Shown here: in pieces, positions 1 to 64,000 of the stretch | Layout: each line of letters begins with the position of its first letter | How positions within the stretch are numbered: position 1 is the stretch's first letter | NCBI RefSeq assembly: GCF_026151205.1 | Contig: NC_087084.1 | Span: 15,640,322-15,704,321 of the forward strand | From: Bolinopsis microptera | Lineage: Eukaryota > Ctenophora > Tentaculata > Lobata > Bolinopsidae | Direction of reading: 5' to 3' | DNA: 64,000 bases | The notes under the pieces: generated by a model | Databases searched by the model: none | What the model was told of the DNA's origin: nothing | The model's input: only the letters and a program-made list of their open reading frames with translations | Position numbers and translations under genes: made by a program

Positions 1-1
1 T

Positions 2-126
2 GAGATTGTGGGTTTGGGAAGAAAACCAGGTCTGATGGTAATTAATCGAAGGAAAGATGATGCAGTCAATAGAAGAAACACATTAACAAAACTGGCATGC
101 AGTGATAATTCCAGTTCTTTTCCCTA
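2..126 (+). CDS. Possible partial coding segment at window edge
   Basis: One frame is open from base 2 to a TAA at 124-126, giving about 40 residues rich in Lys, Arg and Asn, with no start codon because it enters from outside the window. A GT lies at 41-42, so the exon may instead end there. It could be part of the same + gene as the exon at 1076-1133, but I cannot show a phase link. No family is recognised; it may be chance. Confidence 0.2.
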
Positions 127-576
127 AAAAAACCAGCATTGAAATATAAATCAGTTTTTACAACATTTCAATTTCAATAATTAATGTTTAATGTTATTTA
201 ATGTAAACCTCAATCTGACAAGGTTTTCACTGTCCCATTACTTTATTATTTGTGCATTATTTTAACTACAGTCTAGTTACACCAGTGTTTCCAATGTTTA
301 ATGAAACTGACAAAAAGGATTCATCTCAATTATGTACCATAGTTGTGTTATAATTATTCATAGGTAAAGCGAATTATGTTACCTGTTATTCAACTAAATA
401 TTTTTTGAAAATTTAAAATGAGCTCACATCCTAGCTAAGATCTGGAATTGTTACAGCAATTTTCAGTGTTCGAAATTAGAAACAACTTATGCTGAAATTA
501 AGGCTCAGGTGTAAGATACTAAGATGAGCACCTCCAAAAGTTTAACTATAAAACTAGAACAATCTGTTAATCTTAC

Positions 577-663
577 CTCATTGTTAACAGCAGTTAGTAA
601 TAGCACATCGATTGATAAGAAGGCACTACACCAGTAGATTATGATAAGTAGAGCTCTTTTCAT
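577..663 (-). CDS. Possible first exon encoding a signal peptide
   Basis: On the minus strand an ATG at 663 opens 29 codons. They begin Met-Lys-Arg, followed by a strongly hydrophobic stretch rich in Leu, Ile and Ala, and end with Asn-Asn-Glu at a good donor (GAG followed by GTAAGA) in phase 0. This is the look of a secreted protein's first exon. The downstream exon would lie at lower coordinates, but none is convincing before the window edge. It sits inside the probable last intron of the opposite-strand gene ending at 1133. The product is unknown. Confidence 0.3.
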
Positions 664-1075
664 ACTAAGACACAAACAAAATCATTAGATCATTGAAAGT
701 CATAAATATGACCACATATAATGTGTATGATGCATTCCCTTGGTTAGGAAGCTTATTTTATTTAAATAATAACAATGCCAGCTGGTAAACTGAAAAGAAC
801 AATTGGGGTAGGTAGCCCTTTACGGTCTGCTCTCTCCAAGATCAGCCTGCTTCTCCATTTTACCGTGAAGCTTAATTTCTAGCTTTTGGAAATACGATGC
901 AAGCACATGTTTACTAATCTTAATCTACTTTACAACTCAATAGTCCAAGTCACCATACCAATTGTACATTCCTGAGTGATGGAATAACTTTTAAGTATTT
1001 CAAATTGTTGCTATAATTCATTTGAATAAAAATTTGTTGTTTTCTTGAAAAAAAATTGTTGTTTTCTTTAACCAG

Positions 1076-1133
1076 GCCTTTTGGAGTTGAAAATGAGGCT
1101 GAGAATGTAGAGGAAGAGGTTTCAGAAGAGTGA
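1076..1133 (+). CDS. Last coding exon of an unrecognised gene
   Basis: A pyrimidine-rich acceptor (TTTCTTTAACCAG) is followed by one split-codon base and 18 codons starting Pro-Phe-Gly-Val-Glu and ending in a Glu-rich acidic tail, then TGA at 1131-1133. An AATAAA at about 1187 would serve for polyadenylation. An acidic C-terminal tail is common in nucleic-acid-binding or chaperone proteins but does not identify a family. The rest of the gene lies to the left of the window. Confidence 0.4.
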
Positions 1134-2640
1134 GCTGAAAAGAAAACAAGTTTCTATTCTAATTTATTGATTATTATATTTATTGCAATAAACATATATT
1201 GCAAAGAACCATGACAAGGGTATCAGACCTATATTAATCTAAGAGACGAAACAAAACGAATCATCATACAACAAATTTTAAAAATCCTGCGGCACAGGAT
1301 CCTGTTGTTTTCCTACTCTGCCTCTCCCAAACCCCTCTCTCCTTCTCCTTTCTTCAGGTTTATTCATCAATTTTTTAAATTAGATAGCAGATATATTTTC
1401 TTTCGAACGCGAATGTAGTAATGGCATTATACATTATTTGGTATCCTATGTATGTTGTGTTTAGTGTTTGCTAACTAGGTATGTGCTATATATTTTGGAG
1501 AATTTTGAGGCTCACGACGTCTCGTCCCATGGGTTGAGTTGTAAGCTGAGTATATGTTCAAATCGCCTTACTTCGTATGGTGAAACATCGACAGGTATGC
1601 CTTAACCTTTGGGACGAGTGTTTGCCCACCGGGGATCCAAAAATTTGATCACCATGAACATTACTTTGACACGTGAACTTATCAAACGACTGTAATGATT
1701 CCATTAAATTTTCTTAGTACATTTAGCTAGTTTATAGTAGATACACACGATCACAGAATAGAAGAGCACAATTGGGCTCTTTGTTCTGCGACCGTGTTTC
1801 CTCGGTGGGCCGACAGGTTTTTGTTGTGTAGTAGTGCTGGGGAAAAACACGCTTTAAATATCAATGAATGTAAATATTGTTAATTGACATTAGTGCCACA
1901 GTTTCTGTGGTAAAAACAAATTTATGGTTAAACATTATATATCGTAGAAGGGCATGATTTACGCACATCACCAAGCATCTGGATGGATAATTAACACACA
2001 AGGATAAACTGACCTTTAAACATGACCACCAGCAATATCATATAACCATAGCTCCGAAATAAATAAATTGCTCTACATAGAAACATCTGGCCTGATCTTA
2101 TCACATTGTGGTCCCCAGGGGTTCGGTAAAGCCCTTACAGGCAACTGGGTCCTTTTACCAGCCACAATTAAACTAGTCATGCCAGTACTGTCATAAACTG
2201 TAACCAACTATTTAAAAATAAGATATCTTTTGCTAGAATTTTAAATTGTAAGCCATAGAGCAATCTTCTCAATTTTAAAATTTAAAAATAACATTTTACC
2301 CTAACTATGATGTGGTGGCATTTCATACTTAACTAAAATTCAACTTTGAAAGTCAATAGATTATTAGTCACAACAAAATTATAGTTTAAGACATCCATTT
2401 TGCATTGTGTTTCCAATATTAGAATTTATGATATGTATTGATTGAATAATTGGTAATAAATTTAACTTTTCTTTTATTAACTTTTGTTTTATTATCCATT
2501 ACTCCAGGAGTGATGACAGGATGTTTAAAAAAAAGTTTAGTTGAATAAATTGTAACTATTGAAATACATCGCAAATTGAGGTGCTATAAACACTCGTATA
2601 TAAAAATGTTTCACCTAACCATGTGTTTCCGCGCCACCGC
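1134..2640. other. Intergenic stretch
   Basis: AT-rich DNA after the probable polyadenylation signal near 1187. I see no coding exon, RNA gene or clear repeat. Confidence 0.5.
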
Positions 2641-2642
2641 GG

Positions 2643-2982
2643 GCGCGCTTGTTTCACAACAGTGAACAGCCTAGTGCGCGCGCGCGCCACTGCAAGCGCA
2701 AGCGCTCTGGATAGAGCATGTTGACATCTTTAATCAATATATCATAGATATGCAAAATAAAAAATTTTACTACGTTTTGAGTAGCATCATAATTTTAAAT
2801 GAAAACACTGTCCATCAAAGCTTTAAAAATGCAAAAAAATGTGTCGTAACTAAATTTTTATATACGATACAAATAAATTTTTTTTGACGTGGCACGTGTT
2901 GCTCTAACCAAAGCCCTAATTTCGCTTGCAGTAGCGTGCGACCGCCGAAGGTGGCATGGGAAACTTGTGAAACAAGCGCGTT
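2643..2982. repeat. Possible MITE with 16-bp inverted ends
   Basis: A 16-bp sequence at about 2643 (CGCGCTTGTTTCACAA) recurs as its exact reverse complement at about 2967-2982. The 340 bp between include a GC-rich left part with an alternating CG tract and an AT-rich centre. The inverted ends suggest a small non-autonomous DNA transposon. I found no clear target duplication, so the outer limits are uncertain. Confidence 0.3.
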
Positions 2983-3153
2983 ACGCAGTACGCGTATACA
3001 CATGGCTATGTGAATGGCACGTGTATTGGCGCGTAAGGGATTAACGGGTGATACTCGTAAAATATCTGTTCCATATATTGGACCGTCGACGAGTCCAACT
3101 CGGCGCGCGTCCTGGTAGGTTGTAAACCTACAAGTAAGGGATAGCATGCAGAT

Positions 3154-3252
3154 TAATTGACGATGTCAATTCATCGCAGCTCGGCGCGGCACAGTAGCTG
3201 TGAGAAGCCTCATTGAGTGCGCGGCGCGGCACAGTAATGCATCGCGCTACAA
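3154..3252. mobile_element. ~100-bp MITE with 9-bp target duplication
   Basis: This 99-bp element begins TAATTGACGATGTCAATTC and ends CATCGCGCTACAA. It is flanked on both sides by the identical 9-mer CATGCAGAT (3145-3153 and 3253-3261). Related copies lie at 35620-35731, 35954-36065 and 51646-51747, with partial ones near 35015-35055 and 35217. A 9-bp duplication is typical of Mutator-like elements, 8 bp of hAT; both sizes occur in this family, so the superfamily is open. Confidence 0.75.
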
Positions 3253-3605
3253 CATGCAGATAGCACGTTGGGTAACGCCGCGCACTCCGCCATTAAAAAG
3301 AAGTTACGAATCGAGCGCTATCAAAATTTTATCCGCAGTAACGCTCTTGTTTAATACATTATTAATACACTTGCTTCTTATCTTTGGCCTTTCAAACATA
3401 TATTATTCTTAGCAATGGCATATTTGACCGTATGTAAAAATAATGAGATAGCAAGTTTTAAGTTTTTTGGGAAAACAAACATGCATGTTAAAATTATAAT
3501 ATGTAATATACTTTACATATAGTATATTATATATATGCACAAAATGTAGGCAAACAATTGTATTTTTTACTATAATTTAGGAAGCTTATACCATTAGTTT
3601 TCTTA

Positions 3606-3780
3606 ACGTCTTGTGGAATGGGTGGTGAAGCCGAAAGACTGGTGAAGAAGCTGGCCAGTAAGATATAATATCACACAGGTCAAAGATATTCAGATGCCGT
3701 TGGATAGAGAGATGAAAAGTGGTAGTGCAGTTAAAATAGCAGATTTAGATATAAATTTAGAGCCAGTCCATTGAATTGGC
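3606..3780 (+). mobile_element. Degenerate retroelement-like fragment
   Basis: A short translated stretch with a Cys-Gly-Met-Gly-Gly-Glu-Ala motif, a Leu-Val-Lys-Lys-Leu-Ala-Ser-Lys run and a Gln-Arg-Tyr-Ser-Asp segment resembles the end of a domain I remember from large transposon-encoded proteins of cnidarians and sponges. The same type of domain appears more fully at about 5780-6240. It is broken and probably old. Confidence 0.25.
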
Positions 3781-5739
3781 TACTTTTACTACTTAAAGGG
3801 TTTTTATATAATTTGCTCAGATTTTTTTATTTAATTTTTATTAGGGTCATTGTCACATTATGTGTATATTGTTTGAATTTCATTTTTCTCTTTCTGATGC
3901 TGTTCGATATATAAAATTGTATTTTACTTTGATTTGAAATCCTTAGAACAGCAGTGATTTCTCTCCGGGGAGACAGAAGGGCGAGAAAGAACTTTGTGGA
4001 TGTAGAGAGTCTCTATTTGAACTTGGAGCCATAAGGCCAAGGGTGAATTTCAAATGTTTCTGCCATGTTTGTATAAAGAGAGAATACTTTAGTCAGAGGA
4101 AGGATCCTTTGTCCCTCTAGTCTTCACAACCTCCAGAGGTATGAGACTGCTCTGTACCGTGTTTGTGTCTTTGAGATGATAGCTGACCACAATAAAGAAG
4201 CTAAGAGCCAAGTCAACAAGAATTGTGCCGGTTAGCGGACGCTAGATTTCCATCAACCGTACTGGGCATTGCCTTTAAAATTTTAAAAATCACAATTAAC
4301 GATCGTTTCATGTTGGTCAAAATATCAAATAATGGTTTCACTATTCTTGGGGCGCTACGGAGCGCAATTAATGGAGGGGTTGCCATTGTCGATTATTCAA
4401 ATTCAAAATGTTAAATGACCGGACACCGTAGCCTGCGCCTGTGTGGTGATATGCAGTTAAAAGTTTGAAGAACTTGAAAAGCCATGTGAAGGAACGATTG
4501 TTTACAAGTTTACATAAGTTGTTCGATTAAATGAAATGGTAGTCGTGAAATTCGTAGTACTAGTAGGTAATGTAACTCATAATAACATTTATGGTCCATT
4601 TCGTATAAAAAATCAATCACTGAACAATCATGTCCAACATAATATCAGCATCATAATTTGTCAACAATATAACTAAACGGATTACTAATATCATTATTGG
4701 GAGCCAAGTCGGTGGTTGCACCAAGCACTCACAACAAAACAAGATGTTTGTATGATCAATGATCAAGTAAAGAAAAGCTTGAACTACTTAACAAATGTAT
4801 AAGATCCGGGAAATCGCTTATTATTCAAATCAATTACCATAGAATTCAAATTGTATGATTGGCGCCGCGCATTTTAAAGTGTAATTCAATCAATCGTCAA
4901 ATCGTGCAAACGTATGCGGAGGGTAACTATGGCAACTACACCATTACTGCTCTGCGCGCGGAGAAGATACATTAAAATGGCGTATGCGGTGGGTAATGCA
5001 TGTTTTCCTTTGTGACACGACTCACGTGACACGAAAAACCTACCTACCTTCTATACCCACTCTCAATTTCTACCACTTCTAACCATCTTATACTTTTTTT
5101 AGAAAAAAAAAGTTGATGGAAAAAATCATATCAGGACACGGTTCAGATTTGTTCTGATCAGAAGATCAACGGCCCAACATCTTAAACTGCAAGACGTTTC
5201 CTTCAACCTCATCCCTCAGAATAAATTATACTAGATTTTTGAAGGTTTCATTTTATATAGGAGTACAAATTTTAGGAATACAAATTTGAATTTTGATCTT
5301 TATTACAGATTAAACATATCATATATAACCATAAAAGCTGCCCGTCGGCTGATTGCCTCAACTTTGATTAGTAGCAATTTCAGTTGACAGAAGCTGAAGG
5401 ACGGCAGCTCAAAAGGCCCAGTGAACCATCGGAAAGATCAAGGACTCGAGTGCCAATAGTGGCTTTTCCGAACCTATTTTCGCCGATTTGCTGTGGCCCA
5501 GATGAGCCGCGCCCTGCTGCTCAACGGCACATGATGGTTTTTGTTTTGATACTTATTTAAATTTAAGCGATAATTCAGTTGGTGGTTTACAGTTTTTAAA
5601 TTATAAATCATGTTTATCATTTATTTTTCGTTTAATAATCACGGGTTGACAATATAGGGCAACTAGATCTCCTTAGTGAAAAAGGAGCATCCATCTGGCT
5701 ATCCACACTCCCTCTCAAAGCATGTGGGTATGTATTCAA
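3781..5739. other. Intergenic, possible relics only
   Basis: AT-rich sequence with a short GC-rich patch near 4860-4990. A segment near 5340-5415 has short complementary arms that could form a hairpin. I see no supportable exon. Confidence 0.4.
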
Positions 5740-5779
5740 CAAACAAGAATTGTTTACCTTCTCACCTGCAAGCTGAGAG

Positions 5780-6240
5780 GTATGTCATGATGTGAAAGTT
5801 GAACCTCCGCTACTGAAGGTAAACAAGGGTGACTGTTTCAACCCCAAGACCATAACAGGTGACCAAGCTCGGCTTGATGTATCTGCTAGAGGAGTTTGGA
5901 CTCCATTTGATAAAACCTTTTTTAACATTAGGGTATCACACCCAATTGCTTATCAAACAGGACAAAGACTCTTCAAGAAGTTTACAAAATGAATGAGAAC
6001 GAGAAGAAGGATGAGTACATGGAGAGAGTGTTGAATGTGGAGAAGGCTACCTGGCTGTATTCCTCACATCTGGAGGAATATCTAAAGAGTGTAAGCAGTT
6101 CGTCAACAGAGTAGCAGACAGACCTCATAGCAAGAAAAAGGAAGGAGAGATATTGTGATGTAGTAAGGCATGTGAGAATGAAGATAAGATTTGCAATGTT
6201 GAGAACAACTTATTGCTCTACGAGGGTACGTGTACCGAGG
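5780..6240 (+). mobile_element. Degenerate transposon-associated nuclease-like domain
   Basis: The reading at 5792-5992 contains Ala-Arg-Leu-Asp-Val-Ser-Ala-Arg-Gly-Val-Trp followed by Phe-Phe-Asn-Ile-Arg-Val, then further broken similarity with an acidic and basic helix-rich tail to about 6240. From memory, Asp-Val-Ser-Ala-Arg-Gly-Phe-Trp and Phe-Phe-Asp-Val-Arg-Val occur in a restriction-endonuclease-like domain of large proteins that have multiplied in cnidarian and sponge genomes with mobile elements. The copy is broken. Assignment to a named transposon class is not possible here. Confidence 0.35.
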
Positions 6241-8100
6241 AAAGAAGGTGGACACCAAACATGAGATCAACCTATCAGAAATCTCTGGGCGACTACAAAT
6301 CGCAATGGGTATTTTTTTGTGAAACTTGGTTTCACAAAGAAAACCCAGGTTTTAGGTGCTCTACTTGTAGCTAGTGGTCTCCTGAACTAGTATATGAAAT
6401 TTCATCAAGATTGGACAACAAATGACTGAGTTATGAGCCAAAAACCATATGTCCATATTTGGGCATATGGTTATGAGACTTTATACGAAAGGTAATCCTA
6501 AACTACATATTTTCTGTAAGTTATAGGTTTATATCTGTTTAAATGTGGATACTAAGGCAAAAATACCCCTTAAAATGAACAAAAGTGCCTGTATCTTTGT
6601 TCATGATATTCGCGGAATTGATCTCATTAAATTTAAAATAACTGAATCAGTTTTCAAAATTTTTGCATTTTTAGCCGGTATTGATTTAGGCCTCCACAAA
6701 AATGTCACTCTGTGCCGTATTTCATTCATGTCTTAATTTTAATTTTTTCATGTGTTAATTTTAATTTTTTTACAAATTTTGTGTCACTCTCACCTACTTC
6801 ACTGATTGGTCACTGTTCAAAGTTTCAGTCAATTTCAGATTTAATTTGATTTATGTTCTGATGAGTTTCTGAAGTAGTAAAGTAGTAAGTACAATAAATT
6901 TGGTTCACAATAAATTTGGTTACCATAATTTTAGTAACAAATTTCGCAAATTTTTAGTCTACAACAATTTTAGTCACATTTTTCGACTTTTCGAGACCAT
7001 TTTCTATTCCATTTATTTGATTTTTCCATTATTTAGCTAGTTTTTTTCCCGATTTCGCACACAAAGTCATACTAGAAGTATATAAAGGGGCCAGTTCATA
7101 TAATTACTTCAATGAGTTAAACTAGATACAGATATAACTGCCTGATGGGAAAAGGAAGTAAGATAATGTGAAAGCAGAAAAGCAATGGATTACACATGTA
7201 ATAGTCAAAGTAGTTCGGCAGTAGGAACGGTGATGTCATTATATTATTTATTTAATATTATTAATTATAAACAATGTAAGCTCAATAATATTCATGTCAT
7301 ATATATGCTCTACTGAAATTTTGGTGTGCTTTTAAATTAGTCGCTGAAAAATGTAGTCCCAATAAATTTGGTTTACAACAATTTTAGTCAAAATGTTGAC
7401 TAAATTTATGGTAGACTAAATTTGTCGTTCTTAAGGTACCTCAATTGTGTCTTGTGCCATCCTCAGTGACCATGGAAGATGGTCATTTAAGAAAAAAGTC
7501 AAAACAGTGGAATTTGGGTTGCGGAAAGCTGAAATTCGAATAGCTTGATAAGTTGAAACATGAATTTAATATCAATGAAACAATAAGTTTAAACACACAT
7601 TATATACATTATACATGGTTCACACACAAATTTTCAAAACGAATCATCTATCCCATTATAGGGGCTGGGATGAGGTTGTAGGAGACTTCTGATAGATGGG
7701 TCTCATGTTTGATGCTGAAATTCAAATATGTCCTACCGGTAGGATATATTCAAAATTTTCATTGCATCAAAGTTTTCTCAGAATATACTGTTTCCAGTAC
7801 CTTGATGGCGACTTGTGTCACTCTCACCGACCTCACTGATTGGTCACTGGTCAAAATTTCAGTCAAAACCGCAAAATTTCGCCGAAATTTTGTGTAAAAA
7901 CGACCATCAAAAACGCCATAGGCGACCATTTCAAACACATATTCTCAATTTTCCTTTTATCGAAGTTTTCTCCGGATATTTTGCCCCCAGTACTTCTCTG
8001 ATATGCAGGAGTTAGTATAGTTAACAAATTAACAGTATTTGTTGTTATTGTTTCGTTGAGTATATACTATATGTGAGCAGTAATTATTTGTTCATATTTT
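6241..8100. repeat. Intergenic with a diverged ~60-bp direct repeat
   Basis: A block containing GTGTCACTCTCACC and then CTGATTGGTCACTG occurs at about 6781-6835 and again at about 7814-7868. Motifs like AATTTGGTTCACAATAAA recur near 6890-6990 and 7360-7400. These look like old dispersed or duplicated repeat pieces. A hairpin with arms AACCATATG and CATATGGTT sits near 6440-6475. The missing first exon of the citrate carrier may lie here, but I could not identify it. Confidence 0.35.
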
Positions 8101-8103
8101 ACA

Positions 8104-9184
8104 TCACTATACTTCTGTAGATTATGTTTCTCAACAAGAGACAGGTTTAGAGAGATTGTACACTATACTTTACACTTATCTGTAGATTATGTTCTCAACA
8201 AGAGACAGGTTTAGAGAGATTGTACACTATACTTTACACTTATCTGTAGATTATGTTCTCAACAAGAGACAGGTTTAGAGAGATTGTACACTATACTTTA
8301 CACTTATCTGTAGATTATGTTCTCAACAAGAGACAGGTTTAGAGAGATTGTACACTATACTTTACACTTATCTGTAGATTATGTTCTCAACAAGAGACAG
8401 GTTTAGAGAGATTGTACACTATACTTTACACTTATCTGTAGATTATGTTCTCAACAAGAGACAGGTTTAGAGAGATTGTACACTATACTTTACACTTATC
8501 TGTAGATTATGTTCTCAACAAGAGACAGGTTTAGAGAGATTGTACACTATACTTTACACTCATCTGTAGATTATGTTCTCAACAAGAGACAGGTTTAGAG
8601 AGATTGTACACTATACTTTACACTTATCTGTAGATTATGTTCTCAACAAGAGACAGGTTTAGAGAGATTGTACACTATACTTTACACTTATCTGTAGATT
8701 ATGTTCTCAACAAGAGACAGGTTTAGAGAGATTGTACACTTTACTTTACACTTATCTGTAGATTATGTTCTCAACAAGAGACAGGTTTAGAGAGATTGTA
8801 CACTATACTTTACACTTATCTGTAGATTATGTTCTCAACAAGAGACAGGTTTAGAGAGATTGTACACTATACTTTACACTTATCTGTAGATTATGTTCTC
8901 AACAAGAGACAGGTTTAGAGAGATTGTACACTATACTTTACACTTATCTGTAGATTATGTTCTCAACAAGAGACAGGTTTAGAGAGATTGTACACTATAC
9001 TTTACACTTATCTGTAGATTATGTTCTCAACAAGAGACAGGTTTAGAGAGATTGTACACTATACTTTACACTTATCTGTAGATTATGTTCTCAACAAGAG
9101 ACAGGTTTAGAGAGATTGTACACTATACTTTACACTTATCTGTAGATTATGTTCTCAACAAGAGATAGGTTTAGAGAGATTGTA
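8104..9184. repeat. 64-bp minisatellite abutting a citrate carrier exon
   Basis: About 17 head-to-tail copies of a 64-bp unit, nearly identical to each other; the first is slightly diverged. The last copy runs directly into the acceptor of the exon at 9186: units read GAGATTGTAC, whereas the final one reads GAGATTGTAG and so supplies the AG. The array therefore ends at the exact 3' edge of the upstream carrier intron. Confidence 0.9.
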
Positions 9185-9185
9185 G

Positions 9186-12100
9186 CAGCCGCGCCCTCCG
9201 GGGCGGCTCGCAAGAAACACCCTGGCAAAGCAGTTATGGCTGGTTAGTATATTTAGCATGTTACCATGACAACAGTATATTGTTATTTATTTGTGATATC
9301 TTAATGATTTAGCTGGGTTTTGAGTTATTAGGTAATAATATTTGATTGATATACAAAGTTCTAGTTTTATTATACTTTATATAGGGTGTCCTGTACGTGT
9401 ACATTTTCCAGTTAACTAATAATTTGTTGTAAACATTCTTAGGACTGATCCATTTAGTGGCCACACAGTAAATTGCCCACTACACAAGCTGGAGAATTTG
9501 ATAAACTTTAGAAGGCCCTGTTCTGGACAACATTTACCGCTCCCCACACGCACACCTCTTAAAACCGTACTATATTAATAAAAATATGAATTGCTGTTTT
9601 TTGGGACATCTTGTAACTACTTAAGTAAACCTCTACTAATTAACTCAGGTGGATTTGCTGGAGGTTTAGAGATCCTGTGCACGTTCCCTACAGAATATGT
9701 AAAGACACAGTTACAGTTGGACTCCAGGGCGGTAACACCACGCTATACAGGGATTGGAGACTGCATTAAGAAGACGTTCGCTCAACACGGATTCTTTGGT
9801 TTCTATAGGGGATTATCCTCCTTGTTATATGGTTCAATTCCTAAAGCTTCTGTCAGGTGCGTTTATAATAGTTTTAAATGTCTTGTGTGTCCGGTGTGTT
9901 CTCAATATTTGTGGCAAGCCCCCATGTCATAACCCCCCAGAAGGGTCTACTTGGTGAGGTTAACGTAAAACGCGGACATTGTATTATAGAAACGTCCGCG
10001 CGCGCATGCACTGCAACGTGCGTACCTGATAATGCGATCATGAGATGTGGCGCGACGGAGAATCGAATGGCGTGATAAATCTCTAGAAAGTGACAAAACG
10101 GGTGAGCTGTTTGTCGCCAGATTACAAGCTCCTTTCGTGCAAACACCTTAGCAGTAGAGTTACTGTGGCCTAATTGAGGATCAGGCACGATTAGTAAACC
10201 TGGAACATGAACATGTAGATCAGTGGACTGAAGTATTACTTCCGGCTCTTGACATTACCTGTGCAATGCGTGCAGAAATCTGTTATCTCAACACTTCTTT
10301 TAGTAATTTGATTATCATGTCAGGTTTATGGGATACGAAGCACTGAGGAACAAGCTGGTAGATAAGGATGGGAAACTTACTCAGATTAGAACTGTGCTGT
10401 GTGGACTAGGTAACGATAATATTTCCTACACATCCTACATATCCTACATATTCTCTGATACATAAATTATCTCAGACTAAAATGGTTTTTCCTATTCCTG
10501 ATATCACCATTATATCGAAATTGCAGTTCCGTTAACCTCAAATCACCCAGGTGCTGGTGTAACTGAGGCTATTGTTATCGTGTGTCCTATGGAAACTGTA
10601 AAAGTGAAGTTTATTCACGACCAGAACCAGGCTAAACCTAAGTATAAGGGATTTGTTCACGGAGTCAGAGAAATAGTGAAACAGGAAGGTTTGTAGTTTC
10701 AGCACTATTTGTAACAATAAAGGAGGGCTGTTATGCTGGCAATGTTGGAGGAATCTAATTTGTAGTTTCTTGCACAGTTTACAGTTTACCACGGTAGATT
10801 CGTTCGTTAGATTTGTTCTGCATGATCCTGCTAGTTATTATTATTATAACAATAATTATAATCATATCTCATTTAATCGATCTTAAACCTGGTCTCCTGA
10901 CAACATACTACAAATAGCAATATTATAATTTCAAATCCTACCCAGGTTTCAGGGGTACATACCAAGGTCTCACAGCTACAATCCCCAGGTTTCAGGGGTA
11001 CATACCAAGGTCTCACAGCTACAATCCCCAGGTTTCAGGGGTACATACCAAGGTCTCACAGCTACAATCCCCAGGTTTCAGGGGTACATACCAAGGTCTC
11101 ACAGCTACAATCCCCAGGTTTCAGGGGTACATACCAAGGTCTCACAGCTACAATCCCCAGGTTTCAGGGGTACATACCAAGGTCTCACAGCTACAATCCC
11201 CAGGTTTCAGGGGTACATACCAAGGTCTCACAGCTACAATCCCCAGGTTTCAGGGGTACATACCAAGGTCTCACAGCTACAATCTCCAGGTTTCAGGGGT
11301 ACATACCAAGGTCTCACAGCTACAATCCCCAGGTTTCAGGGGTACATACCAAGGTCTCACAGCTACAATCCTCAGGTTTCAGGGGTACATACCAAGGTCT
11401 CACAGCTACAATCCCCAGGTTTCAGGGGTACATACCAAGGTCTCACAGCTACAATCCCCAGGTTTCAGGGGTACATACCAAGGTCTCACAGCTACAATCC
11501 CCAGGTTTCAGGGGTACATACCAAGGTCTCACAGCTACAATCCCCAGGTTTCAGGGGTACATACCAAGGTCTCACAGCTACAATCCCCAGGTTTCAGGGG
11601 TACATACCAAGGTCTCACAGCTACAATCCCCAGGTTTCAGGGGTACATACCAAGGTCTCACAGCTACAATCCCCAGGTTTCAGGGGTACATACCAAGGTC
11701 TCACAGCTACAATCTCCAGGTTTCAGGGGTACATACCAAGGTCTCACAGCTACAATCCCCAGGTTTCAGGGGTACATACCAAGGTCTCACAGCTACAATC
11801 CCCAGGTTTCAGGGGTACATACCAAGGTCTCACAGCTACAATCCCCAGGTTTCAGGGGTACATACCAAGGTCTCACAGCTACAATCCCCAGGTTTCAGGG
11901 GTACATACCAAGGTCTCACAGCTACAATCCCCAGGTTTCAGGGGTACATACCAAGGTCTCACAGCTACAATCCCCAGGTTTCAGGGGTACATACCAAGGT
12001 CTCACAGCTACAATCCCCAGGTTTCAGGGGTACATACCAAGGTCTCACAGCTACAATCCCCAGGGTTCAGGGGTACATACCAAGGTCTCACAGCTACAAT

Positions 12101-15100
12101 CCCCAGGTTTCAGGGGTACATACCAAGGTCTCACAGCTACAATCCCCAGGTTTCAGGGGTACATACCAAGGTCTCACAGCTACAATCCCCAGGTTTCAGG
12201 GGTACATACCAAGGTCTCACAGCTACAATCCCCAGGTTTCAGGGGTACATACCAAGGTCTCACAGCTACAATCCCCAGGTTTCAGGGGTACATACCAAGG
12301 TCTCACAGCTACAATCCCCAGGTTTCAGGGGTACATACCAAGGTCTCACAGCTACAATCCCCAGGTTTCAGGGGTACATACCAAGGTCTCACAGCTACAA
12401 TCCCCAGGTTTCAGGGGTACATACCAAGGTCTCACAGCTACAATCCCCAGGTTTCAGGGGTACATACCAAGGTCTCACAGCTACAATCCCCAGGTTTCAG
12501 GGGTACATACCAAGGTCTCACAGCTACAATCCCCAGGTTTCAGGGGTACATACCAAGGTCTCACAGCTACAATCCCCAGGTTTCAGGGGTACATACCAAG
12601 GTCTCACAGCTACAATCCCCAGGTTTCAGGGGTACATACCAAGGTCTCACAGCTACAATCCCCAGGTTTCAGGGGTACATACCAAGGTCTCACAGCTACA
12701 ATCCCCAGGTTTCAGGGGTACATACCAAGGTCTCACAGCTACAATCCCCAGGTTTCAGGGGTACATACCAAGGTCTCACAGCTACAATCCTGAAACAGGG
12801 TTCCAACCAAGCTATCAGATTCTTCGTCTTCAACAACTTAAAATCTTCTTTCCAGGTTATTATATTTGATATATTATTTTCACCTTCACCTGCCCTTACA
12901 TTAATCTGTGTACCAAAGAAAACTCAATGAATACTTTTACTATAATTTACAGCTTTTTAATACCCTTCTACTACTTTATTACTAATTACTACGCTACTTA
13001 AAAGGGTGGAGATAACACGGTGGAAATAGGAATTGCGCGCACATTTTTGTGTGGTGGAATTGCTGGAGCAGCCAGTGTATTCGGTGAGATCACTTATTTC
13101 TCTGTTTCATCCAACAATATTTCATTTTCGTCATGTAAAACAACATTATTTTGGCATGTACAAAAAACTCATTTATTCAAGAAGAACTCTTAAATCATAG
13201 ATTATATGGTTGTTGTGAGCCGTCAATTAAGTGATGAATAGTCCATCACAATCGAAAGAAAAGCAGCCGCAAATAACTATGGAAATATTTAACCTCGCAA
13301 CCATAAACCTTACTAACAATTGCTATGGCAAAAAACAAATGTTTGCTAGGTTACAAGTCAACAAATAATTGCTATTTAACATGACAAATGGTTGCTAGGT
13401 AACAAATGATTGTTAATTGCTATTTAACATGACAAATGGTTGCAGGTAGCTGTTAATTGCTATTTAACATGACAAATGGTTGCTAGGTAGCAAATGATTG
13501 TTAATTGCTATTTAACATGACAAATGGTTGCTAGGTAGCAAATGATTGTTAATTGCTATTTAACATGACAAATGGTTGCCAGGTAACACCCCTCTGGACG
13601 TTGTAAAGACAAGAATGCAAGGTTTGGACAGGCACCTGTACAGAAACACACTCCACTGCGCGCAGGAGGTCCTCAAACACGACGGTCTCAAAGGGTGCGG
13701 TATTTTTAATTTGTAACATTGTGTTTCTAGATGTAACATTGTGTTTCTAGATGTAACATTGTGTTTCTAGATGTAACATTATGTTTCTAGATGTGACACT
13801 GTGTTTCTAGATGTAACACTCTGTTTCTAGATGTAACATTGTGTTTTTAGATGTGACACTGTGTTTCTAGACGTGACATTGTTTTTATAGATGTAACATT
13901 GTGTTTCTAGATGTAACACTGTGTTTCTAGATGTAGCAATGTGTTTCTAGATGTAACAATGTGTTTCTAGATGTAACACTGTGTTTCTAGATGTTACACT
14001 GTGTTTTCTAGATGTAAAACTGTGTTTCTAGATGTAACACTGTGTTTTATAGATGTAACACTGTGTTTCTAGATGTTACACTGTGCTTCTAGATGTAACA
14101 CTATGTTTTCTAGATGTAACTCTGTGCTTCTAGTTGTAACACTGTTACACTGTGTTTCTAGATGTAACACTGTGTTTTTTAGATGTAACACTGTGTTTCT
14201 AGATGTTACACTGTGTTTTCTAGATGTAAAACTGTGTTTCTAGATGTAACACTGTGTTTTCTAGATGTAACACTGTGCTTCTAGATGTTACACTGTGTTT
14301 CTAGATGTTACACTGTTTTCTAGATGTGACACTGTGTTTTCTAGATGTAACACTGTGCTTCTAGATGTTACACTGTGTTTCTAGATGTTACACTGTTTTC
14401 TAGATGTAACACTCTGTTTCTAGATGTAACATTGTGTTTTTAGATGTGACACTGTGTTTCTAGACGTGACATTGTTTTTATAGATGTAACATTGTGTTTC
14501 TAGATGTAACACTGTGTTTCTAGATGTAACAATGTGTTTCTAGATGTAACAATGGTTTCTAGATGTAACACTGTGTTTCTAGATGTTACACTGTGTTTTC
14601 TAGATGTAAAACTGTGTTTCTAGATGTAACACTGTGTTTTATAGATGTAACACTGTTACACTGTGTTTCTAGATGTAACACTGTGTTTTATAGATGTAAC
14701 ACTGTTACACTGTGTTTCTAGATGTAACACTGTGTTTTATAGATGTAACACTGTTACACTGTGTTTCTAGATGTAACACTGTGTTTTATAGATGTAACAC
14801 TGTTACACTGTGTTTCTAGATGTAACACTGTGTTTTATAGATGTAACACTGTTACACTGTGTTTCTAGATGTAACACTGTGTTTTATAGATGTAACACTG
14901 TTACACTGTGTTTCTAGATGTAACACTGTGTTTTATAGATGTAACACTGTTACACTGTGTTTCTAGATGTAACACTGTGTTTTATAGATGTAACACTGTT
15001 ACACTGTGTTTCTAGATGTAAAACTGTGTTTCTAGATGTAACACTGTGTTTTATAGATGTAACACTGTTACACTGTTTTCTAGATGTTACACTGTGTTTC

Positions 15101-15594
15101 TAGATGTAAAACTGTGCTTCTAGATGTAACACTGTGTTTCTAGATGTAACACTGTTACAATGTGTTTCTAGATGTAACACTGTGTTTTCTAGATGTAACA
15201 CTGTGTTTCTAGATGTTACACTGTGTTTCTAGATGTAACACTGTGTTTTCTAGATGTAACACTGTGTTTTCTAGATGTGACACTGTGTTTCTAGATGTTA
15301 CACTGTGTTTTCTAGATGTTACACTGTATTTTTACACTATATATATTTAGATGTTACACTGTTACACTATAACACTGTAACACTGTGTTTTCTAGATGTT
15401 ACACTGTGTTTCTAGATGTAACACTGTTACACTGTATATAGTGAGATAGTGTATAGTATATAATACAATATATTTTCAGGTTTTATAAAGGCACAGTGCC
15501 CAGGCTGGGGAGGGTTGTGTTCGACGTTGCGTTTGTTTTCACAATTTACGAGCAAACTATGAAAGTGCTGGATCTCGTCTGGAAAACTGACTAA
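9186..15594 (+). CDS. SLC25A1: Mitochondrial tricarboxylate (citrate) carrier
   Basis: This gene encodes an inner-mitochondrial-membrane exchanger of citrate for malate, exporting citrate for lipid synthesis. Exons: 9186-9242, 9649-9856, 10324-10409, 10551-10688, 12752-12855, 13005-13083, 13583-13694 and 15480-15594 (TAA). All junctions are GT-AG with matching phases. The three repeats of the carrier family each show their Pro-x-[Asp/Glu]-x-x-[Lys/Arg] signature: [19 protein letters not shown] and [10 protein letters not shown]. Near-identity to vertebrate SLC25A1 runs through [53 protein letters not shown] and [11 protein letters not shown] to the Trp-Lys-Thr-Asp C-terminus. About 299 codons are seen. 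The start codon exon upstream of 9186 was not found. Introns before exons 1, 5, 7 and 8 carry tandem arrays. Confidence 0.93.
9243..9648 (+). other. Carrier intron without an array
   Basis: A GT-AG intron of 406 bp between the HPGKA exon and the first carrier-repeat exon. It holds no tandem array, unlike most neighbouring introns, and is therefore a useful contrast. Confidence 0.8.
10942..12794 (+). repeat. 43-bp array repeating a 3' splice site and exon start
   Basis: Exactly 43 copies of a 43-bp unit lie end to end: potential exon starts run from 10946 to 12752, which is 42 periods with no length change. Each unit holds an intron end (AATCCCCAG) followed by the first 34 bases of the carrier exon that encodes [13 protein letters not shown]. 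Only about four units carry a base change. The last copy continues into the true exon (12752-12855). The + strand has no stop in any frame, and 42 x 43 = 1806 is divisible by three, so splicing to the first acceptor would keep the frame and add 602 codons. Confidence 0.95.
13367..13584 (+). repeat. ~48-bp array running into a carrier acceptor
   Basis: About four to five imperfect copies of a unit containing AATTGCTATTTAACATGAC then AAATGGTTGCTAGGTA. The last unit continues as GGTTGCCAG followed by exon bases GTAACACC, so the acceptor of the exon at 13583 is a variant of the repeated GGTTGCTAGGTAAC. The array again includes the splice junction. Confidence 0.85.
13715..15445 (+). repeat. ~20-bp minisatellite in the last carrier intron
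   Basis: Dozens of diverged copies of a 20-22-bp unit (TGTTTCTAGATGTAACACTG) fill most of the 1.8-kb intron between 13694 and 15480. From about 14640 to 15060 a higher-order 49-bp unit (with TTTTATAGATG and GTTACACTG) is repeated about eight times. The units carry TTTCTAG, which resembles a 3' splice site. The array starts about 20 bases after the donor and stops about 35 bases before the acceptor. Confidence 0.9.
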
Positions 15595-15631
15595 ACACTG
15601 AACCTGGTGGTGTGATGTTACTACTGTTACG

Positions 15632-15710
15632 TGACGTCATCATTGTGACGTCATCAATGTGACGTGACGTCATCATTGTGACGTGACGTCATCATTGTGA
15701 CGTGACTTTG
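15632..15710. promoter_or_regulatory. Cluster of four TGACGTCA (CRE/ATF) octamers
   Basis: Full palindromic TGACGTCA sites occur at 15632, 15646, 15665 and 15684, with further TGACG half-sites, about 40 bases after the carrier stop codon. They are part of a short tandem repeat. TGACGTCA is the consensus site of CREB/ATF bZIP factors. Whether it is a functional enhancer or just repeat slippage cannot be told from sequence. Confidence 0.55.
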
Positions 15711-17870
15711 TAACAATAGCATGCGTACTTTTGATGAATAATTTACATGTTTTAGATTGAAATACTTAACCTAGAAATCTTAAAAAGCTATTTTTACGAC
15801 ATTAGTTTATAGTTTTAACAAGGATGTTTTTTTTCAATTAAATATAATTAAACGACTTTTGAATTATCTCACATTTATATTTAAAGTATTTCTCTATTCA
15901 ACTGACTCAGTGTTATTAGAACAAAAAGTTTCATATTTTTTGACAAAATGTTTAGTCTTTTTAATGATCTGTGGAATCTTGTTGTTTATTAACCTAATTC
16001 TAATAATATGTGTGTGTTTTGGGATTTTACCATGTTAGGTATGTGACTATGTGGGTAATTTATTGACTATGTCAGATCAGTTCTCGTTATACTTACCAAT
16101 AAATATGAATTATATGATATTGTTTGAAGTTTCCTATGCGACGATATTTATCATTTGTTTCTTAACTTTTTTGGATAAGGAGTAAGGACTGTATTCCTGA
16201 GCAATTTAACTTACTTCCTATATTTACATCTAAATTTAAGAGACGTCTCTAACCGCTGTGTCGAATATTTGCTTAAAGCGTAATGAGCCGTTACACTGGC
16301 ATGCCAGGATTCAGTGTTCCTACATCTCCTTAGTCATTGAACTTGTCTCGTGATGAGCCCAGCGTGAGGCGCGCGCGCGCACCCAGCGTGAGGCTCGCGC
16401 GAAAATAATTGTACTTTCATTACATAAATATCGCCGCCGCGTACTGCATTACGACGCGCTTCAGCTCCTTAAATTCCTTAGAACCGGCCACGAAATACTT
16501 TTAACGAGGAATGTCATGTTAATTGTTACACAAACTTAGATCAAATAAAAATACCATGAGTGATGGTTGTCACACTGATCCCTTCAAACCATCACATCCT
16601 CAAATTACATGTTGTTATGTTTTGTAAGCGTAGGAAGCACTTTCTAAATGCGAAATTATACATTCTGACTAGCAAATAGTTGATTGAGTAGAATCTGTCA
16701 CAGACAAAGCTACACACAATACGGCTTCTAGAAATTTCCTTTATCAATTGTATAGCGCCAACGAATTTGTGGAGAGCCTTGAGAGTCGAGGTAATTGGTG
16801 CTGTTACAATTATAAATATTGATAAACGATAATAGAATTTGAGAATCAATGCTAATTGCTTCCTAATTGCTTACTAATTGGAACAGATTTAAACATTTAT
16901 ATTGAATAACCCATAATTTCTCAAATGAGTGAACAGTAACTACAAATCACATTACTTTCAAATATTTTCACATTGTAAATAATATTTCGCCCCCACTTGG
17001 GGAATGCGCTACAGTTAAAAGTAACTTTCTAAATTAGAAACAATGCAACTTAATGTTAAAATCAGTTAAAACAATGATAATGTGCGCTGAATGGGGTTCA
17101 GAGTTTTAACAATGTCTTTAAATTTTACATTTCGACGATGAAAATATGAAAAATCGTTTGTTTTTCTTGAGACTTCAAAGCATTTTGTTCGTTTCTTAAC
17201 TTAAAACATATCATTGCAATAATAAACCCTCGACATTTAAATCGTGTTATACCTATCATTACTCATTAATATTAACGTTATTAATATTAATAATAACATT
17301 AATATTAATGCAATTACTTATACTCATTAATATTAATGCAAAGGTCTATCAAAATTCTTGAAGTTGTCATACATTTTACAAAACGCTATCAATACCATAA
17401 ACACTGGAGCTGTTTCTAAAATCTAAATTCTAAAATTCTCAATTTTCAAAATGTTGCGATTTTAAAATATCGTCATTACCACGGCAGGTAAAATCATTGG
17501 AAAGTGGAAATGAAGCGGGTCGTAAGTAAAAGTGGTATCAAATTATAAGATATTTAGAAATTAGAGTGGGACGATAAGAAATGTAAAATATTGGTGTTTT
17601 AACAGTGAGGCAGGTGTCATGTCCACTATTACTACTAGTACAGGTATTACTGGTGTATAATACTAGTACAGTATATACTATTAGTACAGTGTATACTATG
17701 TAGTATGTACTAGTATAGTGTATATATAAATACATCTCTTTTACTGAGGACAAGGTATTGTTATTGTTAAGTTACCCAGATCCTAGTGGGTTATTCTGCA
17801 AGTTCTACCAATCTAACAATTTGTATATTGTTCAGATAAACCACATCGCAGTAAACAATAACCCTGTCAT

Positions 17871-17907
17871 ATTGCTGTACCCTGTAACTGTTACAGGGTA
17901 CAGCAAT
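17871..17907. repeat. Perfect 18-bp-arm palindrome
   Basis: ATTGCTGTACCCTGTAAC, a single T, then its exact reverse complement. It would form a long hairpin or cruciform with almost no loop. Confidence 0.9.
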
Positions 17908-18574
17908 ACCACACCTGCTTACATTGCACCACATTATTAGTTCCGGCATCTGCCCCTAACTTTACTAAACTAGTCACGGTAGTTCTACTACACTTACAGT
18001 TTAAATGCAAAAGTTAGAGCATATTTGTCGCAGGAATCCCTAATTTCGACCAGCAATAATTTGAAGAGTTATTCAGTAGTATATTATATAGGTATATATT
18101 ATGTATATTATTCGCATATATCAGGAACCTTATACGAGGCACATAACATGATATTATCCAGTGAAATAATCGTGTGGGAAAGTTTTCTAAAAGTAACATT
18201 CTTACAGTTTACATTATATCATCTCAGTAATACAGATTAAAGGTACTTGCGGTATTTTGTACAAATAGAGATACAGTTTTACGTCATCAATAACCATGGT
18301 AACAATGGTAACCTTGATAACGTTCATTGATTAAGCTCGCAAAACTCATCATAACAATCACCGACACTGTGTACGCCAAATAGTGACGTCACAATTCGGA
18401 CAATTGCTAGGATAGTTGCATCACTATTGCGTCACTACTAGGATAATGGTGCCACTATTCAAATAACGGCGTCAGTATATTCATTTCTTCAGGTTTTCTG
18501 AGAACTTTTCTGAAATTCTTCTCACTGCACCACGGGCACGGTTCACCTGAAACGAGTTGTTACGTGACAGTGTT

Positions 18575-18705
18575 GCTATTGTAACTGCAGAGTTGCTATG
18601 GTAACTGCAGTGTTGCTATGGTAACTGCAGTGTTGCTATGGTAACATAATGGTAACTGCAGTGTTGCTATGGTAACTGCAGTGTTGCTATGGTAACATAA
18701 TGGGT
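18575..18705. repeat. 20-bp minisatellite between convergent genes
   Basis: About six copies of TGTTGCTATGGTAACTGCAG, some interrupted by CATAATG, in the intergenic space downstream of both the carrier and MOB1. This is one of the few arrays not next to a recognised splice site. Confidence 0.8.
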
Positions 18706-18873
18706 GAGTCTATGAGTAAACTATTATAAAGGGAAATAATATGAGAAAAGCCTATTTTAATTCAAATTTGTCCATTTTAGAATAGTAGTTAACACTTAGT
18801 AGCATGAGATTGTAAAAACTACTGTTACTTTAGTTATTTAGTTATGTTACTTTAGTTTGACTTAACTAACTTC

Positions 18874-21800
18874 TTATTTGGGTTCCTTGTTGATGAGCTT
18901 GTCAATGAGGTCTTTAAGTGGAGCATACTGTTTCTCTTCGATCAGGCGGAACTCGTTACAAAAGTAAACAAAGTGCTTCAGTGAAGTGTTCAGATGAGGC
19001 TCTTCTCCCAAATCTAAAATATAATTTTATAAAATATCTGAAATTGAATGTTAATTATTATCAAATTTTAACTTTTTAAACAGAAACATTTCTGTCAAAT
19101 AGATTACAATGCATCAGACAAGTAACGTTAGTGAAATGGCAGTGGTAAGTGTGACTCACCTATAACGTTATTGAAATGGCAGTGGTAAATGTGAGCATAT
19201 ACTCTGAAAAGCTTCTTCAGGATGTTCTTACAAATTGAGAGGAAATTCTGAAAATATTCACTGTAAGTTATGCGGAGTAAGCTCGAGTTGTAAACACTAA
19301 AGAAATTAATTTTGTGATCTGACACTGATAACAATAAATTTATCATTGACTAATTCTAACATTGCCCAGTTTATGAGATACACAAATGTAATGATGGCAG
19401 ATATGTTACCATGATGTTACCATGACAACTAACCTTGGTGTTACCATGATGTTACCATGACAACTAACCTTGGTGTTACCATGATGTTACCATGACAACT
19501 TACCTTGGTGTTACCATGATGTTACCATGACAACTTACCTTGGTGTTACCATGATGTTACCATGACAACTTACCTTGGTGTTACCATGATGTTACCATGA
19601 CAACTTACCTTGGTGTTACCATGATGTTACCATGACAACTAACCTTGGTGTTACCATGATGTTACCATGACAACTAACCTTGGTGTTACCATGATGTTAC
19701 CATGCCAACTTACCTTGGTGTTACCATGATGTTACCATGACAACTTACCTTGGTGTTACCATGATGTTACCATGACAACTTACCTTGGTGTTACCATGAT
19801 GTTACCATGACAACTTACCTTGGGAAAGGCGACACCGATCTTATCAGGGAACATTTTATCATCCTCCAACTGGTCTTGTACCCAGGTCATCAACAAATCT
19901 ATATACTGGAAATTAAACCAGGTCATCAACAAATCTATATACTGGAAATTAAACCAGGTCATCAACAAATCTATATACTGAAAATTAAACCAGGTCATCA
20001 ACAAATCTATATACTGGAAATTAAATGTTTTCTTATTTTGTGGAGTCACAAGAATACCAAGTTGTATACTAAACAATGTATAATACAATGTATAATGTAC
20101 TGTTATACAATGTATAATGTAATATAATACAGTGTATAATACTGTTATACAATATACTGTTATACAATGTATAATGTACTGTACAATGTACTATAAAATG
20201 TATAATGTACTGTTATACAATGTACTATACGATGTATAATATAATGTATAATGTACTGTTATACAATGTATAATGTAATATAATACAGTGTATAATACTG
20301 TTATACAATATACTGTTATACAATGTATAATGTACTGTACAATGTACTATAGAATGTATAATGTACTGTTATATAATGTACTATACAATGTATAATGTAC
20401 TGTTATATACAATGTACTATACAATGTACTGTTATACAATGTACAGTTATACAATGTATAATGTACTGTAATGATAATATCTCTCAGTGTAATGATAATA
20501 TCTCTCAGTGTAATGATAATATCTCTCAGTGTAATGATAATATCTCTCAGTGTAATGATAATATCTCTCAGTGTAATGATAATATCTCTCAGTGTAATGA
20601 TAATCTTTCTCAGTGTAATGATAATATATTATCTTTTTACCCTAGGAGCAGAACACTTGATAGGTTTTGAGGTACCGTCAGACCAATGGTACTCGTATTT
20701 AGGACCCGCTGTCATTATCGAGCAGGACTCCTCAGTACAGTAGTCTTGTATAGTTCCGTACAGCATACTGAAGTTATATCAGTACTAGAGTTGTATTTTT
20801 GTGTGTTATTTTGTTATATAAATATGGAAAATAGCAACATCACTTAATATTCTCAATTATTCAATCCACCTATATTGTGCCTCATATTTGTTGTAACCAG
20901 GAGATGCTACTATTACTGAAGTGTGTTATGTGTGAGAGAGATGACTAACTTGATTTGGTTGTAGAAATCTACAGTGTTAACTGCCACCCACTCGCACAGA
21001 TCCTCTCCGTCAGGTAATTTAACTGCGAGTCCCAGGTTACCCGACCCTGCAAACACAGTTAGTTAGTTATAATACACATAAACATTGAACACAGTTAGTT
21101 AGTTATAATACACATAAACACAGTTAGTTAGTTATAATACACATAAACACAGTTAGTTAGTTATAATACACATAAACACAGTTAGTTAGTTATATTACAC
21201 ATAAACACAGTTAGTTAGTTATAATACACATTACCACAGTTAGTTAGTTATATTACACATAAACACAGTTAGTTAGTTATAATACACATAAACATTAAAC
21301 ACAGTTAGTTAGTTATAATACACATAAACACAGTTAGTTAGTTATAATACACATAAACACAGTTAGTTAGTTATAATACACATAAACACAGTTAGTTAGT
21401 TATAATACACATAAACACAGTTAGTTAGTTATAATACACATAAACACAGTTAGTTAGTTATATTACACATAAACACAGTTAGTTAGTTATAATACACATA
21501 AACACAGTTAGTTAGTTATAATACACATAAACACAGTTAGTTAGTTATAATACACATAAACACAGTTAGTTAGTTATATTACACATAAACACAGTTAGTT
21601 AGTTATAATACACATAAACACAGTTAGTTAGTTATAATACACATAAACACAGTTAGTCAGTTATATTACACATAAACACAGTTAGTTAGTTATAATACAC
21701 ATAAACACAGTTAGTTAGTTATAATACACATAAACATTAAACACAGTTAGTTAGTTATAATACACATAAACACAGTTAGTTAGTTATAATACACATAAAC

Positions 21801-24800
21801 ACAGTTAGTTAGTTATAATACACATAAACACAGTTAGTTAGTTATAATACACATAAACACAGTTAGTTAGTTATATTACACATAAACACAGTTAGTTAGT
21901 TATAATACACATAAACATTAAACACAGTTAGTTAGTTATAATACACATAAACATTAAACACAGTTAGTTAGTTATAATACACATAAACATTAAACACAGT
22001 TAGTTAGTTATAATACACATAAACATTAAACACAGTTAGTTAGTTATAATACACATAAACATTAAACACAGTTAGTTAGTTATAATACACATAAACACAG
22101 TTAGTTAGTTATAATACACATAAACACAGTTAGTTAGTTATAATACACATAAACATTAAACACACTCAGTTATAATACACATAAACACAGTTAGTTAGTT
22201 ATAATACACATTAACACAGTTAGTTAGTTATATTACACATTACCACAGTTAGTTAGTTATAATACACATAAACACAGTTAGTTAGTTATAATACACATAA
22301 ACACAGTTAGTTAGTTATAATACACATAAACATTAAACACAGTTAGTTAGTTATATTACACATAAACACAGTTAGTTAGTTATAATACACATAAACACAG
22401 TTAGTTAGTTATAATACACATAAACACAGTTAGTTAGTTATAATACACATAAACACAGTTAGTTAGTTATAATACACATAAACACAGTTAGTTAGTTATA
22501 ATACACATAAACACAGTTAGTTAGTTATAATACACATAAACACAGTTAGTTAGTTATAATACACATAAACACAGTTAGTTAGTTATATTACACATAAACA
22601 CAGTTAGTTAGTTATAATACACATAAACACAGTTAGTTAGTTATATTACACATAAACACAGTTAGTTAGTTATATTACACATAAACACAGTTAGTTAGTT
22701 ATATTACACATAAACATTAAACACAGTTAGTTAGTTATAATACACATAAACACAGTTAATTAGTTATAATACACATAAACACAGTTAGTTAGTTATATTA
22801 CACATAAACATTAAACACAGTTAGTTAGTTATATTACACATAAACACAGTTAGTTAGTTATAATACACATAAACACAGTTAGTTAGTTATAATACACATA
22901 AACACAGTCAGTTAGTTATATTACACATAAACACAGTTAGTTAGTTATAATACACATAAAACACAGTTAGTTAGTTATATTACACATAAACACAGTTAGT
23001 TAGTTATATTACACATAAACACAGTTAGTTAGTTATAATACACATAAACACAGTTAGTTAGTTATAATACACATAAACACAGTTAGTTAGTTATAATACA
23101 CATAAACACAGTTAGTTAGTTATAATACACATAAACACAGTTAGTTAGTTATAATACACATAAACACAGTTAGTTAGTTATAATACACATAAACACAGTT
23201 AGTTAGTTATAATACACATAAACACAGTTAGTTAGTTATAATACACATAAACACAGTTAGTTAGTTATAATACACATAAACACAGTTAGTTAGTTATATT
23301 ACACATAAACACAGTTAGTTAGTTATATTACACATAAACACAGTTAGTTAGTTATAATACACATAAACACAGTTAGTTAGTTATATTACACATAAACATT
23401 AAACACAGTTAGTTAGTTATAATACACATAAACACAGTTAATTAGTTATAATACACATAAACACAGTTAGTTAGTTATATTACACATAAACATTAAACAC
23501 AGTTAGTTAGTTATATTACACATAAACACAGTTAGTTAGTTATAATACACATAAACACAGTTAGTTAGTTATAATACACATAAACACAGTCAGTTAGTTA
23601 TATTACACATAAACACAGTTAGTTAGTTATAATACACATAAAACACAGTTAGTTAGTTATAATACACATAAACACAGTTAATTAGTTATAATACACATAA
23701 ACACAGTTAGTTAGTTATATTACACATAAACACAGTTAGTTAGTTATAATACACATAAACATTAAACACAGTTAGTTAGTTATAATACACATAAACACAG
23801 TTAGTTAGTTATAATACACATAAACACAGTTAGTTAGTTATAATACACATAAACACAGTTAGTTAGTTATAATACACATAAACACAGTTAGTTAGTTATA
23901 TTACACATAAACATTAAACACAGTTAGTTAGTTATAATACACATAAACACAGTTAATTAGTTATAATACACATAAACACAGTTAGTTAGTTATATTACAC
24001 ATAAACATTAAACACAGTTAGTTAGTTATATTACACATAAACACAGTTAGTTAGTTATAATACACATAAACACAGTTAGTTAGTTATAATACACATAAAC
24101 ACAGTTAGTTAGTTATATTACACATAAACACAGTTAGTTAGTTATAATACACATAAACACAGTTAGTTAGTTATAATACACATAAACACAGTTAGTTAGT
24201 TATAATACACATAAACACAGTTAGTTAGTTATAATACACATAAACACAGTTAGTTAGTTATAATACACATAAACACAGTTAGTTAGTTATATTACACATA
24301 AACATTAAACACAGTTAGTTAGTTATAATACACATAAACACAGTTAATTAGTTATAATACACATAAACACAGTTAGTTAGTTATATTACACATAAACATT
24401 AAACACAGTTAGTTAGTTATATTACACATAAACACAGTTAGTTAGTTATAATACACATAAACACAGTTAGTTAGTTATAATACACATAAACACAGTTAGT
24501 TAGTTATATTACACATAAACACAGTTAGTTAGTTATAATACACATAAACACAGTTAGTTAGTTATATTACACATAAACACAGTTAGTTAGTTATAATACA
24601 CATAAACACAGTTAGTTAGTTATAATACACATAAACACAGTTAGTTAGTAATAATACACATAAACACAGTTAGTTAGTTATATTACACATAAACACAGTT
24701 AGTTAGTTATAATACACATAAACATTAAACACAGTTAGTTAGTTATAATACACATAAACACAGTTAGTTAGTTATATTACACATAAACATTAAACACAGT

Positions 24801-25165
24801 TAGTTAGTTATAATACACATAAACACAGTTAATTAGTTATAATACACATAAACACAGTTAGTTAGTTATATTACACATAAACATTAAACACAGTTAGTTA
24901 GTTATATTACACATAAACACAGTTAGCTATAACCAACATTTTACATTTTCAGGTAGTCCCCCAGCATAGCTGAACTGTGTTTTATTTGTTAATGTTCTAA
25001 GAAGTTCAGTATTTTAAGCTAAAGAAGATTCTGCAAAATGTTAATGTAGTTTTACTCGCCTAATGTAGCCTCAGCATAATCTTTTAGATGTTGGGCTCCG
25101 TCCGGTAGGTTCTTTTTGGGTTTAAATGTTTTCTGATAGGAGGACTTACCAAAAAGGAAATTCAT
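18874..25165 (-). CDS. MOB1: MOB1-type kinase activator (Hippo pathway)
   Basis: MOB1 is a small zinc-binding adaptor that binds and activates LATS/NDR kinases and links them to MST/Hippo. Exons on the minus strand: 25165-25060, 21046-20950, 20767-20641, 19905-19819, 19247-19160 and 19013-18874 (TAA). The sum is 645 bases, 214 residues, against 216 in human MOB1A, with all phases matching. Recognisable blocks are [75 protein letters not shown] and [11 protein letters not shown]. Zinc ligands are present: the Cys-x4-Cys in CTEESC and the two His of HIYHCH. Intron 1 is a GC-AG intron. Introns 1, 3 and 4 carry large arrays. Confidence 0.94.
19396..19819 (-). repeat. 35-bp array repeating the MOB1 exon 4 donor
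   Basis: Read on the gene strand, the true exon 4 end is CCCAAG followed by GTAAGTTGTCATGG. Downstream, a 35-bp unit repeats ACCAAGGTAAGTTGTCATGG (or GGTTAGT) about eleven times, so the intron holds twelve donor sites counting the real one. Each copy keeps the last four exon bases CAAG and the full donor consensus. The unit is not a multiple of three. Confidence 0.93.
19880..20020 (-). repeat. 36-bp in-frame array repeating MOB1 exon 4 start and its acceptor
   Basis: Four copies of a 36-bp unit: TATATAGATTTGTTGATGAC continuing CTGG, then the intron-like TTTAATTTCCAG. Potential exon starts are at 20013, 19977, 19941 and 19905, each after TTTCCAG or TTTTCAG. 36 bp is twelve codons, so use of an outer acceptor would add one to three copies of [12 protein letters not shown] before the normal [13 protein letters not shown]. 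The innermost acceptor gives the conserved protein. Confidence 0.93.
20060..20462. repeat. AT-rich tandem repeat in MOB1 intron 3
   Basis: Irregular repeats built from TATACAATGTATAATGTACTG fill the middle of intron 3. No coding content. Confidence 0.8.
20468..20634 (-). repeat. 21-bp array next to the MOB1 exon 3 donor
   Basis: Eight copies of a 21-bp unit (TAATGATAATATCTCTCAGTG on +) begin about ten bases past the donor of exon 3. Open frames through it are only repeat translations. Confidence 0.9.
21047..24932 (-). repeat. 29-bp, 3.9-kb array filling MOB1 intron 1
   Basis: Roughly 130 copies of a 29-bp unit, some extended by eight bases (ATTAAACA). On the gene strand the unit reads TATAACTAACTAACTGTGTT, so each copy holds overlapping CTAAC/ACTAAC branch-point-like motifs followed by a short pyrimidine-rich stretch. 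The final unit runs straight into the acceptor TGTTTGCAG of exon 2, so the unit appears to come from the branch-point region. Higher-order blocks recur, for instance the TTAATTAGTT variant about every 500-700 bp. Confidence 0.95.
25058..25060 (-). other. GC-AG splice donor of MOB1 intron 1
   Basis: Exon 1 must end ACATTAG for the conserved ATLGSGNL junction to be formed with the exon at 21046. The intron then starts GCGAGT, the usual context for a GC donor. No GT in the area gives an open frame into exon 2. Confidence 0.75.
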
Positions 25166-25169
25166 GACT

Positions 25170-25540
25170 ACCTGGAAATTGAAGATAATATCTGTTTTGA
25201 GTTTTTCTTCATTATAATATATAATAATAACAATAATATAACTAAAGATTTATAACAGTGGGGGTAGCAGGTCGTTTCAAAATTGTATTTTACTTAAATT
25301 GTATTTTACTTATATTTAGCTCAGCCACGATCTGTTGAGCTTGCAGGACTGAAAGTCCTTGCAAAGCAGGTCTGGCTTTAATTGTAAGGTGCAGGTCGAC
25401 TTAACCCCAGGGATAGCACCAAACCAATATTCTAGCCATACAACATCTCTATACATATATATATAACTCCAGTTAGTCACTGTAACTGCCTGATTTCTAG
25501 CTATACAAAATCTCTATACATACCACAGTTACCTCGAGCT
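25170..25540. other. MOB1 upstream region
   Basis: This is the probable 5' UTR and promoter side of MOB1, AT-rich with TATATATATAA near 25455. No motif can be assigned with confidence. Confidence 0.3.
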
Positions 25541-25838
25541 CTACAAGATAATGAAATTCCGTGCTCCAATATCCCTACATGAGGGTTACACATGTTCGTC
25601 AAGGAAACCCTGCCTTCTAATCTGTCAGGCAGACCCACCTGACAATCACAACACTAGATCAACCAATATTTTCAACATTTTAACCCCAAAGTTCAGAATG
25701 ACTGACTTTACTACTAGTGTAATGTGCTTGCGAGGTAAGCTAAAACGTGCTCTATTAGCTAATCAACATAACCACGCCCTGCTTGATTGGACCATAAAAG
25801 ATTTTGACTGCGCAAATGTTACTTTCCAAACATTATAA
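25541..25838 (+). mobile_element. LINE ORF2 C-terminal fragment
   Basis: Open reading to 25838 with Leu-Tyr-Lys-Ile-Met-Lys-x-Arg-Ala-Pro-Ile-Ser at the start and a C-terminus with KLKRALL and LLDWTIKDFDCANVTF. This matches in layout the C-terminal ends of the CR1/L2-like LINE at 38432-41800 and the fragment at 30024-30554 (LFKII..VPISL; WCDRNF). It is a 5'-truncated, diverged copy. Confidence 0.6.
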
Positions 25839-26119
25839 CTGGCTGGTCACACACATCTCAATTAAATTACCCTAGGCTACTGTTTTCCAAGTCTTGTCCT
25901 ATGAGTAAAGTATGTGTGAGAAAGTTTTAATAAAATGAATGTATATTTTTGAATTTTTTAAATTTAATTTGAGAATGAAGTATAAAGAAATTTTTAATTA
26001 GCACTGTATAGTTTAAGATATTTATAGCTTATTATAACCATTGATACAAAGGCCATAATCTCTCGCCAGCTCTCCAATATCCACATTGAAGCTGCATCTT
26101 ATATCCTTGAACTACACAA

Positions 26120-26432
26120 TCTTACTATATATAAAGCGAGACGATATATATATATTTATCTGTGCCATTTTACTGACACCACGGCATCAACTTTAACGCG
26201 AATTTCTTCAAAAACCGTCAAAGATATACAACTGAATCTTTTTTGACTGGGTCAAATGCTTTAATGGCCTCCAAATCAGCATGAAAAAATAAAAAATAGG
26301 CCAAGAAATAGGAGCTTTAGAGCCCAAAATTTGGTACCCAAAGTGGTGTCAAAAACGCGAATTAAATAGGTAATAATTGTTTTAGTCTCTTCAGTCTTGA
26401 CACCATTTTAGGGTTAGACGGGTTCCTGCTAG
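26120..26432 (+). mobile_element. Possible short Helitron-like element
   Basis: This 313-bp segment starts TCTTACTATATATAAAGCGA just after an A and ends CTAG just before a T, the insertion pattern of Helitrons (between A and T, 5' TC, 3' CTRR). No transposase is inside. I do not see a strong terminal hairpin near the 3' end, so the call is tentative. Confidence 0.35.
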
Positions 26433-26656
26433 TATAAACTAAAGCATGTTATAGTGTAGACTTTTTGTCACAACATTATTATTATTAAATCTAAAATAGC
26501 TAATAATTTAATAAATTATTAACAGGCCCCTTAACGTGGGCAATAATATACGCTTTATGTCACAACAAGACTGCAACCTATAGTAAAAACTATAAACTGA
26601 ACCCCTAATGTCTGCTAACAATTTTTCTTCTAGTCCTAATGTGAGCCTTGTCTCTA

Positions 26657-26985
26657 AAGTAAAGTAAAGTAAAGTAAAATTTATGACATCACATCATCAC
26701 ACATGTCTACAAACTATCATCGCACTGTGTGAAAAAATATATAATAAATATTTCCCCACCAACATTAATTAATTATCAAATACAATATTTAAAAACAATT
26801 TCATCAAAAACATTATCCTATTTTAAAAACTTCCCAGTGGAATAAAGATTTATAAAACGCTTCTTTGCCACATAAGGATGGAACCAAAGATAATTGTTAT
26901 GTTTCTCTTTATTACTGACATAACTGGCTCCCTCAATTCTTACTAAAACTTCATTAGAACACATTCTCTAGCGTTTCGGTGTGTG
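26657..26985 (-). mobile_element. Retroelement C-terminal fragment with (GTAAA)n-type tail
   Basis: On the minus strand a frame ending at 26818 reads RIEGASYVSNKEKH, then WFHPYVAKKRF and LYSTGKFLK before a stop. A conserved noncoding tail and a short (TTTAC)n repeat follow. The tail recurs at 53043-53110, so this is a dispersed element family, probably a LINE ending in a simple repeat. The clade is unknown. Confidence 0.4.
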
Positions 26986-27194
26986 CAAAAGCTTCCAGGC
27001 ATGCGCATTCCTTGCCCCGTTAGTTACCTGTCCTTCCAAAACCAAAGCAGTCAAGGACAAAAAGCCATACACCAAACAATATACACATAATATAACAATT
27101 ACCCTATATAAAAATTCAATATAAATTCAATAGAAAACTAAATAAAATTTATAAACACCCTTTAAGTAGTATAAGTAAGCCAGTTTAAAGAATG

Positions 27195-28850
27195 GGCATT
27201 AGTGAAACAAATTTAGTAAAACAAATTTAAAATTTTATCCTTTATTTTACAATCATAATATAATAATATTTATAAGCCTCCGTTTTGAAAGTTTTAAATT
27301 TTAATATATTCACATTTCTATTTAAAATTCAATTTAATGTATAAGTCAATAACTGGCCGCCAAAGCCGCGCATTCTTAAAAACATGATTAAATTGTTTAT
27401 GATTATACGACAAATAGAAATAAATTTAAAATTATCCGTGGTTTTTTTAAAAAAATAAATTATAATCTTACCTAAATCCAAAGCCAGCTTTGTAAAATTT
27501 ACTTTTAGATCAAAATATATCGTCAATTCTAAATATTTACAATGCAACATTTCATTAATTTACATACAAGCGTACTCCAGCCCCTGCACGCATCCGTTCT
27601 TATGCGGCGCGGCTCAAGCCGCGCACGCACGTATTATTTTATACTTTTTGCTTTCTAATAAATATCGTGTCAATGTGTACGTCTAAATGTTCATGCTTTG
27701 TGTAAACCGAATCCAATTGAGATTAGTGACAAGGATAAGGACCCAAGTGCCTGTACGGCTTTTTCGGACCCCTGTGGACCACTACTCTTGAAGTCGCTCT
27801 ACAACTATTGAACATTTATAACTGTTATATAATATATAACGACATTTGACAATTATTATCATTAATCTATAATCTAGCTGTCTTGCTGAGGGGGAGGAGT
27901 AAACGCTTCACAAACTAAAGTGCTTACAACATACAAAATTTAAAACCATCAACACGGTTATAGTTCATATCAAGGGCCAATTTGGTATACCTCTATTTCG
28001 TTGTAATATCTAGTATATCTTCACATCTTAATACTATAATGAAATACAATAGGATACATGTTTCGAGAAAGAAAGGCTGGTCCGATTATTAACAAAAGTA
28101 AACAAAAGTCCATCAGGGACTCCACGGAGTCGAAAAAGGTACACGGCTGCTGTCTGGTGCTGCTAGGCATTTATTGATCAAGATGTTTTATTGTATTGGT
28201 TTTTGATGATTCTATTGTTCGTGACTAATCAAGTTCTAAGTGGGGGTATAAAGTGCTGCTTAAGATACTTCGTCATCTCATGTCCAGTATAATGAATAAG
28301 ATAGTAAACAATATAGTTTCAGTAGTTGACCCATACAGTTAAGTCCGTCATAACTCACAATTGTTTAGTCATCTGTCAATTGTCAAAGTCGTTGTGTGTT
28401 TAGTCGCTGAGATGTGACAATGAAAACGCTACAGAATTATTGTTTTCGCGCGTTACGTAGAATTTACTAGTGTGTAATACTGGTTAACACTGGGTGTACA
28501 CTGAGTGTAAGTCGCTAAGTTTCATATACGAGCCGAATATTTCTAATTTTGAGTGTATCGTGAGCATGTTTTACAGTGCAATTGTTCGGTACTAGTGTGT
28601 TTGTGTGTATATATAAATATATCATCTGTGGAGTATGGTGTGTGGACTGTGGTAAATAATGTGTTTAGTTGGAGTGCAGTGGTTGCATGTATGAGGAAAG
28701 ATAAGTGGTTATTTTAGTAACTCACATTAATCAAAACTTGAGCTTATTCGTGGCAAAATTAAGCTCACACCAATCAAGTGTATCATGCTTGAATTGCAAT
28801 TCTTGTAAAGCAATTTTCAATGTATTCTTAAACCCGTTTGTCGGAGTATT
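27195..28850 (-). mobile_element. 5'-truncated copy of the AlkB-LINE family (3' end)
   Basis: Reading the minus strand, 28850-28755 matches the last codons of ORF2 of the LINE at 36-51 kb (end of ORF2 at 41800). The sequence then runs through a ~1.6-kb 3' UTR colinear with 41801-42038 plus 50050-51395. It ends in a short tandem repeat of about 16 bp (AAATTTGTTTCACTA), the kind of repeated 3' end seen in CR1/L2 elements. This copy lacks the 8-kb insertion and so shows the uninterrupted UTR. Confidence 0.8.
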
Positions 28851-28974
28851 GATGATGATGAAAATCTAAATATTATAGGCTACAATGAGCATTTTAGTAA
28901 CAAATAGTATGAAAGATCTGAAATTTAAAAAATAAAAACCCTAAAAATATTTACACCCCAAGTTAAAAATATAG

Positions 28975-29668
28975 TGAAACAAATTTTAGTGAAACAAATT
29001 TAAAATTTTATCCTTTATTTTACAATCATAATATAATAATATTTATAAGCCTCCGTTTTGAAAGTTTTAAATTTTAATACATTCACATTTCTATTTAAAA
29101 TTCAATTTTATGTACAAGTCAATAACTGGCCGCCAAAGCCGCGCATTCTTGAAAACAGGATTAACTTGATTATAGTTATACGACTATGTAAATTAAAAAC
29201 TATCCGTGGTTTTTTCTTTTAAGTAAATAAATTATAATTTTACCTAAGTCCAAAGCCAGCTTTGAAAAATTTACTATTAAATCATAATATATCGTCAACT
29301 TTAAATATTCACAATGCAACAATTCATTAATCTGTAAACACGCGTACTCCAGCCCCTAAACGCATAAATTGTTATGCGGCGCGGCTCAAGCCGCGCACGC
29401 ACGTATTATTTTATACTGTTTGCTTTCTAATAAATATCGTGCCAATGTGTACGTCTAAATTGTAAACGTTCATGTTTTGTGTAAAGTGAATCCAATTGGG
29501 ACTAGTGACAAGGATAAGGACCCAAGTGCCTGTACGGCTTTTTCGGGCCCCTGTGGACCACTACTCTTGAAATCACTCTACAACATTGAACATCTATATC
29601 TACTACGTCATTTGGCAATTATTGTCATTAATCTAACTTTCTAATTAATTTCCGAGGGGGAAGAGTAA
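28975..29668 (-). mobile_element. Second LINE 3' end, same family and orientation
   Basis: About 690 bp highly similar to 27200-27905, in the same orientation and with the same terminal repeat. It contains a GC-rich hairpin (GCGCGGCTTGAGCCGCGC) and TATAAAATAATACG. It begins abruptly at TGTGAAGCG. Together with the copy at 27195-28850 it gives the look of two direct terminal repeats. Confidence 0.7.
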
Positions 29669-30023
29669 ACGCTTCACATTAAAAAATAAAGTATAAATAC
29701 TTTATTTTTAAAAACACTATCAAATAAGGTGGTTGATCAGTCACTTGTGTCATTACGACGACGTCGTTATATCAAGTCAAAATATTCCCCAAAATAATTT
29801 AAAGACGATTCCCGATCAAAAACGTTTTTGGTAGAAAAAGTTTTTCGAGTTACATAAATATCAATGGAGATGCAATTTTATAGATAAAATCAATAAAGCT
29901 TAAAAGTGAAGCCCAAAACAAAGTAACACACCCAAAAATGGTTGAGATGTGATACATCCAAGCAGTCTAAGTCGACAATAATATCATGTGAGTTAATATC
30001 ATTCTCTCTTTGAATCACACCTA

Positions 30024-30554
30024 GGTTATGCTATTTCTGTCTGGGGAGGTATTCCCAATAATCAGTTAAAACCACTATTTATTACTCAAAAGAAGTGTAT
30101 CAGGATTCTATTTGGAGACTATGAAACTTATGTAGACAAATTCAAGACATGTGCTAGAGCAAGACCAATTAATTCTCAACGTCTAGGATCTGAATTCTAT
30201 GTTAAAGAGTCCACTAAGCCTCTATTCACAAAACATGAATTACTTGTTACAGAGAACCTGTACCGATACCGTTGTTTAATGGAACTTTTTAAGATCATTA
30301 AGTCACGAGTACCAATTTCGTTATACTACTTATTCAACATATCAAATAGGAAAGATAATCTGTTCATTACACCCTCTCCAACTAATCAATTTATTTATAA
30401 ATCTGCATGGCTGTGGAACGAATTCCGTAAAGTTGGCCCGTTAAATTTCACCTCCACATGCGGATCTGTCAAGAATTTACTTAAACAGTCACTTCTAAGA
30501 GCTCAAAACCGGTATGGAACTGAGTGGTGTGACAGAAATTTCACTGAATTCTGA
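30024..30554 (+). mobile_element. Diverged LINE ORF2 C-terminal fragment
   Basis: The translation reads SVWGGIPNNQLKPLF, KKCIRILFGDYETY, KTCARARP, then ENLYRYRCLMELFKI and QFIYKSAWLWNEFR to a stop at 30552-30554. It aligns in order with SVWGGISNNRLEPLF, KKCIRILFGDKEAY, RTCARTRPFG and QFIYQSSYMWNSCR of the LINE at 41265-41690. It is therefore a related but older subfamily copy missing everything upstream. Confidence 0.75.
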
Positions 30555-32400
30555 TTATGAAGTGATATTCATTTGCCTGTTATTCCCACTTAAGCACTTA
30601 CTGACTGACAAGCTTATCTATGAATACCATGCTTGAATTTAGGTAAACAACATACAACTCATTTCCAAGTTACGCTGAGCGCAACCGCCGAATGACTCAG
30701 CAATATTGAAACGCGCGCGCATAGCATTGCGCGCCGATGCTATGCGCGCGCGTTGTCGGCCGAAACTTGGGAAGTTCCCGCTCTAATATTCAGACGACAG
30801 TGATGACTCATTAAGAGCACTAATTTCGACCACTTTCCCGGTCGAACCATACCAAATCAAACTAATTGACCCACGTGTATAGCCAATGTCCTGGCGGTGC
30901 TGAGCCGATGTAAAACTCTTCTGTAAACTCTTTTGTCTCTTGTAACTTGTTTATATTTCATATTTTAGTTATACTGTGTACTGTGTACAATAGTTATAGC
31001 GTATAGTGTGTGTAGTGTGTAGTGGTTATTTTGTTGTGACGTGTCACTTTATACTTTGCTACCAACGTCAGCCTTGACTTACCATTTATTGTAATTGGTA
31101 CAGCATATATCAAAACTAAAACACTGTTTTCGATCTGACGGGTGATGGGCTCTCTCTGATGGGACACAGTTCTAGGGGGTACCCGGGGTACGAGTTAACG
31201 AATAGTGTTCGTGTCCTTCCACAATCCCCTCTCATTGTGTTTTTGACGGAGGAGAAGCCTAGTTCATCCGTCTGCATCGCTTAATCGAGTTGAAAATTTA
31301 GCCAATAACAAACTAAATTACATGTTAGACTGATAGCAGGTGTAGAGTTTATAACATACAAATTCTAAATTTTTGACGGCTGACGATGGTAAGTCGCTAC
31401 GTTTAATTCGGGACTTTTATAGTCTTAAGTCTTGGAGCTCAAAATGTCTCGTGCTGTGGCATGTGGGCCGTATAAACGGCGCACACCACCGCCCCGCCTT
31501 ACTTCACGGTTGCGGGGCGGAGCTGGTGCCGTTTGTCTCGGCCTCAAGTGGCGAGTGCTTGCCCATCGAATACACGATTGAAACACTAATTATTTATTGG
31601 AATTCTACAGTTTCCAAAACGAAGTACGAAGATATATTAACTTTGAGCTTTGTTTTGGCGACTGCTTCATCGATGGGCGAGTAGGTATTTGTTGTTTAGC
31701 AGTGTTGAATATTGGAGCAATTATATAATGTATATCTCCATCATAATATAGGCTAGTGTAAAGATATATAATCAAGAATACAAACAAACGCGAACGGTAC
31801 TAGTAACTCGCTAGATTATAGATGTTATTTAAACACATATGTTTACGTCAATTATTATTAAAATTAATATTCTTTTTGCTTTAATATAATTACATTGTAC
31901 ATGTCACATGGATTAATGGATTAGTTGAATGAAACGTGTGCTACAAATGTCTACGCCTTACGCAGAACTGCGTACCGCTCAGTACTAATTCATGCTTGAG
32001 CGGTACTGCTGTTCACAGTGGCGCGCACTCAATTTAATCACAATAAATAACGAGCGCGCGGTTTTTTGGAATCTCTCCATTATTATATTAATTAGATCGC
32101 AGTGCTCACGGCCTGTACTGAGTAAACGACAGAAATATCTTTTAAATTATTTTGCTTATGAAATTTTGGCTCTAGTAATTAAGAAATGTGACATGTAATT
32201 GTAAGTTAACAATTAAATAGATCCTGTGCGCGGCGCCTACAGCTGACCTACGAATTTCTGAACAATTTTAAATTGTGGCTGTGTGCGCGGCGTACTGTAT
32301 ATGTGTTTGAAATTGAAATTTGAATTTATTTATGAATATAACATTATGTATTGATTATTTGTGGTAAATAAAAATTTTTCTTTCCTAAAATTTTTCTTTC
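30555..32400. other. Region without a supported gene
   Basis: This holds a strong hairpin at 30712-30752 and another stem-loop near 31470-31535 whose arms include CCGCCCCGC and GCGGGGCGG. A frame open at 31373-31684 shows no recognisable domain. The rest is AT-rich with short CG patches. The GC-rich hairpins suggest relics of small elements. Confidence 0.4.
30712..30752. repeat. 16-bp-arm hairpin
   Basis: CGCGCGCGCATAGCAT, a nine-base spacer, then its exact reverse complement. It can form a very stable stem-loop. Confidence 0.9.
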
Positions 32401-32416
32401 CTAATATAAAACTAAC

Positions 32417-32759
32417 TGTGTCGGAGTATTAAAACTTATCTTACTTGATGTTTGTCGACAGCTGTTCCACATGTAGGATGATTGGTAGATGAATTGTGAG
32501 GATGGTTGTGATGTGATGAAATAATCCTCTCGTCGTGGTGACCTGTTAAATGATGAGTACAGTGATAATGGTTCCTCTAACTTATTAATTTTGAATAGTT
32601 CTAAGAGACAAGTGTACTTATACAGGTTGTGAACAGTTAACAATTTCTGATTCTTAAACAAGGGCTTAGAGTGTTCTTTTTTGTAAAAGTCCACACCTAG
32701 TCTTTGCTCACCAAATGGTCGTGTCCGGGCACAAGTTCTAAATTTTTCTAAGTAAGCTT
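32417..32759 (-). mobile_element. Internal LINE ORF2 piece, same sequence as 41350-41692
   Basis: On the minus strand this translates to the same residues as the C-terminal part of the intact LINE (DFYKKEHSKPLFKNQK onward), and no difference was seen over the compared ~340 bases. It is cut at both ends, starting inside ORF2 and stopping before the ORF2 end. That is unlike simple 5' truncation and suggests recent rearrangement or conversion. Confidence 0.85.
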
Positions 32760-33575
32760 AGCTCTGTTTTTGTGCGTGAACCACCTGGCCCTCTCCCTAA
32801 AACTGAGAATTTAAGACCTGACAATGAGAGTATTGATGATATTGATGATATGGAAGTCAACAGTTCTGATATAAAAAAGCAACTTTTAAAGCTTAACATT
32901 TTTAAGAGTTCTGGTCCGGATGGTGTTCATCCGAAGTTGTTGAAATCGCTAGCTTATGACAACAATTTTGTTGAAGCAATAACTAAATTATTTCAAAAGT
33001 GTTCAGATACAGGATCTTTACCTGCAGTGTGGAAATCTGCATCTGTTGTAGCATTGTTTAAAAAGGGTATTAAATCAGACCCCTTAAATTATAGACCAGT
33101 TTCATTAACTTGTATTTTGTGCAAAGTGTATGAAAAGTTGGTGAGAGCACATGTTTTAAATTTTCTAGAACATCGAATTTCGAAGCATCAGCATGGATTT
33201 GTTAAGGGTAAATCGTGTTTATCTAATCTTTTAGAGACATTTGATGACATTCTTGACATTTTAGATGAAGGTGCCCCGGTTGATCTTCTATACTTTGATT
33301 TTAGTAAGGCGTTCGACACAGTCCCCCACTTTAGACTTCTGTCTAAATTGGAAGGCTTTGGTGTCAAAGGAAAGGTTTTAGATGTTATTAAAGATTTTCT
33401 GACAGACAGGACTATGAGGGTTTCTGTAGAAGGACAATGGTCCGAGGTTAAACATGTTTTATCTGGTGTTCCTCAGGGGTCAGTTCTAGGCCCTCTCCTA
33501 TTCATTCTGTATATTAATGATTTGCCTGACCTTGTAAAAAATAAGATAAAGTTATTTGCTGATGATACCAACAGC
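32757..33575 (+). mobile_element. LINE reverse-transcriptase fragment (second family)
   Basis: The frame contains the thumb-less core of a LINE reverse transcriptase: SSGPDGVHPKLLK, LNYRPVSLTCILCKVYEKL, QHGFVKGKSCLSNLL, YFDFSKAFDTVPH, SGVPQGSVLGPLLF and LFADDTN with the catalytic Asp pair. Residue choice (FADD, GVPQGSVLGPLLF) is that of the CR1/Rex/Jockey group. It lacks its endonuclease and C-terminus: on the left it joins the inverted piece of the AlkB-LINE, on the right an opposite-strand LINE. Confidence 0.85.
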
Positions 33576-34980
33576 TATTGCTCTGTAGTTGTCCGGGCTG
33601 AAAGGGTTGCCAGACTTGTAAATAGGAGTAATGATGCTGGTGTGCCATGGATAGTAACCAGAGACCAGTGAGTGGTTGAAGTTTTTGAGGATGGCTTTGA
33701 GACAAAGCGGAGTTACGCTCTGAAGCATCTCGTTGGATATCAAGTCGTTTGAGCAACTTTTACCTTTTTTGAGATTTTTGATGGCAGAGGTCACTTCAGA
33801 TTCTGACATGAGCTTATTTAGGATATCCAGATCTGGTGGTTCAGGGTAATGTTTGTGATTGTGGTGAGTGAGATCTGGCTCCTGGTCTGGTTTTTTATAA
33901 AGGGATGCAAAGAAGTCATGGAAGCTAGCTAAATCAAATTTGTCAAGTAAGGGGCTAGTGTCATGTTCTTGTTTAAGCCGTTTAAATTTTTTCCAGTCGA
34001 GTATGTGACCTTCTTCTATAGCTTCATTTAACTTCTTAAGGAAAGCTACTTTCTTACTGTTTACAAAATTGCTATGCTTGTTGCGTTGCTTAAAGTATTC
34101 TCGTCTGAGGATACAGTTACAGTGCTTACTACCAAGCCGGTTTGCTAGCCTATTTAGGTTCCGCCGTGAGGAGTTGACTTGTGGGTCGAACCATTTCTTA
34201 CGGGCAGAATTTTTGGGAGGCTTTTTCACTTTTAAGGCTATATCAGCAGCACTGTGGAGACATTTTATGACTGCATCGTTCAGTTCGTGATTGCCCTCCA
34301 GAGTACTGCTAAATTCATTTGTCACAATGCTTTCCAGATTGTTGATAATTTCGGGCGAGGTAAGGGCTTTTTTAAATAGTGAATGGGAGGTGTTGCTATC
34401 CCACTTATAGCCACAAGGAAAGTTAGAAAAGTCTGGGAGCTGGAAGTTTGCGACAAATGGTTCAAATGTAGTGAGTTTCAAGACTAATGGACAATGATCA
34501 GAGTATGATGTAAACTCTTTTACTTGGAGAGAGTTTACATGATCTCTTGCCCATGAGGTGATTACAAAATAGTCAACCACACTGCTTCCATTGTATTTGT
34601 GACAGGTCATTTTTCCAGTGGTGTCCCCAAGGGTACGACCATTAAGAATTTTGAGTTGGTTATTGATAACCATGTCAAGAAAGTGTTGGCAGTGGGGTTC
34701 AGATATTGTAAGGTCAGAATTATTTCTTGGTTCTTCTATGTCGTGCTCGAGTCCAATGTCGTTATAGATGTCATGGATGGCAGGTGCATTACAGGAAAGG
34801 ATATAGTCTGGGAGTTTTCCAGTTCTTGCATTTGCATCGCCACACATAATAACTTCTCCCTTTTGACGTAGTCTGATACAGATAGAGTCAAGAGCAGAGA
34901 AGGTATTAGCAGTATAATCTGGATTCTTCTTGACATAGGACGAGTATGCAGGGCTAATATAATAACATACCAAAAATAGG
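33570..34980 (-). mobile_element. LINE endonuclease and RT-start fragment (third family)
   Basis: A 473-codon minus-strand frame. The N-terminal half is the second part of an APE-type endonuclease (Ile-Met-Cys-Gly-Asp-Ala-Asn-Ala-Arg; Val-Asp-Tyr-Phe-Val-Ile; Tyr-Ser-Asp-His-Cys-Pro-Leu). A Lys-rich linker follows, then the first RT block (SCSNDLISNEML; TPIYKSGNPFSPDNYRAIAV). It stops at the junction with the + strand RT at about 33575. It is a fragment: both the 5' part of the endonuclease and most of the RT are absent. Confidence 0.8.
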
Positions 34981-35619
34981 TCAAAATCAAGTTTAAAAAA
35001 GTTCTTGTCCCTTATTAAGTGCGCGGCGCGGCACAGTAACGCATCGCGCTACAATGCATTTTGATAATCTAGCGATGTCGTTGCGAGAAGCATAATTGTG
35101 TTGTATCACGTTGCGACCCCCACGGTCGTTTCACTATGTATCGTCCTGACGATACAGGGGAAGCCGCGCACTTCGTGCGCGGCGGGTCATACAACGTATG
35201 ACAATAATTGTGTGCTTGGCGCGGGACAGTAACGCATCGCGCTACAACGGAATAACAGGCTAGGAGCGCCGCCTGACCTTACCTGGGGACCTCAGGCTAT
35301 CATGTTCATTAATAGAAATTCGGCGGAATGACAGGTTGAGCGCGGCCCAGTAACGCCTGGCCCAGTAAACAGTAAACCTATTTTGCTCGCCCAAAAATTA
35401 TTGCGTGTTTTGGGTTTTTACGGTTTTGCAGCCGAACAAAACGGTTTTTACATAAAACCTAATTTAATCCCAACCATAACCATAATACCCTCAGGGCTTT
35501 TTCACAAGAAAACAATCATGGAATATCGATTTATGAAATTTAAACATGACATTTAGAAAACAAGTCGGTTAATGAAATATTTTGAAAATAACGTTCACTT
35601 CTGTTTTAGAATTTTTATT

Positions 35620-35731
35620 TAATTGACGATGTCAATTCATCTCAGCTCGGCGCGGCACAGTAGCGCATCTCGCCGATCTAGAGAAGCCTCATTGAGTGCG
35701 CGGCGCGGCACAGTAACGCATCGCGCTACAA
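35620..35731. mobile_element. 112-bp MITE, copy 2
   Basis: Same family as 3154-3252: TAATTGACGATGTCAATTC at the left, CGCATCGCGCTACAA at the right. The flanking AT-rich 9-mers differ by one base (ATTTTTATT and AATTTTATT). Confidence 0.75.
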
Positions 35732-35953
35732 AATTTTATTTAATTTTGAATTACGCTGATAAAAATTTATGATTGAGACGAATTTTCGAGTAGTTTATAG
35801 TAAAAAGCGTATTTTACATCTCATGAGCATATCTAATATCCACGAGTTTACTATTATATCGGATGTTCAAGTTTAACTATGTTTATTTAGAAAACAAGTC
35901 GGTTAATGAAATATTTTGAAAATAACGTTCACTTCTGTTTTAGAATTTTTATT

Positions 35954-36065
35954 TAATTGACGATGTCAATTCATCTCAGCTTGGCGCGGCACAGTAGCGC
36001 ATCTCGCCGATCTAGAGAAGCCTCATTGAGTGCGCGGCGCGGCACAGTAACGCATCGCGCTACAA
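35954..36065. mobile_element. 112-bp MITE, copy 3
   Basis: Nearly identical to the copy at 35620, within the ~334-bp direct duplication. The flanks are AATTTTTATT on both sides (9-10 bp). Confidence 0.75.
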
Positions 36066-36339
36066 AATTTTTATTTAATTTTGAATTACGCTGATAAAAA
36101 TTTATGATTGAGACAAATTTATGATTGAGACGAATAATTTGAGTGTTCAGGAATGGTATGTTACAACTCCCCCGAAGGGGCGTACTAAGCTAAGGGTCAT
36201 CTACACTCTATTAGGGTCATCTACACTTTACTAGGGTCATCAACTCTGAAGTCCTAATCCCCTCCAAAACAAAACACTTAACGGGAGCCGACCCCAAGTC
36301 GGATCTATTTGGTCAGTATTACTTATATTTGACTTGAGA

Positions 36340-38463
36340 ATGGCGACAAATACTAGGAAGAATTCAGGTACTCCTAAAACATCTAATAGCTTGTCTCGCA
36401 ACATTTTAGCTGAATCTACAGTGGACAATGAAGATCAGGAAAACAGGAAACATAGGGACAAGAAGAAATGTCCATGTCAACGCTCTTTTAACGGTAAAGT
36501 TTACCTCATTGACTGTTCTAAGTGTCATCAAGAGTGGCATGTGGACTGCCTGTCTATGAAGGGTATAACGAGGTCAGCTATCAACTCCATGGTAGAATGG
36601 CTGTGCCCATACTGCTTCGTGGCACCAGTATCAACACTGAAGAAACAGAGAGGTGAATTTTGTTACAGCTGCAGGAACACAAGGGCTTTGCAACAGGCCA
36701 ACTCAGATTTTGAAGCATCTACAGCTGTTAAGAATCTTGAAACTGTCAGTGCACTCGTGGCATCAGCAAGCTCAGCAGGCTCAGCTCTTGAAAAATTTGA
36801 CTTCGAACAGTTCTCTAGGAACCTTGACACTCTCTCCCAGTTCGACGTTCACCTTCAACACCTGCTTCTTAAAGAGAACTCCCTTAATGGGCTAAATAAT
36901 GAAATAAAGCTTCATGACAAATCATTAGAATCAATCAATACTAATATTGCCGAACTTCAGAAGGACCTGAAACTTCTGTCATCCAGACCATCTACAGAAC
37001 CATCCTCACCCTCAGCTTCATCTGAGCAGTTTCTGAAGGACATCTCTGAACAGCTCACTGTACTCTGTGCCAATGAGCACACTGCAGCTGCAGGCATAAG
37101 TGAATTGAAACAATCCTTAGACTCATTACAGCCATTGCATAATCCTGGCCCCTGCATTCCTCCCACCCCATTGCATCCAGGACCTCCTACTCAGCACCTT
37201 CGTTCTCCAGTCCCTACAGTCCCTGTGCAGCTACCCAATCATGAGCAGAAACCTGTGGAAATGTTCAAAGATGACTACATTGATCAGCAAACAGCAAATG
37301 ATTTAGGAGAACTTTTTGTTAAGGACAGCAGTCACTTCAAAGTTGAGAACGACCGCTCCTGCCTAACATATGGGGAAAGGTATGATTACCCAGGTTCCAA
37401 GTCATCTGAAAAGCCACAGGCAATACCATCGGTTCTCAAGGAACTCATTGACAAAATCAATAATGAGTTCTGCCAGGGTGATCTACCTCAGATCAACAGC
37501 TGCTTAGTAAATCGGTTTGAAGGAACAGACAGCAAGCTACCTAGACACTCTGATGACGAGGCTACCATCCATCCAGAGTCTAAAATATTCACTGTCTCGC
37601 TTGGTTCTGCATGTCAGGTTTCTTTCTCTGACTCTCACACAGGCACTGATAAGCACAAGCAGCAATGTGACCCACGGTCCTTGTATGTTATGACACGTCA
37701 TAGCCAAGCACTGTTCGACCATCGTATTGATGCAGGTGATATAGAAGGGCTACGTTACAGCATCACACTTAGATCCGTGAATTCGTTGAACAGAAATGCC
37801 ACATGCATCATCAGGGATTCAAACACTGGAGGCTTGAAATTTGGTACTGATCCTGCTAAGTCATTCGGCAAGTGGTTACCTGGCAAACGCATCTTCGCTC
37901 CGGTCATTGATAATATAGATCCTTATGTCACGTTGGGGTATAGAAACTGTGTAATATTGTGCGGGGTCAACGACCTCAAAAACGAAGACGTCAAGAACCA
38001 ACATGACATTGAAATTATTTATAACGCATTAGCTTCAAAGATTGCACAGATACAATCTGTCAATCCGTGTATACATGTTTTTGTTTGTCCAGCAATTCCC
38101 TCTAAACGTGCTGACTTAAATAGAAAACTTATATATTTTAACAGTTTGATTCGACGCAGGCTGCTCCCGTCCAATTTTGGTGTCAGTTATGTGGATGGAT
38201 TTGATGAGTTCTGTGATAGAGATGGTCTACTTGACCGCTCTCTCTCTCGCGACCTCAACAAACACCAAAAACCAGACTTCCTTCACCTCAACTGGAGGGG
38301 ACTAGCAAAGTTAGGTCAATTTATTCGTAACACTGTTCTTCTCAGGATTAACGGTGGTATCGACAGGGATGTGACTGCTGGAAGAGAAACTGGTCCTGTT
38401 GTTCCTGCTGCTGCTAGTCAGGGTCACGTGGATGGCTACCAACCACATGACTCCCCTCATTAA
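36340..38463 (+). CDS. LINE ORF1: PHD finger, AlkB-like dioxygenase, SGNH hydrolase
   Basis: 707 residues from the ATG at 36340. (1) PHD finger, residues 44-92, ligands C44, C46, C59, C62, H67, C70, C89, C92. (2) A Leu/Lys/Glu-rich coiled-coil-like stretch, about 150-215, then a Pro-rich linker. (3) AlkB-like Fe(II)/2-oxoglutarate oxygenase, about 300-485: LPRHSDDEA with H403-x-D405, then SLG, the distal H461 in LFDHRI, and RYSITLR with R472 and R478, in the same order and spacing as AlkB. (4) SGNH/GDSL-type hydrolase, about 488-690: S494 in IIRDSNT, N544 in GVND, D646 and H649 in DFLH. By family knowledge AlkB repairs alkylated bases and PHD binds histone tails; a role in chromatin targeting and in protecting or de-modifying the element's nucleic acid is inference. 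It overlaps ORF2 by 32 bases. Confidence 0.9.
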   Translation: MATNTRKNSGTPKTSNSLSRNILAESTVDNEDQENRKHRDKKKCPCQRSFNGKVYLIDCSKCHQEWHVDCLSMKGITRSAINSMVEWLCPYCFVAPVSTLKKQRGEFCYSCRNTRALQQANSDFEASTAVKNLETVSALVASASSAGSALEKFDFEQFSRNLDTLSQFDVHLQHLLLKENSLNGLNNEIKLHDKSLESINTNIAELQKDLKLLSSRPSTEPSSPSASSEQFLKDISEQLTVLCANEHTAAAGISELKQSLDSLQPLHNPGPCIPPTPLHPGPPTQHLRSPVPTVPVQLPNHEQKPVEMFKDDYIDQQTANDLGELFVKDSSHFKVENDRSCLTYGERYDYPGSKSSEKPQAIPSVLKELIDKINNEFCQGDLPQINSCLVNRFEGTDSKLPRHSDDEATIHPESKIFTVSLGSACQVSFSDSHTGTDKHKQQCDPRSLYVMTRHSQALFDHRIDAGDIEGLRYSITLRSVNSLNRNATCIIRDSNTGGLKFGTDPAKSFGKWLPGKRIFAPVIDNIDPYVTLGYRNCVILCGVNDLKNEDVKNQHDIEIIYNALASKIAQIQSVNPCIHVFVCPAIPSKRADLNRKLIYFNSLIRRRLLPSNFGVSYVDGFDEFCDRDGLLDRSLSRDLNKHQKPDFLHLNWRGLAKLGQFIRNTVLLRINGGIDRDVTAGRETGPVVPAAASQGHVDGYQPHDSPH

Positions 38464-41400
38464 GGAGGTATGTCTTGTCTGTTCTAAGAACATAGTCATC
38501 GGCCAAACAATAGTTGAATGTTTCCACTGTGACTGCATAATGCACCATAAATGCTATCGCAAATCCAATACAAATAGCCAATCTAATGAGTTTTACTGTA
38601 CTCGTTGTATCCATTTAGACAAGGTTAAATACAACCCATTTAAACTACTCACTGACAATGACAACGACGACAACAACCTAGACGAATACACAACCAAAAT
38701 CTCGAATACTTTAAATAATTGTAACTCATACACTGCATCTGACCTTACCAATATTCTCTGCAACCAAGTAAAGAAACAATCATCTATTCTCTTTCAAAAT
38801 ATTGATGGAAATAAATCAAATTTTGACAACCTTGCCATTGAAACCTGTAGGTACAAAACAAAATTCTCCGTAATAGGCCTAGCTGAAACCAACACTGGGA
38901 AAGAATTAAGCAACCTATTTCAGCTCGACGGTTATAATAGTTACTATCAGGACACAGCACCTAACAAACAAAAGGGCACTGGAGTAGCCCTTTATGTTGA
39001 CGATAGATTAAATGCTACAGTAATTGAAAATATATCACAAGTCACAGAACATCTAGAAATACTTGTCTTATCATTAAGTAACGAAGATCAACCTGTTAAT
39101 GTAGGTGTTTTGTATCGTCCACCAAGTGGCTGTATTTCCCAAGCTCTAGTTGAACTTTCTAACCTTCTTGATCACATGCCGAAGTTTAGTTATCTAGCTG
39201 GAGACTTTAATATCGATCTTCATGATAAAGATAACAAAAATGTACAAAAATATGAAGAAATATTGTTCAGTAAAGGATTTTGTCCGTTAATATCTATTGC
39301 TACTCACGAAAAACCAGGCTGTAAAGCATCTTGCATAGACAACATAATTACCAACGACATTGAGAATGTTATTACTTCAGGCACCCTAAAAGAACGAATA
39401 ACTCACCACTCGCCTATTTTTAACATATTTAACTGGAATGTTGAAGTCAACTCTGGAAAAACTTCTATGAAACAGTATTACGATTTCTGTCAATCAAATG
39501 TTAACGGCTTCCTAGTGGATCTTGAAGATGAGCTTAAAACTAAAATAATCCATAACTTTACTGAATTCCATGACACTTACAAAAACTGCATCGAAAAATC
39601 GTTTAAACTAGAAACCCCGAAAACCTCTAAGAGAACTGTTAAGGTTAACCCTTGGATAACTCCCGGTCTCATTTGCTCAATTAATAATCAGCATAAACTG
39701 TACGAAAATTGGGTTGAGATAAGAAATAGAAAATGTAAACTCGGGGAAACTGATAACAAGGGCGGGATTTGCCAGTGCCCTGAATGCTCACTAAAACGTA
39801 GTCGCTACCTTATCTACAAAGAATACAGAAAAGTCCTAAAGAAAACACGTCAAACAGTGAAAACAGATTACTTCTCTGGTAAATTTGCAGAAAATAGCGG
39901 GAATAGTAAAAAGACCTGGGAACTAATTAATAGTATAAGAGGAAAACGGCGGCGTGAAATAAAGCCGCTGTTCACCATAGACAACGTTAAGATAACGAAC
40001 AGGAGGATCATAGCAAACGAATTCAATAAGTATTTCGTATCATTGGCCTCTGACCTAAATACTGCTTACAATGAACTTGGTCAAATGAACATAAACAATC
40101 TACCTAGTTTCTATGACTATTTACCGCTCTCAAACACCTCCAGCATTTACATGCATGACTGCACAACAGACGAGGTTAGCAAAATCATATCTGAACTTAA
40201 GAACGGTAAGGCAAGTGATATTCCTATTCATGTTGTAAAACAGTCCTCAAAAATAGTCACTCCTCTACTTACTGTACTGTACAATAAATGTATGAAAGAT
40301 GGCATATTCCCTGATGACCTTAAGATTGGAAGGATTAGTCCAATTTACAAGAAAGATAACCAGGAACTCCTTGAAAATTATAGACCTGTGTCGACACTTG
40401 CAGTATTTGGTAAAATATTTGAAAAAATTATATTCAACAGATTATATAGCTTCTTTCATTCACAGAATTCCTTGTATGAAAACCAGTACGGATTCCGTAA
40501 AAATCATTCGACTAGTTATGCTTTAAATTACTCAGTTAACCACATAGAATCACGTCTCAAGAAAAAACAACACGTACTTGGAATATTTATTGATCTTAGC
40601 AAAGCTTTTGATACAATCTCACATGAAAAGTTACTGCATAAGTTAGAAAATTATGGGATCCGTGGAAATGCAAACAACCTTATAGCAAGTTACCTGTCGA
40701 ATAGATACCAGTATGTCTCAGTATTAGGTGAAGACTCTGAGAAGCTGCCCGTTGTCTACGGAGTGCCCCAAGGGTCCTGTTTAGGTCCCCTGCTGTTTAT
40801 CATCTACATAAATGACATCCGAAACTCATCAATTATAGGAACGTTTATACTATTTGCCGATGACACTAACATATTTATTGAAGAAACATGTGTCAGAAGA
40901 CTGTACGAAAAGGGAAATGAAGTTTTAGCATCTGTTTATAAGTATATGAAACTAAACTTATTACATATTAACATTAAGAAATGCTGTTTTATCCACTTTA
41001 GACCGTCACGTGCCAAAGAGGAAGTAGAAAATGACGAGAACATATTAACTTTGAACAATGTTGTCATTAAAAAAGTCCAAGAAGCTAAATTTCTAGGTGT
41101 CATTATCGATGATCAACTTAATTGGAAAACTCACACACGGTCACTTAACTCAAAACTTAAATGTGAAGTAGGTAAGTTATGCAGAATACGACACATTGTC
41201 CCTAAACAGTATTATAAGGATTTATACCATACTTTATTCGAATCACATTTGGGATTTGGAATATCTGTATGGGGTGGTATTAGCAACAACCGACTCGAAC
41301 CTCTCTTTAAAACACAGAAAAAGTGTATAAGAATTCTATTTGGGGATAAAGAAGCTTACTTAGAAAAATTTAGAACTTGTGCCCGGACACGACCATTTGG

Positions 41401-41800
41401 TGAGCAAAGACTAGGTGTGGACTTTTACAAAAAAGAACACTCTAAGCCCTTGTTTAAGAATCAGAAATTGTTAACTGTTCACAACCTGTATAAGTACACT
41501 TGTCTCTTAGAACTATTCAAAATTAATAAGTTAGAGGAACCATTATCACTGTACTCATCATTTAACAGGTCACCACGACGAGAGGATTATTTCATCACAT
41601 CACAACCATCCTCACAATTCATCTACCAATCATCCTACATGTGGAACAGCTGTCGACAAACATCAAGTAAGATAAGTTTTAATACTCCGACAAACGGGTT
41701 TAAGAATACATTGAAAATTGCTTTACAAGAATTGCAATTCAAGCATGATACACTTGATTGGTGTGAGCTTAATTTTGCCACGAATAAGCTCAAGTTTTGA
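38432..41800 (+). CDS. LINE ORF2: PHD-like finger, APE endonuclease, reverse transcriptase
   Basis: 1122 residues from the ATG at 38432 (an alternative ATG is at 38447). It begins in the +1 frame relative to ORF1, with a 32-base overlap, so re-initiation after ORF1 is plausible. An N-terminal C4HC3 zinc finger (C14, C17, C30, C33, H38 or H39, C41, C56, C59) is followed by an APE endonuclease (FQNIDG, GLAETNT, AGDFNIDL, CIDNIITND, THHSPIF). A Cys-rich CQCPECSLKRSRY segment is next, then the RT (ENYRPVSTLAVFGKIFEKI, YGFRKNHST, FIDLSKAFDTISH, GVPQGSCLGPLLF, LFADDTN around residue 808) and a C-terminal region. All catalytic residues that can be judged are present. It nicks target DNA and reverse-transcribes the element RNA. 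Confidence 0.95.
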   Translation: MATNHMTPLIKEVCLVCSKNIVIGQTIVECFHCDCIMHHKCYRKSNTNSQSNEFYCTRCIHLDKVKYNPFKLLTDNDNDDNNLDEYTTKISNTLNNCNSYTASDLTNILCNQVKKQSSILFQNIDGNKSNFDNLAIETCRYKTKFSVIGLAETNTGKELSNLFQLDGYNSYYQDTAPNKQKGTGVALYVDDRLNATVIENISQVTEHLEILVLSLSNEDQPVNVGVLYRPPSGCISQALVELSNLLDHMPKFSYLAGDFNIDLHDKDNKNVQKYEEILFSKGFCPLISIATHEKPGCKASCIDNIITNDIENVITSGTLKERITHHSPIFNIFNWNVEVNSGKTSMKQYYDFCQSNVNGFLVDLEDELKTKIIHNFTEFHDTYKNCIEKSFKLETPKTSKRTVKVNPWITPGLICSINNQHKLYENWVEIRNRKCKLGETDNKGGICQCPECSLKRSRYLIYKEYRKVLKKTRQTVKTDYFSGKFAENSGNSKKTWELINSIRGKRRREIKPLFTIDNVKITNRRIIANEFNKYFVSLASDLNTAYNELGQMNINNLPSFYDYLPLSNTSSIYMHDCTTDEVSKIISELKNGKASDIPIHVVKQSSKIVTPLLTVLYNKCMKDGIFPDDLKIGRISPIYKKDNQELLENYRPVSTLAVFGKIFEKIIFNRLYSFFHSQNSLYENQYGFRKNHSTSYALNYSVNHIESRLKKKQHVLGIFIDLSKAFDTISHEKLLHKLENYGIRGNANNLIASYLSNRYQYVSVLGEDSEKLPVVYGVPQGSCLGPLLFIIYINDIRNSSIIGTFILFADDTNIFIEETCVRRLYEKGNEVLASVYKYMKLNLLHINIKKCCFIHFRPSRAKEEVENDENILTLNNVVIKKVQEAKFLGVIIDDQLNWKTHTRSLNSKLKCEVGKLCRIRHIVPKQYYKDLYHTLFESHLGFGISVWGGISNNRLEPLFKTQKKCIRILFGDKEAYLEKFRTCARTRPFGEQRLGVDFYKKEHSKPLFKNQKLLTVHNLYKYTCLLELFKINKLEEPLSLYSSFNRSPRREDYFITSQPSSQFIYQSSYMWNSCRQTSSKISFNTPTNGFKNTLKIALQELQFKHDTLDWCELNFATNKLKF

Positions 41801-42099
41801 TTAATGTGAGTTACTAAAATAACCACTTATCTTTCCTCATACATGCAACCACTGCACTCCAACTAAACACATTATTTACCACAGTCCACACACCATACTC
41901 CACAGATGATATATTTATATATACACACAAACACACTAGTACCGAACAATTGCACTGTAAAACATGCTCACGATACACTCAAAATTAGAAATATTCGGCT
42001 CGTATATGAAACTTAGCGACTTACACTCAGTGTACACCTTGTAGCGCGATGCACTACTGGGTCGCGCGCGCATCAAATAATGCTTCTCGCAACCACAGT

Positions 42100-43420
42100 A
42101 GTGTGCAAACCAACATTCGAACCACCAGCAGCTGGTGGTCAATTTCCTACGAACGCGACTTAATTTTGGTTCAGACTGGAGTCGAGCGCTACGTTATAGC
42201 TGTATATATAGCTCGTTTCACGACGAAATCTTCATTTATTGAGTTTGTCTGTCGATTATGTTGGAGTTTGTATTTTTAATTTTGTACTCGAATACTGTTA
42301 ATTTATTTTTATTAAATAGTTGTTTTTCGTAACAGCACACTAGTACGTGATTCCTTTTGTTATTCTTACATAATTAGGAAGATTTTAAACTTCAATACTA
42401 TAAATAATCAAATATTTACGAACACCGATCATCGGTATGTACCCATTATGCATTATTGGTATCGAAGTCTTATGTTGAGCTGGATATCGAAAAATTTCAA
42501 AATGTAAGGCTGTAATTTTGTACTTGTTTAGGTGTAGAACTAGGATTAACAACTTGATTGCTAGGAGCTAGGAAGAGATTTTAGTAATGATGACCCTTTA
42601 AACTTAAACTATATCTCTAGTGCACTTCGATCGGTTTTCTTTTCAATTTTGATAAAACCTAGTCGTGATCTTTGTTTCAGAACTTCACTAATTTATTAAG
42701 TTTTGTAGTTTATATAGACGGAACATGAGCAGATACCATTTGATTAATTATAATATATCCGATTTGAAATATTATTCTGTCGGAGTTTGAGTTCAACATG
42801 GACACATTTATTAACATCCCGCATGAATTTGTGTCGTCTTTACAATTTTTTGCGCTGAATTTGTATGCTTATTAATACTGCCGCATGATATCAGTAGCTG
42901 CTATAAAACTAGAGTGTATAGCATGTGTATTATACGATGTTTCCCACGTAAAAATCGCAGGTTGTTTTGGTGCGGCTGGGCACTCTACTGGTGATTGACA
43001 CCAGAGACTGAGAAAAACTTTGACATAATTTTCAAGTTTGATATGACCTAATAACTACCACATTTACAGGAAGTATGGTAATACATTCTTGTCAGCTGTC
43101 TGGGCAAATCTTCTCTCGCAGAATTGGATTAAAATTTAATGTATTTTATTTCTCACTTCCAACGATGTCGCAATTATTAGGTAAAATTTGAAGTTATTTT
43201 GAGATTCAATTAATAAATTTTAGATTGCAGCTTGATATCACTTAGTATGTACATTGTACTCGGTTGCAAGGGTAGAACTTATGAGAATACTATCATAGTA
43301 TTATTGCACTATACTATTATGGGTTCATCAAAGTTCGTATCATGATTTGTCACAATTAAACCATCGAGTCACTTGAGGAAACCCGTTAAAGCTCGCAATT
43401 GGCGACGAGATAAAGTTTGT
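42100..43420. other. Unassigned part of the 8-kb insertion
   Basis: AT-rich, with a short inverted repeat (ACCACCAGCAGCTGGTGGT) near 42118 and TATATATAGC near 42203. No coding frame is recognised. Confidence 0.4.
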
Positions 43421-43429
43421 GGTACCTCT

Positions 43430-44130
43430 AGATGTTAAGTTAACTCTTAGGCTCCAATCTTCCTTACTATACCTACCACTCCTTCTTACTTGATAAGAAG
43501 TAGATCCATCTGGAACAGTGAGCTGCTTCTTCCCTTCTATCCCGTACTAGCCTACTCAGCTCTCTCCAAACCGTGAACAACTACTCCCGGTGCTAGAACT
43601 TTAACCGCATAATTATAACAGCACAATTCTTTCGCTTGAATCTCAGTCTGCTGTAAGACTGCTGTACCGGTAGAGTTTTTACTTGTATGATTCAGCAATC
43701 TGCTCTTTAGATGGTACCGTTACCTCCCGCCATAAGACTGTGCCGTCTTGGTGACCTTGAGAATATCATAAGGTCCGATATATAAAAGCACTATCCAATA
43801 TCGAGACCCACTCAGGATCCCAAACCACGACTCCTTTCGGTCGTCTGTACTTGCTTTTTTCCTCCCAGCATGGACTAAGTCAATGATACTGTCTTACATC
43901 GCTGGCCTTGTTCTTATAAGTGTTCACTCGGCGCTCACAAGATAACATGTTCAGAGATCTGTTGCAGAACCTTGTCGTGCCGTCATTTATATACTCCTTG
44001 ACTAAGAGCTACTTTACACCTACAGCAAAAATGTGCTAAATGATACCCATCCTCTCCTCACATTACTGTACTTGCACTTACCATCCTCATCTTCGCCATA
44101 GAGGCGGTTAAGAGGGTGACGTACACAGCA
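43430..44130 (-). mobile_element. Possible Gypsy-type LTR retrotransposon fossil
   Basis: Minus-strand translation gives scattered resemblance to the C-terminal part of a Gypsy integrase, including a Gly-Pro-Tyr-Asp-Ile-Leu-Lys-Val segment. It looks old and broken in several places, and no LTRs could be assigned. The call is tentative. Confidence 0.2.
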
Positions 44131-44907
44131 TCTAGCACGAATCCAATAAGTGAGTCTACAGTGCGTGTCGAAATACATTGCATGTACCCTTATATATTAA
44201 TTGAGACAGAATTTTAATAAATCAACAAATTCTTAAAATTTAAAAAGGTAGAATTTAATTCTATGGCATTTATTGAAACCTGCTTTTTTAAAGTTGAGAA
44301 TTGGTTTCAATTTCTAGAATATCACGATAATGTTGACTCAAAACTGTTTCAGGCAGCTATCAAGTCTCAAGATATGACATAATTTGATAGAATGTTAGTA
44401 CCAACGCTATCAGTGCATTGAAGTCGAGTTCTCGATACAGGTATTATAATTAGGTTCTATCGACCGTTTTTGTAGTCTTAACTCATTTTTATTTGTTATT
44501 ATACGACCAATTAAAACCTAGCAAACCAGACTTCTTTATGTGCTAAATGTTACTTTAACCTTAATAATAGCAGCATTGTGGCAGATATCCAGTTACATTT
44601 TTTCCAGCCGTATATTATAAATATACAGGGTGGGCCAAAAGTCAGTGTGCAAACGTTGGCATTAATAGCTCAGTCACTGAGTGCCCAATTGAAATAATTG
44701 GTTCTGGTATGACTTACTACCACCACTGGTTCGAGAAATTTGTCAAATCGAAACATATTTGTGTTCATTGTTTTCAAAAGAAGGTTCATTTTCGCATTTA
44801 TTTGATAGTTTGGATAATCGGATCGAGCCAGATTTTATTGAATTGTGTTTAGCCATTTAAATTACGTTTGCTCTAAAAAAATGAGAGTATATATATATTA
44901 CTCATGC

Positions 44908-44949
44908 AACTAAGATAAATTGAGTATAAATACTCAATTTATCTTAGTT
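44908..44949. repeat. Perfect 20-bp-arm hairpin (copy 1)
   Basis: AACTAAGATAAATTGAGTAT, two bases, then its exact reverse complement. A second copy is at 46151-46192. Confidence 0.9.
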
Positions 44950-44992
44950 TAAGTTCCAAGTTATATAACTCATTTTCTAAAGGTCTCGTAAA

Positions 44993-45222
44993 CTTTAATC
45001 AATTACAGAGGGTGTGGCCTCTTTTTCACTGAAAAGACGCCATTAGATTTCATTGCATTCTGGGACCAATTTTGGTGTGATTTAAAGTATCCTACAAATT
45101 GGTGTTTACTGTTTCGACTTTTGTAAAATCACTGTAACAATATAATCTGTATTCTTATAGTTTCAACCATAATAGTGAAATAGAGGGGCTGGCCAATAGC
45201 CACACCCTCTGTAATTGATTTA
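44993..45222. mobile_element. Small MITE with 22-bp inverted ends (copy 1)
   Basis: AATCAATTACAGAGGGTGTG plus GC at the left and its exact inverse at the right, about 220 bp apart. The core reading is TA, CAGAGGGTGTGGC ... GCCACACCCTCTG, TA, which would suit a TA-duplicating element. The second copy, at about 46240-46470, has one mismatch in the left end. Confidence 0.6.
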
Positions 45223-45654
45223 ATTCTACGAAACTTTCAGAAATTTGTGTGTAATTCGGAGATAAATTAAACAAGTTGTTATCGGCCACCATGTGTAAAC
45301 GGAATGTTCTAGCAGACTGTATAATACTATAACATACATTTTCTTACACACACATAATCTAATCTCTGGAATGTTGCTATGATATCAATGGCAATGTTTT
45401 GATACTGTGTATTATCATGATTATGCCTTACAGGCCGATCTTCCGATGGAGTTTCGGTTGCCATGGCAACACATCAATATGATAAAGAATTTGTAAACGC
45501 AGTCACAACTCTGTCGTGTACACTGTACGGTGCGAGCGGTTATTTTATGATAGGTAACATCTACTTTTTCAGCATTTGCGGGATGACCAGTTCACACGTA
45601 TATTTTCGCAGACACAACTTCGCATAAAATTATATCCAATTATTCTATAACCAA

Positions 45655-46075
45655 TTATCTACACGGACTTCTGTCTAAATATGAATGAAATCGAGAAAAC
45701 CAAATATTATATGTTTCATCCTGAAGTGCTGAGTTCTCAGGCAGTAAAATCATGATCCTGATAGATATCGAAGTCTCCTTAAATGATTGTCTCTGCTGCT
45801 TAATATATCTGGATTGTCGTTGGGAGGCGATGCAGATTTGTTTACTTTTAAGGGGGAGGTTCTGCTCAGCAGGAGAAAGAGGTGATGCACATTTTGTATT
45901 TGTCTGACATGTAGGACTTGAACCACGTTTCCGTAAGTGCAATAAACGGTAACGAGTGGTTTTTGGATTTCTCCTGAATAAGAGCTGAGATTTTTGGCAC
46001 TTCCCATATACTCGCACTTGATGCACAGGATTCATGGACTGGACATTTAAGACGAGGCATGAGGAATAACGGGCA
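45655..46075 (-). mobile_element. LINE 5' endonuclease fragment (copy 1)
   Basis: A minus-strand reading includes SIWEVPKISALIQ, then SLPFIALTETWF and KSYMSD, the start of a LINE APE endonuclease with its catalytic Glu in ALTETWF. The frame then breaks within about 100 residues, so this is a decayed fragment. Copy 2 is at 46904-47505. Confidence 0.65.
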
Positions 46076-46903
46076 CGTGCAGTGTATCCTCTGAGGCGGT
46101 AGGAACTGCTGGTAGTGGTATAGTGGGTAGTATATATATATTACTCATGCAACTAAGATAAATTGAGTATAAATACTCAATTTATCTTAGTTTAAGTTGC
46201 AAGTTATATAACTCATTTTCTAAAGGTCTCGTAAACTTTAATCAATTACAGAGAGTGTGGCCTCTTTTTCACTGAAAAGACGCCATCAGATTTCATTGCA
46301 TTCTGGGACCAATTTTGGTGTGATTTAAAGTACCTATCCTACAAATTGGTGTTTACTGTTTCGACTTTTGTAAAATCACTGTACAACAATATAATCTGTA
46401 TTCTTATAGTTTCAACCATAATAGTGAAATAGAGGGGCTGGCCAATAGCCACACCCTCTGTAATTGATTTAAGTCTACGAAACTTTCAGAAATTTGTGTG
46501 TAATTCGGAGATAAATTAAACAAGTTGTTATCGGCCACCATGTGTAAACGGAATGTTCTAGCAGACTGTATAATACTATAACATACATTTTCTTACACAC
46601 ACATAATCTAATCTCTGGAATGTTGCTATGATATCAATGGCAATGTTTTGATACTGTGTATTATCATGATTATGCCTTACAGGCCGATCTTCCAATGGAG
46701 TTTCGGTTGCCATGGCAACACATCAATATGATAAAGAATTTGTAAACGCAGTCACAACTCTGTCGTGTACACTGTACGGTGCGAGCGGTTATTTTATGAT
46801 AGGTAACATCTACTTTTTCAGCATTTGCGGGATGACCAGTTCACACGTATATTTTCGCAGACACAACTTCGCATAAAATTATATCCAATTATTCTATAAC
46901 CAA

Positions 46904-47505
46904 TTATCTACACGGACTTCTGTCTAAATATGAATGAAATCGAGAAAACCAAATATTATATGTTTCATCCTGAAGTGCTGAGTTCTCAGGCAGTAAAATC
47001 ATGATCCTGATAGATATCGAAGTCTCCTTAAATGATTGTCTCTGCTGCTTAATATATCTGGATTGTCGTTGGGAGGCGATGCAGATTTGTTTACTTTTAA
47101 GGGGGAGGTTCTGCTCAGCAGGAGAAAGAGGTGATGCACATTTTGTATTTGTCTGACATGTAGGACTTGAGCCACGTTTCCGTAAGTGCAATAAACGGTA
47201 ACGAGTGGTTTTTGGATTTCTCCTGAATAAGAGCTGAGATTTTTGGCACTTCCCATATACTCGCACTTGATGCACTAGGATTCATGGACTGGACATTTAA
47301 GACGAGGCATGAGGAATAACGGGCACGTGCAGTGTATCCTCTGAGGCGGTAGGAACTGCTGGTAGTGGTATAGTGGGAGCGCTGTTCCTGGCTGAAGAGG
47401 TGGATGTGGTCTGGGGTAGTGGTAGGGCATTTGAGTTTGAGGGAGGCTGGACCGGTGGTCGACTATTTCTGATAGGAGTCCGATCCTGGTTTGCATCGTT
47501 TCCAA
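46904..47505 (-). mobile_element. LINE 5' endonuclease fragment (copy 2, longer)
   Basis: Same sequence as 45655-46075, but it extends further upstream, past the duplication border at 47377, into a Pro-rich coding frame (to 47505) that would be the region before the endonuclease. This longer copy is therefore the probable source, and copy 1 its truncated duplicate. Confidence 0.6.
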
Positions 47506-48284
47506 CAGTCTCCGTAACTATAACAATCCTGTGATCTGGTATTGGTTACTTAAACTTATTTAATTGAACATGGTGTTTGACGTTGGAGCTTATCACTTTA
47601 CAGTTTACATCACCTTAACTGAATAATTGAATAGGATGAATACTGAATAGCATTTATTAATGCTTTCTTTACCCGGAGAACTCTGTTTTACTTGTCCCTC
47701 GGTAACACAAGACCGTGAGCCGTGACACTTAGTCACAATAATTAAGTCATAAGTCAGAAAGAAGTCCATAATTCGTACACCCATGATTATGTTAGATATA
47801 GATTGACTCCAGTCTCCATTGTTCAATGACTTCGTCAAAATGTTTTAGGAAAATGTTCACAGATTTGTTAATTTTGGACTCAAATTAACGTTGAGAAAAA
47901 CTGAATTTATTTTGGAAAAATCCCGGCTAAAACCAAAAATCCCGGCCGGTACCGGTACAAAATCGCCAAATACCAGCCGGTATTCCGGCTGCGCCGGTTA
48001 TATCCCGGTCGAGTTCTGTCTGAGACCTAATTTTCTCTATTTCTCGTGCAATTTTAGATCAGACACAGTCATCTAAATTATTTAATAAGAAGGTTTAAAT
48101 TATAAGCAATTAAAAACAGTTGGGACTATCATTGTTTGTGAGTACATATTATACGAATATAAGGTGGTTAATATAATTATAACACATTTAATATAAAACA
48201 TTTAAGACACATTTTTTTATTCCTGCATTGTACTCATTAATTTAACTAGTAATATTATATAAAAACCACATTTCTATTTGTACA
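47506..48284. other. Unassigned part of the 8-kb insertion
   Basis: AT-rich with a CCGG-rich patch near 47920-48015 (repeated GGCCGGTACCGG-like motifs). No exon could be supported, although earlier exons of the pair at 48286-48736 might lie here. Confidence 0.35.
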
Positions 48285-48285
48285 G

Positions 48286-48736
48286 GGAGCTGCTGGTAAA
48301 CTACCGTCGCTATACATCGACTATGACTACAATCCTACTTTTAAAAACAAACTACATACATATCTCACATTTGCGAGGACTACTTCATCACAAGCAAAAA
48401 ATCGACATTGGTAAATAAAGGTAGGTTCTTTTCACTGACTTCGTTAAATGAGTTACATATTTTCACACAAATTACGTGCGTGATCATTAAAGGGTTGCTT
48501 GTGTGCAGTTACTTCTGGGCCAGCGCCACCCTGTTGGGAGTTTTCACATAAGTAAATTTGCCGATAATACAATTTTACTCATTCTGGACATGTTACCTAT
48601 ATTATCATTATACTAGTATTTCTTCAGGTCTGTCTTCTATAACCACGATGAAAAGAAAAGCTGGGCGAAAACATTTGAGACTGCAGATTGCAGAACTGGA
48701 ACACTCTATTTGAAGACAGTGGCTGCTGAGTGCTGA
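48286..48736 (+). CDS. Two phase-matched exons of an unrecognised protein
   Basis: Exon a is 48286-48410, after TTGTACAG and before GTAAAT. Exon b is 48628-48736, after TTTCTTCAG and ending TGA. Exon a leaves TG and exon b supplies G, giving Trp. The joined reading of about 77 residues includes LPSLYIDYDYNPTFKN, SSQAKNRHWSVFYNHDE and DCRTGTLYLKTVAAEC. The composition is protein-like, with aromatic, charged and Cys residues. They lie inside the 8-kb insertion, so they may be the C-terminus of a captured host gene or of an element gene. No family is recognised. Confidence 0.4.
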
Positions 48737-49970
48737 GCTGCATCAAATCTATCAGCATCATGTAACTTCGATCAGGAACAGACTCCATTTCATTTCCGAC
48801 AACTAGCACCTGTTTTCCCTAGACTTACCAAGTATTAAGTAACTGCATTAGTATTAGGTTAAATTAAAGGCCCTACATCGAACAAGTCTAACAATTAAAA
48901 CTTAAATGCAAGAGTGCACAATTTATCACTAAATATCTTCCTCTTTTAATTCTAATCAACACACGGTTTCGTCTTTGTTTCACCCAATCGTGCTGATAAT
49001 CAGTAATCATGCACTCTGCACTCTAACTTCGAGATGTTTCAAAAGGGCTCCCGACGAGTTGAATTAGATCAATATTTTCTTTTGATACATAGATACTGAT
49101 TGGGAGGTTCATCATACTATTCTTGTCACATGGTAACGATTAACGATTAGCTGATCAGCTTCCAGCATCGACAGGCCGAAATCCATAAATATAATCAGTT
49201 GTAATTTAATATTTATCATCGTCCGGATCATCATAATATTTTAATTTAAAGTTACAATTGAACGGTGTTAAGAAAGATAATTTAAGAGAAATGTTTTGAA
49301 AGTGCCTGATTTCGAGTATAAGATCTGTACTGATACATTAATTTTCAGATTGTTATTATAGTTTATTTGTATTTTTTATATTATCTTATCCGCACAAGTT
49401 CGGAAGCCATCTGAACGCTATTGCCAGACACAGGCATATATTTATTTTGGGGTATCATGCTCTCAGAAATTTCAACTCAGTCCGATATTATAGTTATACT
49501 AACCTGCATTGCATAAGGTTAATTGTCTCGCAGTCTAGTGCATAAACCTTTTATTTTGTATAAACCCTTTATTTTGATTGGGAAAACTTTAGTTTAATGT
49601 GGTTACCGTCTCTAAAGTTGGCATGATAGTTCATAAACTCTTATCTATTATGTCACTGAAGATGACGCCTTGCAACATGTTTGACGATAGCCTGTAGATT
49701 GATAGTTTGATCTAAGTATTTACAACAATTCATCTAGTTTGATTGATTCAAAGGGAAAGAAATTTCTCTCTTATCTATTATGACTATATTTAAATTCAAT
49801 CCTGTAAAGTGATACTCCTTTTTTAGTAATTTAAACATGTGTTTTCTCCTTCTGATTTTTAAACGATTACCGGTCACGCTGAATAATAATGACATCAGTG
49901 AATTTAAAGCTATCGTTAACATCACTCAGAAAATGCGCGTCTTTAGCGCGTGTCTTGTTGTTATGCATCA
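48737..49970. other. Unassigned right part of the 8-kb insertion
   Basis: AT-rich with no recognisable frame or repeat. Confidence 0.4.
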
Positions 49971-50049
49971 ATCCTTCGGTAGATCGGCGAGATGCACCAC
50001 TGTGCCTCACCGAGCTGCGAAGGATTGACATCGTGAATCAATGTACACC

Positions 50050-51400
50050 CAGTGTTAACCAGTATTACACACTAGTAAATTCTACGTAACGCGCGAAAAC
50101 AATAATTCTGTAGCGTTTTCATTGTCACATCTCACGTCGACGGGATTAAACGCGCGCGCGCGTAACAACTTATCTTACTGCTAACTCAGCGACTAAACAC
50201 ACAACGACTTTGACAATTGACAGATGACTAAACAATTGTGAGTTATGACGGACTTAACTGTATGGGTCAACTACTGAAACTATATTGTTTACTATCTTAT
50301 TCATTATACTGGACATGAGATGACGAAGTATCTTAAGCAGTACTTTATACCCCCACTTAGAACTTGATTAGTCACGAACAATAGAATCATCAAAAACCAA
50401 TACAATAAAACATCTTGATCAATAAATGCCTAGCAGCACCAGACAGCAGCCGTGTACCTTTTTCGACTCCGTGGAGTCCCTGATGGACTTTTGTTTACTT
50501 TTGTTAATAATCGGACCAACCTTTCTTTCTCGAAACATGTATCCTATTGTATTTCATTATAGTATTAAGATGTGAAGATATACTAGATATTACAACGAAA
50601 TAGAGGTATACCAAATTGGCCCTTGATATGAACTATAACCGTGTTGATGGTTTTAAATTTTGTATGTTGTAAGCACTTTAGTTTGTGAAGCGTTTTACTC
50701 CTCCCCCTCAGCAAGACAGCTAGATTATAGATTAATGATAATAATTGTCAAATGTCGTTATATATTATATAACAGTTATAAATGTTCAATAGTTGTAGAG
50801 CGACTTCAAGAGTAGTGGTCCACAGGGGTCCGAAAAAGCCGTACAGGCACTTGGGTCCTTATCCTTGTCACTAATCTCAATTGGATTCGGTTTACACAAA
50901 GCATGAACATTTAGACGTACACATTGACACGATATTTATTAGAAAGCAAAAAGTATAAAATAATACGTGCGTGCGCGGCTTGAGCCGCGCCGCATAAGAA
51001 CGGATGCGTGCAGGGGCTGGAGTACGCTTGTATGTAAATTAATGAAATGTTGCATTGTAAATATTTAGAATTGACGATATATTTTGATCTAAAAGTAAAT
51101 TTTACAAAGCTGGCTTTGGATTTAGGTAAGATTATAATTTATTTTTTTTTTTAAAACCACGGATAATTTTAAATTTATTTCTATTTGTCGTATAATCATA
51201 AACAATTTAATCATGTTTTTAAGAATGCGCGGCTTTGGCGGCCAGTTATTGACTTATACATTAAATTGAATTTTAAATAGAAATGTGAATATATTAAAAT
51301 TTAAAACTTTCAAAACGGAGGCTTATAAATATTATTATATTATGATTGTAAAATAAAGGATAAAATTTTAAATTTGTTTCACTAATAAAATTTGTTTCAC
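50050..51400 (+). mobile_element. Distal 3' UTR of the AlkB-LINE
   Basis: Colinear with the inverse of 28490-27195. It contains a hairpin GCGCGGCTTGAGCCGCGC near 50975, TATAAAATAATACG, an AATAAA near 51352, and the terminal AAATTTGTTTCACTAATAA repeat. A CG-rich insert near 50140-50170 is absent from the other copy. Confidence 0.8.
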
Positions 51401-51645
51401 TTATTATGATATTATTATTACATATTATCACTTCGAGATGGCAGGGCCTACTCTCAAGTAAAATACAATTTTTAAGTAAAATACAATTTTTATTTTCCAC
51501 AGAAGAATCAATACATATTGATATTGAATTATAAATATCCGATAATTCCATTAATAATCATTAAAAGTTGCTTTGTCATTTGTAAAATCAAAAACGAAAA
51601 GCCGTACGCTGAACGCGCGCGGCATTTTTTCTGCAGCTGCCTAGC

Positions 51646-51747
51646 TTGATTCACGATGTCAATCCTTCGCATCTCGCCGATCTGCATACGGTTGCGAGAA
51701 GCATTATTGGATGCGCGCGCGCGACCCAGTCGTGCATCGCGCTACAA
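51646..51747. mobile_element. 102-bp MITE with 9-bp target duplication
   Basis: Starts TTGATTCACGATGTCAATC and ends CATCGCGCTACAA, flanked by CTGCCTAGC at 51637-51645 and 51748-51756. It is the best match to both ends of the 8-kb insertion. Confidence 0.85.
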
Positions 51748-51756
51748 CTGCCTAGC

Positions 51757-52880
51757 TTGTAGCCGCTAACATCAAAGCCGCCGCGCGCGCCTAGTGCTGG
51801 GGTGCATTATCATTGACAATTAAACTTGGTCAAAGATATTTATATACAATTCCTAAATTAAATCAATAATCATATTAATATGAGTATTCAACACTACTCG
51901 ACAACAAATATTTGCCGGCCCATCGACGATTCAGTCGCCGAAACAAAAATCAAATGTTTGCTTTTTCGTTTCGGGAACTGTTTGAACTCAGTACTATATC
52001 TGACTAATCATACTTTTTAATGCTGTCTATAGGTGATGATTAATTCTGAAAAACTAGGGACAACTGGGGAATGATCCCAGAACCTCGACATTTCGCGTGC
52101 CTTGCTCTACCAATTGAGCTACTGACCCTGATTCTCAGAGCGAAATCACCACTCATATACAGCACAATTTCATGCTTTGTATGGAATATCATTTATCAGT
52201 TATTTAGAATATATATTCGCAATATATTTATTCGTAATGTAAATATAGTGTGGATACATGCGAATATATATTCTAAATAACTGATATCATTATTCATTGT
52301 AATATGGCAATAAAATTTAAATTTTTAAAACTTACATTTTGTTTTACTTAATAGATTCCAATCGTGGGTTTACTACTACTGTTTACTACTAACGAAAATG
52401 AGTATATTACAGCGAAGCTGTTAGGACTTTAGGAGATTGATCAATTCAGCTATTTGTATTCCTTAAACTAACGTTGTCCGTCATAGGAGCTTAGGAGGGA
52501 GAAACAGGAGTACCAACACTCAAACCATATGATGTATGACATCTTTTAACCTAATGTCCGGAACCTAGCTTTTGGGTGTCATGCCTTTGCTGTACCTCGT
52601 TGAATGAGACGTGACTACTGACCAGCACAAGCTGATTCGAGAACTACTCATTAGAATATACCCCCGTGCACGTGTTTCATCTTCATTTTTGAAAATTTTA
52701 CAGGTACCCTGGGGATAGTTCGGATCTTTATCTGTACAAATAAAGTGCCTAGTTAAAATGTACTGCATTTGGATGCTGATTATCAGAAACCTATCAGGAC
52801 ATCCAGATTGCTTTTGTTTACAGTTTGACAAATTATTTTAAACCTGAAATGTTGTCTGTAAATTGCATTGAGATGATTAA
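51757..52880. other. Intergenic stretch upstream of the unrecognised gene
   Basis: Contains the tRNA-like sequence at 52057 and a hairpin with arms around ATATATTCGCAA / GCGAATATAT near 52205-52275. A minus-strand frame at 52565-52831 has no recognisable feature. Confidence 0.4.
52057..52128 (-). tRNA. tRNA-like sequence, probably a pseudogene or SINE head
   Basis: 72 bases on the minus strand: GGGTCAG pairs with TTGTCCC at six of seven positions, the D arm TAGCTCAATTGGTAGAGCA is canonical, and the T stem CTGGG/CCCAG is intact. The T loop is one base short and lacks TTC, and the base before the putative anticodon (CGA) is not T. It is more likely a tRNA-derived relic than a working tRNA. Confidence 0.4.
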
Positions 52881-52901
52881 TTTCTATAGTGATTTTAAGA
52901 C

Positions 52902-55900
52902 ATGATTCCGAAGCCAGCGTATGTGGTAACTCCACCAAATCTCTCATCGCCTACTTACAAACACTTCAAGTCCTCACAACCCCTCACGGCACAGAACAGG
53001 AGGAAGAAGTTAGTGCAGTCTTTTTTAACCCAAAAAGAAGAAAAAGTAAAGTAAGTAAAGTACAAATTGTGACATCACACCATCACACATGTCTACAAAG
53101 TGCCATCACATGATAACCAAGTAAAAATCATTAAGATAATTATAAGATAGATAATATTGAAATTATAGCTCCAATAGTTTAATTCATTATTACTAATTTG
53201 CAAATTATACCCACCTAACACAGGTTATTTTCAGAAGAGTTCTATTATACGGTGAGATGCCGGCTAGAGAAGTCAGTTCTCACAGTCACCACTACCAACA
53301 CAAATACCACTCCCCTCCTACGCCACCTGGCAAACGAGTATCACAAACAAGTGAGCATTTCAATAACTTACTAACTTAACAAGTTGTTAAATAACTTACT
53401 AACTTAACAAGTTGTTAAATAACTTACTAACTTAACAAGTTGTTAAATAACTTACTAACTTAACAAGTTGTTAAATAACTTACTAACTTAACAAGTTGTT
53501 AAATAACTTACTAACTTAAATGTGGTTAAATGTTATTGGTGGTTATTATAGTTATAGTGGTTCGTTCACCAAACTTATCATATATATTAAACCAATATTA
53601 AAGCAGATCATTATAGGATTTCTTAGAGTATTAACGAATGAAACACAAGTTTGCTATGCTGGGGGACTACAAACCCCCCTGGGGGACTACAAACCCCCTT
53701 CATGGAGCTCCAGCCAGTTTTAAGCTTGTGGCCCTGCTTATGTAGCGAGCTGTAAAATACATCAATTAAGAAATGTCATCAACTAGCCCTCTATTTTCAC
53801 CATGTTCAAATAAAATATGTCAAATGTTTTGGCTCTCTCTTTTCGATTTGACTAAATTATTCGAGCTTTAAAAATTCGATGACGATATATACTTTTTTCA
53901 CTCAACTAATACACCCCCCGCGCGTGAGGGCACGTTTTTGCTAGTAATTTGCGACATTACTTTATGGATATCGAATCTCGCGACTTCAACGAAGTGCCGG
54001 GGACAAGTTTTCAATAATTCATAAACTTTTCAGTTCCTATCGTTTTAAGCATCGTTAGGGCTTTCCCATAAACTAACTCTCATCATCCTAGGATAATCAT
54101 GTGTCGCACAGCACTTGTTTCAGTAGAGAGTGTACTCGCCTTTACGAAAGAATGACGTGTACGTTTCGGTCACCTGCGGAAAAAGGAAGTGAGATATCGA
54201 AAATCTGAGATAAACCCGATCGATAAAATCCTTTCAGGTAGGTGCTAGTCAAGGTTTCATCTCTTTAGACATTAAGATGGCTTCAAACACCTCACAAAAA
54301 GTTTTCAAAAGTAAAATTTACTCGCGACTTTCAAAAACCACCATAAACGTGCCCTCATAGATTTTTGAGGGCAAGTTTTTGAGCGCGCTGCGTGACTTTG
54401 TCTGAGCAACAGCAAAACGTATAGTTACAATCTCGCAACTATGAACAGACAAGGAAAATATTGTATTAATATCTGTCAAAGGAATTTAATGTATTTTAAC
54501 AACTTGTTCTAATAATGCTAATAACTAATCGATGAACCTCATAAATGGTCGGCCCGGTGTGAGTGTATAGTATGGATTGTGCTCTGAAATGGGGCGCTGT
54601 TATTGGTTAATACAGCGGCCAATCAGGATCGAGCTGGTTTGTGGCTGCAGTCCAAATTTAGGATCATATCTGATTAGGTACCTAATTAGTGATTATGCAC
54701 TTTAAAGTAAGATTAACTCGGTATTCACAATCCACATTAACAATTGTCTGCAACCAACCAAGGTCAAGCTGACTACTTAACGAGAAAATCATATTATTAT
54801 ATACTATATAGTGTTTGTATCATTATAAGACGACTCATGTTTCTGACATGTCACTTGTCAGTTAAGAGGTGAAATGAAAAGACAGTTAGACTCTCATTTG
54901 ATGTACACATTTTTCTGAATTGTACATGTAACAATCTTTATCAGTAATCTGTAATCAGCATATAAATCACATACCAATGTATCAGCAAGGGGCTTAAGCC
55001 TATTGAGGACGAAATTCATGTTCTAACTGACTGTTTACTCTACTCCTCAGTTAGAGAAAAATTTAACTTCCATCCCAAAAATATTACTGACCTAGCCGGT
55101 TTGCTATCCGATAAAACACTAGACCCTACAAAATTTACTGCCACAGCAAGAGCAATCCATTCAATTCTCTCTGTGAACGAAAATTTTACAGCCTACTATA
55201 AGAGCCCAGATTTCCACTCAAATACTGGCCAATGCATAATGCTATAGGACCTCAAAAATAGTATTATAAAACATTTCTATTTTATCCCTACACATTTGTA
55301 AATAACTAGAATTGTGTAACCTTAAATTATTTCAGAATTATAACTATTGTGAATTCAATAAAATAATTATCACTTTTGTATCCTTGTATCCTTGTATCCT
55401 CAAAGTGAAAACTGAAATCTTACCTGACAACACAAATTATAATAGTACCATTTTAACTCTCATGCAAGTTTACTCTTCTACTGCACTGGTTTTAATTGAA
55501 CTTCCAAGAACTGTCCGGAAAATAAATCAGTCAAAAGCAAAGCCCCCGAATGCACTGTACACAATCTTCGTAATTACCCAATGTATTTTATCGTGTACAC
55601 TGTACAGACAGTTCCAATTAAATGCAGAAGAGTTGTTTAATGTTCCCACTTCCCAATTACAATCATAACAAACTCAAAATTGAGGATTGTATACTGTACT
55701 AATTTCTGCCAAATAAGCACTATATATACATCACAATTTTGATTAGTGTATGTCCCGAGTGGCGTGACGGCTAGAGCGCCGATCTACTCGCGGAGTGGTC
55801 GCACGTTCGATTCCCCGTGATGTTCGCATTAATTTTTTGCCCAGATCACTCCGAGCACAATCATTTTTCATGATAAATAGAACATAAACAAAACTGACAT

Positions 55901-58900
55901 GGGCCTGGCTATATCTAATTTTAAAACATAACCCAGGCTTGAATAACTGTTGAGTATCAGAAACCATTGCAGAAAAAGAAAAGATATTTATCTCACTCCA
56001 CTCTTTCTGCTGTTCTTACTGTTCTCCACCTCTGTTTTAGTGTCATTAACCGCTGCTGGTTCTTCTATCCTGAATGCTTGTTAAACCGGGGACCTGTATA
56101 AATATATAAGTTACAACTATTTTTTAAAGTTACAAATATCAGCTGATTTGCAAAATGTAGCGATTTAATCATGTGGATTGTGAATACCGAGTTAATCTTA
56201 CTTTAAAGTGCATAATCACTAATTAGGTACCTAATCAGATATGATCCTAAATTTGGACTGCAGCCACAAACCAGCTCGATCCTGATTGGCCGCTGTATTA
56301 ACCAATAAGTATAACAGCGCCCCATTTCAGAGCACAATCCATACTATACACTCACACCGGGCCGACCATTTATGAGGTTCATCGATTAGTTATTAACATT
56401 ATTAGAACAAGTTGTTAAAATACATTAAATTCCTTTGACAGATATTAATACAATATTTTCCTTGTCTGTTCATAGTTGCGAGATTGTAACTATACGTCTT
56501 GCTGTTGCTCAGACAAAGTCACGCAGCGCGCTCAAAAACTTGCCCTCAAAAATCTATGAGGGCACGTTTATGGTGGTTTTTGAAAGTCGCGAGTAAATTT
56601 TACTTTTGAAAACTTTTTGTGAGGTGTTTGAAGCCATCTTAATGTCTAAAGAGATGAAACCTTGACTAGCACCTACCTGAAAGGATTTTATCGATCGGGT
56701 TTATCTCAGATTTTCGATATCTCACTTCCTTTTTCCGCAGGTGACCGAAACGTACACGTCATTCTCTCGTAAAGGCGAGTACACTCTCTACTGAAACAAG
56801 TGCTGTGCGACACATGATTATCCTAGGATGATGAGAGTTAGTTTCTGGGAAAGCCCTAACGATGCTTAAAACGATAGGAACTGAAAAGTTTATGAATTAT
56901 TGAAAACTTGTCCCCGGCACTTCGTTGAAGTCGCGAGATTCGATATCCATAAAGTAATGTCGCAAATTACTAGCAAAAACGTGCCCTCACGCGCGGGGGG
57001 TGTAATAGAGTCGCTGCGGTTGTAATTGATAATATTATTGTATTTTGTCGTGCAGGACTCAATCGTAATGTGTTTACTGTTTAGTTTTGAGTGGTTGGTC
57101 CTCCTGCTGACCAGACACCACCAATACGTGTATCAATTACTGTGTGCATAATATAGACACTTATGCAACTGCTGCATAGCTTGCCAATGTAATGCTAAAC
57201 ACTATAAAACTCATCGTAATAGATGTGGTAAACAATTAACTGTGGACATGCACGAACGCTAAATTATAGCTAAACAAACAGTGAGGACCTGTTCTATTAT
57301 TTATAATTTCAGTTTACAGGTGCAGGCATGTGGGACATTTTCTCGGAGTATTTAAATTAAACTTATTAGTTATTTCTTACAATCTTCTGAGGACTAATGT
57401 TTTAAACTGCGACAGAGCATCGGTTCTAGATTCAAATTTTTCTCTGAAATAAATGTTCTAGATCTAAATAGAGTCTAGTTTGTATCAATGGTAAGGTTTT
57501 GTGAATGAGAATTTCGTTGTGGTTGCTGCTTTAAACTGCCAGCTATGACTAGATAACTGGAAATGTTAAATAATGTTAACCATCTCTCTGCTGCTTATCG
57601 GTATTCCAACAATTTGCATATGATAAAGTAAGTGGTCAGTTGATGGTGGTAAAATAAAGTGATCAGTTAATAGTGATAAAGTGTTGAAATGGATGGTGGT
57701 AGAGTGCATTTGTCAACTGGTGCAGATCATTCTGGTAGAGTGGGGCGAGGAGAGGGGGGGGGGGGGTTGTAGAGTGTAGAGTGTAGCTGAGTTATGCTTT
57801 TCAATAATAGCAAATCAAAACAACCTCGCACTACACAGTATCGACATTGTGCCCGCTGCTTGATAACCATTAACCACTGCTGATCAACAGTGTTAGAATA
57901 TTTGTTAAATTTTTTTCCCTGCTCTTGCCGAAGGCAAAAAGATCGTAGGGAATAAGTAATCGGGTTTGGATATATGAGGTGGCCCGACGGTCCTACGTTG
58001 ACGACAAAAGTCTGCTCCTTCGTAATATAGACCACTAACCTATAATTATGTGTATAGGAAGCATCTGTTATGCTGCGCGCGACGCTAGCCATGTGTTAAT
58101 TAATTACAGTGAAGTTCCTCCTTCGCAAAGTTATTTTCCACAATTTTCTAGATTCATTTATTGTTGATGCGCGGCGCTACATTGGTCAAATAAATCGTCA
58201 TTTTTTACCATGCACGAATCCCACTCAGTTATAAAAAACATAATGTGTAAATATGTTGCACTTTTTTTCCAGTCACACTTTTCACTCAAAAGAATTAATG
58301 GTACAAGTACATCGTAGGGCCGGGAAAATTGATCGTGCGTGGTTTAACCGCGGCGAAATTCTTGTTAAAACAGCCTGCACTACTACTAGTAACAGCCTGC
58401 ATTCTGCAAGCAGTGCTCCTTTATAAAACATATTAATTAGGAATATTCTAGAACATGTTTAATTAGGAACTTCACATTGCGAATAAGCTTGTTAAATTCA
58501 AGATGCAAGATGGAGTGGACACCAGCAATTGTTGAACTAGACAGGGGCCGGGGGGGGGGGGGGGGGGGGCAGTGTATACCGAACCAAATTTAGACCTCTT
58601 CATTGTAAAGCAGCTATACTACTTCATAAGACACAGTATATCATAATATATACCGTGATGAACTGTCTACACAGCCAGAGATATTTTATGATATATAAAT
58701 CTTCGATTGTAATTTTAAATCATGGAATTGAATTGTCTGAGTTTTTTGTTGTATGAATAACAATAAATGAATAAAGTTATTATTATTTTGGCTATACGTG
58801 TTTCTCTCTAATTCTTGTGCAGCACGCTAGCATAATATTATTATTTATGAGATGACAATAAGAACATCTGAAACACATTCGAAACTCATTATGACTATTA

Positions 58901-61900
58901 ATTATGATATTTAAATATGACATTATAGTGATGATGATAAAAACGTTTAAACACCTGTGTACTACGATATGACGTATTGAGAGTAATGAGTATATCACTG
59001 CACAGCGAGGGTATTAAAATACACATAAGCTGAGTCAAGTGTGCTAACAAGGTAACAAGCAAGTAACAAGTTATATTATGAAGGAGCACACACAAGCAGT
59101 GTATTAAACGTGTTATAAGTAGATAAGCAGTGTTCAGTCACAGCTGCACGCTACAGAGCGAAATTAATAGGTTCGGAACTTATATAATAACACTATGCTA
59201 ATTGTACCGTCAAAACTTTCAACTTTATTATTTCGGAACCAAAGTTTTACTAAATCATCTTTAATGAAACAAATTTTAAATTTTACAGCCATTTTCGAAT
59301 ATAACTGTACTTGGATCGAAATTTTGCCAGTTACCAATAAATGAGTTCAATGTGGATGGCACATGACACAATTGGGGTATAGAAAGTCAGAATCACGGAG
59401 AGAAATGGGAAATCACCAAAATTAGTGAGGCAGCTGTGGAGTGTGGAATGGGGGGGGGGGGGGGGGGGGGGGGGGGGGGCGGGGTTTACTGTTTAGCTGT
59501 GAGGAAAAAGTCTGATAATACTTAGTAGTATATAATTTATAAGAGAGCACCGGATTGTGCATGAGGAGGAGATCAAGATCCAGAGTTTTGAGAAGGGTGT
59601 GCACCTGGTGACCACACCTGCTTGGAGAAACACCCGACAAGCTGCTACTGGTGGAGTTGGGTTTATGCTGACCAAGCAGGCCTACAAAGCAGTGAGTCTC
59701 ATGAAATCGTTTGGGAAGCGAATTTTTCTCATATCCTTTGATGGAAACCCACGGCTTACAGTAATAACGGTGTACAGTCCCACTGAAGCAGCATCAAATG
59801 AAGAGGCAGAGGACTTTCACGAGGGACTAAGATCTGCATTAGGAGAGGTACCAGCCCATCATCTGCTAATGGTTGTTGGTGATCTTAACGCCCATCTTAG
59901 CAGATTAAATGAGGAGGATTCAGGTTGGTACTGGCATCGAGTATCCAACAGAAACGGATCGCTTCTCAGGGATACTTTGTTGGAGGGAAACCTTGAGGCA
60001 ACTAACCACCGATTCCAGAAACGTCCCGGTAAACTATGGACGTATCTCTCTGACGGAACACTGAGCAAGAGTCAGATTGATTACATCCTGATAAGGAAGA
60101 AGTGGCGTAACTCAGTCAAGGACACTGTTGTCTCCAATTCTTTTAACTCTCTTGGGTCGGACCACCGTCTAGTAGTTAGTTCAGTCAAACTCAGCCTGCG
60201 AAAGTGCCAGAATGCACCTAGAGTAGTAAGATATGACTACAGACTGCTCAAAGAGAATAAGGAGTTGCAAGCCTTGTATTCTGTGGAGGTGAAAAACAGA
60301 TTCTCTATGCTACTGGAGGAAGAATCTAGTGAGCAGAACGATCCCACGATTCAGTACGGAAAGCTTATGGATGCCGTGAAAGCAACCAATCATAAGTTGC
60401 TTAAGCCCATCCCAAGAAGACAACGTAACAACCCCTCCCAAGATCCTAGGGTATCGGAGAGGAGGAGAACTCTGTTTCAGGCCAAAGACGCATATCATGA
60501 GAATCCTTCAGAGGAGAGTAGAGAGGTAGTTAAGGAGTGTAAGGATGCACTTGCAGTGAGCTACAAAGAGGTTGAGGAGGAGACTCTTGTTTCTCGGATC
60601 AGGCGGGCTGAGGATGCTGCTGACAGGTGCAAGAATAAGGAAAGTTGGGACCTTATTAATGACATAAATGGCAGGAAAAGCAAGCCATGCAGCCTGGTTG
60701 ATGGAGGTAGTGCAGAGGGGAGATTGAAGAGCTGGAAAGACCACTTCACTAAGCTCCTGGGTCAACCACCATCTGTACCTGACCAGGAAATAGTTATCCA
60801 AACCATCCACCCCCAGCAGGATTGTATAGAGACTGGTCTGTTTTGCAGGGAGGAGTTAGCGGAGGCGAGGAAGCAGATCAAGGAGGGTAAGGCCTATGGT
60901 GATGATGGCATAGCTCCAGAGATTCTCAAAAGAGTGGACATGGACGACCTGATTCTAGAGTTCTGTAACAGCGCTTTGGTTGATGGAAAAATCCCTGATC
61001 AATGGCGGCAACTCAACATCGTGCCTGTGCCAAAGAAAGGAAATCTAACTAAAGTGGATAACTACAGAGGAATCGCTCTTACGTCCATTGTTAGTAAGAC
61101 CCTGAATCGTATGATCCTTAACAGAATCAAACCAGCGATGGAGAAAATCCTGAGGATCAACCAAAACGGATTTCGGGAGGGACGCAGTACCACCAGCCAC
61201 ATTCTGTGTCTAAGGAGGATCTTGGAGGGGGCTAGAGACAAAAACCTGACCGCCCTTCTCTTGTTCATCGATTTTAAGAAGGCCTTTGATAGCATTCATA
61301 GGGGTATATTGATGAAGATACTCCTGGCATATGGGATACCAGAGCCCATTGTTAGGCTGATAGATGCTATGTACAAGGACACCATGGCACGAGTCATCAC
61401 GGAGGATGGTCTGACTGAAGCTTTCCTTATACTTGCTGGAGTTATGCAGGGAGATACACTGGCGCCCTACCTCTTCGTGATTGTCATTGACTATGTGATG
61501 ACAACAGCACTTAGAGGCAAAGATCTGGGCTTCACTGTCAACCCCAGAAGAAGCAGGAGATACCCAGCAGTTAAGATGACAGATGTCGACTTTGCTGACG
61601 ATCTTGCACTGACAACAGACACCGCAGAGCAAGCGCAAGATCTTCTCCTCAGTGTGGAGCTGGCTGCTAACTCCGTTGGACTTCACCTCAACGAGAGTAA
61701 GACGAAGTACATCAGAGTCAATCTCTCTGAGTCTGACTCTACCGTCATTAAAGCAGCAAGTGGGCAGGAGATAGAGCAAGTAGATGACTTTGTCTACCTT
61801 GGAAGCAGAATAATGAGTGCGGAGAAGGACTTTGATGTTAGGAAAGCAAAGGCATGGGGGGCCTGTCATCAGTTAAAGACAACCTGGAAGTCTGGAATGC

Positions 61901-64000
61901 GCAGGGACTTAAAGATCCGTGTCTTTCGAGCAACGGTTGAGCCCGTACTCCTGTACGGCTCTGAAGCTTGGACGATAAGCCAATCCATGACTAAGCGGAT
62001 CAATGGATGCTACACTAGAATGCTCCGGATGGCCTTGAACATACGTTGGCCGCAAATCATCAACAACAGTGATTTATACGGCAACATCCCCAAGCCATCA
62101 GCGATGATAGCCTCCAGAAGAATGAGACTGGCTGGACATGTAGCCAGGCATGACGACCTTCTGGCAAACCAACTTCTGTTCTGGGACCCTCAGCATGGAT
62201 ACAGGAGACCGGGGAGGCCCCACCTTACGTTTCTGGACATGCTAAAGAAGGACACCAGCCTTTCCTGTGTTGAAGAGATAAGATCTGTTATGCTTGACCG
62301 CGACGTGTGGCGAGGAATTGTAGTTGCTCGGACCAAGAAGCCGACTTAAGTCAGTAAGTCAATTTATATAATTTATATAATATAAGTGAATAAACAGGTT
62401 TTTGTAAATTCTAAGATATAATCCTTTATTATTTTGTAACCAATTTTTCTTTTCAGTAAAGGACCCCTCACCTCGTCCAGCCCCTGACCAGTATTTCTAT
62501 TTCAGTAAACACGCCCCGGTTTACAGAAAGGACCCCCTCACCTCGTCCAGCCCCTGATCAGTATTTCTATTTCAGTAAACACGCCCCGGTTTGCAGAAAG
62601 GACCCCCTCACCTCGTCCAGCCCCTGACCAGTATTTCTATTTCAGTAAACACGCCCCGGTTTGCAGAAAGGACCCCCTCACCTCGTCCAGCCCCTGATCA
62701 GTATTTCTATTTCAGTAAACACGCCCCGGTTTGCAGAAAGGACCCCCTCACCTCGTCCAGCCCCTGACCAGTATTTCTATTTCAGTAAACACGCCCCGGT
62801 TTGCAGAAAGGACCCCCTCACCTCGTCCAGCCCCTGACCAGTATTTCTATTTCAGTAAACACGCCCCGGTTTGCAGAAAGGACCCCCTCACCTCGTCCAG
62901 CCCCTGACCAGTATTTCTATTTCAGTAAACACGCCCCGGTTTGCAGAAAGGACCCCCTCACCTCGTCCAGCCCCTGACCAGTATTTCTATTTCAGTAAAC
63001 ACGCCCCGGTTTGCAGAAAGGACCCCCTCACCTCGTCCAGCCCCTGACCAGTATTTCTATTTCAGTAAACACGCCCCGGTTTGCAGAAAGGACCCCCTCA
63101 CCTCGTCCAGCCCCTGACCAGTATTTCTATTTCAGTAAACACGCCCCGGTTTGCAGAAAGGACCCCCTCACCTCGTCCAGCCCCTGACCAGTATTTCTAT
63201 TTCAGTAAACACGCCCCGGTTTGCAGAAAGGACCCCCTCACCTCGTCCAGCCCCTGATCAGTATTTCTATTTCAGTAAACACGCCCCGGTTTGCAGAAAG
63301 GATCCCCTCACCTCGTCCAGCCCCTGACCAGTATTTCTATTTCAGTAAACACGCCCCGGTTTGCAGAAAGGACCCCCTCACCTCGTCCAGCCCCTGACCA
63401 GTATTTCTATTTCAGTAAACACGCCCCGGTTTGCAGAAAGGACCCCCTCACCTCGTCCAGCCCCTGACCAGTATTTCTATTTCAGTAAACACGCCCCGGT
63501 TTGCAGAAAGGACCCCCTCACCTCGTCCAGCCCCTGACCAGTATTTCTAATTCAGTAAACACGCCCCGGTTTGCAGAAAGGACCCCCTTACCTCGTCCAG
63601 CCCCTGACCAGTATTTCTATTTCAGTAAACACGCCCCGGTTTGCAGAAAGGACCCCCTCACCTCGTCCAGCCCCTGACCAGTATTTCTATTTCAGTAAAC
63701 ACGCCCCGGTTTACAGAAAGGACCCCCTCACCTCGTCCAGCCCCTGACCAGTATTTCTATTTCAGTAAACACGCCCCGGTTTGCAGAAAGGACCCCCTCA
63801 CCTCGTCCAGCCCCTGACCAGTATTTCTATTTCAGTAAACACGCCCCGGTTTGCAGAAAGGACCCCCTTACCTCGTCCAGCCCCTGACCAGTATTTCTAT
63901 TTCAGTAAACACGCCCCGGTTTGCAGAAAGGACCCCCTTACCTCGTCCAGCCCCTGACCAGTATTTCTATTTCAGTAAACACGCCCCGGTTTGCAGAAAG
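52902..64000 (+). CDS. Unrecognised proline-rich gene, partial, with a 9.1-kb intron
   Basis: Exon 1 is 52902-53050: ATG, then PKPAYVVTPPNLSSPTYKHF and a basic end KEEKVK, with an upstream in-frame stop. Exon 2 is 53235-53350: RVLLYGEMPAREVSSHSHHY ... HSPPTPPGKRVSQT. Exon 3 starts at 62457 after TTTTTCTTTTCAG: KDPSPRPAPDQYFYFSKHAP then VYRK. Junction phases fit exactly: AA then A for Lys, and A then TA for Ile. The protein is basic, rich in Pro, Ser, His and Tyr, and possibly disordered; no domain is recognised. The second intron (53351-62456) holds the inverted-terminus element and the RTE LINE. Exon 3 sits in a 70-bp array, and the gene leaves the window. Confidence 0.5.
53043..53112 (-). 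mobile_element. Tail fragment of a dispersed element at an exon end
   Basis: AAAGTAAAGTAAGTAAAG followed by GTGACATCAC and CATCACACATGTCTACAA matches the 3' tail at 26657-26730 in the same orientation. It overlaps the donor of the exon ending at 53050, so the GTAAGT donor may come from the element's simple-repeat tail. Confidence 0.5.
53363..53520 (+). repeat. 28-bp array just inside an intron
   Basis: Five to six identical copies of a unit containing AATAACTTACTAACTTAAC then AAGTTGTTA, starting about 12 bases after the donor at 53351. The units carry TTACTAAC, close to the branch-point consensus. Confidence 0.92.
54985..55245 (+). mobile_element. LINE C-terminal fragment inside the inverted-terminus element
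   Basis: The reading PIEDEIHVLTDCLLYSS then VREKF resembles the Cys/His region near the C-terminus of CR1-like LINEs (usually with IEDE.HFLL.CP.Y). The frame continues about 60 residues to a stop. It is a truncated passenger. Confidence 0.55.
55751..55828 (+). repeat. tRNA-derived (SINE-like) head
   Basis: GTGGCGTGACGGCTAGAG fits an A box and ACGTTCGATTCC a B box of RNA polymerase III, about 35 bases apart. The full cloverleaf does not close well, so a tRNA-derived SINE relic is more likely than a gene. Confidence 0.4.
57005..59541. other. Intronic stretch with G homopolymers
   Basis: Contains runs of 13, 20 and 30 consecutive G at 57754-57766, 58550-58569 and 59450-59479. A GGTGGTAAAGTG-like imperfect repeat lies near 57600-57720. 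At 59255-59285 there is a possible relic of the AlkB-LINE 3' tail (ATGAAACAAATTTTAAATTT). No exon seen. Confidence 0.6.
59542..62395 (+). mobile_element. RTE-type LINE, 5'-truncated, with an open ORF
   Basis: LINE similarity starts near 59542 and ends in a short AT-rich 3' UTR (to about 62395, with GTGAATAAACAGG), typical of RTE elements with very short tails. The insertion lies in the large intron of the unrecognised + gene, only about 60 bases before its exon 3. Its 5' end follows the G30 tract by about 60 bases. Confidence 0.85.
59557..62349 (+). CDS. RTE LINE endonuclease-reverse transcriptase
   Basis: About 930 residues. The frame opens after a TAA at 59533 and the first residues are Arg-Glu-His-Arg-Ile-Val, the endonuclease QEHR motif, so roughly the first 40 residues are missing and no proper ATG is seen; 59557 is a GTG. 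The APE endonuclease follows (TGGVGFMLT, VVGDLNAHLSR, SQIDYILIRKKWRN, LGSDHRLV). The RT holds PVPKKGNLTKVDNYRGIAL, NGFREGRSTTSHI, LFIDFKKAFDSIHR, GVMQGDTLAPYLF and DFADDLALTTD (near residue 678). A C-terminal YLGSRI and GRPHLTFLDML region ends it. These motifs are those of the RTE clade. The frame is otherwise intact. Confidence 0.93.
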   Translation: MHEEEIKIQSFEKGVHLVTTPAWRNTRQAATGGVGFMLTKQAYKAVSLMKSFGKRIFLISFDGNPRLTVITVYSPTEAASNEEAEDFHEGLRSALGEVPAHHLLMVVGDLNAHLSRLNEEDSGWYWHRVSNRNGSLLRDTLLEGNLEATNHRFQKRPGKLWTYLSDGTLSKSQIDYILIRKKWRNSVKDTVVSNSFNSLGSDHRLVVSSVKLSLRKCQNAPRVVRYDYRLLKENKELQALYSVEVKNRFSMLLEEESSEQNDPTIQYGKLMDAVKATNHKLLKPIPRRQRNNPSQDPRVSERRRTLFQAKDAYHENPSEESREVVKECKDALAVSYKEVEEETLVSRIRRAEDAADRCKNKESWDLINDINGRKSKPCSLVDGGSAEGRLKSWKDHFTKLLGQPPSVPDQEIVIQTIHPQQDCIETGLFCREELAEARKQIKEGKAYGDDGIAPEILKRVDMDDLILEFCNSALVDGKIPDQWRQLNIVPVPKKGNLTKVDNYRGIALTSIVSKTLNRMILNRIKPAMEKILRINQNGFREGRSTTSHILCLRRILEGARDKNLTALLLFIDFKKAFDSIHRGILMKILLAYGIPEPIVRLIDAMYKDTMARVITEDGLTEAFLILAGVMQGDTLAPYLFVIVIDYVMTTALRGKDLGFTVNPRRSRRYPAVKMTDVDFADDLALTTDTAEQAQDLLLSVELAANSVGLHLNESKTKYIRVNLSESDSTVIKAASGQEIEQVDDFVYLGSRIMSAEKDFDVRKAKAWGACHQLKTTWKSGMRRDLKIRVFRATVEPVLLYGSEAWTISQSMTKRINGCYTRMLRMALNIRWPQIINNSDLYGNIPKPSAMIASRRMRLAGHVARHDDLLANQLLFWDPQHGYRRPGRPHLTFLDMLKKDTSLSCVEEIRSVMLDRDVWRGIVVARTKKPT
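62457..64000 (+). repeat. 70-bp array repeating a 3' splice site and exon, open to the right
   Basis: About 22 copies of a 70-bp unit continue past the window end. Each unit contains GTATTTCTATTTCAG followed by TAAACACGCCCCGG, a good acceptor context, and the coding-like GACCCCCTCACCTCGTCCAG. The first copy is preceded by the stronger acceptor TTTTTCTTTTCAG and has one C fewer. Reading on from the first copy stops at a TGA in the second. A few copies vary (TGATCA for TGACCA; TTACAG for TTGCAG). Confidence 0.93.

Follow-up and report, generated by a model that had tools for sequence, protein, structure and literature searches.

An AlkB-type dioxygenase domain in the ORF1 protein of a ctenophore LINE, with counterparts in other LINEs and a Helitron of the same genome

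In this study, we examined a LINE of the ctenophore Bolinopsis microptera that encodes an AlkB-like dioxygenase in its first protein, placed between a PHD finger and an SGNH hydrolase. This arrangement had been proposed in an earlier note on the window, by which we mean the whole 64,000-nucleotide stretch analysed, and its reading of the letters is correct: the open frame translates without a stop, and translation recovers H403-S-D405, H461 and R472-x5-R478 of the AlkB part, the complete C4HC3 ligand set of the PHD finger (C44, C46, C59, C62, H67, C70, C89 and C92) and S494, N544 and D646-x-x-H649 of the SGNH part. Its assignment of the frame to a LINE is borne out by an adjoining ORF2 with endonuclease and reverse transcriptase and by many copies. 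The element (Table 1) is thus a multi-copy non-LTR retrotransposon, and it is young. A host gene in place of an element was considered and is ruled out by 70 ORF1 matches in the genome with ORF2 adjoining. The genome itself is marked as that of a ctenophore by its glutamate receptor and by 13 contigs of chromosome size.

Table 1. Coordinates in the window of the LINE, its reading frames and domains, and a neighbouring fragment
Feature	Position	Strand	Basis or remark
LINE element	about 36133-42038	+	blastn against sister copies; 5' and 3' junctions inspected
LINE 5' bound	about 36133		within spliced-leader remnant
LINE 3' bound	about 42038		point where similarity to another copy ends
Spliced-leader remnant, last 11 nt AATAATTTGAG	36133-36143	+	junction inspection
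5' UTR	36144-36339	+	comparison with sister copies
ORF1, 707 aa: PHD, predicted coiled coil, AlkB, SGNH	36340-38463	+	
PHD finger, aa 44-92	36469-36615	+	Pfam PHD 9e-4 (below cut-off); profile match to DIDO1/CXXC1
Long helices, aa 115-261, probable coiled coil (low confidence)	36682-37122	+	model, pLDDT about 35-55
AlkB 2OG-Fe(II) dioxygenase domain, aa 308-480	37261-37779	+	Pfam, profile, predicted fold
H403-S-D405, Fe(II) ligands	37546-37554	+	H403 and D405 in 47/47 element copies
H461, third Fe(II) ligand	37720-37722	+	47/47 element copies
R472-x5-R478, 2-oxoglutarate/active-site arginines	37753-37773	+	47/47 element copies
SGNH hydrolase domain, aa 488-670 (S494, G515, N544, D646, H649)	37801-38349	+	
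ORF2 from first in-frame ATG	38432-41800	+	overlaps ORF1 end; open frame listed from 38399
Zinc-binding PHD/RING-like motif, ORF2 start	38462-38611	+	weak Pfam 0.002-0.05, all below cut-off
Endonuclease domain (Exo_endo_phos) in ORF2	38864-39358	+	3.5e-4, slightly below cut-off
Reverse transcriptase in ORF2	40349-41107	+	RVT_1 6e-37
ORF2 fragment of another AlkB-carrying LINE lineage, 91% to L057	33552-34973	-	neighbours the LINE

The 5' end of the element begins with the tail of a spliced leader, 11 nt long here but at least 41 nt in sister copies, and the leader sequence is the exon of tandem SL RNA genes. In sister copies the leader is joined at 36144, 36151, 36215 or 36235, the last three points each lying immediately 3' of an AG. 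No target-site duplication was seen by eye at the junctions of the element.

The identification of the AlkB domain draws on sequence profiles, a predicted fold and the retention of its active site. Pfam finds 2OG-FeII_Oxy_2 at residues 335-478 with an E-value of 1e-14 and 55.7 bits, against a cut-off of 31.2, and a profile of 15 relatives searched against the PDB returns ALKBH3 (4e-20), ALKBH2 (7e-18) and ALKBH8 (5e-11), the HSDDE of the family being paired with the HSDDE of ALKBH3. The predicted model is confident over residues 300-480 (pLDDT about 88), and all 50 PDB fold matches listed for it are AlkB homologues, with Foldseek E-values of about 1e-11 and target-normalised TM scores of up to 0.76 among the matches listed, so that the domain is predicted to adopt the double-stranded beta-helix fold of AlkB, as the earlier note had supposed. 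Neither outcome that it had named as refuting arose, whether a missing fold match or loss of the metal and 2-oxoglutarate ligands in most other copies: H403, D405, H461, R472 and R478 are found in 47 of 47 element-borne copies, including four LINE lineages and one Helitron. This count leaves out L001 (the same place as the copy studied here) and frames that score below 60 bits or span fewer than 130 profile positions, namely those of 391 aa in L002 and of 409 aa in L019 and both pieces of L040; it was made with a profile built from 31 of the same sequences, and three presumed host ALKBH frames were counted separately. A chance match to AlkB was rejected on the Pfam score above cut-off and these 47 copies. 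The residue next to the HxD motif varies among the 47 (N in 26, D in 19, R and S in one each), and specificity may therefore differ between families and from ALKBH3. T418 and S474 are present in all 47, with S and N at these positions in the three presumed host frames, which is a hint that the element-borne domains may have a single origin; in a 19-row tree the split between element and host sequences has weak support (66/21).

Either side of this domain, the evidence for the PHD finger and the hydrolase comes from residues and profiles. In the protein itself Pfam places Lipase_GDSL_2 at 8e-6 and PHD at 9e-4, both below the curated cut-offs; among 31 aligned relatives, which include four PHD-less lineages and some rows that lack the N-terminus, matches at E<=0.001 number 31 for 2OG-FeII_Oxy_2, 24 for GDSL_2 and 14 for PHD. 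The 15-relative profile matches SGNH hydrolases of known structure at 6e-7 and the PHD fingers of DIDO1 and CXXC1 at 2e-3 and 3e-3. S494, G515, N544 and H649 are invariant in the 31 relatives and D646 is kept in at least 90% of them. The model is confident for the SGNH part (residues 510-665, pLDDT about 88) and middling for the PHD part (pLDDT 64-74), and Pfam finds no PHD in L041-L046, the six AlkB-bearing frames read outside this family. The copy studied here is slightly atypical: it lacks 14 residues just beyond the SGNH domain and has an R in place of the G ahead of the SGNH Asp-Ser; these two changes rule it out as the best representative of its family, and sister copies are therefore better examples.

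What the earlier note had missed is that, in this one genome, the AlkB domain recurs in Helitrons and in several lineages of LINEs; we count at least about 150 AlkB matches above cut-off there, at least one of them a host ALKBH gene. The domain occurs in four diverged LINE lineages and in a Helitron, and both in this family and in all six further full frames that were read it is accompanied by an SGNH domain, in three different arrangements. Within the family, 37 copies align across ORF1 at 41-100% identity to the present one, which also speaks against chance, and the family alignment extends down to 19-22% identity. Both reading frames are open in 14 of the best 20 copies; the search for ORF2 copies scored the best 41 of 7408 candidates. 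Some copies are broken. The single TGA of the 85% family proves to be the terminal stop in the plus-strand members inspected (L011, L014, L016 and L020). Scans of viral contigs yielded 3 candidate stretches with the protein and 36 with the alignment, none of them a relative. The AlkB domain is under purifying selection: of 12 pairs compared, five gave a usable dN/dS (0.23, 0.15, 0.12, 0.08 and 0.14), two of these five comparing the same two families, while five pairs were saturated in this domain, the present copy and L002 differed by one synonymous and zero nonsynonymous changes, and L029 and L032 by two nonsynonymous and zero synonymous changes.

To judge what the domain may do, its homologues were ranked by sequence and by fold. 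By sequence, ALKBH3 followed by ALKBH2 are the top structures for the family profile and, separately, for two other lineages, and ALKBH5 and FTO are absent from these match lists; the single sequence of the present copy finds ALKBH2 at 0.05. By fold, ALKBH6 comes first, mixed with ALKBH2 and ALKBH3, and ALKBH5, ALKBH7, ALKBH8 and AlkB also appear, the alignments listed having 12-22% identity, which is a distant relationship. Because ALKBH3 and ALKBH2 appear nearest by sequence, repair of RNA or cDNA would be a better fit than erasure of a host chromatin mark.

LINEs use RNA and cDNA intermediates, and Helitrons single-stranded DNA intermediates. We infer the enzymatic activity, the substrate and the benefit to the element as follows. 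The coiled coil would collect ORF1 protein on element RNA within the ribonucleoprotein particle (RNP), where the AlkB domain would strip groups of the N1-methyladenine/N3-methylcytosine type from the pairing face of single-stranded element RNA and cDNA; since methyl groups at these positions hinder reverse transcriptases, their removal would keep the template copyable through target-primed reverse transcription. In the available text of one study, m1A hinders an R2 reverse transcriptase protocol, and AlkB treatment takes off m1A and m3C, raising the capture of m1A-bearing fragments (PMC12140624). All carriers examined to date are LINEs apart from one Helitron, and Helitrons would be covered by the same logic through their single-stranded intermediate. 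That an active AlkB domain in the RNA-packaging protein of the LINE serves in this way is the reading we favour, at just short of an even chance.

The main rival is that the domain clears N6-methyladenosine from the mRNA of the element (or of the host) and so evades m6A-based surveillance. Such an escape has been proposed for the AlkB of an orchid Gypsy element, which demethylates m6A RNA in vitro according to the accessible part of that report (PMC9289625). Both m6A writer and reader domains are present in the host genome (MT-A70, 7 matches; YTH, 5 matches), and therefore a role of m6A is conceivable, as the presence of ALKBH5 among the fold matches would also allow. We nevertheless find this doubtful, as the sequence searches group the domain with ALKBH3 and ALKBH2 rather than with ALKBH5 or FTO, Helitrons would be left without a direct explanation, and human L1 retrotransposition is described, in the text available, as aided by m6A and suppressed by ALKBH5 (PMC7873242). 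A role at the target site, with the PHD finger recruiting ORF1 protein to marked histones and AlkB demethylating host DNA in favour of integration or expression, would make use of a finger that lies in the same protein of this family and is nearest to those of DIDO1 and CXXC1 among solved structures, and the TET/JBP enzymes of fungal DNA transposons have been explained likewise in the part of the source available (PMC12730594); the domain here, however, belongs to AlkB and not to TET/JBP, and the six AlkB frames read outside the family are those without a Pfam PHD, which makes this role very unlikely in our view.

The constant company of the SGNH domain, within the family and in all six other full frames, raises the idea that the two enzymes work together, their common target being a single unknown modification or else a lipid or protein substrate needed for RNP assembly, with nucleic-acid demethylation beside the point. 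The ORF1 esterase of ZfL2-1 binds lipids, according to the available text (PMC3905857), but SGNH domains also occur in ORF1 proteins of vertebrate elements for which the accessible text mentions no AlkB (PMC4120745), and at the L016 edge an AlkB frame of 222 aa contains no SGNH; we consider this pairing improbable. A bolder version, which we rate as a long shot slightly below it, is that AlkB and SGNH form a two-enzyme un-marking cassette, repeatedly assembled in different arrangements by ctenophore LINEs and Helitrons against an undiscovered host nucleic-acid mark, the target being a methyl or acyl-type base mark on foreign or single-stranded nucleic acid; if true, it would mean a genome-wide arms race over that mark. 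Finally, the domain might be a captured host ALKBH that hitch-hikes without function, and the broken copies would suit such a fossil, but this is scarcely credible in view of the five active-site residues, which all 47 copies retain along an alignment reaching 19-22% identity, AlkB dN/dS values of 0.08-0.23, and two open frames in most of the best 20 copies.

Enzymes kept by mobile elements reveal what limits those elements, and the finding of AlkB in distantly related jumping genes of one genome suggests that marks or damage on their copies were a problem that these elements had to solve. With AlkB kept intact by Helitrons and by several lineages of LINEs, the spread of these elements may be held back when their RNA or single-stranded DNA intermediates are alkylated or methylated at the bases, a limit that to our knowledge is absent from standard accounts of LINE biology, and the question is raised whether a LINE RNP repairs its own template. 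The dozens of natural AlkB variants, differing beside HxD, could in addition be of use for specificity studies and as reverse-transcription tools.

By architecture alone, the LINE resembles the CR1/L2/Jockey superfamily. CR1/L2 elements likewise have an ORF2 with endonuclease and reverse transcriptase, and in one L2 subgroup ORF2 opens with a PHD, with which the zinc-binding motif found here may be compared (PMC4120745, accessible part). Their ORF1 types III (PHD) and IV (esterase) share domains with the present protein, which has the eight-ligand C4HC3 finger of the former and the SGNH domain with Ser/Gly/Asn/Asp-x-x-His of the latter, its Pfam score being below cut-off; in that paper, however, PHD and esterase define separate types, the esterase is confined to two vertebrate subgroups, and the words AlkB and dioxygenase do not appear (PMC4120745). 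The ORF1 protein of ZfL2-1 has a coiled coil and an SGNH esterase whose S143, G165, N195, D279 and H282 correspond to S494, G515, N544, D646 and H649, but in the text accessible neither AlkB nor PHD is mentioned (PMC3905857). The earlier note knew of no standard description of the PHD-AlkB-SGNH architecture, and we likewise found none among the open-access papers listed on AlkB or dioxygenases and mobile elements or ctenophores. The nearest precedents are the AlkB domains of orchid Gypsy elements and of plant RNA viruses. In plant positive-strand RNA viruses the domain is also parasite-borne and, in the available text, interpreted as a repair domain thought to act on the virus's own RNA, although it sits in a viral polyprotein and not in a retrotransposon (PMC544882). 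The Phalaenopsis Ty3/Gypsy element Gypsy_Pa_2799 likewise encodes an AlkB-type dioxygenase, with in vitro activity demonstrated, but as far as its accessible description goes this is a plant LTR element with AlkB ending a separate ORF, called ALKBH5-like and described as a recent acquisition (PMC9289625), whereas here the carriers are several lineages of LINEs, with AlkB inside the ORF1 protein, and Helitrons; the present element, being non-LTR and ALKBH3/2-like by sequence, is not of the orchid type. Fungal DNA transposons including Helitrons similarly show 2-oxoglutarate dioxygenases on many unrelated mobile elements, but those are TET/JBP enzymes acting on 5mC, with no retrotransposon carrier found according to the part of the report available (PMC12730594), whereas the enzyme in this ctenophore is AlkB and its carriers are mostly retrotransposons.

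The uninterrupted frame claimed for ORF1 in the earlier note is open over all 707 residues on translation, and its end and the beginning of a second frame overlap; the latter, according to Pfam, encodes endonuclease and reverse transcriptase (RT) domains. Within ORF1, the Pfam model 2OG-FeII_Oxy_2, the one matching AlkB, scores 1e-14 and lies over its curated cut-off; the SGNH (GDSL_2, 8e-6) and PHD (9e-4) matches both lie under theirs. Compared with the PDB alone, the window protein reached ALKBH2 only at E 0.05, and a profile of 15 relatives matched ALKBH3 (4e-20), ALKBH2 (7e-18), ALKBH8 (5e-11) and AlkB (3e-7), as well as SGNH hydrolases (about 6e-7) and the DIDO1 PHD finger (2e-3). An AlphaFold2 model of ORF1, built from 31 aligned sequences, is confident in the AlkB (residues 300-480) and SGNH (510-665) regions and poor in much of the remainder (mean pLDDT 65.4). 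Foldseek returned 386 PDB chains at E<=0.001 for this model, and the best 50 of the 386 are all AlkB homologues, headed by ALKBH6 (1.1e-11), then ALKBH2 and ALKBH3, with target-normalised TM scores up to 0.76 and with ALKBH5, ALKBH7, ALKBH8 and AlkB in lower rows; SGNH structures are absent from these best 50 of 386. The proposed AlkB-like middle domain is thus borne out by Pfam, by the ALKBH3/ALKBH2 profile matches and by the fold of the predicted model. The SGNH assignment is supported by the profile match and by S494, G515, N544, D646 and H649, which correspond to S143, G165, N195, D279 and H282 of the ORF1p esterase of the LINE ZfL2-1, as numbered in the available portion of PMC3905857, rather than by the fold list. 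Relative to its relatives, the window copy is without 14 residues after the SGNH domain, among them a basic KRKRR stretch, and carries R in place of G just ahead of the SGNH Asp-Ser.

An alignment of 31 ORF1 sequences, the most distant of them only 19-22% identical to the window copy, is invariant at H403, S404, D405, E407, T418, S420, G422, H461, R472, S474, T476 and R478, among others, in AlkB and at S494, G515, N544 and H649 in SGNH. Loss of the H/D/H/R residues in other copies, the outcome that the earlier note held would count against its reading, was looked for, and H403, D405, H461, R472 and R478 are each kept in 47/47 element-borne AlkB domains (E407 in 46/47). The residue after HxD is N in 26, D in 19, R in one and S in one of these 47, and D in all three frames taken as host genes; since it varies at a position that contacts the base in AlkB, ALKBH2 and ALKBH3, the element families may differ in specificity. 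Among 12 pairs, seven of which were saturated or too similar, AlkB-domain dN/dS was 0.23 for L002-L006 (13 differences), 0.15 and 0.12 for comparisons of the 97% with the 85% family, 0.08 for L021-L025 and 0.14 for L032-L034. Within single pairs (the L002/L011 and L032/L034 ORF1s) the dS values of different domains lie as much as about 16-fold apart; for L002-L011 they are 0.07 (PHD part), 1.07 (AlkB) and 0.64 (SGNH). The ORF1s therefore look mosaic, which points to template switching or to gene conversion among families.

A search of the genome (264.65 Mb, 232 contigs) with the window protein gave at least 70 ORF1 matches (best 63 of 1122 candidates scored); those listed include fragments as well as full-length groups, whose identities are 97-100%, about 85% and 42-50%. 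Of the 20 best-matching places, one of which is the window, 14 keep a full ORF1 frame together with a stop-free full ORF2 frame. For ORF2 there are at least 41 matches (best 41 of 7408 candidates scored), 30 of which extend from residue 1 or 5 through 1127 with an identity of 95-100%, and 29 of these 30 are stop-free. The family appears to be young and is probably active. An inverted 341-nt piece of the same LINE's ORF2 end, 100% identical to it, lies upstream of the element at a distance of about 3.4 kb, and the upstream side of the element adjoins a direct repeat (spacing 334 nt; 197 nt at 97% and 56 nt at 96%) that holds GGCGCGGCACAGTA motifs.

Coordinates of features in the window and at other loci (L) and contigs (C) of the same genome
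Feature	Location	Remark
ORF1	36340-38463	
Second frame (ORF2)	38399-41800	first ATG 38432
Inverted ORF2 segment	32419-32759	identical to 41352-41692
Direct repeat	35551-36120	
ORF2 fragment, L045/L057 lineage	33552-34973	minus strand
Other LINE ORF2-type frame	59557-62349	
Leader on window element	36133-36143	
Other leader-bearing copies	L003, L004, L007, L013-L015, L018, L019	and others
Spliced-leader arrays	C3:13511055-13533420; C5:21341875-21352054	
SmY match	L056:97-175	spliced-leader RNA gene unit
AlkB-containing Helitron-type frames	C10:16.876M, C3:14.44M, C12:2.47M, C12:8.34M, C9:15.87M, C9:11.09M	2200-3400 aa

The AlkB model gave at least 151 matches in the same genome (best 150 of 587 candidates scored), and one of them is the ALKBH3-like gene of the host itself; all those listed except the last are stop-free, and the frames range from 142 to 3388 aa. 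The genome's glutamate receptor frame, L052, has its best match among PDB chains (5e-55) in ML032222a, the receptor of the ctenophore Mnemiopsis leidyi, so that the host is taken to be a ctenophore. Six frames were read fully outside the window family, and SGNH accompanies AlkB in 6/6. Four of them, L041, L043 and L044 (551, 611 and 646 aa) and L042 (593 aa), have the order AlkB-SGNH, with SGNH under the Pfam cut-off, no PHD found by Pfam and an RT 2-3 kb downstream; their RTs group L041, L043 and L044 together and L042 separately, with about 26-36% identity between these two groups and the window group. L045/L057 represent a further LINE, with AlkB, a helical stretch, SGNH (under cut-off) and then endonuclease-RT, and with ORF2 at 24-31% identity to that of other lineages; an ORF2 fragment of this other AlkB carrier (91%) lies in the window, as does another LINE ORF2-type frame of 930 aa (RVT_1 4e-32). 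In L046 the order is SGNH then AlkB, in a 3388-aa frame; Helitron_like_N follows at a distance of about 4 kb, in a frame reported with an equal length, and a PIF1 helicase is present as well; on this domain content its carrier is a Helitron. There are at least six places where AlkB and Helitron_like_N lie in frames whose reported lengths agree, against 41 Helitron_like_N matches. At the edge of L016, an AlkB frame of 222 aa contains no SGNH, and the edge frames in L002 and L019 are cut off at the locus edge. The host ALKBH3-like gene, L054, matches human ALKBH3 at 4e-40, and L053 and L055 are taken from their scores and sequence as further putative host ALKBH genes. A tree of 19 AlkB domains separates the 16 element rows from the others by a branch whose support is only 66/21, a pattern that would fit one capture or several.

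ALKBH3 and ALKBH2 remove m1A and m3C, and ALKBH3 acts on single strands. The element AlkB is nearest by sequence to these two enzymes, as judged from the window-family profile and from L044 (2e-9) and L045 (5e-15) alone. Since LINE ORF1 proteins coat element RNA, an AlkB domain within ORF1p would be present on the template both ahead of reverse transcription and while it proceeds; Helitrons produce single-stranded DNA intermediates, which would likewise be an AlkB/ALKBH3-type substrate. The accessible part of PMC12140624 reports that cDNA synthesis by an R2 RT is hindered by m1A and that AlkB treatment relieves this. Alternatively, the element AlkB might act on m6A, a reading that follows the precedent of an orchid Gypsy AlkB (PMC9289625, in the part available) and for which m6A writer and reader domains are present in the host genome; however, removal of m6A by ALKBH5 is described as harmful to human L1 in the corresponding part of PMC7873242, and ALKBH5 and FTO are absent from the sequence-search lists for the window-family profile, L044 and L045.

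The literature covered AlkB or dioxygenases in connection with either mobile elements or ctenophores, CR1 esterase and PHD domains, spliced leaders and 6mA. Among the open-access matches listed, as far as their available text goes, and with Repbase reports and most subscription journals outside this range, no description of AlkB in a LINE ORF1 or a Helitron was found, and within the same range the earlier remark that no standard description of a PHD-AlkB-SGNH ORF1 is known holds. The component parts are of known kinds; the AlkB combination and its spread appear new.

Sister copies begin with a leader of at least 41 nt, ..CAACACTACTATATAACAAATAATTTGAG or variants ending ACATTTATTGAG, whose junction with the 5' UTR falls at four points; at three of these the longer form has an AG immediately before the junction, and for the outermost junction no longer form is known. 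A 29-nt leader piece occurs exactly 1150 times in the genome (control 0), in 179 cases followed by GTA, and the 100 of these 179 that were listed include tandem arrays with units of about 591 bp on C3 and about 857 bp on C5. An array unit at L056 reads TTTGAG|GTAAG, and to judge from that junction the units are spliced-leader RNA genes; the same unit has a weak SmY spliceosomal RNA match (26 bits, under the gathering threshold of 39). The leader end is found in 30/45 loci (L002-L046), a count in which the neighbour shown by L002 is identical with that shown by L030 and some loci stop short of the 5' end, and every LINE lineage read has leader-bearing members, except L042. As genomic copies begin with a joined leader, we infer that the reverse-transcribed RNA had been trans-spliced and that new copies retain the leader, whose own AG end could allow a copy to be spliced again at the same point. 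Transcripts of transposable elements (TEs) in Hydra likewise carry leaders, on about 30% of TE reads according to the part of PMC12220107 available.
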